Positions 1 to 64,000 of a stretch of DNA of 64,000 nucleotides are shown here, one piece after another. The stretch is taken from assembly GCA_027082925.1 (NCBI GenBank), contig JALWTD010000014.1:72393-136392 (forward strand), in the 5' to 3' direction. Each line of letters starts with the position of its first letter. Within the stretch, counting starts at the first letter, position 1. Below the pieces are notes generated by a model, which saw only the letters and a program-made list of their open reading frames with translations, ran no database searches and was not told the origin of the DNA. Source of the DNA: Flavobacteriaceae bacterium (GTDB lineage Bacteria > Bacteroidota > Bacteroidia > Flavobacteriales > Flavobacteriaceae). The translations under genes and the position numbers were made by a program.

Positions 1-375
1 TGGAAAAGTATCTTCAATAAACGCAGACTGACACTATAGGAGTGTAAAAACAAAAAACAATACTGTCACACTGAGCCTGTCGAAGTGCTTATATTAACAC
101 ATTAGTAATGTATGGAAAAGTATCTTCAATAAACGCAGACTGACACTATAGGAGTGTAAAAACAAAAAACAATACTGTCACACTGAGCCTGTCGAAGTGC
201 TTATATTAACACATTAGTAATGTATGGAAAAGTATCTTCAATAAACGCAGACTGACACTATAGGAGTGTAAAAACAAAAAACAATACTGTCACACTGAGC
301 CTGTCGAAGTGCTTATATTAACACATTAGTAAAGTATGGAAAAGTATCTTCGATAAACGCAGACTAACACTACAT
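1..375. repeat. 112-bp tandem repeat array, three full copies plus a partial
   Basis: Copies begin at 1, 113 and 225 with an exact 112-bp period, and a fourth, diverging partial copy begins at 337 and fades near 375. The three full copies are almost identical; the first change is at the 3/4 junction (taatgta to taaagta). Each copy carries the motif CACTGAGCCTGTCGAAGTG (69-87, 181-199, 293-311), whose CACT/AGTG ends can pair. The window starts inside or at the edge of the array, so the true copy number is unknown. The array lies directly upstream of the neuC-like gene. Confidence 0.95.
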
Positions 376-452
376 AGTACAACAAACTATTTTTATTTCA
401 TTTTTTCTCTTGTTAAATATTCCTTACTTTTAAAACCTCATAAAATAAACGT
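376..452. other. AT-rich leader upstream of the neuC-like gene
   Basis: With the repeat array, this completes the only gene-free stretch longer than 300 bases (1-452). It holds no ORF. A TACTTTTA sequence at 425-432 matches seven of eight positions of the Bacteroidota -7 motif TAnnTTTG and could serve the glycan genes, but this is weak evidence. Confidence 0.3.
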
Positions 453-1613
453 ATGCCTAAACGAAAAATTTGTGTAGTTATAACTGCAAGACCTTCATAT
501 AGCCGTGTAAAATCGGCTTTAAAAGCAATACAAGCTCATAATGGTTTAGAACTACAATTAGTGGTTGCCGGTGCAGCACTTTTAGAGCGCTACGGAAATG
601 CCGTAGATTATATTGAGAAAGATGGATTCACCGTGCATGAAAAAGTTTTTATGGTACTAGAAGGTGAAAACCCCACTGCTATGGCAAAAACAACAGGAAT
701 AGGAGTTATGGAACTTTCAAACGTTTTTTACAAGCTTCAACCAGATGCCGTTGTTACTATAGCTGATAGATTTGAAACCATTGCAACATCTATTGCTGCT
801 TCCTATCAAAACATTCCTTTGGTTCATATTCAAGGCGGTGAAGTAACCGGGAATATCGATGAAAAAGTACGCCATGCCAATACAAAATTGGCAGACATCC
901 ATTTAGTAGCTTCAGAAAGTGCCCGAGAACGTGTTATTAGGTTGGGAGAAAGTCCAAATACGGTCATAAATACCGGATGTCCTTCAATAGATTTGGCTAA
1001 AGAAGTCTTAAAAAACCCTACGTTAAATTTTGATCCCTTACAAAAATATGGTGGTGTAGGAGATGATATAAGATGGGAAGAAGAAGGCTACTTAGTTGTT
1101 ATGCAACACCCTGTTACAACAGAGTACACACAAGCTAAAAAAGACATTACAATTACGCTTGATGCTATTTCAGAATTAGGGATTCCAACCTTTTGGTTTT
1201 GGCCGAATGTTGATGCCGGATCTGACGGCACTTCAGGAGGGATAAGAACATATAGAGAGCTACACAAACCTAAAAATATCCACTTTTTTAAAAATATGGA
1301 ACCTAACGACTTTTTAAAGTTACTTATTAACTCAAAGTGTCTAATAGGAAATTCTAGTGTTGGTATACGTGAATGTGCATATTTGGGCGTACCAACTGTT
1401 AATATAGGTACACGCCAAACTAAAAGACAAAGAGGCACCAATGTAATTGATGTTTCGTACAATAAAAATGAAATTTTAGCAGCTATAAAAAATAGAATGT
1501 CACAAAAAAATATAAAATCTGAGCATATTTATGGAAATGGAAATGCCGGAGAAGCTATTGCCAATGTACTCGCTGAAATTCCATTAAACTTTCACAAAAC
1601 AATTACTTATTAA
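453..1613 (+). CDS. neuC: UDP-N-acetylglucosamine 2-epimerase (hydrolysing), NeuC-like
   Basis: 386 aa, the usual length of the hydrolysing epimerase family, GT-B-like fold. The N-terminal TARPSYSRVK segment (about residues 11-20), the GGEVTGNIDEKVRHA stretch (about 128-142), the MQHPVTTEY stretch near 218 and the IGNSSVGIRE nucleotide-binding segment near 305 are family hallmarks. The reaction is cytosolic conversion of UDP-GlcNAc (or a diacetamido derivative) to the free ManNAc-type sugar plus UDP, the committed step to a nonulosonic acid. The stop codon abuts the ATG of the CMP-sugar synthetase gene. Whether the product is sialic or legionaminic acid cannot be decided from the sequence; GlcNAc versus a 6-deoxy substrate is open. 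Confidence 0.88.
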   Translation: MPKRKICVVITARPSYSRVKSALKAIQAHNGLELQLVVAGAALLERYGNAVDYIEKDGFTVHEKVFMVLEGENPTAMAKTTGIGVMELSNVFYKLQPDAVVTIADRFETIATSIAASYQNIPLVHIQGGEVTGNIDEKVRHANTKLADIHLVASESARERVIRLGESPNTVINTGCPSIDLAKEVLKNPTLNFDPLQKYGGVGDDIRWEEEGYLVVMQHPVTTEYTQAKKDITITLDAISELGIPTFWFWPNVDAGSDGTSGGIRTYRELHKPKNIHFFKNMEPNDFLKLLINSKCLIGNSSVGIRECAYLGVPTVNIGTRQTKRQRGTNVIDVSYNKNEILAAIKNRMSQKNIKSEHIYGNGNAGEAIANVLAEIPLNFHKTITY

Positions 1614-2312
1614 ATGCGTATTCTTGGAATTATACCGGCACGTGGGGGCTCAAAAGGTGTTCCCAAAAAAAACATTAAGCTTTTAGGTAATAAACCCCTA
1701 ATTGCTTATACCATAAATGCCGCAAAATCAGCGAAACTTCTAACAGATGTAATTGTAAGTTCTGATGATTCTGAGGTTATTGATACTGCTCGTAAATACG
1801 GAGCAAAAGCTCCTTTTATACGTCCAAAAGAAATAGCTACAGATAAAAGCCCTTCCATTTTGACAGTTATACATGCCTTACAATTCTTTAAAGAAAAAGG
1901 TATTGCATTTGATGCTGTTTGTTTGTTACAACCTACCAATCCGTTTAGAACGGGAATATTTATAGATGATGCTATAAAAAAGTTTATTCAAACAAAAGTA
2001 GATTCTTTAATTTCAGTACTTCCGGTTCCTCATGAATACAACCCTCATTGGGTATTTAAACCTGATAAAAACAATTTATTACATATAAGTACCGGTGAGG
2101 ATGTAATTATATCGAGACGACAAGAATTACCTAAAGCTTATTATAGAGATGGTAGTGTTTATTTAACCAAAGCAAACATTGTTTTAGAAAAGCAATCGCT
2201 CTACGGAAATACTATTGGATATATTGAAGCTGCTAAGGATACACACGTGAATATAGACACACTTGAAGATTGGGAAAAAGCTGAAAAACTACTTGTAAAA
2301 CTAGGATTGTAA
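1614..2312 (+). CDS. neuA: CMP-nonulosonate (acylneuraminate) cytidylyltransferase, NeuA-like
   Basis: 232 aa cytosolic nucleotidyltransferase. The N-terminus IIPARGGSKGVPKKNIK (residues 5-21) is the CTP-binding signature of CMP-sialate/CMP-legionaminate/CMP-pseudaminate synthetases, and LLQPTNPFR (about 103-111) is also typical. It activates the nonulosonic acid with CTP for transfer onto the glycan. It starts on the base after the neuC stop and its own stop abuts the asparagine-synthase-like gene, so the three are surely one transcript. The short form lacks the C-terminal hydrolase domain found in some NeuA proteins. Sugar specificity (Neu, Leg or Pse) is not readable from these motifs. Confidence 0.88.
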   Translation: MRILGIIPARGGSKGVPKKNIKLLGNKPLIAYTINAAKSAKLLTDVIVSSDDSEVIDTARKYGAKAPFIRPKEIATDKSPSILTVIHALQFFKEKGIAFDAVCLLQPTNPFRTGIFIDDAIKKFIQTKVDSLISVLPVPHEYNPHWVFKPDKNNLLHISTGEDVIISRRQELPKAYYRDGSVYLTKANIVLEKQSLYGNTIGYIEAAKDTHVNIDTLEDWEKAEKLLVKLGL

Positions 2313-4010
2313 ATGTGTGGAATAGCCGGAATTGTTGGGGATAATTTGCAAGAACATGTACTAGATAATATGCTCTCTGTACAAAAACATCGAGGTCCAG
2401 ATTTTACAGGAAAAACACTTCTTAAAAACATCTTTATAGGGCATAATAGGTTGTCTATCATAGATTTATCAGAAAAATCTAACCAACCCTTTATTTCCAA
2501 TTGTAAACGTTTTATAATTTCATTTAATGGTGAAATTTACAATTATCTAGAGCTTAAACAACAATTAAAAAACGACTATCATTTTTATACCAATTCTGAT
2601 ACAGAAGTATTACTTGCAGCATATATCACGTGGGGGAAATCTTGCCTTGAGAAATTAAACGGAATGTTTTCTTTCGCTATTTGGGATACAAAAACAGCAC
2701 ATTTATTTGCTGCTAGAGATCGATTTGGTGTAAAACCTTTTTATTACACTATTAAAAACAAGACGCTTTATTTTTCTTCTGAAATTAAAGCCTTAATTGC
2801 TGCCGGCATAGAGCGAAAGCCTAATAAAAAAGTTTGGGCTAATTATTTTTGTTATGGTAGCTACGGTATGCCTGACGAAACATTTTGGGGAAATATCAAG
2901 CAGCTTCCAGGAGGACATTACCTTTCATATGAAAAACAGAAATTGACCATATCTAAATGGTATTTTTTTGAAAATGAACTTAAAAAGCACCAATTATACA
3001 ACACAAAAGAAGAAGTAAAGAATGCTTATAAAAGTCTACTTGAAAACAGTATAAAACTTCGATTTAGGGCTGATGTCCCTGTAGGATTTAACGTTAGTGG
3101 CGGATTGGATAGTTCTGCTTTACTTGCCTTTGTTAAACGCACACAAAAAGATAAAAATATTCAAGCATTTACTTTTTATACAAATAATGCGAATTACGAT
3201 GAACTACCTTGGGTTGAAAATTTAATGTCAAAAACAAAATATCCTCTTCACAAAGTATTGTTACAGGCTAATGAAGTAGAAGCGTTAGCAGAAAAAATAA
3301 GCGAAATTCAAGACGAGCCCTATGGCGGTATTCCTACCATTGCATATGCTAAAATTTTTAATACAGCGAAAAAAAATGGAGTTACCGTTCTTTTAGACGG
3401 ACAAGGAATGGATGAACAATGGGCAGGATACGATTATTACACTTCTAAAGGCAAGCATGTCATTCAAGGAGTATCCAAATCACCTTTTAAAAAAAATGTA
3501 TTGAGTCATTACTTATTGCAATTTGCTCAAAAACCTATTTATCCTAAACCATTTGAAAGTGAATTGCTAAATATGCAATACCGAGACTTGTTTTTTACTA
3601 AAATACCTAGGGCACTTCGTTTTAACGATCGCATTTCAATGGCGGAAAGTACCGAATTAAGAGAGCCTTTTTTAGACTACAGACTTGTTGAATTTGCATT
3701 TGCTCAACCTATCGAATATAAAATTAGCAATGGTACACAAAAGTATTTATTGAGAGAAATTGTAGCCAACTATTTAGATAATACCATCACATATGCACCT
3801 AAACGTGCCTTGCAAACACCACAAAGAGAATGGCTATCTAAAGAATTGAAAGAATTTGTAAGTTTACAGCTCAAAAATATAAACAATTCTACCCATTCCA
3901 ATTGGTTTGATATGGAGGCTTTACTATTAGAATGGAATAACTATCTCGCAGGAGACAACGAATCTAGTATGCATATTTGGCAATGGGTGAATTTTGCAAT
4001 GCTTTTTTAA
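2313..4010 (+). CDS. Asparagine synthase (glutamine-hydrolysing)-like amidotransferase
   Basis: 565 aa. Met1 is followed by the catalytic Cys2 of class II glutamine amidotransferases (MCGIAGI), then KHRGPD (about 28-33). The ATP pyrophosphatase loop SGGLDSS lies near residue 261 in the synthetase half. Both domains look complete. In a polysaccharide locus such proteins often amidate a sugar carboxylate (for example a uronic or nonulosonic acid) rather than make free asparagine; that role is inferred from position only. It abuts the NeuA-like gene upstream and leaves 3 bases before the next gene. Confidence 0.82.
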   Translation: MCGIAGIVGDNLQEHVLDNMLSVQKHRGPDFTGKTLLKNIFIGHNRLSIIDLSEKSNQPFISNCKRFIISFNGEIYNYLELKQQLKNDYHFYTNSDTEVLLAAYITWGKSCLEKLNGMFSFAIWDTKTAHLFAARDRFGVKPFYYTIKNKTLYFSSEIKALIAAGIERKPNKKVWANYFCYGSYGMPDETFWGNIKQLPGGHYLSYEKQKLTISKWYFFENELKKHQLYNTKEEVKNAYKSLLENSIKLRFRADVPVGFNVSGGLDSSALLAFVKRTQKDKNIQAFTFYTNNANYDELPWVENLMSKTKYPLHKVLLQANEVEALAEKISEIQDEPYGGIPTIAYAKIFNTAKKNGVTVLLDGQGMDEQWAGYDYYTSKGKHVIQGVSKSPFKKNVLSHYLLQFAQKPIYPKPFESELLNMQYRDLFFTKIPRALRFNDRISMAESTELREPFLDYRLVEFAFAQPIEYKISNGTQKYLLREIVANYLDNTITYAPKRALQTPQREWLSKELKEFVSLQLKNINNSTHSNWFDMEALLLEWNNYLAGDNESSMHIWQWVNFAMLF

Positions 4011-4013
4011 ACA

Positions 4014-5432
4014 ATGAATAATCATATGAATCGAAAATTAGGAATTGTAATTACTGATGGTGTTGGGTATAGAAATTTTATTCTGAGTAATTTCTTGACA
4101 GAAGCCTGTACCAAATTTGATAGTGTAGTTATATATTCAGGATTACCTATAAGTGGATACAATTTGAAGTTAATTCCTAAAAAGGTAGTTATAGAAGAGC
4201 TAGATATATTTGTTGAAAGTAAAATAACCTGGGTATTTCGAAAATTGAAAGAAACCGCTCATATGAGCCTGCATAAAAAATTTTATGGGATAAACGATAA
4301 TTTAAGAAAAGGATATCCTAAAACGAATTCTATAAGAAGTATTTTGACAAGAATAATATATAAAATCACTAGTGTTTGTAATAGTGAAAAGTGTATTTCC
4401 ATCTACGAATATTTGCAATTTTTATCTTTTTCCTTTTCAAAAAAAACAAATACCTATAAGAGACTGTTAAAAACGACCAATCCCGATGTCTTATTTTTTA
4501 CACATCAAAGACCACCATATGTAGCGCCTATATTACATGCTGCCAAAAGGTTAAAAATTCGAACGAGTGCTTTTATTTTTAGTTGGGACAATTTGGCTTC
4601 AAAAGGAAGAATGATGGGGCCTTTTAACACCTATTTTGTATGGAGTGATTTAATGAAAAAAGAACTCTTATACTTTTATCCTTCTACAAAAAAAGAGTGT
4701 GTATTTGTTGTAGGAACACCTCAGTTTGAGCCGTATGTACTAGATAAGTATCATATAGATAAGGCTGCATTTTTCAAGAAATTTAAACTTGATTCATCTA
4801 AAAAGCTAATTTGCTATAGTTGTGCAGATGCAGATATAGGAGCTAATGATAGTGTACACATACAATCAATTATGCATTTTATCCAAAGACGAAGTGATTT
4901 AAACCTTCAACTACTTGTAAGAACATCTCCAGCAGAAGATGGTAAGCGATTTAATACTTTAAAGCAAGCATATCCTAAAATAAGATGGAATATCCCTAAA
5001 TGGAATTTAACACGAAATGACCATATAGAATCTTGGTCTCAACGCGTACCAACTACTGAAGATATGGTCGACTTAAAAGCGCTTTTAAAATTTTCAGATT
5101 TGAATATTAATATGTGCTCTACAATGAGCTTAGACTTTATGCTTTTTGAAAAGCCTGTTATAAATACCGTATTTGGAAATAAACAAAATGGCTTATATGA
5201 TGACCAGCGCTTTTTAAATTTCGATCACTATAAAAAAGTTATCGATAGTAAAGCTGTTTACATAGCGAAAAACGAAATGGAATTAGAGTTGCAAATAGAA
5301 GAAGCTATAAAATATCCTAAAGCCAAAAATAAGTACCAAAAAGCACTCATTAAATTACAAATAGGAAAACCTTTAAAGGGAACAAGTAGTAGAATTGTAG
5401 AAATTTTGGGAACTAACAATCATTTCAAATAA
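4014..5432 (+). CDS. Uncharacterised glycan-locus protein, possible GT-B glycosyltransferase
   Basis: 472 aa, soluble, no signal peptide. I do not recognise a named family. The C-terminal part (roughly residues 255-450) has a Rossmann-like strand (KLICYSCADAD) and a segment CSTMSLDFMLFEKPVINTVF with a Ser/Thr-rich start followed by a conserved-looking Glu, which resembles the donor-binding region of GT-B enzymes and of CDP-glycerol transferases. A HQRPPYVAP stretch and a FSWDNLASKG stretch mark the N-terminal half. There are two possible ATG starts (4014 and 4026). Transferase activity is inferred from these resemblances and its neighbours, not established. Confidence 0.55.
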   Translation: MNNHMNRKLGIVITDGVGYRNFILSNFLTEACTKFDSVVIYSGLPISGYNLKLIPKKVVIEELDIFVESKITWVFRKLKETAHMSLHKKFYGINDNLRKGYPKTNSIRSILTRIIYKITSVCNSEKCISIYEYLQFLSFSFSKKTNTYKRLLKTTNPDVLFFTHQRPPYVAPILHAAKRLKIRTSAFIFSWDNLASKGRMMGPFNTYFVWSDLMKKELLYFYPSTKKECVFVVGTPQFEPYVLDKYHIDKAAFFKKFKLDSSKKLICYSCADADIGANDSVHIQSIMHFIQRRSDLNLQLLVRTSPAEDGKRFNTLKQAYPKIRWNIPKWNLTRNDHIESWSQRVPTTEDMVDLKALLKFSDLNINMCSTMSLDFMLFEKPVINTVFGNKQNGLYDDQRFLNFDHYKKVIDSKAVYIAKNEMELELQIEEAIKYPKAKNKYQKALIKLQIGKPLKGTSSRIVEILGTNNHFK

Positions 5433-5444
5433 CGTAATAAAACC

Positions 5445-6500
5445 TTGAAAAATAGAAATAGAATTGATGTGCTGGATGGATTTAGAGCAATTGCTATTTT
5501 GGCTGTTGTTTTATACCATTATTTTTACAGATGGAATGATGCAAACTATCCTTATTTTGGCGGTGATTTTTTTCATTATGGCTACAAAGGTGTTATGTTT
5601 TTTTTCATGATAAGCGGCTTTGTAATTTGTTATACGTTAGCCACTAGTAAAAATTTAATTACCTTCTTGAAAAAACGATTTATTCGTCTTTTCCCTTCTA
5701 TGCTAATAGCTTCTTTAGCCACCTTTATCTTAATTGTAATCTTTGATTCACAAAATATTTTTCCAAAATCACATCATATAAGGAACCTCTTAACAAGTAT
5801 TACATTTCTTCCTCCAAACTTGTATAACTGGCTGTTTGGTTTAAAAAACCATTTTAGCTATTTGAATTACTCGTATTGGAGCCTATGGCCTGAAATACAA
5901 TTTTACATACTCGTAGGAAGCGTATACTTCTTTAATGAAAAGAATTTTAAAAAAAATATTATAATTGTAAGTATTCTATTAATTACAATCTTGAATATTT
6001 CACAAATTTTAAATTTGCATAAAATCACGTATGTCGAGAGATTTTTCAATCTCTTTAATCTAATAAAATTCCTTCCCTTTTTTCTGTCAGGAGCTATTTT
6101 TTATATGTTATACGAAAAAGTTAAATGTAAGTATCTAAATATTGTTCTTTTATTATTTTTGTTTGTGTTACTAAACAAAAACATGAATATCACTGATCTT
6201 ATTATATACTCGGCAATGTTTTTATTATTTAGTTTATTAATTTTTAGACCTCAAGCACTCTGGCTTTTTAAAAACAAGATACTAACTCAGATAGGTATTG
6301 CCTCATATTTCTTATATTTAATACATGAATACATAGGGGTTGTATTTATAAAGAATTACGTTGGTTATTTTTACCCTCATAGCTATATAGTTCCTATACT
6401 AGTTATAATATGTATGATTTTAATAAGCATTATGTACACCAAAACTATAGAAATAAAATTTCATTCTTTTCTAAAAAAATATTTTCTAAAAAATAAGTAA
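5445..6500 (+). CDS. Acyltransferase 3 family membrane protein (OafA/WecH-like)
   Basis: 351 aa, polytopic, about ten hydrophobic segments. It opens with RIDVLDGFRAIAILAVVLYH, the family signature with the conserved Arg14 and the catalytic His25. Such proteins move acyl groups (often acetyl) from the cytoplasm onto surface sugars. The start is TTG at 5445: there is no in-frame ATG before the family motif, and the motif sits at the usual distance from this TTG. It likely O-acylates a residue of the polysaccharide built by its neighbours; acceptor and acyl group are unknown. Confidence 0.85.
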   Translation: MKNRNRIDVLDGFRAIAILAVVLYHYFYRWNDANYPYFGGDFFHYGYKGVMFFFMISGFVICYTLATSKNLITFLKKRFIRLFPSMLIASLATFILIVIFDSQNIFPKSHHIRNLLTSITFLPPNLYNWLFGLKNHFSYLNYSYWSLWPEIQFYILVGSVYFFNEKNFKKNIIIVSILLITILNISQILNLHKITYVERFFNLFNLIKFLPFFLSGAIFYMLYEKVKCKYLNIVLLLFLFVLLNKNMNITDLIIYSAMFLLFSLLIFRPQALWLFKNKILTQIGIASYFLYLIHEYIGVVFIKNYVGYFYPHSYIVPILVIICMILISIMYTKTIEIKFHSFLKKYFLKNK

Positions 6501-7580
6501 ATGAAACATATAGCCATTATTTGTGAATATATACTCTTTCCTAATAGAATAGGAGGAATGGATAGGTTTTTTAAGGCTTTTGACAGTGAGCTTAAAAAAC
6601 AGGGCTATATTGTTACCTGGTTTTTTAAAAATGTTGAACCTTTCGACTTCTACGAAAATCTGGATATCAAAAGTGCAAATAACAAAAACATAGAGCATTA
6701 CTTTTTAAGCTATTGCACAGAAAATAAATTGACGTTTCAAATTGTTATTACTCATTTTTTACAGCCAATATCACCTTTTTTTAAAGCCGTAAAACAATTA
6801 ATGAATCCCTATATCATAAATGTAGACCACAACCCAAGACCTTTAGATGGATTCCCGTTAAAGAAACGGATAAAAAATAAGGTAAAAGGGTGGTTGTACG
6901 GTAACTATGTAGATAAACTTGTAGGAGTTTCTTATTACACTAAAAATTGTATTATTAATGACTTCGGAATTACTATTAAGAAAAAAACAACCGTTGTGCA
7001 TAACGGTATTGACATTTCTGATTACAAGAAGCAGCAACTAAACAGATTGCAAATGCCGCTAAAATTTATAGTTGTATCTCACCTTCGAAAATCAAAAGGA
7101 ATTCAAGATTTATTGGAAGCTATTCATAGCATTGATAGGGCATACTATAAGTATTTCGAAATTGATATTTTTGGAGATGGAGAATATAAACAACACTTAA
7201 TTTCACTCCAAAAAAAATACAATCTAGAGCAAATTGTTCACTTTAAAGGAAATTCACCAAACCTAAATAAAATATTCTATCAATATCATTATTTGTTGCA
7301 GCCTACCTATATGGAATGTTTCAGTTTGTCAATATTAGAAAGCCTTGCCAGTAATGTACCTGTCATAACTACAACGGTAGGAGGAAACCCTGAAATTATT
7401 AAAAATGGAATTAACGGGTATTTATTTGAACCTAAAGATATAATTGGTCTAAAAACAATTATATTTGATTTGATAACAACTAAGAATACTATTACAGATT
7501 CCGTTAATTTGGAAATTGAAAAAAATTATACGTTAGATATAATGGTTAATAACCATTTAAAGTTACTCGAATGCACATAG
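6501..7580 (+). CDS. Glycosyltransferase family 4 (GT-B)
   Basis: 359 aa. The C-terminal half carries the GT4 core: a VVHNGIDIS linker (about residues 170-178), a VVSHLRKSKG strand, IDIFGDGEY, and the EX7E motif in MECFSLSILE followed by VGGNPEIIKNGINGYLF. It probably transfers a sugar from a nucleotide donor to the lipid-linked repeat unit at the cytoplasmic face. It begins on the base after the acyltransferase stop and overlaps the next GT4 gene by 10 bases, indicating translational coupling. Donor and acceptor cannot be assigned. Confidence 0.85.
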   Translation: MKHIAIICEYILFPNRIGGMDRFFKAFDSELKKQGYIVTWFFKNVEPFDFYENLDIKSANNKNIEHYFLSYCTENKLTFQIVITHFLQPISPFFKAVKQLMNPYIINVDHNPRPLDGFPLKKRIKNKVKGWLYGNYVDKLVGVSYYTKNCIINDFGITIKKKTTVVHNGIDISDYKKQQLNRLQMPLKFIVVSHLRKSKGIQDLLEAIHSIDRAYYKYFEIDIFGDGEYKQHLISLQKKYNLEQIVHFKGNSPNLNKIFYQYHYLLQPTYMECFSLSILESLASNVPVITTTVGGNPEIIKNGINGYLFEPKDIIGLKTIIFDLITTKNTITDSVNLEIEKNYTLDIMVNNHLKLLECT

Positions 7581-8707
7581 CCTTTTTAACACCCGAATAT
7601 CCTCATAACCGTATTTCTCACAGTGCAGGGATTGGATCAAGTATTAAAAACTTGGCCGAACAGTTAGTGGCTAAAGGGCATAAGGTTACTATTTTTGTGT
7701 ATAGTCAAGATAGTTCAGAAGTTATTGATAATCATAAAATCTCTATCCATAAAATTGCATACAAAAAGTATCCGTTTTTTAGTTGGTATTTTTACAGAAA
7801 ATCAATTCAGAACTACATAAATCAGGTTATAAAAAAGGAAAATATCGATTTAATTGAAGCGCCTGACTGGACAGGTATTACCGCTTTTATGAGGTTATCT
7901 GCTCCTGTAATTATTCGTTTACATGGCACAGATACTTATTTTTGTCATTTGGAAAAAAGAACACAAAAAATAAAAAACTTTTTGGTTGAAAAAAGAGCAC
8001 TTAAACGAGCTGATTATTTGATTTCTGTAAGTGAATTTACAGCTATAAAAACCAAAGAACTATTTAACCTCAAAAAAAAGATTCCTGTAATTTACAATGG
8101 TATAGACACACATTTTTTTTCAAACACGCCTAAAAACGAGATACCTAATAGTTTGTTGTATTTTGGATCTATTATTAGAAAAAAAGGAGTTCTTGAATTG
8201 GCACAAATATTTAATCATGTGATAACTATTATTCCTGAAGCGACACTAACACTCTTAGGAAGAGACGTCAAAGATATTATCACAGGCACATCTACTCTTG
8301 CACTCTTTACCGATTTGTTGTCTGAAAAAGCAAAAAAAAATGTAATACACATTAATAATGTGCCATATACTGAAGTTAAAAACCACATTGCCGCAGCTTC
8401 TGTGATAGTATTGCCTAGCTTTGCTGAAGCATTTCCTATGACTTGGCTTGAAGCGATGGCTATGAAAAAAGCATTGGTAACTTCAAATATTGGATGGGCA
8501 AATGAATTAATGATTGACCGTGTAACCGGATTCTCAGAAAACCCTAAAAATCATACTAAATATGCCGAAAAAATTGTAACGTTGTTAAGTGATGCCGATT
8601 TGAAGAGTAAGTTTGGCGAAAATGCTCAAATGCGAATACGTACCTCATTTTCATTAGAAACTATAGGTGCAAAGAATATAGATTATTATAAACAAATTAT
8701 TAAATAG
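7571..8707 (+). CDS. Glycosyltransferase family 4 (GT-B)
   Basis: 378 aa. The N-terminal domain begins with a strand and AGIGSSIKNLAEQLVAKGH, the glycine-rich acceptor-side loop of GT4 enzymes. The C-terminal domain has IYNGIDTHFF, a YFGSIIRKKGV strand and EX7E in EAFPMTWLE. All core elements are present and the length is typical. The ATG lies inside the end of the preceding GT gene, and its TAG stop overlaps the following GTG start by one base. Specificity is unknown. Confidence 0.86.
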   Translation: MHIAFLTPEYPHNRISHSAGIGSSIKNLAEQLVAKGHKVTIFVYSQDSSEVIDNHKISIHKIAYKKYPFFSWYFYRKSIQNYINQVIKKENIDLIEAPDWTGITAFMRLSAPVIIRLHGTDTYFCHLEKRTQKIKNFLVEKRALKRADYLISVSEFTAIKTKELFNLKKKIPVIYNGIDTHFFSNTPKNEIPNSLLYFGSIIRKKGVLELAQIFNHVITIIPEATLTLLGRDVKDIITGTSTLALFTDLLSEKAKKNVIHINNVPYTEVKNHIAAASVIVLPSFAEAFPMTWLEAMAMKKALVTSNIGWANELMIDRVTGFSENPKNHTKYAEKIVTLLSDADLKSKFGENAQMRIRTSFSLETIGAKNIDYYKQIIK

Positions 8708-10254
8708 TGATTGTTGTTTTTCATAAAAATAATAGTGTCGTAAAAATTACAGATTGTAAAGGACAAGCTATTGCCAATACTTTTGGAAATACAATTCAAA
8801 ATGTCTTGTATAAGCTCAGTGAAAACAACCCTTCGCTTTTCATAGGGTGGTGTCATATTGATTTAGAACATGTATTAGATTTAGATAACTGGAATAAAAT
8901 ATTTAAGCACCGGCTAATAATGGCCTCGTATCATACTTCTAATAAATATTATATAGATAGTAGAATTGGCTATGTTGAAGATACTCCTTTTATCAATGTA
9001 AACAAACAACACCCTTACCCAACTTGGCTCATGTCTTCACACGTTGGAGGTATACACGCATCAACACTTCTCGCCTTTAAAAAACTAAATACGACTAATA
9101 TTAGTTTTGATTTTTTCATAAACACCATAGCTAAAAAAGGTATTTCAAAAGGATTAATTTGTTACTCTCACCCTCAACTGTTAAAAAAGATACCATCAGA
9201 AAGCATAGTTAAAAATCCTAAAATTTCCACAAGAGATTTACTTTGGTTTATCAAATCTAATTATAAATTTAGATGGGTATTATTATTTGTTTTGAATAAT
9301 TTTATTTATCAAGATAAATTATATTTTGCACAATTTTTATCGATAGCACTCAAAAAAAAGATTCATTTCAATTTTTTGCTTGATGAAATTCATCCTAACA
9401 CCATCAAAAGTAACAAATCTATAGATGTGATTATACCTACATTAGGAAGAGAAAAATATTTGTACGACTTCTTAACCGATTTAGCCAATCAAACTCTAAA
9501 GCCAACTAAAATAATTATTGTTGAGCAACACCCTATTGATGGAGAGCGTTCTAAATTAGATTATATAAATGATAAATGGCCTTTTGAAATAGACCATACT
9601 CTTACATACCGTTTAGGTGCTTGTAATGCACGAAATATAGCTTTATCAAAAGTAACGGCTGATTGGGTGTTTTTTGCAGATGATGATATTAGAGTTGAGT
9701 CTTCATTTTTAGAAAAAACTTTTAATTATATTCATACATATAAAGCTGATGCTGTAAGTGTCAGCTGTTTACAGAAAGGTGAGATTGAAAGAAATAAGCA
9801 CGTTTTTCAGTCAACCACTTTCGGTTCAGGGACAAGTATTGTAAACTCAACTTATTTAAAAGGACTCCTTTTTGATATAGCTTATGAATTTGGATATGGA
9901 GAAGATGCTGATTTTGGAATGCAGCTTCGAAATAAAGGAGTTGATATTTTACAATTACCTCAGGTATCTATGCTCCATTTAAAAGCTCCTTCTGGCGGAT
10001 TCAGAGTAAAGCAGAAAAACGAATGGGATAAAGAGATTCCTCAGCCCAAACCATCTCCTACAGTAATGGTCTATAAGCTAAAACATGCAACTAAAGAACA
10101 GTTGAAATTGTATAAAACAACCTTATTTATTAAATACTATAAAAATCAGACGATTGTTAATCCATTCAGTTATATTAGGTTTATGAAAAAATCTTGGTTA
10201 AAAAGCATCTTTTGGGCTACCAAGCTAATCAACAGAAATAAACATGAAGTTTAG
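8707..10254 (+). CDS. Two-part protein: uncharacterised N-terminal domain plus GT2 domain
   Basis: 515 aa with a GTG start overlapping the previous stop by one base. Residues 1 to about 235 match no family I recognise; they contain FIGWCHIDLEHVLD and SSHVGGIHAST stretches and no obvious membrane helix. From about residue 238 a GT-A family 2 glycosyltransferase begins (SIDVIIPTLGREKYLYDF), with CNARNIALSK and the metal-binding DDD in VFFADDDIRVE. The GT2 half is probably catalytic. The N-terminal half could be a second transferase-like domain or an acceptor-binding module; this is open. It overlaps the next GT2 gene by 11 bases. Confidence 0.75.
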   Translation: MIVVFHKNNSVVKITDCKGQAIANTFGNTIQNVLYKLSENNPSLFIGWCHIDLEHVLDLDNWNKIFKHRLIMASYHTSNKYYIDSRIGYVEDTPFINVNKQHPYPTWLMSSHVGGIHASTLLAFKKLNTTNISFDFFINTIAKKGISKGLICYSHPQLLKKIPSESIVKNPKISTRDLLWFIKSNYKFRWVLLFVLNNFIYQDKLYFAQFLSIALKKKIHFNFLLDEIHPNTIKSNKSIDVIIPTLGREKYLYDFLTDLANQTLKPTKIIIVEQHPIDGERSKLDYINDKWPFEIDHTLTYRLGACNARNIALSKVTADWVFFADDDIRVESSFLEKTFNYIHTYKADAVSVSCLQKGEIERNKHVFQSTTFGSGTSIVNSTYLKGLLFDIAYEFGYGEDADFGMQLRNKGVDILQLPQVSMLHLKAPSGGFRVKQKNEWDKEIPQPKPSPTVMVYKLKHATKEQLKLYKTTLFIKYYKNQTIVNPFSYIRFMKKSWLKSIFWATKLINRNKHEV

Positions 10255-11236
10255 TCTTATTGTATGTACATATCAACGACCAAATGCTGTTGTAAGCCTT
10301 TTAAAATCGGTACAACAACAAACGCTATACCCCAACGAAATAATAATTGTTGATGGTTCTACTGATACAAAGACTACCAAAATTCTATCAAATCATTCTT
10401 TTGAAAAAGTATGTTACTATAAAGTAGATGAAAAAAATAGAGGACTTACCAAACAACGAAATTTTGGAATTTCTAAAATAGCTTCTGATACCAATATTGT
10501 TTGTTTTTTAGACGATGACACATTGCTAGATAAAGCCTATTTTAAAGAGTTAATACAAACGTACAAAAAAACAGATGCGATAGCTGTTGGAGGTTTTATC
10601 ACCAATGAAGTCACTTGGAAACCATTACAGGGTAGTATAAAATACGATGAATTTGAAATGGATGGCTTTGTACGAAAAATGGGACAACGAAACGCTATTC
10701 GAAAAAGCTTTCATTTACTAAGCGATAAACCTCCCGGTGTTATGCCTGAATTTTCAAATGGTTTTTCTGTTAGTTTTTTACCTCCAACAGGCAAATATTA
10801 CGAAGTAGAGTATTTTATGGGAGGAGTGGCTTCATACAAAAAAGAGGTCTTTAGCGCTGTGCGTTTTAACACCTATTTTGAGGGATACGGACTGTATGAA
10901 GATCTAGATTTTTGTCTTAGAGTTTCACGATTAGGGAAATTGTATGTCAATACAAATGCAAAAGTTGAACATCACCATCATGAAGACGGTAGGCCTAATA
11001 AGTTTATGTATGGGAAAATGGTTGTTAGAAATGGCTGGTATGTTTGGCGAGTAAAATATCACAAACCTACTTTTAAAAATCGTTTAAAATGGAATTTTAC
11101 AGTATTTTTACTCACATTATTGCGATTATCAAACGTACTAACTTCGAATAAAAGAAAAGAAGCCTTCACAGAAACAGTAGGAAGATGTTATGGATGGTTC
11201 AGTTTGGTTTTCAATAAACCTAAAATTAACATATGA
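10244..11236 (+). CDS. Glycosyltransferase family 2 (GT-A)
   Basis: 330 aa. It starts with FSLIVCTYQRPNAVVSLL and IIIVDGSTD, the nucleotide-binding start of GT2 enzymes, followed by GLTKQRNFGI and the DxD-type metal site FLDDDTLLD. GYGLYEDLDFCLRVSRLG carries the ED acceptor-side motif seen in many GT2 proteins, and a His cluster (VEHHHHEDG) lies after it. It overlaps its upstream neighbour by 11 bases and the next gene by 4, so it is part of the same operon. The transferred sugar is unknown. Confidence 0.87.
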   Translation: MKFSLIVCTYQRPNAVVSLLKSVQQQTLYPNEIIIVDGSTDTKTTKILSNHSFEKVCYYKVDEKNRGLTKQRNFGISKIASDTNIVCFLDDDTLLDKAYFKELIQTYKKTDAIAVGGFITNEVTWKPLQGSIKYDEFEMDGFVRKMGQRNAIRKSFHLLSDKPPGVMPEFSNGFSVSFLPPTGKYYEVEYFMGGVASYKKEVFSAVRFNTYFEGYGLYEDLDFCLRVSRLGKLYVNTNAKVEHHHHEDGRPNKFMYGKMVVRNGWYVWRVKYHKPTFKNRLKWNFTVFLLTLLRLSNVLTSNKRKEAFTETVGRCYGWFSLVFNKPKINI

Positions 11237-12519
11237 AATTTGCAATAATTACACATGCAGAACATAAAATAAAAGGGAAAGATATTTTTGCCTACGAACC
11301 TTATGTTCGTGAAATGAACTTGTGGATAAAGTATGTAGATGAAGTTCGTATTGTAGCACCTGTTTCAGCAGAGAAAATTACTTCAATAGACTGTAAGTAC
11401 CAACTACGGCATAGCAAAACACAGCGCCATTTTACACTTGATACAAAATCTCATGATTTAGAGAAAAAGAAACAGATTCCCAATCAAGTTGGGAATGACA
11501 AAATTGAATTAATACCTATTTCTTCATTTGATATTACTTCATTAAAAAATGGAATTACAGCAATTTTAAAAATTCCAAAAATTTTAGTTGTTATATATAA
11601 AACAATGAGATGGGCGTCACATATTCATTTAAGATGTCCTGGAAACATAGGCCTCTTAGGAAGTATTGTTCAAATTGCATTCCCTTCAAAACCTAAAACA
11701 ATTAAATATGCAGGTAATTGGGATCCTAAAAGCAAACAACCTTTGAGTTATAAATTACAAAAATGGATTTTAAGCAAACCTTTTTTAACCAGAAACGCTA
11801 AAGTATTAGTGTATGGCGAATGGCCTAACCAATCGGCTAATATTATACCGTTTTTTACAGCGAGTTATTCAGAAACCGAACTTCATTCTCAACTTGACCA
11901 AGAATCTCATGATTTAGAAAAAAAGAAACCTATTTTCAATCAAGTTGGAAATGACAATAAGATAAACTTTCTATTTGTAGGAGGTCTTACTTCTGGCAAA
12001 CAACCTTTACTAAGTGTTCAATCAGTTCACAAGCTAAAAGAAAAGGGGTACAACGTGCAACTAGATATCTATGGCGATGGCATTGAACGAGCTACTTTAG
12101 AAAATTATATTCAAACACATTCTTTAAAAAAGGAAGTAATTCTCCATGGAAACACTTCAAAAGAAATAGTAAAAGAAGCATATAAAAAAGCTCATTTTTT
12201 AGTATTCATTTCCAAATCAGAAGGTTGGCCAAAAGTAGTTGCTGAAGCAATGTTTTGGGCTTGTTTACCAATTTCAAGTCATGTATCTTGCATTCCAAAC
12301 ATGTTAGACAACGGTAAAAGAGGTACACTTGTAACAGCAATGGTTAACGATATTGTATCTGCTATTGAAAGTTATATAAAAAATGAAGAAAAATATAAAA
12401 AGCATGTAAAAGAAGCTATAAATTGGTCAAGACAATATACGTTAGAGAAATTTGATAACGAAATTGGAAAATTATTATATACAGATAATATCATTCCTGA
12501 CAAACAGATTTCAAATTAG
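11233..12519 (+). CDS. Glycosyltransferase family 4 containing two repeat-derived in-frame insertions
   Basis: 428 aa GT-B protein: LDIYGDGIERATLENYI, LHGNTSKEIVKEAYKKA and EX7E in SEGWPKVVAEAM identify GT4. Unusually, a near-identical 17-residue peptide occurs twice (residues 73-89 and 225-241; SHDLEKKK then one variable residue, I, one variable residue, NQVGND). The DNA for each belongs to the palindromic repeat family that flanks the nuclease gene just downstream. The first insertion falls between N-domain strands (VRIVAPVS and KIELIPIS), the second in the linker before the C-domain strand INFLFVGG, both likely surface loops. The ORF remains open and the core motifs are intact, so the protein is probably active. 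Confidence 0.85.
   Translation: MKFAIITHAEHKIKGKDIFAYEPYVREMNLWIKYVDEVRIVAPVSAEKITSIDCKYQLRHSKTQRHFTLDTKSHDLEKKKQIPNQVGNDKIELIPISSFDITSLKNGITAILKIPKILVVIYKTMRWASHIHLRCPGNIGLLGSIVQIAFPSKPKTIKYAGNWDPKSKQPLSYKLQKWILSKPFLTRNAKVLVYGEWPNQSANIIPFFTASYSETELHSQLDQESHDLEKKKPIFNQVGNDNKINFLFVGGLTSGKQPLLSVQSVHKLKEKGYNVQLDIYGDGIERATLENYIQTHSLKKEVILHGNTSKEIVKEAYKKAHFLVFISKSEGWPKVVAEAMFWACLPISSHVSCIPNMLDNGKRGTLVTAMVNDIVSAIESYIKNEEKYKKHVKEAINWSRQYTLEKFDNEIGKLLYTDNIIPDKQISN
11421..11499 (+). repeat. In-frame palindromic repeat insertion 1 inside a GT4 gene
   Basis: This stretch aligns with the intergenic copy at about 13074-13141: cagcg-catt...cttga...atctcatga, then gaaacagat and a palindrome. The clear hairpin is 11476-11496: ATTCCCAA, loop TCAAG, TTGGGAAT, followed by GAC as in intergenic copies. 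The upstream palindrome is degenerate. The segment is longer by about 8 bases between the two palindromes than the intergenic copy, which puts the second palindrome in a frame without a stop codon. Confidence 0.82.
11868..11955 (+). repeat. In-frame palindromic repeat insertion 2 inside the same GT4 gene
   Basis: It has the same order as insertion 1: a degenerate CTTGA-loop palindrome (about 11885-11905), then atctcatgatttaga, an A-rich spacer, then a TCAAG-loop hairpin at 11932-11952 (ATTTTCAA / TTGGAAAT, one G-T wobble) and GAC. It encodes HSQLDQESHDLEKKK and the following NQVGND. Confidence 0.8.
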
Positions 12520-12560
12520 TTCTAAAGTACTAAAACGTCATTATGTAAGTAGTTCAACAG

Positions 12561-12690
12561 CATCATTCCCAGCTTGACTGGGGAAATCGGTTTAACATGA
12601 TGAAGCAGAGCGTCATTCCCAGCTTGACTGAGGAAATCGGTTTAGCATGATGAAGCAGAGCGTCATTCCCAGCTTGACTGGGAATCTTTA
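12561..12690. repeat. Left palindromic repeat array: two 50-bp units plus a terminal palindrome
   Basis: Units at 12561-12610 and 12611-12660 are direct 50-bp repeats differing at four positions. Each begins with a TCATTCCCAG-CTTGA-CTG palindrome and ends in atgatgaagcagag. A third copy of the palindrome, at 12665-12685 (ATTCCCAG, CTTGA loop, CTGGGAAT), is perfect. The bases 12520-12560 contain only degenerate traces (aacgtcatt, agttcaacag). The nuclease gene begins 16 bases after the array. Confidence 0.92.
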
Positions 12691-12705
12691 AAATATAAAA
12701 ATGCT

Positions 12706-12996
12706 ATGAAAGAAAGTTTTGTTTACATGCTTAGCAATAAAAATAGAACCGTTTTATACATTGGCATAACTTCTAACTTACTTAGAAGAATTGAAGAACA
12801 TAAAAATGGTATTGGCTCTATATTTACAAAAAAGTACAATGTTAATGAATTATTATATTTTGAAGTGTTTAATGATATAAACCAAGCGATAAAAAGGGAA
12901 AAACAATTAAAAAAATGGAATAAGGATTGGAAATGGAGTCTAATTAAAGAAAATAATCCATATTTGGTAGATTTGTACGAAAGTTTGAGAAATTGA
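12706..12996 (+). CDS. GIY-YIG single-domain endonuclease (YhbQ/UPF0213-type)
   Basis: 96 aa. The GIY-YIG half-motifs appear as FVYMLSN (VYM in place of GIY, residues 5-11) and LYIGITSNLLRRIEEH, which includes the conserved Arg; the catalytic Glu is probably in YFEVF, and AIKREKQLKKW is the usual C-terminal helix of the subfamily. Proteins of this class are small nucleases of mostly unknown function, some cutting branched DNA. The gene is alone between two palindromic repeat arrays and interrupts an otherwise tightly packed glycan operon, so it looks like an insertion unrelated to polysaccharide synthesis. A role in moving or maintaining the repeats is inference. Confidence 0.88.
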   Translation: MKESFVYMLSNKNRTVLYIGITSNLLRRIEEHKNGIGSIFTKKYNVNELLYFEVFNDINQAIKREKQLKKWNKDWKWSLIKENNPYLVDLYESLRN

Positions 12997-13000
12997 AGAA

Positions 13001-13180
13001 CAGATACCGAATCAAGTGCGGTATGACGAAGTAGAACATCATTCGCATCTTAACTGAGAAAAACTGACTTAACAGCGTCATTTCCAGCTTGACTTGGAAT
13101 CTCATGAAAAGGAAACAGATACCGCATCAAGTGCGGTATGATAAAGCAGAGCGTCATTCCCAGCTTGACTGGGAATCTTA
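13001..13180. repeat. Right palindromic repeat array with alternating orientation
   Basis: Hairpins are at 13004-13024 (ATACCGAA/TGCGGTAT, TCAAG loop, one mismatch), a degenerate copy near 13039-13061, then 13080-13100 (CTTGA loop, imperfect), 13119-13139 (ATACCGCA/TGCGGTAT, TCAAG loop, perfect) and 13156-13176 (ATTCCCAG/CTGGGAAT, CTTGA loop, perfect). TCAAG and CTTGA are reverse complements, so units alternate in orientation, unlike the left array. Two stem sequences (TTCCC and TACCG types) are both compensated. Confidence 0.9.
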
Positions 13181-13231
13181 TGAAATAAAGATAATAATTA
13201 AATATAACAAATATCATAGGTAGAGCATAAA

Positions 13232-14314
13232 GTGGATAAAAATAAAAATGTTATACAAATTATAGATTCTCTCCATGCCGGTGGAGCTGAGATGATGGCG
13301 GTTAATATCGCCAATGCACTTTCAAGTACTGGTATTACATCCCATTTATGTACAACACGTTTAGAAGGTGGTTTAAAACTCAAATTAAATGATGCTGTTG
13401 GATACCTATTTTTAAATAAAAAACACACTTTTGATATTAGAGCTTTAAAACAGCTTTTACGCTATATAAATACAAATAAAATCACGATTATCCACGCACA
13501 TTCATCATCTTATTTTATAGCCATACTTGCAAAATTTCTGAAGCCTTCTCTTAAAATTATTTGGCATGACCATTATGGGAAAAGTAACGATTTAAAAAAT
13601 AGAAAATACCAAAGTCTTAACATAGCATCTTCTTTTTTTAGTCATATTATTTCTGTAAATAAACTATTAGCAAACTGGGCTGAAACTCACTTACGAACAA
13701 AAAAAATCAGCTATCTGCCAAATTTTGCCATATCAAATATAAATCTCAAGAAGACAGTCTTAAAAGGAGCTCCTAATCACAGAATTGTATGCCTAGCTAA
13801 TTTTAGACCTCAAAAAGATCATTTAACGCTTCTAAAAGCTTTTAAAAACGTAATAAAACACCATCCAAAATGGAGTTTACACTTAGTAGGAGAAGTTATT
13901 GAAAGTGATTATTCTAAGCGCATAAGTAACTATATTAAAGAAAATCAGTTAGAAAAACACGTGTTTGTATACGGAAGTTGTCCGGACATAGGAAATGTTC
14001 TTAGTCTAGCTTCCATAGGTGTGCTGTCGTCAAAATCTGAGGGACTTCCTGTATCTTTATTAGAATACGGACTTGCAAAACTACCTGTTGTCATAACTCA
14101 AGTGGGTGAGTGTGCTAGTGTATTAAATAATGGCGAAAACGGAATATTAGTTCCTCCTGAAGATTCAGAAAAATTTGAAAATGCATTAAAAGAACTTATT
14201 AATTCTAAAGAACTACAACAACAATTTTCTGTAAATTTGAACCAAACCGTACGGGAAAAATATTCGAAAGATTCTTTTATAACCCAACTTTTAAAAATTT
14301 ACGAACTTGAGTAA
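13232..14314 (+). CDS. Glycosyltransferase family 4 (GT-B)
   Basis: 360 aa. IQIIDSLHAGGAEMMAVNIA (about residues 8-27) is the GT4 N-terminal loop, with LANFRPQKDH, LVGEVIESDY and EX7E in SEGLPVSLLE downstream. The start is GTG at 13232; no earlier in-frame start exists near the family's conserved first strand, and a later Met would remove that strand. It is the first gene after the repeat/nuclease insertion, so it may depend on read-through across the hairpins or on its own promoter. It overlaps the polymerase gene by 8 bases. Confidence 0.86.
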   Translation: MDKNKNVIQIIDSLHAGGAEMMAVNIANALSSTGITSHLCTTRLEGGLKLKLNDAVGYLFLNKKHTFDIRALKQLLRYINTNKITIIHAHSSSYFIAILAKFLKPSLKIIWHDHYGKSNDLKNRKYQSLNIASSFFSHIISVNKLLANWAETHLRTKKISYLPNFAISNINLKKTVLKGAPNHRIVCLANFRPQKDHLTLLKAFKNVIKHHPKWSLHLVGEVIESDYSKRISNYIKENQLEKHVFVYGSCPDIGNVLSLASIGVLSSKSEGLPVSLLEYGLAKLPVVITQVGECASVLNNGENGILVPPEDSEKFENALKELINSKELQQQFSVNLNQTVREKYSKDSFITQLLKIYELE

Positions 14315-15662
14315 CCAAAAATTTAAACGACTTATTTTAGCTGTATCGCATCTAGTTCTTGGAGTTTTACTATTTGTAAATCTCATTGGAAAGGTATATT
14401 CATCACTGGTTGTTGTTTTTGGAATTTTATTTATCATTCGTTCTAAAAATAGAAATAACGAAGTTATCTATTGGAGTGCTTATATTGTTGGTTTGGAAGT
14501 ATTACTCAGGATGTCGGGAGGAATGTTTTTTTACGAGTTACCAAAATATGCGACGCTCCTTTTTTTAATTATAGGCCTTATTGTAGAAAAACGCCCTCAT
14601 CATATTTCTATAAGTTATGTCTTGTACATCTTGTTATTACTCATAGGGATTGCCTTTGTCAATATACCTTTTAATGAATCTATCCGAAAAGCCATTGCAT
14701 TTAACCTAAGTGGTCCGGTACTTTTAGGAGTATCAGCAATTTACTTTTACAAACGTAAATTACACGTTTCGGAGGTACTAAATATGCTATTTTATATGGG
14801 GCTTCCTATTATTTCTATGCTTAGCTATTTGTATTTTAAAACTCCTGATGTTAAAAAAATATTTTTCGGAGGGGTTTCCAATTTTGCAGCTTCAGGAGGC
14901 TACGGGCCCAACCAAGTAGCAACTTTACTTGGAGTAGGTGTTTTTATTTTTGCCGTACATATTTTTTATAAACAGCGTTTCTTTTATATCCTTACTGCAG
15001 ATGTGTTTATATTTATGTACCTTATTTTTAGAGGGTTAATTACCTTTTCGAGAGGAGGAATGATTACTGCTTTTGCAGCTGTCGCCATTTTTACGTTCCA
15101 TTTTGTTATTTCAAAAAAGGACAAGCTAAAAGATATTATTAAATATACTGGTATGATTGCCATTTCGGGTATTGCACTATGGTTATATACTTCAGATGTT
15201 ACCGGAGGAATGTTAATAAATAGATATACCAATAAAAATGCAGCTGGAAAAATCAAAAAAGATGTAAGTGCCGGTAGGGTAGACTTATTTAAAACGGAAC
15301 TGGAAGTGTTTTTTAATAACCCGTTTTTTGGCATTGGTGTTGGGGGTGGTAAATATTACAGAAAGGAAAAACTTGACATAGAGGCAGCCTCTCACAATGA
15401 AATGAGTAGACTGCTTGGAGAACATGGCATGATTGGAATTATTATTTTGCTTATTTTACTTACAATACCTATCCTACACTTTACAACGCAACCGTATCTA
15501 GCCAGAGCTTTTATCGGTGCTTTTTTCGTGTTTTGGTTTTTAACTATTAATCACTCTGCAATGCGAATTGCTTTTCCGGGGTTTATTTACGGATTAAGTG
15601 TAGTAAGTATTTATTTTGACAGCAAAGAAGAACAACGCGTAAAAGAACCTTTAAATAGCTAA
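14307..15662 (+). CDS. O-antigen polymerase/ligase-like membrane protein (Wzy/WaaL type)
   Basis: 451 aa with about eleven hydrophobic segments. The stretch LITFSRGGMITAFAAVAIF (about residues 238-256) is the typical Wzy_C/O-antigen ligase signature, and a periplasmic loop with GRVDLFKTELEVFFNNPFFG then GVGGGKY and HNEMSRLLGEHG follows. Such proteins polymerise repeat units or ligate the finished chain on the periplasmic face. Polymerase is more likely because the gene is inside a cluster with an initiating transferase, but sequence alone does not separate the two. The TTG start at 14307 lies inside the upstream GT gene. Confidence 0.82.
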   Translation: MSNQKFKRLILAVSHLVLGVLLFVNLIGKVYSSLVVVFGILFIIRSKNRNNEVIYWSAYIVGLEVLLRMSGGMFFYELPKYATLLFLIIGLIVEKRPHHISISYVLYILLLLIGIAFVNIPFNESIRKAIAFNLSGPVLLGVSAIYFYKRKLHVSEVLNMLFYMGLPIISMLSYLYFKTPDVKKIFFGGVSNFAASGGYGPNQVATLLGVGVFIFAVHIFYKQRFFYILTADVFIFMYLIFRGLITFSRGGMITAFAAVAIFTFHFVISKKDKLKDIIKYTGMIAISGIALWLYTSDVTGGMLINRYTNKNAAGKIKKDVSAGRVDLFKTELEVFFNNPFFGIGVGGGKYYRKEKLDIEAASHNEMSRLLGEHGMIGIIILLILLTIPILHFTTQPYLARAFIGAFFVFWFLTINHSAMRIAFPGFIYGLSVVSIYFDSKEEQRVKEPLNS

Positions 15663-16678
15663 TGAAAAACATTCTTTACATAGGAAATAATCTTTCTCAA
15701 AAGTCAAAATATCATTCAACAATGGCTTCATTGAGCACCATGCTTACTAACGAAGGTTTTAATGTAAAGTGTATTTCAGACAAAAAAAACAAGTTTTTTA
15801 GATTACTAGATATGTGCTTAGCAGTTCTAAAGTATAGAAAAACAACTCATTGGGTACTCATTGACACGTTTAGCACAAGTAATTTCTATTACGCACTTAT
15901 TATTTCCCAAATGGCAAGGCTGTTTTCGATACCATACATTCCTATTTTGCATGGAGGTAATTTACCTAATAGACTTGCTAAGAATCCATTTTTATCAAAG
16001 CTGATTTTTAAAAATGCTTCTATAAATGTTTCCCCTTCAATCTACTTGTTAGAAGAATTTGAAAAAAGAAATTTTGAAGTAACACACATCCCCAATATAA
16101 TAGCTATTCGCGATTACTCTTTTAAGCCTAGAAAAACAATCCGCCCAAATTTATTGTGGGTAAGAGCTTTAGACAATACATATAATCCACAAATGGCAAT
16201 TAAGGTATTGGCACTTTTAAAAAGAGATATTCCAACCTGTACGTTGTGTATGGTTGGCCCAGATAAAAGCAATTTATTACCTGAACTTAAAAAATTAGCA
16301 TCCGATTTAAATGTAAGCGAAAGTATTACATTTACAGGTGTTTTACCTAAAGAAGAATGGCATGAGTTATCGGAGAATTACGATTTATTCATAAACACAA
16401 CAACGGTTGATAATATACCTGTAAGCATCATTGAAGCCATGGCTCTAGGAATACCTATTATATCGACTAATGTGGGAGGAATACCTTATCTTATATCTCA
16501 TGGCAAAGATGGTATTTTGGTACCTTCTAATCATGTTGAGGCTATGGTATTAGAAATAAAAAAGCTCTTAGACAATCATTTATTTGCTTCAAAAATAGCA
16601 CAAAAAGCGAGAGAAAAAGTAAATACCTATGACAGCTCTTTTACAAAGGCAAAATGGCTAAAATTATTAACAAAATAA
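15662..16678 (+). CDS. Glycosyltransferase family 4 (GT-B)
   Basis: 338 aa. The N-terminal MKNILYIGNNLSQKSKYHST and the C-terminal core (LCMVGPDKS, ITFTGVLPKEEWHEL, VSIIEAMALGIPIISTNVGG) fit GT4. The first acidic residue of the EX7E motif appears to be Asp (VDNIPVSIIE), a mild departure. Its start overlaps the polymerase stop by one base. Donor and acceptor are unknown. Confidence 0.84.
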   Translation: MKNILYIGNNLSQKSKYHSTMASLSTMLTNEGFNVKCISDKKNKFFRLLDMCLAVLKYRKTTHWVLIDTFSTSNFYYALIISQMARLFSIPYIPILHGGNLPNRLAKNPFLSKLIFKNASINVSPSIYLLEEFEKRNFEVTHIPNIIAIRDYSFKPRKTIRPNLLWVRALDNTYNPQMAIKVLALLKRDIPTCTLCMVGPDKSNLLPELKKLASDLNVSESITFTGVLPKEEWHELSENYDLFINTTTVDNIPVSIIEAMALGIPIISTNVGGIPYLISHGKDGILVPSNHVEAMVLEIKKLLDNHLFASKIAQKAREKVNTYDSSFTKAKWLKLLTK

Positions 16679-16680
16679 TA

Positions 16681-18069
16681 ATGTTGAATTCCATTTATAA
16701 ATACAGTCCGGTTTTCTTGCAGAACAGTTATATTTCTGCATATGGCTACTATTGGAAACATCGTAGATATGGCGGGGTTTTTAAGGAAAAACTTGTTGAG
16801 TTTAAAGCTCGCGAACAATTTTCTAAAGAGCAATGGGACAAATATCAAACCCATCAATTAAGAAAGTTATTGATTCATGCATTTTCAACAGTTCCATTTT
16901 ACACAAAATTGTACAAAAAACATGGGTTTAGCCTTTCTGACTTTAAGAAATTTAATTTGAGTGATTTATCAAAACTTCCTTTTTTAGAGAAAGATGACCT
17001 TAGAAAGTACGGTACTACATCATTGCTTTCTTCTGAAAGAGAAAAAGGTAGGTTTTATAATAGTAGCGGTAGTACCGGAACACCTGTAAAAATTTACTTT
17101 AGTAAAAAATTTCATCAAACATGGAGTGCGCTTTATGAAGCAAGGGTTAGAAACTGGGCAGGAGTAAATTACAAGCTACCTAGAGCTATGATTGGCGGAA
17201 GACGAGTGCTACCTTCATCAATAATGAAACCTCCATATTACAGATATAATTTAGCAGAACACCAAATATATTTATCGGCATACCACATTGCTGAAAATAC
17301 GACTAAAGATTATGTTTCGGGACTAACTAGCAAAAACGTAAAATATCTTGTTGGATACGCACTTAGTATTTATTTACTTGCCAAACATATAAATAAACTT
17401 AAAATAGATGCACCTAAACTACGTGCAGTACTCACTTCTAGTGAAAAATTAACGCCAACTATGAGAAATACCATCGCAAACGCTTTTAAATGCAAGGTGT
17501 ATGACGCGTATAGTGGAGTAGAAGCCTGTGGTCTAATTTCTGAAAATAATACAGGAGAACTGTTATTTAGCCCAGACTCTGGTATTATGGAACTTGTTGA
17601 TAATAATGGCAATCCTATAAATAATGGAGAATCAGGAGAGGTTATTGCTACAGGTCTTCTAAATTTTAATCAGCCGTTAATTCGCTATAGAATAGGAGAT
17701 ACCATAACACTATCTAAATCTCAAAAAAATAGTTCACAAACCAACATGCCTAAAATTACTGAAATTGAAGGACGAACCGAAGATGTTATTATTGGCTTGA
17801 ATGGTCAAAAAATGGTTCGATTTCACAGTATTTTTAATGGGATAGCTTCTGTCGTAATGGCTCAAGTTATTCAAAATTCATTAACTGAAATACAAATAAA
17901 CATGGTAGTTGATGATACTTTTCAATCCAATATAGAAACGATTATAGAACAACGAATTCAAAGTCAATTAGGTGCTGTAAACATTCTATTTAATTATGTG
18001 GATACTATTGAAAAAACAGCTTCAGGAAAATACAAATCTGTAATATCTAAAATAAGCTATGAGCAATAA
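16681..18069 (+). CDS. CapK/PaaK-like adenylate-forming protein
   Basis: 462 aa from ATG 16681. An upstream in-frame ATG at 16654 would overlap the GT gene by 25 bases; 16681 lies 2 bases after that stop and gives the family-like start MLNSIYKYSPVFLQN. The phosphate-binding loop NSSGSTGTPV, the DAYSGVEACG segment and a YRIGD motif identify the phenylacetate-CoA ligase/CapK group of ANL enzymes; EKTASGKYKSV at the end holds the catalytic Lys region. Members in capsule loci are thought to activate an acid for decoration of the polysaccharide, but the substrate is not known. It overlaps the next gene by 11 bases. Confidence 0.82.
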   Translation: MLNSIYKYSPVFLQNSYISAYGYYWKHRRYGGVFKEKLVEFKAREQFSKEQWDKYQTHQLRKLLIHAFSTVPFYTKLYKKHGFSLSDFKKFNLSDLSKLPFLEKDDLRKYGTTSLLSSEREKGRFYNSSGSTGTPVKIYFSKKFHQTWSALYEARVRNWAGVNYKLPRAMIGGRRVLPSSIMKPPYYRYNLAEHQIYLSAYHIAENTTKDYVSGLTSKNVKYLVGYALSIYLLAKHINKLKIDAPKLRAVLTSSEKLTPTMRNTIANAFKCKVYDAYSGVEACGLISENNTGELLFSPDSGIMELVDNNGNPINNGESGEVIATGLLNFNQPLIRYRIGDTITLSKSQKNSSQTNMPKITEIEGRTEDVIIGLNGQKMVRFHSIFNGIASVVMAQVIQNSLTEIQINMVVDDTFQSNIETIIEQRIQSQLGAVNILFNYVDTIEKTASGKYKSVISKISYEQ

Positions 18070-19273
18070 AGTCATTTGGGTTATTAATCAAACTGCAGGA
18101 AAACCAGATTCTGGTTGGGGAGAGCGTCATTACTATTTCTCGAGATATTGGACGCAAAAAGGGTACGATGTAAAAATAATATCCGGCTCGTACAATCACT
18201 TATTTATCAATCAGCCTAAAACAACAACTAAAACTTTTACAATAGAAAAAGTTGAAGACCGAATTACATTTTGTTGGGTAAAAATACCAAAATACGATGG
18301 AGGCAGTGTTTTTAAGTTGTGGAGTATGATTGTATTTGCTATTAAAATACTGTTTTTAAAAACAAAACTATTAGGGAAACCAACTATTATCATTGTTTCA
18401 TCTATGCCGTTATTTCAGATTTTATCTGGAATCTATTTAAAACGAAAATTTAAAGCGAGAAAATTGCTTTTTGAAATAAGAGACTTATGGCCACTAACTC
18501 CCATACATTTATCCGGCTACTCAAAATGCCACCCAATGGTTTTGGTCATGAAATGGATTGAAAAAATAGGGTACACAAAAGCAGATGAAATAGTATCCCT
18601 TTTGCCAAATGCAAATAAATACATAGATACTATTTCTAAAAACCCACATAAATTTCATTGGATTCCAAATGGTATCGATGAAAACTTACTCACTTCAGAA
18701 AGTTTACCGGAAAGTATAGTAGCTAAAATTCCAACAAATAAATTTATTGTTGGATATACCGGCACAATAGGTATGGCAAACGCCATGGAATATTTCATAA
18801 AGGCTTCTATACTATTAAAAAATAATACTGATATCCATTTTTTAATTGTTGGAGACGGCTACTTAAAAGAAAAATACATACGCCAAACATCTGGTAATAC
18901 GAATATTACTTTTATTCATAAAATTAAAAAGAGTCAGGTTCAAACTATTTTATCTTATATTGATGTATGCTATGTTGGAAGGTACAACAATAAATTATAT
19001 GAATATGGTGTTTCTTACAATAAATACTACGATTATATGCTCTCAGCAAAACTCATTCTAGAATCTTCAAATCATATTAATAGTCCTGCAGAACTATCTC
19101 ACTGTGGCTTAATTGTAGCACCTGAAAGTGAAAATGCAATTGTAGAAGGTATTTTAAAACTTCATAAAATGACTAAAAGTCAATTGGTCGAAATAGGTGA
19201 AAAAGGTTATCACTATGTAAAAAAATACCATAACTTTGAATTTTTAAGCAACAAGTATCTCAAATTATTCTAA
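18059..19273 (+). CDS. Glycosyltransferase family 4, WbuB-like
   Basis: 404 aa. The start VIWVINQTAGKPDSGWGERH and KGYDVKIISGSYNHL resemble WbuB-type transferases that act early in O-antigen assembly. IVGYTGTIGMANAMEYFI and FLIVGDGYLKEKY are core strands, and GVSYNKYYDYMLSAK replaces the usual donor-binding Asn-Lys-hydrophobic-Asp-Tyr-Met element. Being next to the initiating sugar-phosphate transferase suggests it adds the second sugar of the repeat unit, by analogy with other loci. Confidence 0.83.
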   Translation: MSNKVIWVINQTAGKPDSGWGERHYYFSRYWTQKGYDVKIISGSYNHLFINQPKTTTKTFTIEKVEDRITFCWVKIPKYDGGSVFKLWSMIVFAIKILFLKTKLLGKPTIIIVSSMPLFQILSGIYLKRKFKARKLLFEIRDLWPLTPIHLSGYSKCHPMVLVMKWIEKIGYTKADEIVSLLPNANKYIDTISKNPHKFHWIPNGIDENLLTSESLPESIVAKIPTNKFIVGYTGTIGMANAMEYFIKASILLKNNTDIHFLIVGDGYLKEKYIRQTSGNTNITFIHKIKKSQVQTILSYIDVCYVGRYNNKLYEYGVSYNKYYDYMLSAKLILESSNHINSPAELSHCGLIVAPESENAIVEGILKLHKMTKSQLVEIGEKGYHYVKKYHNFEFLSNKYLKLF

Positions 19274-20659
19274 ATGCCTCAAAATAATATACACTTTTCC
19301 ATTTCAGAACGTAAGCTGCTTTTGCGGGTTTTTGATGTAATTTTTGCTATTGATGGAATTATATTTTTATCTCTTTTTTCTAATTTCAATTATTTTGATT
19401 TAGATAGTCCGCAAATTTACATATGGGGTATTACACTGGCATCGTATATTTTACTCTTTAGTGAAATTTTTGAAATGTACAATTTAAAAGTTGCAAACGA
19501 CACCTATTTAACGATTAGAGGGACAATATTAACAGGTGTTTTAACAACCATATTTTACATTTTTACACCTATTATTTCTCCGGTGCTACCCGCTAACAGA
19601 ACCCAAATTGTATATTTATTTTTAGCCATAACCGTATCTATAACTATTTGGCGATTTATTTATATAAAATTTATCTTTTCACCTAAGTTTTTCAAAAGAG
19701 TTTTGTTAATTGGGCCTGAGCAAACAATTAAAACACTTGTCCAATCTATTCACGAAAACGCACAAGATAATGATATTGTAGGCTATATATCTACCCATAA
19801 AATTGAAGATTGTGAAATAAACTATATTGATATTTATGAAGAGAAACTTATAAACATTATTAAAAAATTATACGTTACTGAGATTGTAGTTGAAACTTTT
19901 GATAAGTATGAAATTCAACAAAACTTAACGCCACAGCTCATCAAACTATTTGAAAAAGGTTATACCATTACAAGTGCTGTTAATTTTAAAGAATCGTTAC
20001 AAAATAGAGTTCCTGAATCTTGTTTAGACAACGACTTTTTTTCATATATAGGCTTTAGTAAAAGTCAACATAACAGACTTTATTTATTTGCACATAGAGC
20101 TGCTGATATTTTAGTTTCTATTGTTGGTATTTTATTTTTAGTACTTATTATCCCATTTGTTGTAATAGGTAATTTAATAGGAAATAGAGGGAACTTATTT
20201 TACTTACAAAAGCGTGTAGGGAAAAAAGGGAAGGTATTTTACATTATCAAATTTAGATCTATGGTTACCGATGCTGAAAAAAATGGTCCCGTTTGGGCAA
20301 AGAAAAATGATACGAGAATTACAAAATTTGGTAGGTTTTTACGCAGAACACGGCTAGATGAAGTACCTCAGTTTATTAATGTTTTAAGAGGTGATATGGG
20401 ACTTATAGGTCCTCGCCCCGAACGTCCGGAGTTTGTTAGAAAACTTTCTAAAGAATTTCCATTTTACGCTATAAGACACGTTATTAAACCCGGTTTAACC
20501 GGCTGGGCACAAGTAGAGTTTCCTTATGCAAGTTCTATAGAAGAACAAAGTGTAAAGTTGAGATACGACTTATACTACATTAAAGAACGCAATTTGTTAT
20601 TGGATCTTAAAATAGTTATTAAAACTATTAGTACAGTTTTATTTTTTAGAGGTACTTAG
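19274..20659 (+). CDS. Undecaprenyl-phosphate sugar-phosphate transferase (WcaJ-like initiating enzyme)
   Basis: 461 aa. The N-terminal half has several membrane helices and a CoA-binding-like domain (VLLIGPEQTIKTLV); a further helix (ADILVSIVGILFLVLIIP) precedes the catalytic bacterial sugar transferase domain. FYIIKFRSMVTDAE, RTRLDEVPQFINVLRGDM and GLIGPRPERPEF are the catalytic signatures, and KPGLTGWAQVE follows. It loads the first sugar-1-phosphate onto undecaprenyl phosphate at the cytoplasmic membrane and so begins each repeat unit. It starts on the base after the WbuB-like gene. Its 3' end overlaps the convergent DUF4105 gene by 21 bases, marking the end of the glycan operon. Confidence 0.92.
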   Translation: MPQNNIHFSISERKLLLRVFDVIFAIDGIIFLSLFSNFNYFDLDSPQIYIWGITLASYILLFSEIFEMYNLKVANDTYLTIRGTILTGVLTTIFYIFTPIISPVLPANRTQIVYLFLAITVSITIWRFIYIKFIFSPKFFKRVLLIGPEQTIKTLVQSIHENAQDNDIVGYISTHKIEDCEINYIDIYEEKLINIIKKLYVTEIVVETFDKYEIQQNLTPQLIKLFEKGYTITSAVNFKESLQNRVPESCLDNDFFSYIGFSKSQHNRLYLFAHRAADILVSIVGILFLVLIIPFVVIGNLIGNRGNLFYLQKRVGKKGKVFYIIKFRSMVTDAEKNGPVWAKKNDTRITKFGRFLRRTRLDEVPQFINVLRGDMGLIGPRPERPEFVRKLSKEFPFYAIRHVIKPGLTGWAQVEFPYASSIEEQSVKLRYDLYYIKERNLLLDLKIVIKTISTVLFFRGT

Positions 20660-21823
20660 ATTTATAAGTATGTAGCGCACTGCCAATACCACAAAAAACG
20701 GGATTAAAGCCGTATTAAAAACTTGAATTTGAAATACCCAAAAAAGTATTGTAACTACCAATAAAACTAACAAAAGGCTGTTGTAACGAGTTATCCATTT
20801 TGGCAAATCTTGTTTCAGCATATAAAAGGAAACAACGAAGTTAGGAGCAAAAGCCCATAAAAAGTTATAGTTTTTATATGTAGCGGTATGTGATGTTGCA
20901 AACCAAAGCAACAGAACAATACTACCAATAATCCCTGTTGTAAAGTAAAGTCCAAAGTCAACCCACCTGTTTCTGCTTTTTTGTTTGTAATCTTTATATG
21001 TTAACCAAAGTAGCAAGACACTTAATATAAAAAACACAAGAAAAGGTGTTAGAAATGTATTTTTAGACTCTAAAGATCTATGACCTAATATTTTAGTTGT
21101 TTTTTTAACTAAGGGTTTTAGTGTATTTTCTCTTTTTATAGAGGTATTTTCCAGAGCCTTAAATATATAATCTGGTAAAAACTTATAATCGTCTTTATTT
21201 GCCTTTTTATCTATTACAGATCCCAAAGCCAAATCAATACCAAATTTTCCCCAACTAAATTGTTTGGTATAATCGGCAATCAAGTCTCTATGTGTTTTTT
21301 CTGAAGTGATATGACTGTTGCTAGACACAACCTTATCTTTTAAAACTGCTTTAATAACATCTTCAATTTTAGTAGCACAATTATCATAAAAGAAATCGTA
21401 ACGATACAATCTGTTTTCAGGTTTTGCATTGTTTTCTAAAAATTCATAAAACTGCAGTACTTCTTGAGGTGTTAGGTCTAATGTTTGCGTTTTTACCCAT
21501 CTATTTTCGTACTGATAAGCTCTTAAAAAGTAACTAAAATTTGTAGTAGAAAGTTGATAAATTAAGTTTCCTTTAGCAAAATTTAAGTAAAAATTTGGTG
21601 CATTAAAATTAAACGTTCCGTAATTGTAAATTTTATCTATTCTCGATATCGGGTCAAAAATTCTGAATGCACTATGACCAAAGGCCGTGTATAGTTCTTC
21701 TCCCGGACCGCAGGTTACAACACTAACTGTTGCTTTTGGGGTAAGCTTTTGCTGAGCAGTTATTTGAAAAACAGCACTAAGCAATAGTATGACAAAAAAT
21801 TTAATTTTCATTGCACGCATCAT
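20639..21823 (-). CDS. DUF4105 (Lnb-like N-terminal) membrane protein
   Basis: 394 aa. A signal-like N-terminus (MKIKFFVILLLSAVFQITAQ) begins at residue 5, so the real start may be the ATG at 21811 rather than 21823. The DUF4105 domain follows with CGPGEELYTAFGHSAFRI, FNYGTF-like YNYGTFNF, and RYDFFYDNCATKIED, giving the His and Cys typical of the NlpC/P60-like Lnb fold. Four or five membrane segments end the protein. Lnb in other bacteria is a lipoprotein transacylase; whether this protein does so is untested. It overlaps the PorV-like gene's stop by one base and is co-transcribed with it. Confidence 0.8.
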   Translation of the reverse strand: MMRAMKIKFFVILLLSAVFQITAQQKLTPKATVSVVTCGPGEELYTAFGHSAFRIFDPISRIDKIYNYGTFNFNAPNFYLNFAKGNLIYQLSTTNFSYFLRAYQYENRWVKTQTLDLTPQEVLQFYEFLENNAKPENRLYRYDFFYDNCATKIEDVIKAVLKDKVVSSNSHITSEKTHRDLIADYTKQFSWGKFGIDLALGSVIDKKANKDDYKFLPDYIFKALENTSIKRENTLKPLVKKTTKILGHRSLESKNTFLTPFLVFFILSVLLLWLTYKDYKQKSRNRWVDFGLYFTTGIIGSIVLLLWFATSHTATYKNYNFLWAFAPNFVVSFYMLKQDLPKWITRYNSLLLVLLVVTILFWVFQIQVFNTALIPFFVVLAVRYILINLSTSKK

Positions 21824-22887
21824 TATCTAAAGTAATCAAAGTCTAGTTTAATAGAAAATATGTTAGAATACACTACGTTTCCTACATTTCCAATATTGGT
21901 AAGTGCGTAATCTATTTGTATGCCTTTATATGAGAACCCTACTCCAAAATTAGGCTGAAACGTCAATTCTTCGGTAGCATCAAATTGCAATTCATTTTGA
22001 AAATTTCCAACTCCGCCACGAAGGTAAACCACATCAATATAATCTACTTGAAACCCAAATGCAGGGTCAATACTTACAAAACTTGTTGAAATAATGTCAT
22101 TTGTTTTTGTAAATCTCATATTTAAATCGAAGGCTGTTAATACTTTAAAGTCTCTATTTATCGTAAAGTATTTTGCAACGCCTAATTGTGCCTTAGGCAG
22201 TGTAAGCTCTGTTTTTTCTGGTAATTCTTGATTTTGACCTGAAATGGCATTTTGAATATCTGTGTATTTAGCTTCATCAATACTCCAGCTATTAAAAGTG
22301 GTTGTAACATCTCTTAGCATAGCACCAAATTTCCAGTTATTTCTTTCGTATTGCAATGAAACATCTATTCCAAAACCCCATGAAGTTGCAAAATCGCCTA
22401 TTATTCTACGTATAATTTTTGTATTTATTCCAACATTTAAATTCTGAACAGGCAAGTGTCTGGCATAAGCAAAATTTAATGCGTAATCTGCTGCCGAAAA
22501 CAAGCTAATTCTATTGTAATCTATATTTCCATCACTATCAATAAGCTTGGTGGTATCTAAAATATCATCAACACCAAATCGGATTAAAGAAATTCCTATA
22601 GCGCTTCTACCGTCTACAGGCATTGCAAATCCTATATAATCGTATTTCGCAATACCTGCAAAATACTCGGCATGCATTAATGCACCTTGATAGTCTTCTA
22701 TATGAACCAAACCTGCCGGGTTCCAGTATATTGAATTCACATCAGAGCTAGTTGCAACAACTGCTTTCCCCATACCAAAAGCTGCTGCATCAACACCTAT
22801 ATTTAAAAATTCATTCGAATATTTTCGGGTTGTTTGAGCAGAAGCCAATTGAATGGCAAACCATATGATAAGAATACTTTGTTTCAT
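21823..22887 (-). CDS. PorV/PorQ-family outer-membrane barrel protein
   Basis: 354 aa with a signal peptide ending near ASAQ (residue 18). The mature start has GVDAAAFGMGKAVVATSSDVNSIYWNPAGLV, with the GMG and N-PAGL motifs of PorV/PorQ/UPF0164 proteins in the FadL-like barrel superfamily. The C-terminus ends in aromatic residues (FDYFR). PorV itself is a shuttle subunit of the type IX secretion system, but this paralogue type has no set role and differs from canonical PorV in context. It lies upstream of the DUF4105 gene in one minus-strand unit. Confidence 0.8.
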   Translation of the reverse strand: MKQSILIIWFAIQLASAQTTRKYSNEFLNIGVDAAAFGMGKAVVATSSDVNSIYWNPAGLVHIEDYQGALMHAEYFAGIAKYDYIGFAMPVDGRSAIGISLIRFGVDDILDTTKLIDSDGNIDYNRISLFSAADYALNFAYARHLPVQNLNVGINTKIIRRIIGDFATSWGFGIDVSLQYERNNWKFGAMLRDVTTTFNSWSIDEAKYTDIQNAISGQNQELPEKTELTLPKAQLGVAKYFTINRDFKVLTAFDLNMRFTKTNDIISTSFVSIDPAFGFQVDYIDVVYLRGGVGNFQNELQFDATEELTFQPNFGVGFSYKGIQIDYALTNIGNVGNVVYSNIFSIKLDFDYFR

Positions 22888-22941
22888 TACAAGTTATCTA
22901 AAAAGCGAATGTAAAAAAACTTTATAAGTTATGCTTTAAAT

Positions 22942-23916
22942 TTATGAAATAATATGCTGTATAAAATTGTAAATTCTATTTTCACTCCAATTATTTTTTT
23001 TGACAAAAAATGAAGTATTAAATCCTACATGCCCGCCATAATTAGGAGTTTCCAGATAAAAAAAGTCGTTTTTTTGTGCCTCTTTATAGGGATAACAGCT
23101 TTCTGATAAAAAAGAATCGTCTTTAGCACTAATTAATAATGTAGGCTTTTTTATGTGAGGCAAAAAAGGTAAAGAACTGCTTTTTTTCCAATATTCTTGA
23201 GCGTTTTTAAATCCGAATAATGGTGCTGTAACCGCATTGTCAAAATCGGTGAAATTTTTAGCTGCCAAAATTTTCTCTCGGTCTAAATTATACTCAGGAA
23301 ATTTATCAGTTTTAAGCAGCGCTTTTTGTTTCAATGTTTTTAAAAATCGGTTGATATACACCGTATTTGTTTTTTGAGCTAAAGCACCCGAAGATCCTTC
23401 CAAATCACATGGAACAGATAAAGCAATAGCACCTTTAACTGCCTTGGGAATGGCGTTGTTTTCTCCCATATACTTCAGTGTAACATTTCCGCCCATACTG
23501 TAACCCAATAATACAATGTGTTTGTAATTAAAATGATGAGCTATATATGTTACTACCCTGCGCAAATCATCTGTTTTTCCGCTGTGATACGAATATGCTT
23601 TTAAATTATCTTCGCCACTACAACCTCTAAAATTAAGTGCTACCACATCAATAGCTTGAGCATTCAAATATTTTGCTACAGCTATAATGTATTTAGATTG
23701 AGAGCTTCCTTCTAAACCATGCGAAGCAATTACAACGGTATCCGATTGTGGTGTTGCCAACGAAAAATCTATAGCTATAAAATCATCATCAGGTGTGCTT
23801 AGTCGTTTTCTTTTATATTCAATCTTCTGATTGTAAAACAACGTTTTGTATACAGTATTAAAGTGGTAATTTTTAAAAAAGTATTTGGGTAAGTAGTTAG
23901 ATTTAATTAGTGGCAT
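22942..23916 (-). CDS. YheT-family alpha/beta hydrolase
   Basis: 324 aa, cytosolic. It has ASHGLEGSSQSKYI (oxyanion-side loop), NFRGCSGEDN and the nucleophile elbow GYSMGGN, the characteristic order of the YheT/EMB8 esterase family; the catalytic Asp is probably in LLISAKDDSFLS and the His in NYGGHVGF. Natural substrates of the family are mostly unknown. It is a single gene, divergent from pssA. Confidence 0.88.
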   Translation of the reverse strand: MPLIKSNYLPKYFFKNYHFNTVYKTLFYNQKIEYKRKRLSTPDDDFIAIDFSLATPQSDTVVIASHGLEGSSQSKYIIAVAKYLNAQAIDVVALNFRGCSGEDNLKAYSYHSGKTDDLRRVVTYIAHHFNYKHIVLLGYSMGGNVTLKYMGENNAIPKAVKGAIALSVPCDLEGSSGALAQKTNTVYINRFLKTLKQKALLKTDKFPEYNLDREKILAAKNFTDFDNAVTAPLFGFKNAQEYWKKSSSLPFLPHIKKPTLLISAKDDSFLSESCYPYKEAQKNDFFYLETPNYGGHVGFNTSFFVKKNNWSENRIYNFIQHIIS

Positions 23917-23995
23917 TCATTAAAAGTGTAATAATTTTTTAATTAAGTAAATATTCTGAAAAACATTTTGCTAAATTTACGAAAATTTAATACAA

Positions 23996-24727
23996 ATGAA
24001 ATTTAAAAAACATATTCCTAACCTATTTACACTTTGTAATTTACTTTCGGGAACCATTGCCGTAATATTTGCAGTTAATAATGAATTACTTATTGCCGGA
24101 GTTTTTGTGTTTATTGGGATTTTATTTGACTTTTTTGATGGATTTATTGCTCGAATACTAAATGTTCAAGGTGAACTAGGAAAACAATTAGATTCGTTAG
24201 CCGATATGGTTACAAGTGGTGTTGTTCCCGGGATTGTTATGTTTAAATTACTTCAATTTAATTTAGGAAACTTTGAATTAACAAGAGAAAGTATAAATTA
24301 TCTTCCATTTGTAGGATTATTAATAACTCTTGCCGCAGGATACAGGTTGGCAAACTTTAATATAGATACAAGGCAAACAAATGCATTTGTTGGAATTCCA
24401 ACTCCTGCTGCCGCACTAACAATTTTATCATTACCGTTAATTTTACATTTTCAGCCTGAAAGCTATATTGCAGAACTGATTCATAACAACTGGTTTTTAA
24501 TTGTTATTACGTTATTGGTAAGCTATTTGATGAATGCAGAATTGATGCTTTTCGCCTTAAAATTTAAGCACTATAAATGGAAAGGAAATGAAATTAAGTA
24601 TGTTTTTATCATACTTACATTATTGCTACTTATTTGGCTTCATTTTGTTTCTATTCCTATAATTATAACACTTTACGTACTATTGTCTATTATAGAAAAC
24701 TACAAAAAAAAGGGTCGTAAAGTTTAA
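23996..24727 (+). CDS. pssA: CDP-diacylglycerol--serine O-phosphatidyltransferase
   Basis: 243 aa integral membrane enzyme that makes phosphatidylserine, the precursor of phosphatidylethanolamine. The CDP-alcohol phosphotransferase motif DG-x2-AR-x8-G-x3-D-x3-D is complete ([15 protein letters not shown] then KQLDSLAD, about residues 42-64). The start [17 protein letters not shown] fits the PssA branch. Its end overlaps the convergent lptB gene by 4 bases. Confidence 0.93.
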
Positions 24728-25458
24728 AATTTTCGCTTTTTTAATTCAAAATCTTTTCCAAGATAAACTTTTCGTACGGTTTCATCTTCAGCTAATTCTT
24801 GAGGAGTTCCTTTCTTTAAAATACCACCTTCAAACATTAGATAGGTTTTATCTGTTATAGCCAGTGTTTCTTGTACATTATGGTCGGTAATTAAAATACC
24901 TATATTTCTATCTTTCAAGTGAGCTACAATACGTTGAATATCTTCAACAGCTATAGGGTCTACACCTGCAAAAGGTTCATCTAATAAAATAAATTTAGGA
25001 TCAGATGCGAGTGCTCTGGCAATTTCTGTTCTTCTTCGTTCTCCTCCTGAAAGTAAATCGCCTCTGTTTTTTCGAACGTGTCCTAAACTAAATTCTTCTA
25101 TCAACGATTCCAGTTTTTTCTTTTGTTCGAAGGTAGATAGGTTTGTAAACTGCAATACCGACATAATATTATCTTCAACAGATAACTTTCTAAAAACAGA
25201 TGCTTCTTGAGCCAAATATCCGACACCTTCTTGTGCGCGTTTGTGCATTGGAAAATCGGTAATTTTCATATCGTCAATATATATTTGGCCTTCGGTAGGT
25301 TTAATCATACCAACAATCATGTAAAACGAAGTTGTTTTTCCTGCACCATTAGGTCCAAGCAACCCAACAATTTCGCCTTGCTCTACTTGAAGTGAGATTC
25401 CTTTCACTACAAATCTACTACCGTATTTTTTCTTAATATTTTCAGCCCTTAAAATCAT
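24724..25458 (-). CDS. lptB: LPS export ABC transporter ATPase LptB
   Basis: 244 aa. Walker [14 protein letters not shown] signature [16 protein letters not shown], Walker [14 protein letters not shown] and the switch His in [10 protein letters not shown] are intact. The GERRR form of the signature is specific to LptB rather than to amino-acid transport ATPases. It powers LPS extraction from the inner membrane with LptF/G. It is the last gene of a minus-strand group with the Kdo-pathway isomerase at its head, which fits a shared envelope role. Confidence 0.93.
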
Positions 25459-25476
25459 TTACAATGTGCTTTTTAA

Positions 25477-25824
25477 TTAATTTTTTGTTTCCAGTTCTTC
25501 CCAAAACTCATATGCTCTCCTCAAATGAGGAATTACAATAGTACCTCCAACTAGTGTTGCTATAGACAATGTTTCCATCACTTCATCTTTTGAAACACCT
25601 TCTTTAAAACACGTTTCTAAATGGTATTTTATACAATCATCGCATCTTAAAACAGTTGAGGCCACTAATCCTAAAAGTTCTTTGGTTTTAACAGGCAAAT
25701 GTCCTTCTTTGTAAGCATTTGTGTCTAAATTAAAGATACGTTTAATTACTTTATTGTCTGTAGCCAATATTTTATCGTTCATTCTTTTACGATACGTGTC
25801 AAATTCTTCTACGTTATTAAGCAT
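25477..25824 (-). CDS. Carboxymuconolactone decarboxylase/AhpD-like protein
   Basis: 115 aa. The KELLGLVASTVLRCDDCIKY segment with its CxxC pair and the helical remainder are the AhpD-like fold of the CMD family. With the CxxC and a downstream His (IKYHLE) it could act as a thiol-dependent peroxidase or oxidoreductase; a decarboxylase role is unlikely as no protocatechuate genes are near. The gene overlaps tatC by 8 bases. Confidence 0.85.
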   Translation of the reverse strand: MLNNVEEFDTYRKRMNDKILATDNKVIKRIFNLDTNAYKEGHLPVKTKELLGLVASTVLRCDDCIKYHLETCFKEGVSKDEVMETLSIATLVGGTIVIPHLRRAYEFWEELETKN

Positions 25825-26635
25825 TTTCTTTATTTCTTTTTAATTCTTTTTTTACTACTACTTTAGAAATGTAAATACTTACTTCGTAAAGTGCCATTAT
25901 TGGTATACCTACTATAATTTGACTAATTACATCTGGAGGTGTAATAATTGCAGCTAAAATTAACACCAAAACCAAGGCGTGTTTTCTATAATTTTTTAAA
26001 AATTCAGGAGAAACAAGCCCCATTTTAGTTAAAAAATACATTACTATAGGCAATTCAAAAATAAGTCCGGAAGCTAGTACTGATGAACGAACCAAGGAAA
26101 TATACGATCCTATTTTAATATTTCGCTCTACCATATCACTAATAGAGTAGGTTCCTAAAAAATTTACAGATAACGGCGTTACTAAGTAATAACCAAACAG
26201 TACGCCTATAAAAAATAAAAAAGATGAAACTATTATAAATGTTTTTGCTCCTTTTCGTTCCTTTTCATATAATCCAGGGCTAATAAATTTCCAAAATTCA
26301 AAAACAATAAATGGAAATGCTACAATAAAACCTGCTGTAAACGATGTCCAGATGTGTACACTAAACTGTTCTGCCATTGCCAAACTTTGAAAAGTAAACG
26401 GGATATCGTCAATACATAAACCATCTGTTCCAAAAAACTGAGATACTTTACAAAAAAATCGATAGGTAATAAAATCGGCATTTTTAGGAGCAAAAAGAAT
26501 GGTGTTAAAAATAAAATCTTTCATTAAAAAGGCAATAATTGCAAATACAAAGATTGCTACCGTAGAACGCACCAAGTGCCATCTAAGCTCTTCTACGTGG
26601 TCTAAAAACGACATTTCTTTTGGTTCTTTCGCCAT
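25817..26635 (-). CDS. tatC: Twin-arginine translocase subunit TatC
   Basis: 272 aa, six membrane segments. The N-terminal MSFLDHVEELRWHLVRS and the FEFWKFISPGLYEKERKG loop are diagnostic, including the conserved Glu of the first cytoplasmic loop. The stretch from about residue 44 to 75, with two Cys, is an insert typical of Bacteroidota TatC, between the first helix and the FPFIVFEFW region. TatA is not in the window. One base separates it from the kdsD gene. Confidence 0.94.
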   Translation of the reverse strand: MAKEPKEMSFLDHVEELRWHLVRSTVAIFVFAIIAFLMKDFIFNTILFAPKNADFITYRFFCKVSQFFGTDGLCIDDIPFTFQSLAMAEQFSVHIWTSFTAGFIVAFPFIVFEFWKFISPGLYEKERKGAKTFIIVSSFLFFIGVLFGYYLVTPLSVNFLGTYSISDMVERNIKIGSYISLVRSSVLASGLIFELPIVMYFLTKMGLVSPEFLKNYRKHALVLVLILAAIITPPDVISQIIVGIPIMALYEVSIYISKVVVKKELKRNKENA

Positions 26636-26636
26636 T

Positions 26637-27602
26637 TTATATAATTCCTTCTTTTAGTAAATCATGTAAATGTACAACTCCTATGTATACTGAGTCTTCA
26701 ACAACAAGGATTTGTGTAATATTATTGTTCTCCATTGTTTCTAGAGCTTCAATAGCCATAGCGTTTATATCAATGGTCTTCGGGTTTTTACTCATTATAT
26801 CACTCGCTGTTAAGCTATTAATATCTTTATTGTTTTTAAGCATTCGTCTTAAATCTCCATCGGTAATAACACCAACTATTTTAGTGTCTTGAGTTACGGC
26901 TGTAGTTCCCAATCGTTTTTCTGAAATTTCTATAATTACATCTTTAATAGAAGAGTTTGGAGCAACATTTGGCCGTTCGTTTTTATTAACCAAATCTTTA
27001 ACTCTCAAGTATAGTTTTTTACCCAAAGCACCACCCGGATGGTACTTTGCAAAATCGGTGCTAGAAAAATTATTGAGTTCTAACAAACAAACTGCCAATG
27101 CATCGCCTATTACCAATTGAGCGGTAGTACTCGTTGTTGGAGCTAAATTGTTAGAACAAGCTTCTTTTTCTACATAAGAATTTAAAACAAAATCGGCATT
27201 TGTTCCCAAAAACGATTGTGTATTGCCTGTAATGGCTATTATTTTATTACCATAGTTTTTAATAAGAGGTATAAGCACTTTAATTTCGGGTGTATTTCCG
27301 CTTTTAGAAATACAGATAACAACATCGTTTTGTTGAATAATTCCTAAATCTCCATGAATAGCATCTGCTGCATGCATAAAAATAGACGGCGTTCCTGTTG
27401 AATTAAGTGTTGCTACTATTTTTGTAGCAATATTTGCACTTTTCCCTATTCCGGTAACAATAACTCTACCTTTAGAGTTGTGGATAAATTTTACCGCATT
27501 TTCGAATTCATCATTCAAAAAATTGATTAAATTCGCAATTGCTTTGCTTTCAGCTAGTATTGTTTGCGTAGCATTCTCTATGATTGTATTTTTATTTTTC
27601 AA
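26637..27602 (-). CDS. kdsD: Arabinose-5-phosphate isomerase, KdsD/KpsF/GutQ family
   Basis: 321 aa: an N-terminal SIS domain (GIGKSANIATKIVATLNSTG, HAADAIHGDLG, CISKSGNTPE) and two C-terminal CBS repeats (about residues 205-318). It interconverts ribulose-5-phosphate and arabinose-5-phosphate, the first step of Kdo synthesis for LPS. It heads a minus-strand group with tatC, the CMD gene and lptB, and a TAATTTTG motif lies about 50 bases upstream. Confidence 0.92.
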   Translation of the reverse strand: MKNKNTIIENATQTILAESKAIANLINFLNDEFENAVKFIHNSKGRVIVTGIGKSANIATKIVATLNSTGTPSIFMHAADAIHGDLGIIQQNDVVICISKSGNTPEIKVLIPLIKNYGNKIIAITGNTQSFLGTNADFVLNSYVEKEACSNNLAPTTSTTAQLVIGDALAVCLLELNNFSSTDFAKYHPGGALGKKLYLRVKDLVNKNERPNVAPNSSIKDVIIEISEKRLGTTAVTQDTKIVGVITDGDLRRMLKNNKDINSLTASDIMSKNPKTIDINAMAIEALETMENNNITQILVVEDSVYIGVVHLHDLLKEGII

Positions 27603-27652
27603 AAGATTTTGTTTTTGAATTAAAAAAATATGTTACCTTTATTAGTAGCAAA

Positions 27653-27660
27653 CAAAATTA
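27653..27660 (-). promoter_or_regulatory. Candidate -7 promoter element for kdsD operon
   Basis: Read on the minus strand this is TAATTTTG, a full match to TAnnTTTG, the Bacteroidota primary-sigma -7 element. No clear TTTG -33 element is seen at the usual distance. Confidence 0.45.
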
Positions 27661-27764
27661 AATTTATTTAATTAATAATTGTATAAAGTACTAAAAAAAA
27701 TAAAAAGCACGTTTAGTAAAGGGATTTTTGTTCTCTTACTCAATTAATAAACCGAAAAGATATA

Positions 27765-29963
27765 ATGAATAGTAAGGAAATTGATTTACACGAAGCTTTG
27801 AAAAAGTATTTTGGATTTAATAAATTCAAAGGATTACAAGAAGATGTTATAAATAGCATTATACAAGGGAACGATACCTTTGTTGTAATGCCTACCGGAG
27901 GAGGTAAATCACTGTGTTATCAACTTCCTGCATTGGTTAAAGACGGTACTGCTATTGTAGTTTCTCCGCTTATTGCCTTAATGAAAAACCAAGTAGATGC
28001 TATTAGAGGTATTTCTGATGAGCACGGTATTGCGCACGTATTAAACTCTTCATTAAATAAAACAGAAGTAACAAAAGTTAAAAGTGATATAGAAAGGGGT
28101 GTTACAAAATTGCTTTATGTAGCTCCTGAATCTTTAATTAAAGAAGAGTATGTAAACTTTTTACAAAAACAAAAAATCTCATTTGTAGCCATTGATGAAG
28201 CTCATTGTATTTCTGAATGGGGACACGATTTTAGACCTGAATACAGAAATTTAAGAACCATTATCCAAAAAATTGACAATGTTCCTATTATTGGGCTAAC
28301 CGCTACAGCTACCGAAAAAGTACAAGAAGATATCTTAAAAACGTTAGGAATGTCTAACGCAAAAACATTTAAGGCTTCTTTTAACAGACCTAATTTGTTT
28401 TACGATGTTCGTCCAAAAACAAAAAATATAAATTCCGATATCATCCGATTTATCAAGCAACACCAAAATAAATCTGGAATCATCTATTGTTTAAGTCGAA
28501 AAAAAGTAGAAGAAATTGCTCAATTACTACAAGTAAACGGAATTAAAGCAGTGCCATATCACGCAGGTCTTGATGCTAAAACACGAGCAAAACATCAAGA
28601 CATGTTTTTGATGGAAGAAATTGATGTAGTGGTGGCCACCATTGCCTTTGGAATGGGAATAGATAAACCTGATGTACGATTTGTAATTCATCATGATATT
28701 CCTAAAAGTTTAGAAAGTTATTACCAAGAAACAGGTAGAGCTGGACGCGATGGAGGAGAAGGCTACTGTTTGGCTTATTATTCTTACAAAGACATTGAAA
28801 AATTAGAAAAATTCTTAGCCGGAAAGCCGGTTGCAGAACAAGAAATAGGAAATGCACTTTTACAAGAAGTAGTTGGATATGCCGAAACATCTATATCTAG
28901 ACGAAAATATTTGCTACATTATTTTGGTGAAGATTTTGACGAAGTAAATGGGCTAGGAGCCGACATGGATGACAATACTCGAAATCCGAAGAAAAAACAC
29001 GAAGCCAAAGACGAGTTGCTAAAGTTGCTAAACATTGTTATAAGCACAAAACAAAAGTACAAAGCAAAAGAAGTTGTAAATACTCTTATTGGTAAGGTAA
29101 ATGCATTGCTAAAATCTCATAAAACCGATGACCAACCATTTTTTGGAATTGGAAAAGATAAAAATGAAAAATATTGGATGGCTCTAATTCGACAGGCATT
29201 GGTGGCCGGATTTCTTAAAAAAGAAATTGAACAATACGGTGTTATTAAAATAACAGAAAAAGGAATTAATTTTACAAAAAATCCTGTTTCGTTTATGATG
29301 ACCGAAGACCATTCGTATAAAGAAAGTAACGATGCGTCTATCATTACAAATACCAAAGGAGGAGGAGCTGCAGCAGATGAAACACTTATGAAACTGCTTA
29401 AAGATTTACAAAAATCGGTAGCTAAAAAACATGGAGTACCTCCATATGCTGTTTTTCAAGAAACATCGTTAGAAGATATGGCTTTAAAATATCCTGTAAC
29501 TATGGATGAAATGAAGAATATTTTTGGTGTAGGAGATGGGAAAGCTCGAAAATTTGGAAAGCCTTTTGTAGATTTAATCAAGAAATATGTTGAAGAAAAT
29601 GATGTTATTAGACCTGACGATTTTGTAGTTAAAAGTACAGGTGAAAATTCCGGGTTAAAACTTTTTATTATTCAAAATACCGATAGAAAAATTCCTTTAA
29701 TGGATATTGCAAAATCTAAAGGACTCGAATTTAACGAGTTAATACAAGAAATGCAACGTATTGTTTACAGCGGTACAAAAATTAACATAGACTATTGTAT
29801 TAACGAGCTTTTAGATGAAGATCAGCAAGAAGAAATTTTCGAGTATTTTATGGAAGCTGAAACTGATAAAATTCAAGACGCCTTAGATGAATTTGATGGA
29901 GAATACGATGAAGATGAGCTAAGGTTAATGCGAATTAAATTTATTAGTCAAGTTGCTAATTAA
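27765..29963 (+). CDS. recQ: ATP-dependent DNA helicase RecQ
   Basis: 732 aa, longer than the E. coli enzyme because of an extended C-terminus. Walker A is in MPTGGGKSLCYQL, Walker B/DEAH box in DEAHCISEWGHDFRPEY, and QETGRAGRDGG is motif VI. The RQC region lacks the usual four zinc cysteines: the segment after RRKYLLHYFGEDF has none in the expected pattern. An HRDC-like domain occurs near residues 535-610 and an acidic tail ends the protein. It unwinds DNA during recombination and fork repair. It is monocistronic between divergent kdsD and convergent ZIP genes. Confidence 0.93.
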   Translation: MNSKEIDLHEALKKYFGFNKFKGLQEDVINSIIQGNDTFVVMPTGGGKSLCYQLPALVKDGTAIVVSPLIALMKNQVDAIRGISDEHGIAHVLNSSLNKTEVTKVKSDIERGVTKLLYVAPESLIKEEYVNFLQKQKISFVAIDEAHCISEWGHDFRPEYRNLRTIIQKIDNVPIIGLTATATEKVQEDILKTLGMSNAKTFKASFNRPNLFYDVRPKTKNINSDIIRFIKQHQNKSGIIYCLSRKKVEEIAQLLQVNGIKAVPYHAGLDAKTRAKHQDMFLMEEIDVVVATIAFGMGIDKPDVRFVIHHDIPKSLESYYQETGRAGRDGGEGYCLAYYSYKDIEKLEKFLAGKPVAEQEIGNALLQEVVGYAETSISRRKYLLHYFGEDFDEVNGLGADMDDNTRNPKKKHEAKDELLKLLNIVISTKQKYKAKEVVNTLIGKVNALLKSHKTDDQPFFGIGKDKNEKYWMALIRQALVAGFLKKEIEQYGVIKITEKGINFTKNPVSFMMTEDHSYKESNDASIITNTKGGGAAADETLMKLLKDLQKSVAKKHGVPPYAVFQETSLEDMALKYPVTMDEMKNIFGVGDGKARKFGKPFVDLIKKYVEENDVIRPDDFVVKSTGENSGLKLFIIQNTDRKIPLMDIAKSKGLEFNELIQEMQRIVYSGTKINIDYCINELLDEDQQEEIFEYFMEAETDKIQDALDEFDGEYDEDELRLMRIKFISQVAN

Positions 29964-30631
29964 GCCATATAAGCAACTATCATTCCTAGTAAAATAGCCA
30001 TAAACTTCAGTAAATTAAACTTATGATCTTTAGAAGTTTCAAATAAAATAATGGTAGATATATGTAAAAATACACCTATTATAACAGCTGTTATTTCGGT
30101 TTTATAAACAATTAAAAACTGAATGTGCTCTCCTGCAAAACTTCCTAAAGGTGACATTAACGAAAATAACATTAACAATAAAAACGTTTTTAATTTTCCC
30201 AGCGACGTGTTTATTAAAAAAGTTCCCAATATAATCGCTATAGGTATTTTATGAATTACAATAGCCCAAAGCAAATACTCGTGATGTTGTTTATGGGCCA
30301 AAGGAATACCTTCCATTAAAGCATGAATACCTAAACTAAAAAACAATGCCCAAGGCAAAGAAGCTTTCTTTTCAACATGAATATGTCCGTGTTCAGCTCC
30401 TTTTGAGAAAAAATCTAAAATAAGCTGTAATAAGAGTCCGCCTAAAATAAACAAACCTACATTTGACGTTGAGCTTGTATATACTTCAGGAAATAAATGT
30501 AGAATTGTGATAGAAACTAAGTAGGCTCCACTAAAAGCCAATAAAATATGAATTGTTTTTGTAGAAGGTTTTAATCCAAAAACAATAACAATTCCAACGA
30601 GAACGGATAGTATAAGTACTAAATAAGTCAT
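29960..30631 (-). CDS. ZIP-family divalent metal transporter
   Basis: 223 aa with seven or eight membrane helices. The metal-binding helices are seen as GIHALMEGIPLAH and VIHKIPIAIIL, matching the ZIP helix IV/V pattern with HKIP in place of the more common HEIP. It likely imports Zn or a related ion. Its start overlaps the methyltransferase stop by 4 bases, and its own stop overlaps the recQ end by 4 bases on the opposite strand. Confidence 0.86.
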   Translation of the reverse strand: MTYLVLILSVLVGIVIVFGLKPSTKTIHILLAFSGAYLVSITILHLFPEVYTSSTSNVGLFILGGLLLQLILDFFSKGAEHGHIHVEKKASLPWALFFSLGIHALMEGIPLAHKQHHEYLLWAIVIHKIPIAIILGTFLINTSLGKLKTFLLLMLFSLMSPLGSFAGEHIQFLIVYKTEITAVIIGVFLHISTIILFETSKDHKFNLLKFMAILLGMIVAYMA

Positions 30632-31356
30632 TCTAAAACTAAAATTAAACGATCTGATGTTTCTTCTGAAAAATTGGCTAATTGATAATTTCCAAAAATA
30701 TGTTTTATTGAAAAACCAACTTCATTTAAATATGATTTTATACGCACTAAATCTAAAAATTTCACCTTTTCAACAAAAAAATAGTCCTTTCCGTCAGCAA
30801 AAAAGCGTATTTCTTTAACTATAAATCCATTTTTAAAACTTCTTTTAATATCAAATCTAATATTGTCAACTACTTTTAATTCGTGAGGTACAAGATTTTC
30901 TTTTACCTTTTTTACATTCATAAAATCAATAACCGCACAGCCTCCGTTATTAAGTCCATTTTTAATATTGGTAAGCACTTTAATATCATCTCTCGAATCT
31001 TCAAAATAGCCAAAACTTGTAAATAAATTTAAAATGGCATCAAATTTTTGCTCAAATGCATTTCGCATATCATGCTCTATAAAAGTAAGTGATTTATTTT
31101 CAAATTGTTTTGCATATTGAATGCTATTTTTAGACAAATCGGCACCTATAACACTATATCCTAACGAATTTAAATATACTGAATGACGTCCTCTTCCACA
31201 AGCTAAGTCTAATAATTTAGCGCCTTTTTTTAATTTTAAAAAAGAGGTTAGGTTTTTCATAAACTCTTGCGCTTCTGTATCATCTCTATCTTTATAAAGA
31301 ATATGATAGTACGATGTATCGAACCAAGAAACAAACCAATCGGTATTTGTTGCCAT
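30628..31356 (-). CDS. Class I SAM-dependent methyltransferase
   Basis: 242 aa. Motif I LLDLACGRGRHSVYLNSLG (SAM-binding glycine loop, residues ~44-62) and acidic motif II VIGADLS are clear; FIEHDMRN and LNLFTSFGYFED follow. This is the cytosolic Methyltransf_25-type fold of unknown substrate. It leads the ZIP transporter in a two-gene minus-strand unit. Confidence 0.87.
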   Translation of the reverse strand: MATNTDWFVSWFDTSYYHILYKDRDDTEAQEFMKNLTSFLKLKKGAKLLDLACGRGRHSVYLNSLGYSVIGADLSKNSIQYAKQFENKSLTFIEHDMRNAFEQKFDAILNLFTSFGYFEDSRDDIKVLTNIKNGLNNGGCAVIDFMNVKKVKENLVPHELKVVDNIRFDIKRSFKNGFIVKEIRFFADGKDYFFVEKVKFLDLVRIKSYLNEVGFSIKHIFGNYQLANFSEETSDRLILVLE

Positions 31357-31375
31357 AAGCTTTTTTTAATGCACA

Positions 31376-31383
31376 CAAAAATA
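31376..31383 (-). promoter_or_regulatory. Candidate -7 promoter element for methyltransferase/ZIP unit
   Basis: The minus strand reads TATTTTTG, a full match to TAnnTTTG, 20 bases before the methyltransferase ATG. Confidence 0.5.
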
Positions 31384-31459
31384 CGGAATTGTTTTATTTC
31401 AACGTAACTTACAATAGCTTTATTAAAAGAAATAAGCGAGCTCAATCAAAATCTTTCAG

Positions 31460-31467
31460 TATTTTTG
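31460..31467 (+). promoter_or_regulatory. Candidate -7 promoter element for the THUMP methyltransferase
   Basis: TATTTTTG matches TAnnTTTG, and the ATG follows 17 bases later, so the leader would be about 10 bases. It is divergent from the methyltransferase promoter at 31376-31383. Confidence 0.5.
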
Positions 31468-31484
31468 CCAAAAACAAATTCAGA

Positions 31485-32645
31485 ATGAATAAAAACTTCA
31501 AAATGGTTGCCACTACTATGTTTGGTTTAGAAGAGGTATTGGCTAACGAATTAACTAAATTAGGTGCTCAAGATATAAAAGTAGGTGTTAGAAACGTTTC
31601 TTTCTATGGTGATAAAGGGTTTATGTACAAAAGTAATATTGCCTTACGTACTGCTATTAGAATTTTGAAACCTATTAAATCGTTTCGTGTTTTTGATGAG
31701 GATGATTTGTACAAAAAGCTTCAGCAAATTAACTGGGAGCAATATATGAATGTAGAAGGAACTTTTGCTATTGGAGCAGTTGTAAATTCTAAAAACTTTA
31801 CGTCAAACTCTCATTATATTTCATTAAAAGCCAAAGATGCTATTGCCGATTATTTTAGACATAAATATCATAAAAGACCAAACGTAGATATTAAGCATCC
31901 CAATTTAAAAATTCATGTACATATCCAAAAAGATTACTGCACAGTATCGCTTGATAGTTCGGGAGATTCATTACATAAAAGAGGGTATAGAAGCGCTACA
32001 AATATAGCACCTATTAATGAGGTGTTGGCGGCAGGACTTATTCTTTTATCAGGATACACAGGTGATTGCAACTTTATTGATCCAATGTGTGGCTCAGGAA
32101 CTATTTTAATTGAAGCTGCTATGATAGCGAATAATATTCCTGCAAATATTAATAGAAATGAATTTGCTTTTGAAAAATGGAGTGACTACGATGAAGATTT
32201 ATTCTTTACAATACAAGATTCTTTGTTGAAGAAAATAAGAAGTTCTCACTTCAAAATTATGGGATTTGACAAAGCACCTTCTGCTGTTAGAAAAGCTAAA
32301 GAAAATATAGAAAATGCCAATTTAAGCGATTTTATAGGAGTACATCACGTGAATTTTTTCAACTCTGTAAAAGAAGTGTTTGGTCCAACATACATTCTAT
32401 TTAATCCGCCTTATGGTGAACGTTTAAATATTGATGTAGAAACATTCTACAAAAAAATAGGAGATACACTTAAACATGGCTACCCAGATTCTACTGTTTG
32501 GTTTATAACCTCCGATATTCAAGCATTAAAACACGTTGGCTTGCGAACCTCTAAGAGAATTCCTTTAAAAAATGCCGATTTAGATTGTAGGTTTGTAAGA
32601 TACGATATGTATGAAGGTAGTAGAAAAACAAAAAAAGCTTTGTAA
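31485..32645 (+). CDS. THUMP-domain class I RNA methyltransferase (RlmL-like)
   Basis: 386 aa from ATG 31485. The open frame extends to 31389, but the added residues show no conservation pattern and the promoter motif lies inside them; homolog-like sequence begins with FKMVATTMFGLEEVLANEL. There is an N-terminal ferredoxin-like/THUMP domain (to about 165), then a SAM domain with FIDPMCGSGTILIEAAM and the N6/N2-adenine/guanine motif NPPYGERL. It is probably the 23S rRNA m2G2445-type enzyme, shorter than E. coli RlmL, which has a fused second domain. The last codons form part of a terminator hairpin. Confidence 0.88.
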   Translation: MNKNFKMVATTMFGLEEVLANELTKLGAQDIKVGVRNVSFYGDKGFMYKSNIALRTAIRILKPIKSFRVFDEDDLYKKLQQINWEQYMNVEGTFAIGAVVNSKNFTSNSHYISLKAKDAIADYFRHKYHKRPNVDIKHPNLKIHVHIQKDYCTVSLDSSGDSLHKRGYRSATNIAPINEVLAAGLILLSGYTGDCNFIDPMCGSGTILIEAAMIANNIPANINRNEFAFEKWSDYDEDLFFTIQDSLLKKIRSSHFKIMGFDKAPSAVRKAKENIENANLSDFIGVHHVNFFNSVKEVFGPTYILFNPPYGERLNIDVETFYKKIGDTLKHGYPDSTVWFITSDIQALKHVGLRTSKRIPLKNADLDCRFVRYDMYEGSRKTKKAL

Positions 32646-32663
32646 AAATACAAAGCTTTTAAA
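32633..32663. terminator. Bidirectional terminator overlapping a stop codon
   Basis: AAAAGCTTTGTA (32633-32644), AAAA loop, TACAAAGCTTTT (32649-32660): a perfect 12-bp stem. The TAA stop at 32643-32645 is within the stem. It sits between two convergent genes and has runs of A and T on either side. Confidence 0.8.
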
Positions 32664-32666
32664 ATG

Positions 32667-33674
32667 CTAACTTCTTCTAGAAAAATGTCTTTTTGTTTCT
32701 TTAGACTTTTTTGTCTTTTTCGAACTGCTTCTTTTTGGTGTGGTATTTCTCACAGGTCGTTTTGTTTTAACTTGAGAAGACTTTCTATATCTAGAATCGT
32801 TTTTTGATTTTTTTCTATTAACTGTTTTTCTGTCTCGTGTTGAAAAATCCCGATGCGTTGCTCTTGAACGATTTTCAACTCCGGTGCTACGTCTTTTTAT
32901 TGTTTTATTTGAAGAAATTGAAGAATTTCTAGAATTTGTTCTGTAATTACTTCTTCTATGACCATCTTCTAATCTTCGTTTAGGTACTGTATTGGTAACT
33001 CTTCTTCGTGTAGAATAGTTACTACGCTTATTAGACTTATTGTAATAGTTTCTGTTTTTTTTGTAATGATTAGAATAATAATACTTATGTCTAATAGGTT
33101 TGTAATGATGTCTGTAAGGCTTGTAGCTTACAACACGATATTCAAATAATGGTCTTACAAAATAATTATAATACGGATGATGTACGTAATGACGGTTGTA
33201 TACATTTATATATCCTGAATAATAAGAGTAATATCCGTAATTATCGTAATGAATATGTAAACCACCTAATCTAACCAATCTACCATACCTGTTGTAATAC
33301 ACATTAACACTACCTATTCTACTAACTCTTCCGTAGTAATCGTAATAAATAGGAATGTCTTCTACTTGGATAACAGCTCCATAATCATCGTACTGTACAT
33401 AAGCGTCATAATTATAGCCAGAATTAAATGTAATATTTACGTTGTTGCTTCTATACCCAAAACTAACGCCTCTTCTCGGGTTGATATAAAAATCGAACTC
33501 TCCATTTTGAAAAACAGCAAATGTAACACCTCGTTCAACAAAAGTGAAAGAATCTCCATATTCAACATAGTAATTTGGGTAATATGTTAAGGTCTCTAAG
33601 TTAGTGTTAGAAGCTGATTTTGCTCCAAAACCAACTAATAAAAAGGTTACGAATAAAAATAAACTGTTTTTCAT
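32667..33674 (-). CDS. Secreted Tyr-rich protein with highly basic tail, function unknown
   Basis: 335 aa. A signal peptide (MKNSLFLFVTFLLVGFGAKSAS) is followed by a region with repeated short Tyr/Gly/Arg strands (about residues 95-170: DYYGRVSRIGSVNVYYNRYGR and similar), then a Tyr/His-rich stretch and, from about 185, a tail dominated by Arg, Lys and Ser with few hydrophobic residues. The middle repeats look like beta-hairpin units. I know no family for it. The tail could bind polyanions such as nucleic acid or acidic polysaccharide; this is inference. It is convergent with the THUMP gene and monocistronic. Confidence 0.75.
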   Translation of the reverse strand: MKNSLFLFVTFLLVGFGAKSASNTNLETLTYYPNYYVEYGDSFTFVERGVTFAVFQNGEFDFYINPRRGVSFGYRSNNVNITFNSGYNYDAYVQYDDYGAVIQVEDIPIYYDYYGRVSRIGSVNVYYNRYGRLVRLGGLHIHYDNYGYYSYYSGYINVYNRHYVHHPYYNYFVRPLFEYRVVSYKPYRHHYKPIRHKYYYSNHYKKNRNYYNKSNKRSNYSTRRRVTNTVPKRRLEDGHRRSNYRTNSRNSSISSNKTIKRRSTGVENRSRATHRDFSTRDRKTVNRKKSKNDSRYRKSSQVKTKRPVRNTTPKRSSSKKTKKSKETKRHFSRRS

Positions 33675-33751
33675 GATAAATAAATTTAAAGTGTTAATAC
33701 AAAAATTTAGTGGTTAGTATTATACAGTCTCATAGAAACAAACAGCGTGCC

Positions 33752-33784
33752 AAAAAAAAGACACCCTACAATTGGATGTCTTTA
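33752..33784 (-). terminator. Terminator after the cytochrome-c peroxidase gene
   Basis: On the minus strand AAAGACATCC, a 7-base loop, then GGGTGTCTTT (one mismatch) and a run of eight T. It lies 24 bases after the peroxidase stop. Confidence 0.65.
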
Positions 33785-33807
33785 AATATATTGTATTTAG
33801 TGTGTTT

Positions 33808-34824
33808 TTATTCGTTTTTTGGTAACTCTGCTGTTAAAGAATTTAAAAATGCTAATAAGACATCTAACTCTTTCTCAGTTAGTTCTTTATTGAGTTGAAC
33901 CTTTGCCATAATGGTAACAGCTTCTTTTAAATCAGAAACACTTCCGTCGTGAAAATAAGGATATGTTTTAGCTATATTTCGCAATGAAGGAGACTTGAAC
34001 ACGTATTTGTCGTTTTCATTTTTTGTAACTGTAAATTTTCCTTCATCTATTTTAGTGCTTTTTGTGTATTTCCAATAATCATCAAAAACTCCAAATTTTT
34101 GAAAAACATTTCCTCCCAATGTATTTCCTGAATGACAAGCAACACAACCTTTATCCATAAACACTTTTAAACCTTCTTTTTCTTCATTTGAAAGTGCTGT
34201 TATATCTCCTTTTAAAAAATTATCAAAACGAGAAGGAGTGATTAGCGTACGCTCAAAAGCTCCAATAGCTTTTTTAATATTATCGTAAGATATTGGGTTT
34301 TTATCTTCTGGAAAAACACTTGAAAACATTTTATTGTATTCGTCTATTTTAGACAATCGCTCTACCACAACATCTTCACTAGGCATTGCCATTTCTATAG
34401 GATTTAATATAGGGCCTCCTGCTTGCGCCTCTACATCGGGCTCTCTTCCATCCCAAAATTGAGCTACATGCAGTGCTGCATTGTATACCGTTGGAGAATT
34501 TCTTCCTCCAAAAAGACCATCGTTTCCTTTAGAAGTAGGGGAATTATCTACACCATATGTATTTAAATTATGACACGTATTACAACTTTGGGTATTGTCT
34601 TTAGAAAGCTGTGTCTCAAAATATAATTTTTTACCCAAAGCAACCTTTTCAGGGGTTACAGGGTTCTCAGGATTTTCAGCAACTTTTGGCAATGTGCCAA
34701 ACATTGTTGATGCTGTTTTTTGCAATGCTACATACTTTGCACTGTCTTGTGTGTTTTCTTGTTTTTTTATATCCTTACAGCCTATAAGTGAGACTATAAC
34801 TAAAAGTGTTAATAAACGTTTCAT
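33808..34824 (-). CDS. Di-haem cytochrome-c peroxidase (MauG/CcpA-type), lipoprotein
   Basis: 338 aa. A lipobox LIGC puts the lipid-modified Cys at residue 16. Two haem-binding motifs are present, CNTCH (81-85) and CVACH (227-231), with GRNSPTVYNAALH and FHDGSVSDLKEAV typical of the bacterial di-haem peroxidase family. It reduces hydrogen peroxide with electrons from c-type cytochromes in the periplasm. It is a single gene on the minus strand, divergent from priA. Confidence 0.93.
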   Translation of the reverse strand: MKRLLTLLVIVSLIGCKDIKKQENTQDSAKYVALQKTASTMFGTLPKVAENPENPVTPEKVALGKKLYFETQLSKDNTQSCNTCHNLNTYGVDNSPTSKGNDGLFGGRNSPTVYNAALHVAQFWDGREPDVEAQAGGPILNPIEMAMPSEDVVVERLSKIDEYNKMFSSVFPEDKNPISYDNIKKAIGAFERTLITPSRFDNFLKGDITALSNEEKEGLKVFMDKGCVACHSGNTLGGNVFQKFGVFDDYWKYTKSTKIDEGKFTVTKNENDKYVFKSPSLRNIAKTYPYFHDGSVSDLKEAVTIMAKVQLNKELTEKELDVLLAFLNSLTAELPKNE

Positions 34825-34849
34825 TGAAATATATTTTGTCGGTTTCCTA

Positions 34850-34857
34850 CAAAATTA
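34850..34857 (-). promoter_or_regulatory. Candidate -7 promoter element for the peroxidase gene
   Basis: The minus strand reads TAATTTTG (TAnnTTTG), 26 bases before the start codon. No -33 element is evident. Confidence 0.45.
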
Positions 34858-34963
34858 CACAAGCTCTCTAAAGAGGATGTAACATTAATTACAGTTTTTG
34901 TGAATTTTTGGTTTGATTTGAATACTTTTACGTTTTTGTAGAAGCTCTAAACAATTTGTAAAA

Positions 34964-37408
34964 TTGAACTACTTTATTGACGTCATACTACCCATTCCGC
35001 TTCAAAAGTTATTTACCTATAAAATAACTGAGGCTGAGACTTCTTTTTTAAAAAAGGGAATGAGAGTTGCTGTTGAATTTGGTAAATCAAAAATATATAC
35101 CGCTTTGGTATATCGCATTCATAACAATCCTCCGATAGCTTACGAAGCAAAAGATATTTACCAAATATTAGATGAAAAACCAATTGTAACAAACGAACAA
35201 CTTAAGCATTGGGATTGGATTTCGGAGTATTACTTATGTGCACTTGGTGAAGTATTCAGAGCTGCAATGCCTTCGGCATTTTTACTAGAAAGCGAAACCA
35301 TTATTAGCCTAAAAACCGGTGTAATCAACGAAGATAACTTGTCTAATGATGAATTTTTGATTTTTGAAGCTCTTCAACACCAACAACAGCTCACAGTAAA
35401 TCAGGTTATTCAAATTTTAGATAAAAAAAACGTATTTCCAATAATAAAAGAACTTATAACCAAAAAAGTTATTGAAATAAAAGAGCAGATTTATGAACAA
35501 TACAAACCCAAACTTGTAAAGTATATAAGGCTAAGTAATCCGTGGAATACACCTGATAAACTGCCTGTTTTATTAGAAAATTTAAAAAGAGCAAAAAAGC
35601 AGCGAGAAGTTATTCTAAATTATTTTCAGCTTGCTGCTACAACGAGTAATGTTAAAGCTTCAGCATTACAAAAAATTGCTAATAGTAGTTCAGCTGTACT
35701 AAATTCTTTGGTAGAAAAAAATATTTTAGAATTTTATTTTATTCAAACAGATAGAATACATTTTTTGGGTAAAACCATACAACTTAAAAAATTAACAGCA
35801 CCTCAAGAAGTCGCTCTAAATACGATTAAAACTATTTTTAAATCAAAGCAAACTGTCCTGTTGAAAGGAATTACAAGTAGCGGGAAAACAGAAATTTACA
35901 CACACTTAATTAAAGAAATACTTAATAAAGGCAAGCAGGTCTTATATTTACTTCCTGAGATTGCTTTAACCACACAATTAATTTCAAGACTTGAAGCCTT
36001 TTTTGGTAATCAGCTATCTGTTTTTCATTCCAGATATTCTATGAATGAACGTATTGAAGTGTGGAACAATACACTTCTTCAAAAGAAAAAAGCGCAATTA
36101 ATTCTAGGAGCAAGATCTTCACTTTTTTTACCATTTTCAAATTTAGGTCTTATTATTATTGACGAAGAGCATGAAACATCTTTTAAACAATTTGACCCTT
36201 CTCCTCGTTATCACGCTAGAGATGCAGCCATTGTGCTTGCGAATTATCATCAAGCCAAAGTATTACTTGGCTCTGCAACACCTAGTATAGAAAGTTATTA
36301 CAACGCTCAGCAAGGAAAATATGGTTTTGTTGAATTAAATGAACGCTACAAAAACATATTACTTCCTGAAATTGAACTTGTAGATATAAAAGAAAAACAT
36401 CGAAAGAAAAGAATGACCGGACATTTCTCTGACCGACTTATAGAATGTATCAAGGAGGCTCTTGAGCACAGAGAACAAGTGATTTTATTCCAAAACAGAA
36501 GAGGATATGCTCCTGTAATAGAGTGTAAAACCTGCGGCGTATCTCCACAGTGCCCACATTGTGATGTGAGCTTAACATTTCATAGCTACAGAAAAGAATT
36601 AAAATGCCATTATTGCGGATACACAAAAACCATTCCTACAAACTGTGATGCTTGTGGTAGCGAAAAATTAAACACCAAAGGATTTGGGACCGAACAAATA
36701 GAAATAGAATTGCAACACTTGTTTCCTAAAACTAAAGTTGGGCGAATGGATTTTGACACCACAAGAGGTAAATATGGTTATCAAAAAATAATTAGCATGT
36801 TTCAACAGCAAAAAATTGATATTTTAGTAGGTACACAAATGCTATCAAAAGGATTAGATTTTGCGAATGTATCGTTAGTAGGTATCATGAATGCTGATAA
36901 TTTGTTAAACTTCCCAGATTTTAGAGCTCACGAAAAAAGTTACCAGCTAATGGTGCAGGTTGCAGGAAGAGCGGGAAGAAGTCATAAACAAGGAAAAGTT
37001 ATTATACAAACTTTTAATCCGTATCACCAAATACTACAGCAGGTTTCAACCAATTCGTACGAAAAAATGTTTAAAGAACAGCTAGATGAAAGGTGGCAAT
37101 ACCATTATCCGCCATTTTATAGATTGATAAAAATCACTTTAAAACACAAAGATTACAAGAGAGTTGACGAAGCCGCCAATTGGTTAGCAAAATCATTTAC
37201 GTTAATCTTTAAAAACAACGCTTTGGGTCCGTCAACACCAAGTGTAGGCAGAATTCGAAATTATTTTATTAGAAATATAATTATCAAAGTACCGCAAAAA
37301 CAATCTCTAAAAGCTACAAAAAAACACATTTTAAACGTAAAAAACAGCTTTCAAGCTATTAAAGAATTTCGCGCTGTAAGATTCAATATTGATGTAGATA
37401 ATTATTAA
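34964..37408 (+). CDS. priA: Primosomal protein N' (replication restart helicase PriA)
   Basis: 814 aa with TTG start giving MNYFIDVILPIPLQKLFTY, the expected family N-terminus. Walker A is in GITSSGKTEIY, the DEEH box in IIDEEHETSF, and the zinc-binding insert shows paired cysteines in CKTCGVSPQCPHC and CHYCGYTKTIPTNCDACG. QMLSKGLDFANVSLVGI and VAGRAGRS complete the helicase motifs. It loads the replisome at stalled forks. It is monocistronic and precedes the ribosomal protein operon. Confidence 0.95.
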   Translation: MNYFIDVILPIPLQKLFTYKITEAETSFLKKGMRVAVEFGKSKIYTALVYRIHNNPPIAYEAKDIYQILDEKPIVTNEQLKHWDWISEYYLCALGEVFRAAMPSAFLLESETIISLKTGVINEDNLSNDEFLIFEALQHQQQLTVNQVIQILDKKNVFPIIKELITKKVIEIKEQIYEQYKPKLVKYIRLSNPWNTPDKLPVLLENLKRAKKQREVILNYFQLAATTSNVKASALQKIANSSSAVLNSLVEKNILEFYFIQTDRIHFLGKTIQLKKLTAPQEVALNTIKTIFKSKQTVLLKGITSSGKTEIYTHLIKEILNKGKQVLYLLPEIALTTQLISRLEAFFGNQLSVFHSRYSMNERIEVWNNTLLQKKKAQLILGARSSLFLPFSNLGLIIIDEEHETSFKQFDPSPRYHARDAAIVLANYHQAKVLLGSATPSIESYYNAQQGKYGFVELNERYKNILLPEIELVDIKEKHRKKRMTGHFSDRLIECIKEALEHREQVILFQNRRGYAPVIECKTCGVSPQCPHCDVSLTFHSYRKELKCHYCGYTKTIPTNCDACGSEKLNTKGFGTEQIEIELQHLFPKTKVGRMDFDTTRGKYGYQKIISMFQQQKIDILVGTQMLSKGLDFANVSLVGIMNADNLLNFPDFRAHEKSYQLMVQVAGRAGRSHKQGKVIIQTFNPYHQILQQVSTNSYEKMFKEQLDERWQYHYPPFYRLIKITLKHKDYKRVDEAANWLAKSFTLIFKNNALGPSTPSVGRIRNYFIRNIIIKVPQKQSLKATKKHILNVKNSFQAIKEFRAVRFNIDVDNY

Positions 37409-37438
37409 GTTTTGCTCTATTTTATTTTAAAAATTAGG

Positions 37439-37468
37439 TTGTAGGTATAGATTAAAGTTGTATATTTG
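37439..37468 (+). promoter_or_regulatory. Bacteroidota-type promoter of rpsF-rpsR-rplI
   Basis: TTG at 37439-37441 and TATATTTG at 37461-37468 (TAnnTTTG) are 19 bases apart, the expected spacing of -33 and -7 elements. The rpsF ATG is 33 bases further on. Confidence 0.75.
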
Positions 37469-37501
37469 CACGCTTAAAAGTAAAAATTAAACAATTTAAT
37501 T

Positions 37502-37843
37502 ATGAATCATTACGAAACTGTTTTCATTTTGAATCCCGTTTTATCTGAAAGTCAGATAAAGGAAACAGTACAGAAGTTTGAGGACTATCTTGTTTCAAAA
37601 GGTGCCGAAATGATTTGGAAAGAGAATTGGGGGCTAAAAAAATTAGCTTACCCTATTCAAAACAAAAAAAGTGGGTTTTACCACTTATTTGAATTTAAAG
37701 TAGATGGACAAGTCATTGCTCCATTTGAACTTGAGTTTAGAAGAGATGACAGCATTATGCGTTATTTGACTGTAAAGTTAGACAAGCATGCTGCCGCTTG
37801 GGCTGAAAAACGAAGAGAAAGAATTAAAGCATCTAAAAAGTAA
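37502..37843 (+). CDS. rpsF: 30S ribosomal protein S6
   Basis: 113 aa. The start [20 protein letters not shown] and the [20 protein letters not shown] stretch are characteristic of bS6. It binds with S18 in the central platform of the small subunit. First gene of the rpsF-rpsR-rplI operon, 5 bases before rpsR. Confidence 0.97.
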
Positions 37844-37848
37844 AAGTT

Positions 37849-38142
37849 ATGTCTATTGAACAACAAGCAAAAGGAGGAAAACAAGGTAATATCCGTTACC
37901 TAACTCCGTTAGATATTGACACGAAACAAGTAAAAAAATACTGTCGATTTAAAAAGAACGGTATCAAATACATCGATTACAAAGATGCCGATTTCTTATT
38001 GTATTTAGTAAACGAACAAGGTAAAATTTTACCTCGCCGTTTAACAGGAACTTCATTAAAATTTCAACGTAAAGTAGCTGTTGCTATTAAAAGAGCACGT
38101 CACTTAGCTTTAATGCCATACGTTGGAGATATGTTAAAATAA
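37849..38142 (+). CDS. rpsR: 30S ribosomal protein S18
   Basis: 97 aa. A C-terminal core with [20 protein letters not shown] and [14 protein letters not shown] is the bS18 signature. It has an N-terminal region with a single Cys (KKYCRFKK). It pairs with S6, and its gene position between rpsF and rplI is conserved. Confidence 0.97.
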
Positions 38143-38155
38143 AAGAGGTAGGATT

Positions 38156-38608
38156 ATGGAAATTATATTAAAACAAGATATTGAAAACTTAGGTTTTAAA
38201 GATGATATTCTTACGGTAAAAAATGGATACGGTCGTAACTATTTAATTCCTCAAGGATTCGCAGTTTTAGCAACTACTTCAGCAAAAAAAGTATTAGCAG
38301 AAACATTAAAACAAAGAGCTTTTAAAGAAGAGAAATTAATTAAAGACGCAACTAAAATTGCTGATAAAATTAAAGAGTTTGAAATTAAAATCGCTGCAAA
38401 AACAGGTGATGGCAGCAAACTTTTTGGTTCTGTTAACAATGCAAATGTTGCCGAAACTTTAGCTGCTTTAGGACAAGAAGTAGATAAAAAGTATATTAAA
38501 GTTGAAGGTGGAAACATTAAACGACTTGGAAAATACAATGCTACTATTAGACTTCATAGAGAAGTTATTGTTGAATTACCTATTGAAATTGTAGCCGAGG
38601 CTAAGTAA
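38156..38608 (+). CDS. rplI: 50S ribosomal protein L9
   Basis: 150 aa. The N-terminal domain has MEIILKQDIENLGFKDDILTV and NGYGRNYLIPQGFA, the standard bL9 signature, followed by a long helix and a C-terminal domain ending in RLHREVIVELPIEIV. Last gene of the operon; a strong terminator follows 28 bases downstream. Confidence 0.97.
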   Translation: MEIILKQDIENLGFKDDILTVKNGYGRNYLIPQGFAVLATTSAKKVLAETLKQRAFKEEKLIKDATKIADKIKEFEIKIAAKTGDGSKLFGSVNNANVAETLAALGQEVDKKYIKVEGGNIKRLGKYNATIRLHREVIVELPIEIVAEAK

Positions 38609-38636
38609 TTCACACCAAATAGTTAATAAATATAGG

Positions 38637-38664
38637 AAAGCTCACTAAATTAGTGAGCTTTTTT
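38637..38664 (+). terminator. Rho-independent terminator after rplI
   Basis: AAAGCTCACTA (38637-38647), loop AAT, TAGTGAGCTTT (38651-38661), then T-rich: a perfect 11-bp stem with U tract. Confidence 0.9.
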
Positions 38665-38667
38665 GGT

Positions 38668-38675
38668 TATATTTG
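38668..38675 (+). promoter_or_regulatory. Candidate -7 promoter element of the TonB-dependent receptor
   Basis: TATATTTG (TAnnTTTG) lies 41 bases before the receptor ATG and directly after the terminator. No -33 TTTG is found because the terminator stem occupies that position. Confidence 0.5.
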
Positions 38676-38716
38676 GCAGCAATAATTAAAATTATAACTG
38701 AATTAATACGAATCGT

Positions 38717-41700
38717 ATGAAGAAAAAACTATTATTTTCGCTACTAATTACCTTGATTAGTACTGTTATGGGGTTTTCGCAAGTAACAACATCTAAAATT
38801 CAAGGAGTTGTAACTGACGACACATCAACAGGACTATTTGGGGCTAATGTAATTGCAAAACACATGCCTACAGGTACTGTTTCTGGGACTATGACTCTTG
38901 AGAGTGGTAGATTTTCATTACCAAACTTACGTGTTGGTGGACCTTACACAATAACCATTAGTTATATTGGCTATAAAACTATTGAATATACCGATGTATA
39001 TTTAGATTTAGGTAAAGCCTTTGATATTAAAATACAAATGGTGAGTGAAAGTGAACAATTAAAAGAAGTTGTTATTACCGGAGGAAGAAATTCTACCTTT
39101 AACAATGACAGAACTGGGGCTGAAACAAGTGTTGGAAAAAGAGAATTAACCAAATTACCTACTATTTCTAGATCTGCTGCAGATTTTTATCGCTTAGACC
39201 CATCTGCTTCTGGAGGTTCTTTTGGTGGTAGAAATGACCAATTCAACAACTTTACACTAGATGGTTCTATCTTTAACAATCCGTTTGGATTAGATGCAGC
39301 TACACCTGGAGGGCAAACAGATTCGCAACCAATTTCACTAGATGCTATTGAGCAAATTTCTGTATCAACAGCTCCTTATGATGTTACTTTATCTGGATTT
39401 ACAGGAGCTTCTGTAAATGCTGTAACTAAAAGTGGTACAAATGAGGTTACAGGAAGTGTGTACGGGTACTTTAGAAATCAAGATTTTACAGGAAGTAAAA
39501 TTAAAGGACAAAGTATTTTTGTTCCTAAATTAGAGCAATCTCAATACGGTTTTAGTATTGGAGCTCCAATAGTAAAAAACAAATTATTTATTTTCGCAAA
39601 CTTTGAGAAAGACGAAAGAACAGATTTAGGACAAACTTGGTTGCCTAACACCGGTTCTGGAGCTATTAACGAATCTAGAGTTGCTTTACAAGACTTACTA
39701 GATGTGCAATCTGCTTTACGTAGCATTGGATACGATCCGGGAGAGTTTGAAGGATTTACGCACAGAACAGAAAGTCAAAAAGGAATCTTAAAATTAGATT
39801 GGAATATTAACGAAAATAACCGTTTGGCTTTCATCTATAACTTTTTAGATGCTTCTAAAGACAAGCCTGCGCATCCAACTGCTTTAGGATTTAGAGGTCC
39901 AAGCTACCAAACATTACAATTTCAAAACTCAGGATATCAAATTAATAACAAAATTCAATCGTTCTTAATAGAATTGAATTCTACTTTAGCTGATAATGTA
40001 ACTAACAAATTTCAAATAGGTTATACGCATTTTGATGACTTTAGAAATCCAATGTCTACACCAATGCCAGCCTTCAGAATTCAAGATGGTAACGGATCCA
40101 ACTATATTGTTGTTGGTCACGAACCTTTTTCTATTCATAACAGATTAGACCAAAAAGTACTTCAAATCACTAACAATATGAATATTAGCAAAGGAGATCA
40201 CAATTACACGATTGGTTTCTCTTTTGAAAAATTTCAATTTGACAACTCATTTAACTTAGGTGTTTACGGATATGGAGATCCTAGAGGATATGTAGGTGCT
40301 TTCTTTGGAGATTTTGCTGATATGGATGCCTTTAATACCGCTATAGCCAATGGTTTATTAGCCGATGCTATGGCAAACGCACAAAATGTGTACGACACTA
40401 ATAATGCAAACAATTCTTGGAACTTAGCTGAAACTAATGTAGGGCAAATGGCTTTCTACGCACAAGATGAGTGGAATGTTAATGACAACTTTAAATTATC
40501 ATACGGTATTAGATTTGACAAACCTTTATTCTTTGATTCTAGCAAAAAAGCACAAGAATTTATTGATACACAATGTTGTTACAATCCATCAATTCCATAT
40601 ACTGACCCTGATACAGGAGAAACCGTGTATTTTGATTCTACAAAAATGCCTAACAACCAATTCTTAATCTCTCCAAGATTAGGATTTAACTGGGATGTAA
40701 AAGGAGATAAAACAATGCAAGTAAGAGGTGGTACCGGTTTATTCACAGGTCGTTTTCCATTTGTATGGTTAGGTAACCAAATAGGATCTCCTAACTTCTA
40801 CTTTTATCAAGTTGTTGACCCTGACTTTAAATTTCCTCAAGTTTGGAGAAATAGTTTAGGTATTGACTATAAATTAGAAAATGGTACAATCCTTACAACA
40901 GACTTATCTTACACTAAAGATATTAATGGAGCACACGTACAAAACTGGGGATTAACAGATCCTTCTGCAACATTACAAGGTGTTGATAACAGACCTATTT
41001 ATGCTGCTTCTGATATAGGAAATAGTGCTTATGTATTTACAAATTCAGATAAAGGAAGAACTTTTAACGCTACATTTAAAGCACAAAGAACCTTTGAAAA
41101 TGGTTTGTATGCTAGTTTAGCTTACAACTACCTTAACTCTAAAGATGTAAACTCTATTGAAGCTGAAATTACAGGTGATGCATTTGTTTTTAACCCTTCT
41201 TTAGGTAATGTAAACAACGATAGATTGGCTTACTCAAAATATGGAGATACACATAGAATTTTAGGTGTTGTCTCTAAAACTTGGACGTATGGTAAAGATG
41301 ATAAATGGAGTACTTCTCTTTCAACCGTATTTGAATATGCACAAGGAGGTAGATTCTCTTACACATATGCAGGAGATATAAACAATGACGGTTCTTCATT
41401 AAACGACCTTATTTATATTCCAACTGCTGCTGAAATTAATCAAATGCAATTCTCTGGACCAGGACAAGCTGCTGCTTTAGAAGCGTATATTGCACAAGAC
41501 GATTATTTAAGTGGTAGAAGAGGACAATATGCTGAACGCTACGGTGCTTTAGCTCCTTGGCGAGGTAAATGGGACGTGAAGTTTATTCAAGACTTAAAAA
41601 TTACTGAAGACAATTCTATTCAATTTACGATAGATATTTTAAACTTCGGAAATTTAATCAATTCAGATTGGGGATTAATCCAACAACCAAGTGCAGTACA

Positions 41701-41836
41701 ACCAATTGGTGTAACTGTTGACGGTACAGGAACTCCAACGTATACATTTGATCCAAACCTCACAGATACTTTTGTTTACGATACTAGTTTATTATCTAGA
41801 TGGCAAATGCAATTCGGATTGCGTTATTCTTTCTAA
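38717..41836 (+). CDS. TonB-dependent receptor with CarboxypepD_reg domain (Oar/OmpA-related type)
   Basis: 1039 aa. A signal peptide (MKKKLLFSLLITLISTVMGFSQ) is followed by a carboxypeptidase-regulatory-like beta domain (about 28-110; GVVTDDTSTGLFGANV, ISYIGYKTIEYTDV), a plug (about 115-240; NQFNNFTLDGSIFNNPFG) and a 22-strand barrel ending in the terminal Phe of MQFGLRYSF. A SusD partner gene is not adjacent, so a SusCD glycan system is unlikely. Its resemblance is to the Oar-like group of large outer-membrane receptors; the ligand is unknown. It has its own terminators on both sides and is monocistronic. Confidence 0.88.
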   Translation: MKKKLLFSLLITLISTVMGFSQVTTSKIQGVVTDDTSTGLFGANVIAKHMPTGTVSGTMTLESGRFSLPNLRVGGPYTITISYIGYKTIEYTDVYLDLGKAFDIKIQMVSESEQLKEVVITGGRNSTFNNDRTGAETSVGKRELTKLPTISRSAADFYRLDPSASGGSFGGRNDQFNNFTLDGSIFNNPFGLDAATPGGQTDSQPISLDAIEQISVSTAPYDVTLSGFTGASVNAVTKSGTNEVTGSVYGYFRNQDFTGSKIKGQSIFVPKLEQSQYGFSIGAPIVKNKLFIFANFEKDERTDLGQTWLPNTGSGAINESRVALQDLLDVQSALRSIGYDPGEFEGFTHRTESQKGILKLDWNINENNRLAFIYNFLDASKDKPAHPTALGFRGPSYQTLQFQNSGYQINNKIQSFLIELNSTLADNVTNKFQIGYTHFDDFRNPMSTPMPAFRIQDGNGSNYIVVGHEPFSIHNRLDQKVLQITNNMNISKGDHNYTIGFSFEKFQFDNSFNLGVYGYGDPRGYVGAFFGDFADMDAFNTAIANGLLADAMANAQNVYDTNNANNSWNLAETNVGQMAFYAQDEWNVNDNFKLSYGIRFDKPLFFDSSKKAQEFIDTQCCYNPSIPYTDPDTGETVYFDSTKMPNNQFLISPRLGFNWDVKGDKTMQVRGGTGLFTGRFPFVWLGNQIGSPNFYFYQVVDPDFKFPQVWRNSLGIDYKLENGTILTTDLSYTKDINGAHVQNWGLTDPSATLQGVDNRPIYAASDIGNSAYVFTNSDKGRTFNATFKAQRTFENGLYASLAYNYLNSKDVNSIEAEITGDAFVFNPSLGNVNNDRLAYSKYGDTHRILGVVSKTWTYGKDDKWSTSLSTVFEYAQGGRFSYTYAGDINNDGSSLNDLIYIPTAAEINQMQFSGPGQAAALEAYIAQDDYLSGRRGQYAERYGALAPWRGKWDVKFIQDLKITEDNSIQFTIDILNFGNLINSDWGLIQQPSAVQPIGVTVDGTGTPTYTFDPNLTDTFVYDTSLLSRWQMQFGLRYSF

Positions 41837-41851
41837 ACAATAGATATTTTA

Positions 41852-41859
41852 TATATTTG
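41852..41859 (+). promoter_or_regulatory. Candidate -7 promoter element preceding a terminator
   Basis: TATATTTG (TAnnTTTG) sits directly before the terminator stem of the upstream gene and 34 bases before the ATG at 41893. If it is used, transcription would begin inside the hairpin sequence. Confidence 0.4.
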
Positions 41860-41887
41860 AACCGCCCAAAATTGGGCGGTTTTTTTA
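41860..41887 (+). terminator. Rho-independent terminator after the TonB-dependent receptor
   Basis: AACCGCCCAA, short AA loop, TTGGGCGGTT then a T run: a 10-bp GC-rich stem. Confidence 0.9.
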
Positions 41888-41892
41888 TTTTT

Positions 41893-42363
41893 ATGAAATA
41901 CAGACAACTTACAAAAGAGCAATTTTTGGCACTAGACAAAGAGTTTGCAACTTTTTTAGCAACCCAACAAATAGATGCTAAGGAATGGAAAACCATTAAA
42001 TCTACTAAACCTAAAGTAGCTGAAGAAGAACTAAATATATTTAGCGATTTGGTTTGGGAAAAGGTACTTACAAAAGCTACTTATATAGAGCATATTTCTG
42101 AAAATTACATCAATCTATTTAAATGCAATTCTAAAGAAATCTTACGCATCTATATAAAACTAAACGACACTTCAAAAAACCTAATGAACTCAGAAGATTT
42201 TAATTGGTTTTTAAAAAACCTAACACATAAAGATATAGAATACTTTAAAGCTGCTAAAAAATACAGCAAAGAGCGTAATTTAGAACTGTTTGAGCTAATT
42301 GAGATGGGAGGTGTTATTACTGACGGAAAGCTATACAACGCTATATATCAACTAATTGCTTAA
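41893..42363 (+). CDS. Conserved flavobacterial protein, probably DUF6495
   Basis: 156 aa from ATG 41893; the frame is open further upstream to 41800 but that part overlaps the receptor gene and the terminator. The start MKYRQLTKEQFLALDKEFATF and VAEEELNIFSDLVWEKVL look like a small conserved flavobacterial family that I believe is DUF6495. It is mostly helical, without membrane segments. Function unknown. Its last 23 bases overlap the convergent sirtuin gene. Confidence 0.7.
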   Translation: MKYRQLTKEQFLALDKEFATFLATQQIDAKEWKTIKSTKPKVAEEELNIFSDLVWEKVLTKATYIEHISENYINLFKCNSKEILRIYIKLNDTSKNLMNSEDFNWFLKNLTHKDIEYFKAAKKYSKERNLELFELIEMGGVITDGKLYNAIYQLIA

Positions 42364-43030
42364 TCAATTCACAAACACCAGTAGAAGCCTTTTTTGAAAT
42401 TATCGTAATTTTATTAGACAGCTGATTTTTAGCAATCATAGGTTTTGGATCGATGAAATAAATTGGAACATCTTGACTCACATAATGTATTAGATTTGCC
42501 GCAGGATACACCTGCATTGATGTTCCTATAATAATAAGGATATCTGCCTTTTCTGCAATAGAAACCGCTTCTTCAAACATTGGAACAGCCTCTCCAAACC
42601 AAACAATATGTGGTCTAAGTTGGCTATTTTCTTCACACACATTGCCTAGCAATAATTCTTTTTCCCATCTGTATACCAAGTTTGGATTACTCGTACTTCG
42701 CACTTTTAAAAGCTCTCCGTGTAAATGAAGTACATGACTGCTTCCCGCACGCTCGTGTAAATCGTCCACATTTTGTGTAATTATTGAAACCAAATACTTT
42801 TTTTCTAAATCAACTAAACACGTATGTGCTTTATTAGGAGAAACTGTTAATAATTGTGCTCTTCGCTTATTATAAAAATCCAATACCAGCTGCTTATTTT
42901 TACGCCATCCTTCTGGTGAGGCAACTTCTAAAATATCATGACCTTCCCAAAGCCCGTCAGCATCTCTAAATGTTTTAATTCCGCTTTCTGCACTTATACC
43001 TGCTCCTGTTAGTACCACTATTTTTTTCAT
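42341..43030 (-). CDS. cobB: Sir2-family NAD-dependent protein deacylase
   Basis: 229 aa. NAD-binding signature VLTGAGISAESGIKTFRDA, TQNVDDLHERAG with the Asn-Asp pair and catalytic His in LHLHGELL, then RPHIVWFGE and IIGTSMQVYPA. The Sir5-like Arg is suggested by KVRSTS. The zinc-binding four-cysteine module is missing: only one Cys (VCEEN) occurs in that region. It removes acyl groups from lysines. Divergent from trmH with promoter motifs nearly back to back. Confidence 0.9.
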   Translation of the reverse strand: MKKIVVLTGAGISAESGIKTFRDADGLWEGHDILEVASPEGWRKNKQLVLDFYNKRRAQLLTVSPNKAHTCLVDLEKKYLVSIITQNVDDLHERAGSSHVLHLHGELLKVRSTSNPNLVYRWEKELLLGNVCEENSQLRPHIVWFGEAVPMFEEAVSIAEKADILIIIGTSMQVYPAANLIHYVSQDVPIYFIDPKPMIAKNQLSNKITIISKKASTGVCELIKQLVDI

Positions 43031-43044
43031 AATACATATTTTTT

Positions 43045-43052
43045 CAAAAGTA
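43045..43052 (-). promoter_or_regulatory. Candidate -7 promoter element for the sirtuin gene
   Basis: The minus strand reads TACTTTTG (TAnnTTTG), 15 bases before the cobB ATG. It lies 6 bases from the opposite-facing motif for the TrmH gene. Confidence 0.45.
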
Positions 43053-43058
43053 AAATTT

Positions 43059-43066
43059 TATATTTG
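43059..43066 (+). promoter_or_regulatory. Candidate -7 promoter element for the TrmH gene
   Basis: TATATTTG (TAnnTTTG), 16 bases before the ATG at 43083, implying a very short leader. Confidence 0.5.
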
Positions 43067-43082
43067 AACAAATATATTTTTA

Positions 43083-43766
43083 ATGATAGATTATAAGTTA
43101 ATTGAGTACTTAGAGCAATTTGTTACTGAAAAAAGGAGACACTTATTTCGAAATGTATTAGACCAACGCACAAATCATTTTACCGTTGCTATAGAAGATA
43201 TTTACCAGCCACATAATGCTAGTGCTGTTGTTAGAAGTTGTGATATATTTGGCATTCAAAATGTTCATGTAATTGAAAATAAATATAAGTTTCACGCTTC
43301 TAATAGAGTTGCAAAAGGTGCGCAAAAGTGGCTAGATTTTACACTGTACAATCAGAAAAATGCAGACAATACAAATACGTGTATTGAAAGCCTTCGACAA
43401 AAAGGGTATCAAATTATTGCAACAACACCGCATAACGACTCATGTCTTATACAAGATTTTGATATTACTCAAAAGGCAGCCTTCTTTTTTGGGGTAGAGA
43501 AGGAAGGGCTCTCAAAACAGGTAATGGATAAAGCAGATGGTTTTTTAAAAATTCCAATGGTAGGGTTTACCGAGAGCTTAAACATTTCTGTTGCAGCAGC
43601 CATAATTCTTCAAAATGTTACTCAACGCTTAAAATTATCGGGCATAAATTGGCAACTATCTGAAATAGAAAAAGATATCAAATATTTAGAGTGGATGGAA
43701 AAATCAATAAAAAGTATTCAAAAAATTAAAGTGCACTACTACGAAAATATTGCTACTCAACAATAA
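43083..43766 (+). CDS. tRNA/rRNA 2'-O-methyltransferase, TrmH (SpoU) family
   Basis: 227 aa SPOUT enzyme. Motif 1 is in IYQPHNASAVVRSCDIFGI (with the Asn and catalytic Arg), motif 2 in FFFGVEKEGLS, motif 3 in IPMVGFTESLNISVAAA. RRHLFRNVLDQRTNHFTVAI at the N-terminus fits the tRNA Gm18 methyltransferase branch, and a C-terminal helical extension is present. Its end overlaps the convergent small protein gene by 14 bases. Confidence 0.87.
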   Translation: MIDYKLIEYLEQFVTEKRRHLFRNVLDQRTNHFTVAIEDIYQPHNASAVVRSCDIFGIQNVHVIENKYKFHASNRVAKGAQKWLDFTLYNQKNADNTNTCIESLRQKGYQIIATTPHNDSCLIQDFDITQKAAFFFGVEKEGLSKQVMDKADGFLKIPMVGFTESLNISVAAAIILQNVTQRLKLSGINWQLSEIEKDIKYLEWMEKSIKSIQKIKVHYYENIATQQ

Positions 43767-44127
43767 CTTTATCTATGATTGCCGTAGAATCGCAATTTTT
43801 AATAACTAACTGTATGTTTTTTTCTTTTACAACGCCATCAATCGTATAAATTTTACAGCTATCTACTTTTATTTTGCTATGCGAAAAATCGACATCTCCG
43901 GTTCTTAGTATTTCTGAAATAACAGCGGTATCTACGTTAAATTGTTGCATTTGCTGATTTGCTTCAGAAGAAAACAGTCTGTTTTTAATTCTAATATTCT
44001 TTAAAACACGAGCATTAGGGAGGTAGTCAAAAGAAGGCGTTCCTTTTTTGTTTAAAAAAAACTTTACGGCAAATATTCCTATAGTCAGGCCAATTCCGTA
44101 GTAAAATAAACGATGAATAAATTTCAT
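43753..44127 (-). CDS. Small membrane-anchored protein, possibly DUF4258
   Basis: 124 aa. One N-terminal helix (LFYYGIGLTIGIFAVKFFL) with a short basic start suggests an anchor with the remainder outside the cytosol. The rest has beta-strand character ending in VIKNCDSTAIIDKVIVE, with two Cys (VDSCKIYTI, KNCDS) that might pair. I recall DUF4258 being given to this position in related genomes but cannot confirm it. It starts on the base next to the ald stop and is the last member of the porX-tsaE-ald unit. Confidence 0.6.
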   Translation of the reverse strand: MKFIHRLFYYGIGLTIGIFAVKFFLNKKGTPSFDYLPNARVLKNIRIKNRLFSSEANQQMQQFNVDTAVISEILRTGDVDFSHSKIKVDSCKIYTIDGVVKEKNIQLVIKNCDSTAIIDKVIVE

Positions 44128-45330
44128 TTATAAAAATAATAGGTTAATATCTCTAAACGGTAAACCAAACCAATCTGCAACAGTTCTATTGGTTAAAATT
44201 CCGTGGTAAAAGTACATACCTTTTTGCAAACTTTTATCAAAACGTGCAGCATTTTCAAATCCGCCTTCTTCAGCAATGCTTAATAAGTATTGGGTAAAAA
44301 TGTTACTGATTGATAATGAGGCAGTCCTAGAATATCGAGAAGGAATATTAGGAACACAATAATGAATTACGCCATACTTTTCAAACGTAGGATTTTTATG
44401 AGAGGTTATTTCTGAAGTTTCAAAACATCCGCCTCTATCTATGCTTACATCAACAATTACAGAGCCTTCTTTCATTAATTTTACCATTGCGTCATTTACC
44501 AATACCGGCGATCTGGATTTTCCTCTAACAGCACCTATAGCTACATCGCAACGCATTAAGGCTTTTTGCAATGTTTTTGGCTGAATGGTTGAAGTGTATA
44601 TTTGCTGTCCTAAACAATGCTTTAAGCTTCTTAATTTGGTTAGTGAATTATCGAAAACCTTTACAACGGCTCCTAATCCTAATGCAGCTCTTGCTGCAAA
44701 TTCTCCAACAGTACCGGCACCTAAAATCACTACTTCGCTAGGAGGAACTCCGCTAATATTTCCAAGCAACAATCCATTTCCTTTATTGTCGTTACTCATA
44801 ATTTCACTAGCAATTAATATTGAAGCAGTACCTGCTATTTCACTCAACGATTTTACAACCGAATACACTCCGTGATCATCTCTAATATAATCAAAAGCAA
44901 CAGCTGTAATTCTTTTTCCGGCCAAAGCTTCAAAATATTTTTTTGTTTGGGTTTTTAATTGAAGTGCCGAGAATAAAATACTTTGCGGATTAATGAGTTT
45001 AATTTCTTCGAGCGAAGGTGGTTCTACTTTTAAAATTAAATTACAGCCAAAAGCTTCTTTCACATCATACGAAATTTTTGCACCTGCTTCTGCGTATTCC
45101 TTATCAGAGTAATTTGCACCATCACCAGCGCCTGTTTCAATCACAAATTTTAATCCTTGAACGGTTAAAGCAGCAATAGCATCGGGTGTTAAACACACTC
45201 TTTTTTCTTGATAATATGTTTCTTTAGGAATTCCTATTACCAACTCGCCATGCCTCTTTTTAATTTCTAGTGTTTCTTCTTGAGGAATTAACTCATGTTT
45301 GCTAAACGGTGACGTAATTTTTTTACTCAT
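44128..45330 (-). CDS. ald: Alanine dehydrogenase
   Basis: 400 aa, Rossmann-type. VIGIPKETYYQEKRVCLTPD and GADGANY-like AGDGANYSDKEY mark the N-terminal catalytic domain; the NAD loop is ILGAGTVGEFAARAALGLGA with the acidic KVFDNS residue favouring NAD. ALMRCDVAIGAVRGKSRSP and VDVSIDRGGCFETS follow. It interconverts alanine with pyruvate and ammonia. An N-terminal extension of about 30 residues and a C-terminal tail distinguish it from classic Ald, but are usual in this phylum. It overlaps tsaE by 8 bases. Confidence 0.9.
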   Translation of the reverse strand: MSKKITSPFSKHELIPQEETLEIKKRHGELVIGIPKETYYQEKRVCLTPDAIAALTVQGLKFVIETGAGDGANYSDKEYAEAGAKISYDVKEAFGCNLILKVEPPSLEEIKLINPQSILFSALQLKTQTKKYFEALAGKRITAVAFDYIRDDHGVYSVVKSLSEIAGTASILIASEIMSNDNKGNGLLLGNISGVPPSEVVILGAGTVGEFAARAALGLGAVVKVFDNSLTKLRSLKHCLGQQIYTSTIQPKTLQKALMRCDVAIGAVRGKSRSPVLVNDAMVKLMKEGSVIVDVSIDRGGCFETSEITSHKNPTFEKYGVIHYCVPNIPSRYSRTASLSISNIFTQYLLSIAEEGGFENAARFDKSLQKGMYFYHGILTNRTVADWFGLPFRDINLLFL

Positions 45331-45739
45331 TAGTTACAAGTTCAATAGTTCTTAGTTGATTTTCGTTAGTTGTTATTGTAATACTAACTGACTCTAAAGG
45401 TAGTAAATTTTTAATTTTATGAGGCCATTCTATTAAACACCAATTATTACTGTAAAAATATTCTTCAATTCCAATATCTAGTGCTTCTTCTTCTGAATTT
45501 ATTCTATAAAAATCAAAATGATAGATTTTAACATCTGTATCTGTAACATACTCATTTACAAGAGAAAATGTTGGAGAACTTACCGTTTCGGTAACACCTA
45601 GTTGTTTTACAATTTCCTTTATCAGGGTTGTTTTACCAACACCCATATCTCCGTAAAACAACAGTATTTTATGCTTAGACTGTGTAATTATTAACTTCGC
45701 TACATCTGGCAATTCTTGTAGTGAATAGTTTTTTTTCAT
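45323..45739 (-). CDS. tsaE: tRNA threonylcarbamoyladenosine biosynthesis ATPase TsaE
   Basis: 138 aa. Walker A is in FYGDMGVGKTTLIKEIV; VSSPTFSLVNEY is the switch region and YHFDFYRI and LIEWPHKI are conserved. TsaE drives the cycle of the TsaB-TsaD complex that makes t6A37 on tRNAs. It is 6 bases after porX and overlaps ald. Confidence 0.93.
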   Translation of the reverse strand: MKKNYSLQELPDVAKLIITQSKHKILLFYGDMGVGKTTLIKEIVKQLGVTETVSSPTFSLVNEYVTDTDVKIYHFDFYRINSEEEALDIGIEEYFYSNNWCLIEWPHKIKNLLPLESVSITITTNENQLRTIELVTNE

Positions 45740-45745
45740 TGTAAT

Positions 45746-47293
45746 TTACTTTGGTTCAAAAATAGCACAAGGAATAATCATTTCTTCTAGCGAAATTCCT
45801 CCGTGCTGATATGTATTTTTATAGTATTTAACAAAATGATTGTAATTGTTTGGGTATGCAAAGAAAAAATCTTCTTTGGCAAAAATAAAAGAACTTGTCA
45901 TATGTATAGATGGTAGTTGTATTTCTTTCGGATTTTTAACCGCGAACACTTCTTTTTCTTCATACGATAAACTTTTACCTGTTTTGTATCTAAGATTTGA
46001 GCTAATATTTTTATCTCCAATAACTTTTGATGGGAATTTTGAATTAATGGTTCCGTGATCGGTAGTAATAATTAATTTTAAACCTAAGTCTTGAGCTTTT
46101 TGAATTATTTCTAAAAGTGGCGAATTCATAAACCAACTGTTTGTTAAAGAACGGTAAGCCTTATCGTCACTTGCCAATTCTTTTATAACTTCCATTTCGG
46201 TTTTAGCATGAGAGAGCATATCTACAAAATTATACACCACTACCGTTAAATCGTTATTTTTTAAATGGTTAAATGTTTCTACAAGCTGTTTTCCCGACCT
46301 TAAATTTGTAATTTTATGATAGCTAAATTTTAAAGGCTGACGTAATCTGTCTAATTGAGCTCTCAAAAAATCTTCTTCGTGCAAATTTTTCCCTCCTTCA
46401 TCTGTATCATTTTTCCAATACTCAGGGTGTTTTTGAGCCATTTCTAAAGGCATTAATCCGGAGAAAATAGCATTTCTGGCATATTGGGTAGCTGTAGGTA
46501 ATATGCTAAAATAAGGTACTTCATCTTGCTTTTTGTAGTACTTATTAATGGTTTTTTCAAGAATATTAAACTGGTCGTATCTCAAATTATCTATAACCAC
46601 CAATAGCGTTCCTTTAGATTTTTTTACTTCCGGTAAAACAACTTTTTTAAATAGTGTGTTTGATAAAATTGGACCATTATCTGTATTTACCCAATCTCTG
46701 TAGTTTTTTTTGACAAACTTAAAAAACAACGAATTGGCTTCTTGCTTTTGGCTTTCTAGAATTTCAACCATACCCGAATCGGTAATTGTTTCCAGCTCTA
46801 GCTCCCAGTAAACAAGTCTTTTGTATATATCTACCCATTCTTCATAAGAGTTAATCATTGCCAAGTCCATTGCAATTTTTCGAAACTCTTGTTGGTAGTT
46901 AGAAGTAGTTTTTTCTGAAACCAATCTAGAATTATCTAAATTCTTCTTTAAACTCAATAAAATTTGATGAGGATTAACCGGCTTAATTAAGTAATCTGCT
47001 ATTTTATTACCAATAGCTTCTTCCATAATATATTCTTCCTCACTTTTGGTAATCATTACAACAGGTAGGTTTGGCCGTACACTTTTAATTTCAGTAAGTG
47101 TTTGTAAACCACTTAGTCCCGGCATATTTTCATCTAAAAACAAAATGTCGTAATTGTTCTCGGTACACATATCAACCGCATCAGCACCATTGTTACAGGT
47201 TGAAACATTGTATCCTTTTTTTTCCAAAAAAAGAATGTGTGGTTTTAAAATATCTATTTCATCATCAACCCATAAAATGCTTATATTGCTCAT
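45746..47293 (-). CDS. porX: Type IX secretion response regulator PorX (receiver plus PglZ)
   Basis: 515 aa. The receiver domain (1-125) has acidic Asp10-Asp11, phospho-acceptor Asp54 in LFLDENMPG and the Lys in MITKSEEEY. A helical linker is followed by an alkaline-phosphatase-superfamily PglZ domain with the metal-ligand segments LVVIDNLRYDQF, TATQYARNAIFSG and IITTDHGTIN. In Bacteroidota PorX pairs with sensor PorY to control type IX secretion and motility genes, and its PglZ half has phosphodiesterase activity. First gene of the unit porX-tsaE-ald; PorY is not here. Confidence 0.95.
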   Translation of the reverse strand: MSNISILWVDDEIDILKPHILFLEKKGYNVSTCNNGADAVDMCTENNYDILFLDENMPGLSGLQTLTEIKSVRPNLPVVMITKSEEEYIMEEAIGNKIADYLIKPVNPHQILLSLKKNLDNSRLVSEKTTSNYQQEFRKIAMDLAMINSYEEWVDIYKRLVYWELELETITDSGMVEILESQKQEANSLFFKFVKKNYRDWVNTDNGPILSNTLFKKVVLPEVKKSKGTLLVVIDNLRYDQFNILEKTINKYYKKQDEVPYFSILPTATQYARNAIFSGLMPLEMAQKHPEYWKNDTDEGGKNLHEEDFLRAQLDRLRQPLKFSYHKITNLRSGKQLVETFNHLKNNDLTVVVYNFVDMLSHAKTEMEVIKELASDDKAYRSLTNSWFMNSPLLEIIQKAQDLGLKLIITTDHGTINSKFPSKVIGDKNISSNLRYKTGKSLSYEEKEVFAVKNPKEIQLPSIHMTSSFIFAKEDFFFAYPNNYNHFVKYYKNTYQHGGISLEEMIIPCAIFEPK

Positions 47294-47299
47294 AGTTGT

Positions 47300-47307
47300 T
47301 ATCTTTG
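47300..47307 (+). promoter_or_regulatory. Candidate -7 promoter element of the HD-domain gene
   Basis: TATCTTTG (TAnnTTTG), 25 bases before the TTG start at 47333, in the porX/HD divergent gap. Confidence 0.45.
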
Positions 47308-47332
47308 TTGTAATTTTATAAAAATAATTATT

Positions 47333-48544
47333 TTGACCGAAAAAAAAACGAATAAACTAAAAATATTAAACGATCCAATTTACGGTTTTATTACCATTCC
47401 GAACGCTTTAATTTTTGATTTAGTTGAACACCCTTATTTTCAGCGTTTAAGAAGGATTTCTCAAATGGGATTGTCGTATTTGGTATACCCTGGAGCCCAT
47501 CACACTCGCTTTCACCATGCGCTTGGTTGTTTACATTTAATGCAAAAAGCCATTCAAACATTAAAATTTAAAGGCATTGATATCTCCGAAGAGGAAGAAA
47601 CGGCAACTTGTATTGCTATTTTACTTCACGATATTGGACACGGTGCTTTTTCTCATGCGCTTGAAAGTAGCATTGTAACCGGTATTTCACATGAGGAAAT
47701 TTCATTAAAATTTATGGAAGAACTCAATAAAACATTTGATGGAAGACTTTCGCTTGCTATTGATATTTTTAAAGGGAACTATCACCGGAAATTTTTATAC
47801 CAACTTATATCTAGTCAGTTAGATGTAGATAGACTTGACTATTTAAAACGCGATAGTTTTTATACCGGTGTAGCTGAAGGAAATATAAATTCGGACAGAT
47901 TACTCGCAATGTTAAATGTAAAAAATGATTGTTTGGTGATTGAAGAAAAAGGCATTTACTCGGTAGAAAAATTTATTGTAGCAAGACGATTAATGTATTG
48001 GCAAGTTTATTTACACAAAACAGGACTGGTTGCCGAAATTTTGTTAGAAAAAATATTGAAACGAGCTAAAGAGCTCACTTCTTCAGGAGTAAAATTACCT
48101 GCAAGCAGCATTTTCGATTATTTTTTAAGCAATCAATTTAATCACAACAACTTTACCAATAAAACGTTAGAGAAATTTGCGAAACTAGACGATTACGATG
48201 TTTTTGCCGCTATAAAAGAGTGGTGTAGCCACGAAGATTTTATTTTATCAAAACTATCTAACAGTCTAATTAACAGGAATTTTCCTAAAATAATTTTACA
48301 AAATACGCCTTTTGAAGAAAGCGAAATAAATGAAATTAAAAACAAATTTAAAGCCGAAAATTCAGCTTATTTTGTTTACAACGGAAAAATAAGTAATCAG
48401 GCTTATGATGCCACAAAAAACAATATTCAAATCGTTTATAAAAATGGAAATATGAAAGATATTACCCAAGCCTCAGACCATCTAAACATTCAAGCGCTTT
48501 CAAAACCTGTTTACAAGTATTATTTATGCTATCCAAAGGAATAG
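47333..48544 (+). CDS. HD-domain phosphohydrolase (YdhJ/SAMHD-type)
   Basis: 403 aa with TTG start at 47333, chosen because the conserved KILNDPIYGFI segment begins just after it and no ATG is near. HTRFHHALGCLHLM and ILLHDIGHGAFSHALE supply the metal-binding His and Asp residues of the HD superfamily; SQLDVDRLDYLKRDSFYTG contains the fourth ligand Asp. Members cleave nucleotides, some dNTPs; the substrate here is unknown. Divergent from porX, 34 bases before lpxD. Confidence 0.87.
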   Translation: MTEKKTNKLKILNDPIYGFITIPNALIFDLVEHPYFQRLRRISQMGLSYLVYPGAHHTRFHHALGCLHLMQKAIQTLKFKGIDISEEEETATCIAILLHDIGHGAFSHALESSIVTGISHEEISLKFMEELNKTFDGRLSLAIDIFKGNYHRKFLYQLISSQLDVDRLDYLKRDSFYTGVAEGNINSDRLLAMLNVKNDCLVIEEKGIYSVEKFIVARRLMYWQVYLHKTGLVAEILLEKILKRAKELTSSGVKLPASSIFDYFLSNQFNHNNFTNKTLEKFAKLDDYDVFAAIKEWCSHEDFILSKLSNSLINRNFPKIILQNTPFEESEINEIKNKFKAENSAYFVYNGKISNQAYDATKNNIQIVYKNGNMKDITQASDHLNIQALSKPVYKYYLCYPKE

Positions 48545-48564
48545 GTAGAGTTCAACTTTTTTTA

Positions 48565-48572
48565 TATTTTTG
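48565..48572 (+). promoter_or_regulatory. Candidate -7 promoter element of the lpxD operon, near-leaderless
   Basis: TATTTTTG (TAnnTTTG) ends 6 bases before the lpxD ATG at 48579, so transcription would begin at or next to the start codon. Confidence 0.55.
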
Positions 48573-48578
48573 CACTTA

Positions 48579-49622
48579 ATGAAATTTACAGCAAATCAAA
48601 TAGCAGAAATTTTAGAAGGCGAGGTTGAAGGTGATGCAAATGCAGAAGTTTTTATGCTTTCAAAAATTGAAGAAGGAAAAGATGGATCTCTAACATTTCT
48701 ATCAAACCCTAAATACACTTCGTATATATATTCTACAGAAGCTTCAATAACTATTGTAAACAAAAGCTTTGTTCCCGAAAAAGATATTAAAACCACTTTA
48801 ATTAAAGTTGAAGATGCTTATAAAGCTTTTTCTAAATTATTAGAATTTTACAATCAAGTAAAACTCAATAAAGCCGGCATTTCAGACAAGAGTACAATTC
48901 ATGAAACTTCTTCTATTGGAAAAAACAGTTATCTAGGCGCCTTTGCGTGTATTGATAAAAATGTATCTATTGGAGATAACGTGAAAATATACCCTAATGT
49001 TTACATTGGTGACAATGTAAAAATAGGGAATAACACCACTATTTTTGCCGGTGTAAAAATTTACTCTGAAACCGAAATAGGAGCAAACTGTGTAATTCAT
49101 GCAGGAACCGTTATTGGTGCTGATGGATTTGGATTTGCACCAAACGACGAAGGTGTTTATACTGCTGTACCTCAAATAGGTAACGTAATTATTGAAGATA
49201 ATGTTGATATTGGTGCCGCTACTACAATTGATAGGGCTACTTTGGGCTCAACAATAATTAGAGAAGGCGTAAAGCTAGATAATCAAATACAAATTGCGCA
49301 CAATGTTGAAATTGGAAAACATACCGTAATAGCAGCGCAAACCGGTATCGCAGGATCTACCAAAATTGGTGAAAACTGTATGATTGGCGGACAAGTTGGT
49401 ATTGTAGGGCATATTACCATTGGTAATAATGTACGCATTCAAGCACAATCAGGTATTGGAAGAAATATTAAAGATAACGATGTAGTACAAGGAACACCTG
49501 CTATTGCATATGCAGATTATAACAAATCGTATGTATATTTTAAAAAATTACCCGAATTGGTTGCTAAAATTAATTTGTTGGAAAAACAATTAAAGACTCT
49601 TAATGATAAAGGCGATGAATAA
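48579..49622 (+). CDS. lpxD: UDP-3-O-acylglucosamine N-acyltransferase LpxD
   Basis: 347 aa from ATG 48579; an upstream TTG at 48570 lies in the promoter motif and is rejected. N-terminal uridine-binding domain ([34 protein letters not shown]), then hexapeptide-repeat left-handed helix (for example [16 protein letters not shown]), with catalytic His241 in [10 protein letters not shown]. It adds the second 3-hydroxyacyl chain to the lipid A precursor. First gene of lpxD-lpxC/fabZ-lpxA, overlapping the next start. Confidence 0.95.
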
Positions 49623-51015
49623 AAATCAAAAGACAATTAAAAAGGAGGTAACCCTTTCTGGAGTAGGATTACATACCGGTAAAAAAGTCTCTATGACCTT
49701 AAAACCTGCTCCCGTAAATCACGGTTACGCTTTTGTAAGAATTGATTTAGAAGGAAAACCTATTATTGAAGCTAATGCAGAGTATGTTACTAATACTCAA
49801 AGAGGAACAAATCTTGAAAAAAACGGAGTTTCAATTAATACATCCGAACACGTTTTAGCTGCTATTTTCGCTTCAGATATCGATAATATTATTATTGAAA
49901 TGGACGCTCCTGAACCTCCTATAATGGACGGCTCATCAAAGTTTTTTATGGAAGCTCTTGAAAAAGCAGAAATTGAAGAACAAGCCGCTGAACGCGAAGA
50001 GTACATCGTAAAAGAAATTATTTCTTACAAAGATGAAAATACCGGAAGTGAAATTATACTAATGCCGGCAGATGAGTATCAAATTACCACAATGGTAGAT
50101 TTTGGAACTAAAATATTAGGAACTCAAAACGCTACTTTAAACGCACTTTCTGATTTTAAAAGTGAAATTTCAAGCGCCCGAACTTTTAGTTTTTTGCACG
50201 AATTGGAAATGCTCCTAGATAATAATTTGATAAAAGGAGGCGATTTAAATAATGCTATTATTTATGTTGATAAGGAGATTTCTGAAGATACTATGTCTAA
50301 ATTAAAAAAGGCATTTAAAAAGGAAAAACTATCTGTAACACCTAATGGTATTTTAGACAACCTTACGCTACACTGGGCAAATGAAGCTGCACGACACAAA
50401 TTACTAGATGTTATTGGTGATTTAGCGTTAGTTGGTACTCGAATTAGAGGTAAAGTTATTGCAAACAAGCCAGGGCATATGGTAAATACTATTTTTGCCA
50501 AAAAACTTCAAAAAATCATAAAAAAAGAAAAAAGAAATAACGTACCTAATTATGATTTGAGCCAACCGCCATTGATGGACATTCATAAAATTATGAGTAT
50601 TCTTCCACACAGACCACCTTTTTTATTAATAGATCGAATTTTAGAACTCTCTGATAAACACGTGGTTGGAATGAAAAATGTAACAATGAATGAAGCCTTT
50701 TTTGTGGGACACTTTCCTGACGCACCGGTAATGCCGGGTGTTTTACAAGTAGAAGCAATGGCGCAATGTGGAGGTATCTTAGTTTTAAGTTCGGTTCCCG
50801 ATCCTGAAAATTATTTAACTTACTTTATGAAAATGGATAAAGTAAAATTTAAACAAAAAGTATTGCCGGGAGATACTTTAATATTTAAAGCTGAGTTAAT
50901 AACACCTATAAGAAGAGGTATTTGTCACATGCAAGCTTGCGGATATGCTAACAATAAATTAGTTGTTGAAGCTGAGCTTATGGCACAAATCGCTAAAAAA
51001 CCAAAAGAAGAATGA
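49615..51015 (+). CDS. lpxC: Bifunctional LpxC deacetylase / FabZ dehydratase
   Basis: 466 aa from ATG 49615 (an earlier ATG at 49603 is possible). The LpxC half runs to about 305: [24 protein letters not shown] (zinc His), [23 protein letters not shown] (more zinc ligands). The FabZ half begins about 320: [17 protein letters not shown] and [20 protein letters not shown] with the catalytic His/Glu pair. Fusion of lipid A deacetylase with the hydroxyacyl-ACP dehydratase is characteristic of Bacteroidota and ties lipid A to fatty acid supply. It overlaps lpxD by 8 bases and lpxA by 4. Confidence 0.96.
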
Positions 51016-51794
51016 ATCAACCACTAGCATACATACATCCGGGAGCAAAAATTGCAACCAATGTAGTTGTAGAACCATTCACAACTATTCACAATAATGT
51101 TATTATTGGATCTGGTACTTGGATTGGCTCTAATGTAACCATTATGGAAGGAGCCCGAATTGGAAAAAACTGTAGAATATTTCCGGGAGCAGTAATTTCT
51201 GCAATTCCTCAAGACTTAAAATTTGAAGGAGAAGATTCTTTAGCTGTTATTGGCGATAATACAACTATTAGAGAATGTGTTACCGTAAATAGAGGTACAA
51301 AAGCTCTTGGAAAAACACAAATTGGCGATAATTGCTTAATTATGGCTACCTCACACATAGCACACGACTGCTTAATAGGAAATAACTGTATTTTAGCAAA
51401 CGGCTCAGTAATTGCCGGACACGTTACTGTTGGAGACTACGCTATTTTAAGTGGGCTGGTTGCTGTACATCAGTTTATACATATAGGAGAACATGCCTTA
51501 GTGTCTGGAGGGTCACTTGTAAGAAAAGATGTGCCTCCGTACTCAAAAGCAGGAAAAGAGCCACTATCATACATTGGTATAAACTCTATCGGATTAAGAC
51601 GAAGAGGTTTTGAAACTGAAAAAATTAGAGAAATACAAAATATTTTCAGAATCTTATACCAAAAAAATTACAATACCACACAAGCTTTAGAAATTATTGA
51701 AGCTGAAATGGAAGCAACAAAAGAACGAGATCAAATTATACTTTTCATTAAAAACTCTCAACGAGGTATTATGAAAGGTTATACCGGAAGTTAA
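51012..51794 (+). CDS. lpxA: UDP-N-acetylglucosamine acyltransferase LpxA
   Basis: 260 aa. Left-handed beta-helix of hexapeptide repeats (IGSGTWIGSNVTIMEG), active-site His in MATSHIAHDCLIGNN, AVHQFIHIGEHALVSGGS, then a helical C-terminal domain (GLRRRGFETEKIREIQNIFR). It starts lipid A synthesis by 3-O-acylation of UDP-GlcNAc. Its ATGA overlaps the LpxC-FabZ stop. Confidence 0.96.
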   Translation: MNQPLAYIHPGAKIATNVVVEPFTTIHNNVIIGSGTWIGSNVTIMEGARIGKNCRIFPGAVISAIPQDLKFEGEDSLAVIGDNTTIRECVTVNRGTKALGKTQIGDNCLIMATSHIAHDCLIGNNCILANGSVIAGHVTVGDYAILSGLVAVHQFIHIGEHALVSGGSLVRKDVPPYSKAGKEPLSYIGINSIGLRRRGFETEKIREIQNIFRILYQKNYNTTQALEIIEAEMEATKERDQIILFIKNSQRGIMKGYTGS

Positions 51795-51810
51795 AATTTA
51801 ACAATATACT

Positions 51811-52377
51811 ATGGCAACAACATCAGATATTAGAAATGGTTTGTGTATTAAACACAATAACGATATTTTTAAAATTGTAGAGTTTTTACACGTAAAACCA
51901 GGTAAAGGCCCTGCTTTTGTAAGAACAAAACTAAAAAGTTTATCTACAGGAAAGGTACTAGAAAACACATTTCCTGCCGGAAGAAAAATAGAAGATATTA
52001 GAGTAGAAACTCAAAAATTTCAATTTTTGTATTCCGAAGGAGATTCTTTTCACTTTATGAATACGCAAGACTACGAACAAATTACACTTCAAAAAGAAGC
52101 GTTAGATGCTCCAGATTTGCTAAAAGAAGGTGAAATAGTAACCATTATTATCAATACCGAAGACAATTTACCGCTTTCAGTAGATATGCCGGCAAGCGTT
52201 ATTCTTGAAGTTACACATACCGAACCTGGTGTTAAAGGAAATACTGCTACCAATGCAACTAAACCTGCAACTGTAGAAACCGGAGCAAAAGTGAATGTTC
52301 CTCTTTTTATAAACGAAGGAGACAAAGTAAAAATTGACACGACCAAAGGAACATACTTAGAGCGAGTTAAAGAATAA
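51811..52377 (+). CDS. efp: Translation elongation factor P
   Basis: 188 aa, three beta-barrel domains. HVKPGKGPAFVRTKLKS contains Lys32, the loop residue that is modified in many bacteria; the C-terminus has VNVPLFINEGDKVKIDT. EF-P relieves ribosome stalling at polyproline. It sits 16 bases after lpxA in the lipid A group; no modification enzymes (EpmA/B/C) are in the window. Confidence 0.95.
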   Translation: MATTSDIRNGLCIKHNNDIFKIVEFLHVKPGKGPAFVRTKLKSLSTGKVLENTFPAGRKIEDIRVETQKFQFLYSEGDSFHFMNTQDYEQITLQKEALDAPDLLKEGEIVTIIINTEDNLPLSVDMPASVILEVTHTEPGVKGNTATNATKPATVETGAKVNVPLFINEGDKVKIDTTKGTYLERVKE

Positions 52378-52381
52378 TCTT

Positions 52382-53305
52382 ATGAAATTCCCTCGTAAAT
52401 ACAGTTTAAAAGAAATTTCAGAATTAATAAACGTAAAATTTATTGGCCCTGAAAACTTTCCAATATCTGGAATCAACGAAATTCATGTAGTGAAGGAGGG
52501 CGATATTGTTTTTGTTGATCATCCAAAATATTACGACAAAGCCTTGTCATCTAAGGCTTCTGTTATATTGATTAACAAGAAAGTAAAATGTCCTCAAGGA
52601 AAAGCACTCTTAATTTCTAAAGATCCTTTTACCGATTTCAACAAACTATCACAGTATTTTGCACCATTTCAAAAAGCAACTCAAGTTATTTCTGAAACAG
52701 CTCAAATTGGAGAAAACACAATCATACAACCCAGTGTTTTTATTGGAAATGGCGTTACTATTGGTGCCAATTGTGTAATTCATCCAAACGTTACAATTTA
52801 CGATAACTGTATTATAGGAAACAATGTAACCATTCACGCAGGGACTGTTATTGGAGCCGATGCCTTTTATTACAAAAACAGAAAGAAATGTTTTGACAAG
52901 TTGCTATCTAGCGGAAATGTAGTTATTGAAGACCACGTTGATATTGGAGCTCTGTGTACTATTGACAGAGGTGTAACCGCAAGTACCACCATAAAAGAAG
53001 GTACAAAAATAGACAACCAAGTACAAATAGGACACGATAGCATTATTGGCGAACGGTGTTTAATAGCTTCACAAGCCGGTATTGCAGGTTGTGTTATTAT
53101 TGAAGACGAAGTAACTATTTGGGGACAAGTAGGAACCAATAGCGGAATTATTATAGGAAAAGGTGCGGTAATTTTAGGCCAAACAGGCGTTACAAAATCA
53201 GTAAAAGGAGGTAAAACGTACTTTGGAACACCTATAGAAGAGTCTCGAAAAAAACTTAAAGAAATTGTAGAAATAAAACAATTACTAAAAAGTAAAAAAA
53301 AGTAA
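52382..53305 (+). CDS. LpxD-like hexapeptide N-acyltransferase, second paralogue
   Basis: 307 aa. It has both the N-terminal LpxD domain (LKEISELINVKFIGPENF, VVKEGDIVFVDHPKYYDKAL) and the hexapeptide helix ([20 protein letters not shown]), with the LpxD catalytic-type His218 in VQIGHDSIIGE. It is 40 residues shorter than the lpxD at 48579 and lacks its C-terminal helices, suggesting a distinct acceptor or acyl donor. It starts 4 bases after efp. Either a second lipid A acyltransferase or an enzyme for another acylated sugar; not resolved. Confidence 0.85.
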   Translation: MKFPRKYSLKEISELINVKFIGPENFPISGINEIHVVKEGDIVFVDHPKYYDKALSSKASVILINKKVKCPQGKALLISKDPFTDFNKLSQYFAPFQKATQVISETAQIGENTIIQPSVFIGNGVTIGANCVIHPNVTIYDNCIIGNNVTIHAGTVIGADAFYYKNRKKCFDKLLSSGNVVIEDHVDIGALCTIDRGVTASTTIKEGTKIDNQVQIGHDSIIGERCLIASQAGIAGCVIIEDEVTIWGQVGTNSGIIIGKGAVILGQTGVTKSVKGGKTYFGTPIEESRKKLKEIVEIKQLLKSKKK

Positions 53306-53336
53306 AAAATTCTTTCAACCGTAGCATATAAAAAAT

Positions 53337-53344
53337 TACTTTTG
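53337..53344 (+). promoter_or_regulatory. Candidate -7 promoter element of sucD
   Basis: TACTTTTG (TAnnTTTG), 33 bases before the ATG; no recognisable -33 element. Confidence 0.5.
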
Positions 53345-53377
53345 TAATAAGTTTTTTAAATATAAAATATACTTAAC

Positions 53378-54250
53378 ATGAGCGTTTTAGTTAATAAAAA
53401 TTCAAATATTATAGTGCAAGGTTTCACTGGAGGTGAAGGAACTTTCCACGCTACTCAAATGATAGAGTATGGAACAAATGTTGTTGGAGGTGTAACACCT
53501 GGTAAGGGAGGACAAACTCATCTCGAAAAACCTGTATTTAATACAGTTCAAGAAGCTGTAGATAAAGTAGCTGCAGATACTTCTATTATCTTTGTACCAC
53601 CTGCGTTTGCTGCCGATGCCATTATGGAAGCTGCTGCTGCAGGTATTAAAGTTATCATATGTATTACCGAAGGAATTCCTGTAGCTGATATGGTTAAGGT
53701 AAAAGCGTATATTGAAGATAAAGATTGTAGACTTGTAGGACCTAACTGTCCTGGAGTTATTACTCCTGAAGAAGCCAAAGTAGGTATTATGCCTGGGTTT
53801 ATTTTCAAAAAAGGAAACGTTGGTATTGTATCTAAATCGGGAACTTTAACTTATGAAGCTGCGGATCAAGTAGTGAAAAAAGGATACGGAATTACCACAG
53901 CAATAGGAATTGGTGGTGACCCAATTATTGGAACAACAACCAAAGAAGCTGTTGAATTACTCATGAACGATGATGAAACTGATTGTATTGTAATGATTGG
54001 TGAAATTGGAGGACAACTAGAAGCTGAAGCTGCCCGATGGGTAAAAGAAACCGGAAATAAAAAACCTGTAATTGGTTTTATAGCCGGACAAACTGCTCCT
54101 AAAGGAAGAACAATGGGACACGCTGGAGCTATTGTTGGAGGAAAAGACGATACCGCACAAGCAAAAATGGAAATTTTAAGAGAAAACGGTATTCACGTTG
54201 TAGAATCTCCTGCTAAAATAGGAGAAAAAGTAGCTGAAGTTTTAGGATAA
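53378..54250 (+). CDS. sucD: Succinyl-CoA synthetase (ligase) alpha subunit
   Basis: 290 aa. CoA-binding [54 protein letters not shown] and the phospho-His segment [13 protein letters not shown]. It forms succinate, CoA and ATP/GTP in the citric acid cycle with the beta subunit SucC, which is not adjacent (normal in this phylum). A strong terminator follows. Confidence 0.96.
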
Positions 54251-54270
54251 AACCTGTAAATAATAATTTT

Positions 54271-54304
54271 AAAAGCTTCCTTTCTTATAAGGAGGCTTTT
54301 TTTA
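54271..54304 (+). terminator. Rho-independent terminator after sucD
   Basis: AAAGCTTCC, 10-base loop, GGAGGCTTT then a T run: 9-bp stem with one G-T pair. Confidence 0.85.
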
Positions 54305-54315
54305 TAGCATTTATG

Positions 54316-54323
54316 TATATTTG
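54316..54323 (+). promoter_or_regulatory. Candidate -7 promoter element of fabG
   Basis: TATATTTG (TAnnTTTG), 27 bases before the ATG at 54351. Confidence 0.5.
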
Positions 54324-54350
54324 AGTTCTGTAAATACAAAAAAACAACGA

Positions 54351-55097
54351 ATGAAACTTTTAGAAAATAAAACTGCAATTATCACCGGTGCCACACGAGG
54401 CATTGGTAAAGGAATTGCATTTACATTTGCAAAACAGGGTGCAAACGTAGCATTTACCTTCAATTCATCTGTAAATGCTGCAAAAGAATTGGAAAAAGAA
54501 TTACAATCTTTTGGGGTTAAAGCAAAAGGATATCAGTCAAATGCTGCCGAATTTGATGCAGCACAAAAACTAGCTTCTGATGTATTAGCCGAATTTGGAA
54601 CAATTGATATTCTTGTTAACAATGCAGGAATTACCAAAGATAATTTACTTATGCGTATTTCAGAAGAAGATTTTGACAAAGTAATTGAAGTAAATTTAAA
54701 ATCTGTTTTCAACTTAACAAAAGCGGTTATTAGACCCATGATGAAACAACGAGCAGGATCTATTATAAATATGAGTTCGGTTGTAGGGTTAAAAGGAAAT
54801 GCTGGTCAGGCTAACTACGCCGCATCAAAAGCTGGTATTATTGGGTTTTCTAAGTCTATTGCCTTAGAGTTAGGTTCAAGAAATATTAGAAGCAATGTAG
54901 TTGCTCCCGGATTTATAGAAACCGAAATGACTGCCAAATTAGATGAAGAAGTGGTTAAAGGATGGAGAAATGCCATTCCTTTAAAACGAGGAGGAACACC
55001 TGAAGATATTGCAAATGCTTGCGTATTTTTAGCTTCAGATATGAGCTCTTATATTACAGGACAAACACTTAGTGTTGATGGAGGAATGCTAACCTAA
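54351..55097 (+). CDS. fabG: 3-oxoacyl-ACP reductase FabG
   Basis: 248 aa from ATG 54351 (a TTG at 54321 lies within the promoter motif). SDR family: cofactor loop TGATRGIGKGIA, LVNNAGITKDNLLMRI, catalytic Ser in MSSVVGLKGNAGQANYAASKAG with the Tyr-Lys pair, then APGFIETEMT and the final SVDGGMLT. It reduces beta-ketoacyl-ACP with NADPH in fatty acid elongation. Followed 10 bases later by the VWA-like gene. Confidence 0.94.
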   Translation: MKLLENKTAIITGATRGIGKGIAFTFAKQGANVAFTFNSSVNAAKELEKELQSFGVKAKGYQSNAAEFDAAQKLASDVLAEFGTIDILVNNAGITKDNLLMRISEEDFDKVIEVNLKSVFNLTKAVIRPMMKQRAGSIINMSSVVGLKGNAGQANYAASKAGIIGFSKSIALELGSRNIRSNVVAPGFIETEMTAKLDEEVVKGWRNAIPLKRGGTPEDIANACVFLASDMSSYITGQTLSVDGGMLT

Positions 55098-55107
55098 TTA
55101 GTTAATC

Positions 55108-57138
55108 TTGGAGACAGCAACATTTGTATTAATAGCCGTTGCAGCAATTATAGCTGCACTTTTAGCTGGATTCCACTATTTATATAAAACAAAAGAGAAA
55201 AATCAAACGTTGTATTGGCTTTTCTCTTTTCGTTTTTTAAGTCTGTTTTTTATATTTATTTTACTTATCAATCCTTCCATAAAAACAACTACAACACAAC
55301 AAATTAAGCCCCTCTTATTGGTTGCGGTAGACAATTCTGCTTCTATTCGGTTTCACAGTTCTGAAAATGAAATTAAAAAAGTTGTCAATCAGCTAAAAAC
55401 AGCGAAATCCCTTCAGCAAAAATTTAATATTTCGTTCTATAGCTTCGGAAAAGACTTAACGGTTTTAGATACCTTATCTTTTTCTGAAAAACAGACAAAC
55501 TTAGCAGCTCCGGTTCAATATTTTTCAGAACAATACCAAAATACAATTGCACCAACAGTACTTATTTCTGACGGAAACCAAACCGTTGGAAATAATATTG
55601 CATACCAACATTATAAAAATCCTGTTTTCTCTTATATTGTAGGAGACACAACCTTATACGAAGATATTTACATACAGCAAATAAACAGTAATAAAACAAC
55701 ATTTAAACACAATAAATTTCCGGTAGAAATTCTTATTAATTACACCGGAAACAAAGCAATATCAAAACAATTAAAGGTTTATCATCACGGAAAAGTAGTA
55801 TTTTCTAAACAAGTCTCTTTTTCAGAAAAAGACAATGCAAAAACAATTTCATTTTTTCTTACGGCAACAGAAACCGGAAAATTATTTTATAAGGCTAAAA
55901 TTGAATCGCTAAAAAATGAGAAAAATACCTTAAATAATCTTGTAAATTTTAGTATTGAATCTATTGAAAACACCTCTAAAATTTTAATTCTAACCGATGT
56001 TGTGCACCCCGATTTAGGGATGCTAAAAAAAGCCATAGAAAGCAGTAAACAACACAGTGTAATTATTAAAAACATTGATAATCTTGAAAAAATAGATTCA
56101 AATTATAAATTAATTATTCTTTATCAGCCTACAAATAGATTTAAGCGTATTTGGGAACAAATAAATGAAAAAAAACAAAACTATTTTGTGATAACAGGAT
56201 TAAGTACCCAATGGAATTTTTTAAATACTATTCAACCTTATTTTTACAAAGAGGCAATCTCTTCTTCTGAAGATTATACGCCTGAATTAAATAAAAATTA
56301 CTTAAATTTTTCTGTAAAAAATATAGATTTTACTACATTTCCTCCTTTAACCGATTACTTTGGAGAAATAACATTTAAAACACCTTACAACACCTTGCTA
56401 TATCAAAAAATCGGAAATATTACAACCAAAAATCCACTTTTAGCCACATTTGAAGAAGGTGATTTTAAAGGAGGTGTTTTATTTGGTGAAAATAGTTGGA
56501 GGTGGAGGATGGCTGACTTCAGTAGTCATAAATCATTTGAAAATTTTGACAACTTTATGGCCAATCTTATTCAATATTTATCGCTATCAAAAAACAACAG
56601 TCAACTAACCGTTTCTAATAACGCCTTTTATTATACAAATGAAACCGTTAGGTTTACAGCTATTTATGTTGACAAAAATCTAAATTTTGACGATAGAGCA
56701 ACACTCTATTTAAACATAAGAAATACAGCCAATTCATTTTCAACAAAAATACCTTTTTCCGTTTCTAACACTAAATACATCGCTGAAATATCTGACCTTG
56801 AAGAGGGTACATACACCTATAGTGTTAGCGTTGAAAACAATAAAAATCAGCGCGTTTCTGGTGTTTTTAAAGTACTTCCGTTTCAAGTAGAACAGCAAAA
56901 TACCGGTGCTAACAAACAATTGCTAACATTCATTTCAGAAAAAACACACGGAAACAGTTATTTTAACAACCAAGTAAACCGGTTAATTAATGATTTAAAT
57001 AGCGATACCAGATTTAAAACGCTTCAAAAAACAATCACTTCAAAAAAACCTTTAATTAGCCTTAAATGGTTATTAATTCTTATTCTCCTTTTGCTTAGTG
57101 CTGAATGGTTCACAAGAAAGTATGTTGGAAAAATTTAG
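55108..57138 (+). CDS. Membrane protein with VWA-like extracytoplasmic domain
   Basis: 676 aa, TTG start at 55108. Two N-terminal helices (ATFVLIAVAAIIAALLAG and LFSFRFLSLFFIFILLIN), a long region with a MIDAS-like VAVDNSASIRF (DxSxS) near residue 75, and a C-terminal helix SLKWLLILILLLLSAEW. This layout is like the BatA/VWA-containing and DUF4159-type proteins of Bacteroidota, but without MoxR or BatA neighbours. The remaining extracytoplasmic half is of mixed beta character. Function unknown. Confidence 0.75.
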   Translation: METATFVLIAVAAIIAALLAGFHYLYKTKEKNQTLYWLFSFRFLSLFFIFILLINPSIKTTTTQQIKPLLLVAVDNSASIRFHSSENEIKKVVNQLKTAKSLQQKFNISFYSFGKDLTVLDTLSFSEKQTNLAAPVQYFSEQYQNTIAPTVLISDGNQTVGNNIAYQHYKNPVFSYIVGDTTLYEDIYIQQINSNKTTFKHNKFPVEILINYTGNKAISKQLKVYHHGKVVFSKQVSFSEKDNAKTISFFLTATETGKLFYKAKIESLKNEKNTLNNLVNFSIESIENTSKILILTDVVHPDLGMLKKAIESSKQHSVIIKNIDNLEKIDSNYKLIILYQPTNRFKRIWEQINEKKQNYFVITGLSTQWNFLNTIQPYFYKEAISSSEDYTPELNKNYLNFSVKNIDFTTFPPLTDYFGEITFKTPYNTLLYQKIGNITTKNPLLATFEEGDFKGGVLFGENSWRWRMADFSSHKSFENFDNFMANLIQYLSLSKNNSQLTVSNNAFYYTNETVRFTAIYVDKNLNFDDRATLYLNIRNTANSFSTKIPFSVSNTKYIAEISDLEEGTYTYSVSVENNKNQRVSGVFKVLPFQVEQQNTGANKQLLTFISEKTHGNSYFNNQVNRLINDLNSDTRFKTLQKTITSKKPLISLKWLLILILLLLSAEWFTRKYVGKI

Positions 57139-57236
57139 GCTTTTGGCACCTAAAACAAGAACTCTAAATCATAAAATAACAGCTATAAAGAAAGGCGATT
57201 TCACCTCAAAATAGGGTTTAATGAATTCTAATTTCG

Positions 57237-57244
57237 TATTTTTG
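57237..57244 (+). promoter_or_regulatory. Candidate -7 promoter element of the prohibitin-family gene
   Basis: TATTTTTG (TAnnTTTG), 26 bases before the ATG at 57271. Confidence 0.5.
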
Positions 57245-57270
57245 AGAAAACAACTTTAAAATTTAAAAAA

Positions 57271-58101
57271 ATGAGTAATAACGGACAATTACAATTACCA
57301 AAATCAATAATGCCTTTACTAATTTTGGGTATTGTTGGAATTATATTTTTATCTAAATCTACGGTTAACATAGATGCGGGTGAAGCAGGTGTGCTTTGGA
57401 AACGATTTAGTGGAGGTGTTGTTACCGACCAACCTCCTTTAGGGGAAGGATTTCATTTTGTTGCTCCTTGGAACGATGTTGTTATATATGAGGTAAGACA
57501 ACAAGAGCTCTTTGAAAAAATGAAGGTACTTTCTTCTAACGGATTAGATATTTTACTAGAAACAACTGCTTGGTATTTACCAAAGTATAGTGATTTAGGA
57601 AAATTACATCAACAAAAAGGAGAAAATTATCTAGAAACAGTTATTAAACCAGCCTTGAGATCTGCTGCCAGAAGTGTTGTGGGACGTTACACTCCAGAGC
57701 AACTATACTCTAGTAAAAGAGATGTTATTCAAAATGAAATTTTTGATGAAACAAAAAAGATTTTAGACGATCAGTTTATTCAACTTAATAAAGTGTTAGT
57801 TAGAGACGTTACGCTACCTCCTACAATTAAAGATGCTATTGAGCGTAAGCTAAAACAAGAACAAGAGTCTTTAGAATACAAGTTTAGAATTGAAAAGGCT
57901 CAAAAAGAAGCTCAAAGGCAAATTATCGAGGCGCAGGGTAAAGCCGATGCCAACAGAATATTAAGTGCTTCTTTAACCGATAAAATACTTAGAGATAAAG
58001 GTATTGAAGCTACACTTCGCCTTTCTAATTCACCAAATAGTAAAGTGATTGTTATTGGTAGTGGAAAAACAGGAATGCCTATTATCTTAGGAAATCAATA
58101 A
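57271..58101 (+). CDS. Prohibitin/SPFH-family membrane protein
   Basis: 276 aa. A single N-terminal helix (IMPLLILGIVGIIFLSK) is followed by the SPFH domain: NIDAGEAGVLWKRFSGGV, LGEGFHFVAPWNDVVIYEVR, then the LRSAARSVVGRYTPEQLYS segment and a coiled coil rich in Gln/Glu/Lys (about 185-235). Such proteins form membrane scaffolds and regulate membrane proteases; a specific partner is not evident. Flanked by a promoter and a strong bidirectional terminator. Confidence 0.9.
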   Translation: MSNNGQLQLPKSIMPLLILGIVGIIFLSKSTVNIDAGEAGVLWKRFSGGVVTDQPPLGEGFHFVAPWNDVVIYEVRQQELFEKMKVLSSNGLDILLETTAWYLPKYSDLGKLHQQKGENYLETVIKPALRSAARSVVGRYTPEQLYSSKRDVIQNEIFDETKKILDDQFIQLNKVLVRDVTLPPTIKDAIERKLKQEQESLEYKFRIEKAQKEAQRQIIEAQGKADANRILSASLTDKILRDKGIEATLRLSNSPNSKVIVIGSGKTGMPIILGNQ

Positions 58102-58114
58102 TTACAAATTACAA

Positions 58115-58147
58115 TAAAAAAAGGCAACCAAATGGTTGCCTTTTTTT
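58115..58147. terminator. Bidirectional terminator between convergent genes
   Basis: AAAAAAGGCAACCA, loop AA, TGGTTGCCTTTTTT (58117-58146): a long stem with A and T runs on either side, serving the prohibitin gene and the convergent gene. Confidence 0.9.
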
Positions 58148-58976
58148 ATTGTTTTTTATCTTCTGGTTTTACAGTACTTCCTTTTTTAATTGCTTTGTAG
58201 TTTTCGTAACATAACAATACCGCTTCAATAAGCTGTAAATCACTTGCAGTTTTAATAAAATAATCAGAATAGTTACACTCGTTTAGCAAATCGTTTAATT
58301 CTTGAGCATCCATATCTAAATACTCCATCATAAGTTCCCTATTAAATTTTGCTTCAAGCATTTCTCGCAACTTATCATCATTTCTCAATTTTTTAAGCTT
58401 CTTAAGTTGCTTCGGCTTAGAACCAAATAAATTATACATAAAATCAATAGGTCTAAACAACGCATCTAAAGGCGATGAATACGCTTTTTTACGCGGTCTA
58501 CCTATTTCATAGGTTTGAGGTAAACCGTTAATGTGAATTCGTGCATACTTATCTTTTGGAACATTTTTGGTGTCAATTTCTAAAACACCAATTAGTTTAT
58601 GAGATTTCACAACAACTTCTGCCATTTTTTCTACTTTTTCATGAAGCTCTATTACAAGCTCATTTCCTTTAAGTAAATCATGAGTTATCTTTAATTTAAT
58701 AGACTGAAATCCTAGATAAGATATATAAATGGTATCGTTAGCTGTAGTAGGCATTTCAAACATTCCTGAATCGTCACTAATTGTTCCTATTACCGTGTTC
58801 AAATTAAATAAATGTGCACCCACTAAAGGTTTTTTATCTGCAAAATTTACAATTTGACCTTTTAAAGTTACAACCGGAGATTCTTCTTTCTTAGTAGTGT
58901 CCTCATTTTGCTGAGAAAAGGTATTCGCAGAAATAAAAAATAAGGCTATATATATTAATTGTTTACGCATATGCAA
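58146..58976 (-). CDS. CarboxypepD_reg-like domain protein, secreted
   Basis: 276 aa. A signal peptide (KQLIYIALFFISANTFSQQ) precedes a carboxypeptidase-regulatory-like beta sandwich (about 33-110: LKGQIVNFADKKPLVGAHLF, FMLNT-like segments, IYISYLGFQSIKLKI). The rest is helical and charged, with LKKLKKLRNDDKLREMLEA, and no barrel, so it is not a TonB receptor. Common in flavobacteria as a stand-alone protein of unknown role, probably periplasmic. Confidence 0.82.
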   Translation of the reverse strand: MHMRKQLIYIALFFISANTFSQQNEDTTKKEESPVVTLKGQIVNFADKKPLVGAHLFNLNTVIGTISDDSGMFEMPTTANDTIYISYLGFQSIKLKITHDLLKGNELVIELHEKVEKMAEVVVKSHKLIGVLEIDTKNVPKDKYARIHINGLPQTYEIGRPRKKAYSSPLDALFRPIDFMYNLFGSKPKQLKKLKKLRNDDKLREMLEAKFNRELMMEYLDMDAQELNDLLNECNYSDYFIKTASDLQLIEAVLLCYENYKAIKKGSTVKPEDKKQ

Positions 58977-59135
58977 TTATACTAAATTAATATGTAAAAA
59001 ATTAGTTAAAACAATTACAAAATTCGAAATCAAAAAGGAGCAAAAACACAAAAACATAAATTTATATATCCCTTAGTATCAATTTTTTAACTAAATTGAT
59101 AACATAAAACTACTAACTTCTAAAAAAATCAAACC

Positions 59136-60047
59136 ATGAGTTACACAATTAAAATTGCAGCAGCTCAACTATCACCTGTATTTTTGAACAAAGAAAAGAC
59201 AGTTGAAAAAGCATGTAAAGCCATACACGATGCTGGAAAAAACGGAGCAAAATTAATTGTCTTTCCTGAAGCCTTTATTTCCGGCTATCCTGACTGGATA
59301 TGGTTAATTCCCAATAGCAAAGGAAGCGAATTAAATGAGTTATACATCAAATTGGTTAAAAATGCCGTTGCAATTCCCGATGAGTCTACAGCTAAACTTT
59401 GTAAAGCTGCAAAACAAGCAAAAATTAATGTTACTATAGGAATGCACGAACTAAATACCGAAACCAGCAACTCTAGCCTTTACAATAGCATTTTATTTAT
59501 TAACGACAGTGGTGATGTTATAGGAAAACACAGAAAATTAATTCCAACAGGAGGAGAACGCCTTATTTGGGCTCAAGGAAAAGGAGATACACTTAAATGC
59601 TACAAAACATCTGCTGGTAGTATAGCCGGACTCATTTGCTGGGAAAATTTTATGCCTTTAGCTAGAAATGCTATCTATGAAGGTGGTGCTCAAATTTTAA
59701 TAGCACCTACTTGGGACAAAAGTGCCAATTGGATAAACAGTATGCAACACATTGCTCGAGAAGGAGGACTATTTGTTATTAGTACGTGTATGTGCCTTAA
59801 AATGGATGATATTCCTGATACGTATGAATTTAAAAAACGATATCCGACCGATAGGGAATATATTAATACCGGAAATAGTTGCATTATTAGTCCAACAGGT
59901 AAAATTATTTCAGGGCCTGCTGAAGCTACTGAAGAAATTTTGTATGCAAGTATCAACTTAGACGATATAATTGCAGCTAAAAGAATGTTTGATGTGGTTG
60001 GCCATTACGCTAGACCTGACGTATTTAAATTTGAACATTTACTGTAG
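59136..60047 (+). CDS. Nitrilase (carbon-nitrogen hydrolase, branch 1)
   Basis: 303 aa. The catalytic triad is visible: Glu45 in VFPEAFISGYPDW, Lys134 in KHRKLIPTGGERLIW and Cys168 in GLICWENFMPL; the CWEN and GERLIW contexts are those of true nitrilases rather than amidases. It should convert nitriles to carboxylates and ammonia, though cyanide-hydratase or arylacetonitrilase activity cannot be excluded. The gap to the previous gene (58977-59135) is AT-rich and shows no feature. It is monocistronic or weakly coupled to the downstream molybdoenzyme. Confidence 0.9.
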   Translation: MSYTIKIAAAQLSPVFLNKEKTVEKACKAIHDAGKNGAKLIVFPEAFISGYPDWIWLIPNSKGSELNELYIKLVKNAVAIPDESTAKLCKAAKQAKINVTIGMHELNTETSNSSLYNSILFINDSGDVIGKHRKLIPTGGERLIWAQGKGDTLKCYKTSAGSIAGLICWENFMPLARNAIYEGGAQILIAPTWDKSANWINSMQHIAREGGLFVISTCMCLKMDDIPDTYEFKKRYPTDREYINTGNSCIISPTGKIISGPAEATEEILYASINLDDIIAAKRMFDVVGHYARPDVFKFEHLL

Positions 60048-60195
60048 TAATTATATGTTAAAGTATTTATTGTTAGCTACTTACACTTACATGTACTACA
60101 GTTTACAATTCTATTCCATTTAAAAAAAATCATCCTATTTTAAGTGATTTACATTTCTTTTTTTTGGGCACTTTTTAGTATATTGCGAGCCTATT

Positions 60196-61596
60196 ATGAT
60201 TCAATTTATATTAAACAATACCACCGTAAGTACACCTGAAAATTCAGGAATGACTTTACTTGATTTTATACGAGAAAATAAGCAATTAAAAGGCACTAAA
60301 ATTGGTTGTAGAGAAGGAGATTGTGGCGCATGTACCGTTTTAGTGGGCACTTTAGAAAATAACCAAGTTACTTACAAAAGTATCACTTCGTGTATTTATC
60401 CTTTAGGAAATGCAAACGGAAAGCACATTGTAACCATTGAAGGTATTAACTTAACTGAGCAACTTACTACTGTTCAACATTCTTTTTTAGAAAATTACGC
60501 TACTCAGTGTGGATTTTGTACCCCTGGTTTTATAGTATCTTTAACCGGTTATGCATTGCAACAAAACGAGCAATCAACTCATAATTGCAACGATGCTGTT
60601 AGTGGTAATATATGTAGATGTACAGGATATAAATCTATTGAAAAAGCCGCAAAAAATATTGAACACATTTTAGCAAACAAAGATGCTAATAATCAAATTT
60701 CTTGGCTTATTAAAGAAGGGTTTATTCCTGATTATTTTTCAGAAATACCTAAAAAACTACTTAAAATTAAAAACCCTATTTCTTCGGAAGAAGGTACTGT
60801 TGTTGCAAACGGAACCGATTTATATGTACGCTTTGCAGATAAACTCACCGATGAGAAAGTACATTTAATTGCCGATAAATATAAAGGTATTGAAATAACA
60901 AAAAACCAATGCACTATTGGAGCTAGCACTACGGTAACAGAGCTGCTTCAACATAAATATCTTCAAAAATTATTTCCTAATTTAAAATCATTTTTAAAAC
61001 TTGTCTCTTCAGAGCAAATAAGAAATATGGGGACACTGGGAGGTAACTTTGTAAACGCCTCTCCAATTGGCGATATGTCTATCTTCTTTTTAGCACTAGA
61101 TAGCACATTAACAATTGTACATAGAGATGGTAGCTTACGTAAAATCCCTTTTAAATCTTTTCATAAAGACTATAAACAGTACGATTTAAAAGAAGGAGAG
61201 CTACTAAAATCAATATCTTTCAATATTTTCGAAGATAACACTCGTTTTAACTTTGAAAAAGTAAGTAAAAGAACTCATTTAGATATTGCTAGTGTAAATG
61301 CGGCATGCCAAATTACCATTAGCAACAACAAGGTTACGGCAATTCACCTAGCAATGGGAGGTGTTGCTGCTATACCTAAATACCTATCTAAAACCGCTGC
61401 ATTTTTAAATGGAAAAACTATTTCTGAAGAAATTATTTTTGAAGCACAAAAAATACTTCAAGAAGAAATATCACCTATTAGTGACGTTAGAGGAACTTCA
61501 GCATACAAAAGGTTACTTGCCAGACAGCTCTTTTACGCACATTTCCTAAAATTATTCCCTGAAAATATTGAACTCAAAAAATTAATAACCCTATGA
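60196..61596 (+). CDS. xdhA: Xanthine dehydrogenase small subunit (2Fe-2S and FAD)
   Basis: 466 aa. The first 2Fe-2S cluster has Cys38, Cys43, Cys46 and Cys66 (IGCREGDCGACTVLVG), the second Cys105, Cys108, Cys140 and Cys142 (CGFCTPGF, CRCTGY). The FAD domain follows from about 175 to 460 (GTVVANGTDLYVRF, IRNMGTLGGNFVNASPIGD). Electrons pass from molybdenum through the clusters to FAD and on to NAD. Fusion of iron-sulfur and FAD domains is the XdhA type. It overlaps the large subunit by 4 bases. Confidence 0.92.
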   Translation: MIQFILNNTTVSTPENSGMTLLDFIRENKQLKGTKIGCREGDCGACTVLVGTLENNQVTYKSITSCIYPLGNANGKHIVTIEGINLTEQLTTVQHSFLENYATQCGFCTPGFIVSLTGYALQQNEQSTHNCNDAVSGNICRCTGYKSIEKAAKNIEHILANKDANNQISWLIKEGFIPDYFSEIPKKLLKIKNPISSEEGTVVANGTDLYVRFADKLTDEKVHLIADKYKGIEITKNQCTIGASTTVTELLQHKYLQKLFPNLKSFLKLVSSEQIRNMGTLGGNFVNASPIGDMSIFFLALDSTLTIVHRDGSLRKIPFKSFHKDYKQYDLKEGELLKSISFNIFEDNTRFNFEKVSKRTHLDIASVNAACQITISNNKVTAIHLAMGGVAAIPKYLSKTAAFLNGKTISEEIIFEAQKILQEEISPISDVRGTSAYKRLLARQLFYAHFLKLFPENIELKKLITL

Positions 61597-63842
61597 AAAA
61601 TATAGATTCTTATAGCCATGTTAGAGGGGAGTCTCTTTTTGTTGATGATTTAATTACTAGACAAGACACCCTTTACGGGTTGGTTTTTGATGCTCCCGTT
61701 GCACACGGAATTATCAAACAGATTGATTATTCTGAAGCCGAAAGCATAGAAGGCGTTATTAAAATATTCACTTACAAAGATATTTTAGGAGAAAATCAAA
61801 TTGGAGGAATTATACCCGATGAGCTACTTTGGACCAAAAATGAAATTCATTTTTGGGGACAACCAATAGCTTTTATTGTAGCTACTTCTGAAGCAATCGC
61901 AAAAAAAGCAAGAAAACTAATACGCATTGAAATAGAAAAACTACCGGCAATAACTACCGCAAAAGAAGCAAAAGCTAAAAATAGCTTTATAAATGCTCCT
62001 AGAAGCTTTCATTTAGGAGATACCGATAACGCCTTTGCTCATTGTGATTTTATAATAGAAGGCGAAACTTTTTCCAACGGACAAGAACATTTGTACCTAG
62101 AAACGCAAGGATGTTATGCCGTACCTATGGAAAACGGAAATATCAAAATTACTTCTTCTACACAAGGACCTACATCTGTTCAAAAAATTACAGCAAGGGT
62201 ATTGGGTGTACCTATGCACAAGATAGAAGTTGATGTTATTAGGCTTGGTGGCGGATTTGGAGGAAAAGAAGATCAAGCAACTCCCTGGGCTGTAATGGCC
62301 GCCGTTGCTGTACAACATTTAAAAAAACCGGTCAAATTTGTTTTAAACAGGCATGATGATTTAAGAATGACCGGCAAGCGTCACCCTTACGAATCTACTT
62401 TTAAAATAGGATTGACAAAAGATTTAAAAATAACTGCTTTTGAAGCTGAATTTTTACAAAACTCTGGTGCTGCCGCAGATTTATCTCCGGCCATAGCTGA
62501 AAGAACTCTTTTTCATGCAACCAATAGTTACTATATACCAAATGTAAAAACAACGGTATTAAGTTGTAAAACAAATCTGCCTCCAAATACTGCTTTTAGA
62601 GGTTTTGGCGGTCCGCAAGGGATGTTTGTTATAGAATCAGCCATCGCAAAGGCGGCACATATTATTGGAGTAGAGAAGGAGCGCATACAAGAAGCAAACC
62701 TATTGGATGAGAATGACACTTTTTCGTACGGACAAATAGCAACACAGGTTGAGGCTAAAAATACTTGGCGTACAGCAGCATTAAATTTTAAACTCGAAAA
62801 AATAGAACATGAAGTAAGAGATTTTAACGCACAAAACACGCAGTTTAAAAAAGGAGTTTCAATAATGCCTATCACATTTGGAATTTCTTTTACAAATACT
62901 CCAATGAACAACGCAAGAGCACTTGTACATATTTACCAAGACGGAAGTGTAGGTGTTAGCACCGGCGCTGTTGAAATGGGACAAAGTGTAAATACTAAAA
63001 TGCTACAGGTTGCTTATAAAACACTTGGTATACATCCTTCAAAAGTAAAGCTAGAAACTACCAATACAACAAGAGTTGCTAACACATCGCCAACGGCTGC
63101 AAGTTCTACAGCTGATTTAAATGGAAAAGCTGTTTTAAAAGCATGTGAAACCCTTATTTCTAGACTGTCTGAAGTGGCTGCAAATATGCTTAACACAAAA
63201 GCTGGTGAAGTAAACTTTAAAAATGATGCGGTTTTTGTAAACAATAAAAAATCACCTATAACCTGGGAAGATGTTATTGCTCAAGCAATGCTAGACAGAG
63301 TTGCTTTAACCGAAAACGCACACTATACCACACCGGTAATCCATTTTGATAAAACCAAAGAAAAAGGGCACCCGTTTGCGTATCACGTGTACGGAACGGC
63401 AATAACCACTACTACCGTGAATTGTTTAACCGGAACTTACGAAATCGATAGCGTTAAAATAATACACGACTTTGGGAAAAGTATGAATCTAGGAATTGAC
63501 ATTGGACAAGTTGAAGGAGCCTTAATTCAAGGTATTGGCTGGATGACAATGGAAGAGATTTCCTATAATAAAGAAGGAAAACTACTATCCAACGCACTAT
63601 CTACATACAAAGTCCCTGATATTTTTTCGGTGCCTAAAACGGTAGAAATAGCTCCTTTAGAAACAAAAGGAAACGACATGGCTATTCTAAAATCTAAAGC
63701 TGTAGGAGAGCCTCCTTTAATGTATGGAATAGGTGCTTACTTTGCCATTCAAAATGCCGTAAAAGCATTTAATCCAAATTACGAACCAAAATTCCATGCA
63801 CCATTTACTCCTGAAAAAGTTTTAATGGGACTTTATGAATAA
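61593..63842 (+). CDS. xdhB: Xanthine dehydrogenase molybdopterin-binding subunit
   Basis: 749 aa. The molybdopterin-binding stretches RLGGGFGGKEDQA and AFRGFGGPQGM are present, as are VEMGQSVNTKMLQV and, near the C-terminus, KSKAVGEPPLMYGIGAYFAI with the active-site Glu. It oxidises purines or related aromatic heterocycles. The substrate-side residues were not compared, so xanthine is the best guess only. XdhC, the sulfuration partner, is not in the window. Adjacent to a GNAT gene. Confidence 0.92.
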   Translation: MKNIDSYSHVRGESLFVDDLITRQDTLYGLVFDAPVAHGIIKQIDYSEAESIEGVIKIFTYKDILGENQIGGIIPDELLWTKNEIHFWGQPIAFIVATSEAIAKKARKLIRIEIEKLPAITTAKEAKAKNSFINAPRSFHLGDTDNAFAHCDFIIEGETFSNGQEHLYLETQGCYAVPMENGNIKITSSTQGPTSVQKITARVLGVPMHKIEVDVIRLGGGFGGKEDQATPWAVMAAVAVQHLKKPVKFVLNRHDDLRMTGKRHPYESTFKIGLTKDLKITAFEAEFLQNSGAAADLSPAIAERTLFHATNSYYIPNVKTTVLSCKTNLPPNTAFRGFGGPQGMFVIESAIAKAAHIIGVEKERIQEANLLDENDTFSYGQIATQVEAKNTWRTAALNFKLEKIEHEVRDFNAQNTQFKKGVSIMPITFGISFTNTPMNNARALVHIYQDGSVGVSTGAVEMGQSVNTKMLQVAYKTLGIHPSKVKLETTNTTRVANTSPTAASSTADLNGKAVLKACETLISRLSEVAANMLNTKAGEVNFKNDAVFVNNKKSPITWEDVIAQAMLDRVALTENAHYTTPVIHFDKTKEKGHPFAYHVYGTAITTTTVNCLTGTYEIDSVKIIHDFGKSMNLGIDIGQVEGALIQGIGWMTMEEISYNKEGKLLSNALSTYKVPDIFSVPKTVEIAPLETKGNDMAILKSKAVGEPPLMYGIGAYFAIQNAVKAFNPNYEPKFHAPFTPEKVLMGLYE

Positions 63843-63856
63843 ATAACATTTGTAAA

Positions 63857-64000
63857 TGGCTAAAACAATAATAGAAACCGATAGAATGATGCTAAGACCT
63901 TTTGAAATAAGTGATTTTAAAGAGGTCTATGAATTTAGCTCTAATAAAGATGTTCAAAAATATACCGGTGATAAAACCATTGAAACTTTACAGCAAGCCA
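63857..64000 (+). CDS. GNAT-family N-acetyltransferase, cut by the window edge
   Basis: The first 48 codons only. MAKTIIETDRMMLRPFEISD is the start of a RimJ-like GNAT domain (ETDRMMLRPF), with the YEFSSNKDVQKYTG stretch typical of Acetyltransf_3. It begins 14 bases after the xdhB stop and may be co-transcribed. The acetyl-CoA-binding part is outside the window, so substrate cannot be guessed. Confidence 0.8.

Follow-up and report, generated by a model that had tools for sequence, protein, structure and literature searches.

Palindromic repeats occur in frame at two fixed sites of a GT4 glycosyltransferase gene (gt4) throughout much of the genus Lutibacter, and the tolerance of the two corresponding protein loops for such selfish DNA is well supported. 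We consider it likely that CGTC-type REPs settled in two permissive loops of a working enzyme, were seeded by an adjoining module, and then multiplied locally. The resulting orthologs constitute a natural graded series of a protein absorbing selfish DNA at two fixed sites with its core still under selection. The window, i.e., the whole 64,000-nucleotide stretch of DNA analyzed, belongs to a 2.47-Mb genome of Lutibacter, a marine bacterium (G000 in our labeling). Its initial annotation had described the two inserts and overlooked their genus-wide recurrence, their single codon phase, and the presence of a palindrome-bracketed GIY-YIG gene nearby.

The product of the host gene was assigned to the GT4 class on the basis of its Glycos_transf_1 domain (PF00534) and GT-B fold, as the solved structures closest in fold were GT-B glycosyltransferases, several of them GT4 (6eji, MshA, BshA, PimA); the enzyme probably functions in exopolysaccharide synthesis. 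The initial annotation, in which a palindromic repeat was said to be inserted twice in frame within this ORF, proved accurate. Two units of about 85 nt (Table 1) keep the frame open and encode a common 17-residue peptide at residues 73-89 (SHDLEKKKQIPNQVGND) and 225-241 (SHDLEKKKPIFNQVGND), identical at 15 of 17 positions. They lie in a domain loop and at the domain linker. The AlphaFold model is good overall (mean pLDDT 86), with low confidence at the inserts: pLDDT was under 50 for residues 63-83 and about 55-60 for residues 221-240. The repeat had also been equated with that of the arrays downstream, and the reverse palindrome of insert 1, the only copy within the inserts to match the pattern exactly, is indeed 92% complementary to both 12662-12687 and 13153-13178. 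Compared by eye, the forward-to-reverse spacing was 48 nt in insert 1 versus 40 nt in the intergenic dimer, so the claim that the inserts have a spacer about 8 bases longer, which moves the second palindrome out of a frame that would hit a TGA, holds. Folding as single-stranded DNA was more stable than for shuffled sequences, with z-scores of -2.3 and -2.5 for the insert segments and -3.4 and -3.6 for the array stretches. The strict palindrome pattern was found four times in the G000 genome (reversed pattern, 0), with three of the four matches inside the window, all at the gt4 locus. When the same genome was searched by BLAST with the 85-nt insert, the matches past the top two were mostly noise. 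Elsewhere in the window, a lone palindrome-like match at 18409-18434 is weak, with 2 mismatches.

Table 1. Coordinates of the gt4 gene, its inserts, and the neighboring palindromes and nuclease gene in the window
Feature	Position	Strand	Basis
GT4 glycosyltransferase ORF, 428 aa, host of both inserts	11233-12519	+	PF00534, E 1.1e-26
Insert 1 at site 1, in an N-terminal-domain loop; a spacer separates a degenerate forward palindrome from a reverse one	11417-11501	+	pairwise identity, model
Insert 1, forward palindrome, degenerate, 3 mismatches	11426-11451	+	pattern scan
Insert 1, reverse palindrome, exact CGTC-type pattern, read QIPNQVGND	11474-11499	-	pattern scan
Insert 2 (site 2, linker preceding the C-terminal domain); 79% identity with insert 1 over 85 nt	11873-11957	+	identity, model
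Insert 2, forward counterpart, diverged	11882-11907		same register as insert 1
Insert 2, reverse palindrome, diverged	11930-11955	-	register, 456 nt from 11474-11499; fails pattern scans
Diverged palindrome copies left of the GIY-YIG gene	about 12562 and 12612		
CGTC-type palindrome immediately left of the GIY-YIG gene	12662-12687	+	pattern match, fold
Small GIY-YIG nuclease ORF, 96 aa, candidate partner of the palindromes	12706-12996	+	PF01541, E 2e-18
Palindrome immediately right of the nuclease gene, with 2 mismatches	13002-13027	-	pattern scan
Intergenic dimer, same arrangement as the GT4 inserts (forward 13077-13102, reverse 13117-13142)	13077-13142	+	found at 3 mismatches
CGTC-type palindrome, exact pattern match	13153-13178	+	pattern scan

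Searching 38 genomes of the genus yielded 22 with a GT4 match at an E value of 1e-30, and the 17 matches with at least 55% identity were treated as orthologs, leaving out five at 30-32%. Sixteen of the 17 span both sites; the other, in G029, lacks a site-1 insert and is truncated at site 2 by the end of the contig, reading ECHPELVSGSHEINQNQ there. The N-terminal part of this G029 locus (L037, 4828-5463) is far more diverged than the middle, giving it a mosaic-like appearance. The insert-free form is represented by G028 (372 aa), whose length is exceeded by 15 of the 16 site-spanning orthologs (397, 403, 405, 413, 416, 420, 428, 429, 436, 464, 502, 537, 669, 735, and at least 950 aa), the last value, from G019, being a minimum because the gene lies on two contigs, each of which breaks off within the repeat. 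Near-identical in-frame tandem units of 240 nt (80 codons) reach both of these contig ends (L028, L021). Upon alignment to G028, insertions of at least 4 aa were confined to reference positions 45-67 (site 1) and 186-200 (site 2), except for pieces of G019 before position 45, which appear because its N-terminus is missing. Site 1 is occupied in eight orthologs (G000, G008, G011, G019, G020, G024, G032, and G035), and the total number of added residues rises gradually across orthologs, from some 25 to over 500. The insert peptides vary from species to species, including RHPQLDWGS, RHSAPDAES, CHPEPVEGS, RHPEFSSGS, and EMLKQVQHD, among others. Palindromes were detected inside gt4 in 10 of the 16 orthologs at up to 2 mismatches and in 11 at up to 3. 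Six (G007, G009, G021, G028, G032, and G034) had none at 2 mismatches, and because five of these six are longer than G028, their inserts were assigned by position and peptide remnants. Strict palindromes were present in 36 of the 38 genomes (0-66 copies each), and gt4 of G024 alone accounted for 6 of the 66 in that genome. Past the gt4 stop of G020 (L023, 58-706 nt downstream), the array itself forms an open frame of more than 200 codons with MLKQVQHDE-like repeats.

All 95 palindromes identified in gt4 at up to 3 mismatches (61 forward and 34 reverse, both G019 contigs included) were in one codon phase, a number that includes at least two chance matches in native sequence (G024 residue 336, G035 residue 407) and the tandem copies of G019, which are not independent. 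The same was true of all 58 at up to 2 mismatches. When adjacent distinct pairs were counted, 51/51 (up to 3 mismatches) and 26/26 (up to 2) were in phase, compared with 49/149 and 32/94 control pairs located outside ORFs of at least 250 codons in 136 loci, although an open frame alone accounts for part of this result because one of the three frames usually has a stop. For every one of 12 forward words, the two unused frames were less hydrophilic than the one in use. The phase counts, like the bracketing counts given below, were obtained with a finder that tries each loop length separately; bracketing was the same with a fuzzy-matching finder.

Simple inheritance appears unlikely to account for these patterns. 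Under such ordinary descent, one ancestral insertion per site would have been passed on and would have diverged with no continuing repeat activity, and the core tree is in keeping with this to the extent that it unites the Lutibacter GT4s in one clade (support 0.885) and groups the site-1 carriers with G007 (0.640). However, a given site holds palindrome families and insert lengths that vary markedly from species to species, several species keep exact palindromes, the 240-nt tandem units of G019 are near-identical, and the two sites resemble each other within a species. Site 1 matched site 2 of the same species with a mean of 126 bits versus 49 for other species (0/20,000 shuffles; n = 8 species), and the own-species site 2 was the best match in five of the eight, suggesting that the units of one genome were exchanged or expanded jointly. 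Repeat-free homologs with the same peptides at both sites, named in the initial annotation as a sign of ordinary descent, were not found: the peptides of the orthologs differ there, and no palindrome was present in any of the 76 loci (782 kb) outside the Lutibacter clade. With its weak support, the tree does not separate a single ancestral insertion per site followed by turnover from repeated insertion.

The outside set represents 76 of 80 loci, with L069 (L. flavus), L071, L078 (Lutibacter sp. HS1-25), and L079 excluded as Lutibacter; L076, one of the 76, is labeled Lutibacter sp. and lies outside the clade in the core tree. Small palindrome-free insertions were seen at site 2 in L098 (Flavobacterium sasangense; 27 aa) and L111 (28 aa), neither containing a palindrome that passes the pattern, and shorter ones in a few other loci. 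The insert of L111, a Flavobacteriaceae MAG outside the clade, contains a GTCATTCCCAG fragment in another frame. Within Lutibacter, strict palindromes outside gt4 were scored as lying in an ORF in 4/60 cases in G024, 2/34 in G032, 0/5 in G007, 0/1 in G000, and 1/1 in G011, the G011 stretch having been chosen because it was already visible in an open frame. Single in-frame palindromes were observed in five unrelated Lutibacter genes (L247, L252, L266, L271, and L307), which by sequence reading are GDP-mannose dehydratase-, HsdS-, diphosphomevalonate decarboxylase-, mutase-, and DnaC-like, and these palindromes use the frames seen in gt4. Two further candidates, L264 and L282, were judged to be chance matches in native coding sequence.

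It is quite improbable that the inserts have been kept for a function of their own, for example lengthening the linker, binding a partner, or making length variable. Extra linker residues are kept in 15 of the 16 site-spanning orthologs and the two sites are used exclusively, as a functional role would have it, but both sequence and length vary widely (from tens of residues to a total above 500), the insert stretches are of low confidence in the model, G028 and most outside loci have no inserts, and unrelated genes also hold in-frame palindromes. The initial annotation had left a choice between tolerance and exaptation of the repeats as protein loops; the data support tolerance, and no evidence for exaptation emerged. 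We read the inserts as neutral, disordered stretches of peptide carried along as baggage.

The GT4 core is under purifying selection in the single pair tested, G019 and G024, which have the longest inserts: dN/dS was 0.018/0.286 = 0.063 over a 116-codon block and 0.063/0.919 = 0.069 over a 167-codon block. Residues E330 and E338, which we take to be the EX7E motif, were invariant in 41 aligned proteins. That gt4 is decaying and its open frame accidental, as the great length and repetitiveness of the inserts in G019, G020, and G024 might imply, is scarcely credible, as a dN/dS of about 0.07 largely excludes decay for that pair, both glutamates are conserved, and the frame is open to the terminal stop in 16/16 orthologs, the stops counted inside some matches being the gene end.

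The putative source of the repeats adjoins the gene. Directly 3' of gt4, a GIY-YIG gene was found in 7 of 16 loci (G000, G002, G003, G008, G011, G019, and G020), with just 57 bases available after gt4 in G034. The 96-aa product in the window matches PF01541 and, weakly, PF10544. Matches to this gene were obtained in 35 of 38 Lutibacter genomes and 121 of 296 others. Of 30 Lutibacter loci, 17 had a palindrome within 250 bp of the GIY-YIG gene, 14 of them on both flanks; of 29 sampled in other Bacteroidota, 24 did, 18 of them on both flanks. A reversed-sequence control gave 0/59; the remaining 13 of the 30 Lutibacter loci had no palindrome by the pattern. The loci sampled were the best matches, so that the sample favors close homologs, and bracketing drops with identity, from 10/10 at 70% or more to 2/6 below 50%. 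By the strict pattern, 20 of the 29 loci of other Bacteroidota had palindromes versus 0.22 of 29 expected from genome-wide density. With gt4-linked loci excluded, palindrome density was 3.1-4.6 per kb next to the GIY-YIG gene versus 0.17-0.33 per kb elsewhere in the non-ORF DNA of these loci. The left and right palindromes of a locus were 0.935 identical versus 0.672 across loci (0/20,000 shuffles; n = 38 two-sided loci), and the own pair ranked top in 25 of 38, a match that may come partly from genomes dominated by one palindrome family. The nearest copies were inverted in 25 loci and direct in 13.

A similar arrangement was observed on plasmids. Of 33 plasmid records with a GIY-YIG gene by tblastn, 10 were inspected, and nine had matching hairpins on both sides (six by the pattern; L371, L373, and L375 by a hairpin scan); these nine comprise eight from Alphaproteobacteria and one from Planktothrix, and a Photobacterium plasmid had a hairpin on one side only. 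The unit of Azospirillum (L367) lies between annotated sufB and sufC, and the flanks of the Shinella unit (L369) resemble those of Azospirillum by eye, without annotation. No report linking GIY-YIG proteins to REPs was found among the open-license PMC matches listed.

The adjoining module is a plausible but weakly tested source of the gt4 repeats. Palindromes of gt4 resembled those of the module of their own species just slightly more (0.844) than those of other species (0.780; 16/720 permutations, six species). Insert load does not clearly follow the presence of the module: no GIY-YIG gene adjoins gt4 in G024 (735 aa) or G035 (502 aa), and G024 has 66 palindromes yet no GIY-YIG match at 1e-8. 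Palindromes are kept in G014, where the nuclease is absent, and the correlation between GIY-YIG copies and palindrome counts over the 38 genomes was weak (Spearman 0.35, P 0.03). Side-by-side reading of gt4 3' regions that have the module and those that lack it revealed neither a target-site duplication nor a clean empty site.

Taken as a sequence of events, settlement of the repeats in gt4 would have begun with seeding from the GIY-YIG/palindrome module found immediately behind the gene in several species. Once inside, units may have been replaced and multiplied through local recombination, gene conversion, or tandem duplication, and cells would have been lost when an insert led to a closed frame or to a more hydrophobic one. 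The nuclease would probably cut the palindromes and could thereby drive their spread; that it mobilizes the repeats is our hypothesis, drawn from association only. On a broader scale, it is quite possible, though we would stop short of calling it probable, that small GIY-YIG proteins and CGTC-type palindromes form a widespread partnership like that of RAYT and GTAG REPs, though built on an unrelated nuclease, in which the nuclease recognizes its own type of palindrome and drives the spread, and that gt4 of Lutibacter became a hotspot because the module has long stood behind it.

The CGTC-tagged REPs are the closest known system. According to their description (PMC3733652, Di Nocera et al. 2013), they have a CGTC tag, an 8-bp stem, and a 5-base loop, form dimers, and also occur in Bacteroidetes; intragenic in-frame copies include two per ORF, larger intragenic clusters encode 43 to 82 aa, and recB of Xanthomonas campestris and X. 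oryzae was invaded at the same site. The Lutibacter repeats share the tag, stem, loop, dimers, and in-frame copies twice per ORF. The tag is present at 12661 (CGTCATTCCC), the base preceding GTC being left unscored at other loci; the palindrome at 12662-12687 has an 8-bp stem and a 5-nt loop, within the 8-9 bp and 4-5 nt of CGTC REPs, and the repeats are multicopy (36/38 genomes) with dimers seen. Unlike in the described cases, repeats entered gt4 at the same pair of sites in almost every ortholog of the genus, its inserts can total more than 500 aa, and CGTC-type units bracket a nuclease gene. As in-frame CGTC REPs are already known elsewhere, the gt4 case is a variant thereof.

Rickettsia palindromic elements are likewise tolerated in frame within ORFs (PMC10969869, PMC3733652), and the gt4 repeats resemble them in lying in frame in functional-looking ORFs. 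The parallel with these elements drawn in the initial annotation stands as an analogy, whereas the novelty it attached to the case does not, since in-frame CGTC REPs, including two per ORF, had been described outside Rickettsia (PMC3733652). The two systems differ in host phylum, and the Rickettsia elements hit many unrelated genes, whereas here one gene dominates.

REPtrons, in which a RAYT transposase gene is accompanied by GTAG REPs (PMC3733652), offer the nearest counterpart of the bracketed nuclease. Like them, the 38 two-sided loci have a small gene for a DNA-cutting enzyme between palindromes of matching type; unlike them, the enzyme is a predicted GIY-YIG protein and not a RAYT, the palindromes are CGTC and not GTAG, and mobilization is hypothetical here. 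The UPF0213 GIY-YIG proteins of PDB 1zg2 and 1ywl, both named hypothetical, are alike within the GIY-YIG domain across some 80 residues, a distant similarity (E 0.006 and 0.0095). PMC3733652 reported no transposase associated with CGTC repeats, which seem to lack a dedicated one; the GIY-YIG nuclease is therefore a testable candidate partner and provides a concrete candidate for the enzyme behind these repeats.
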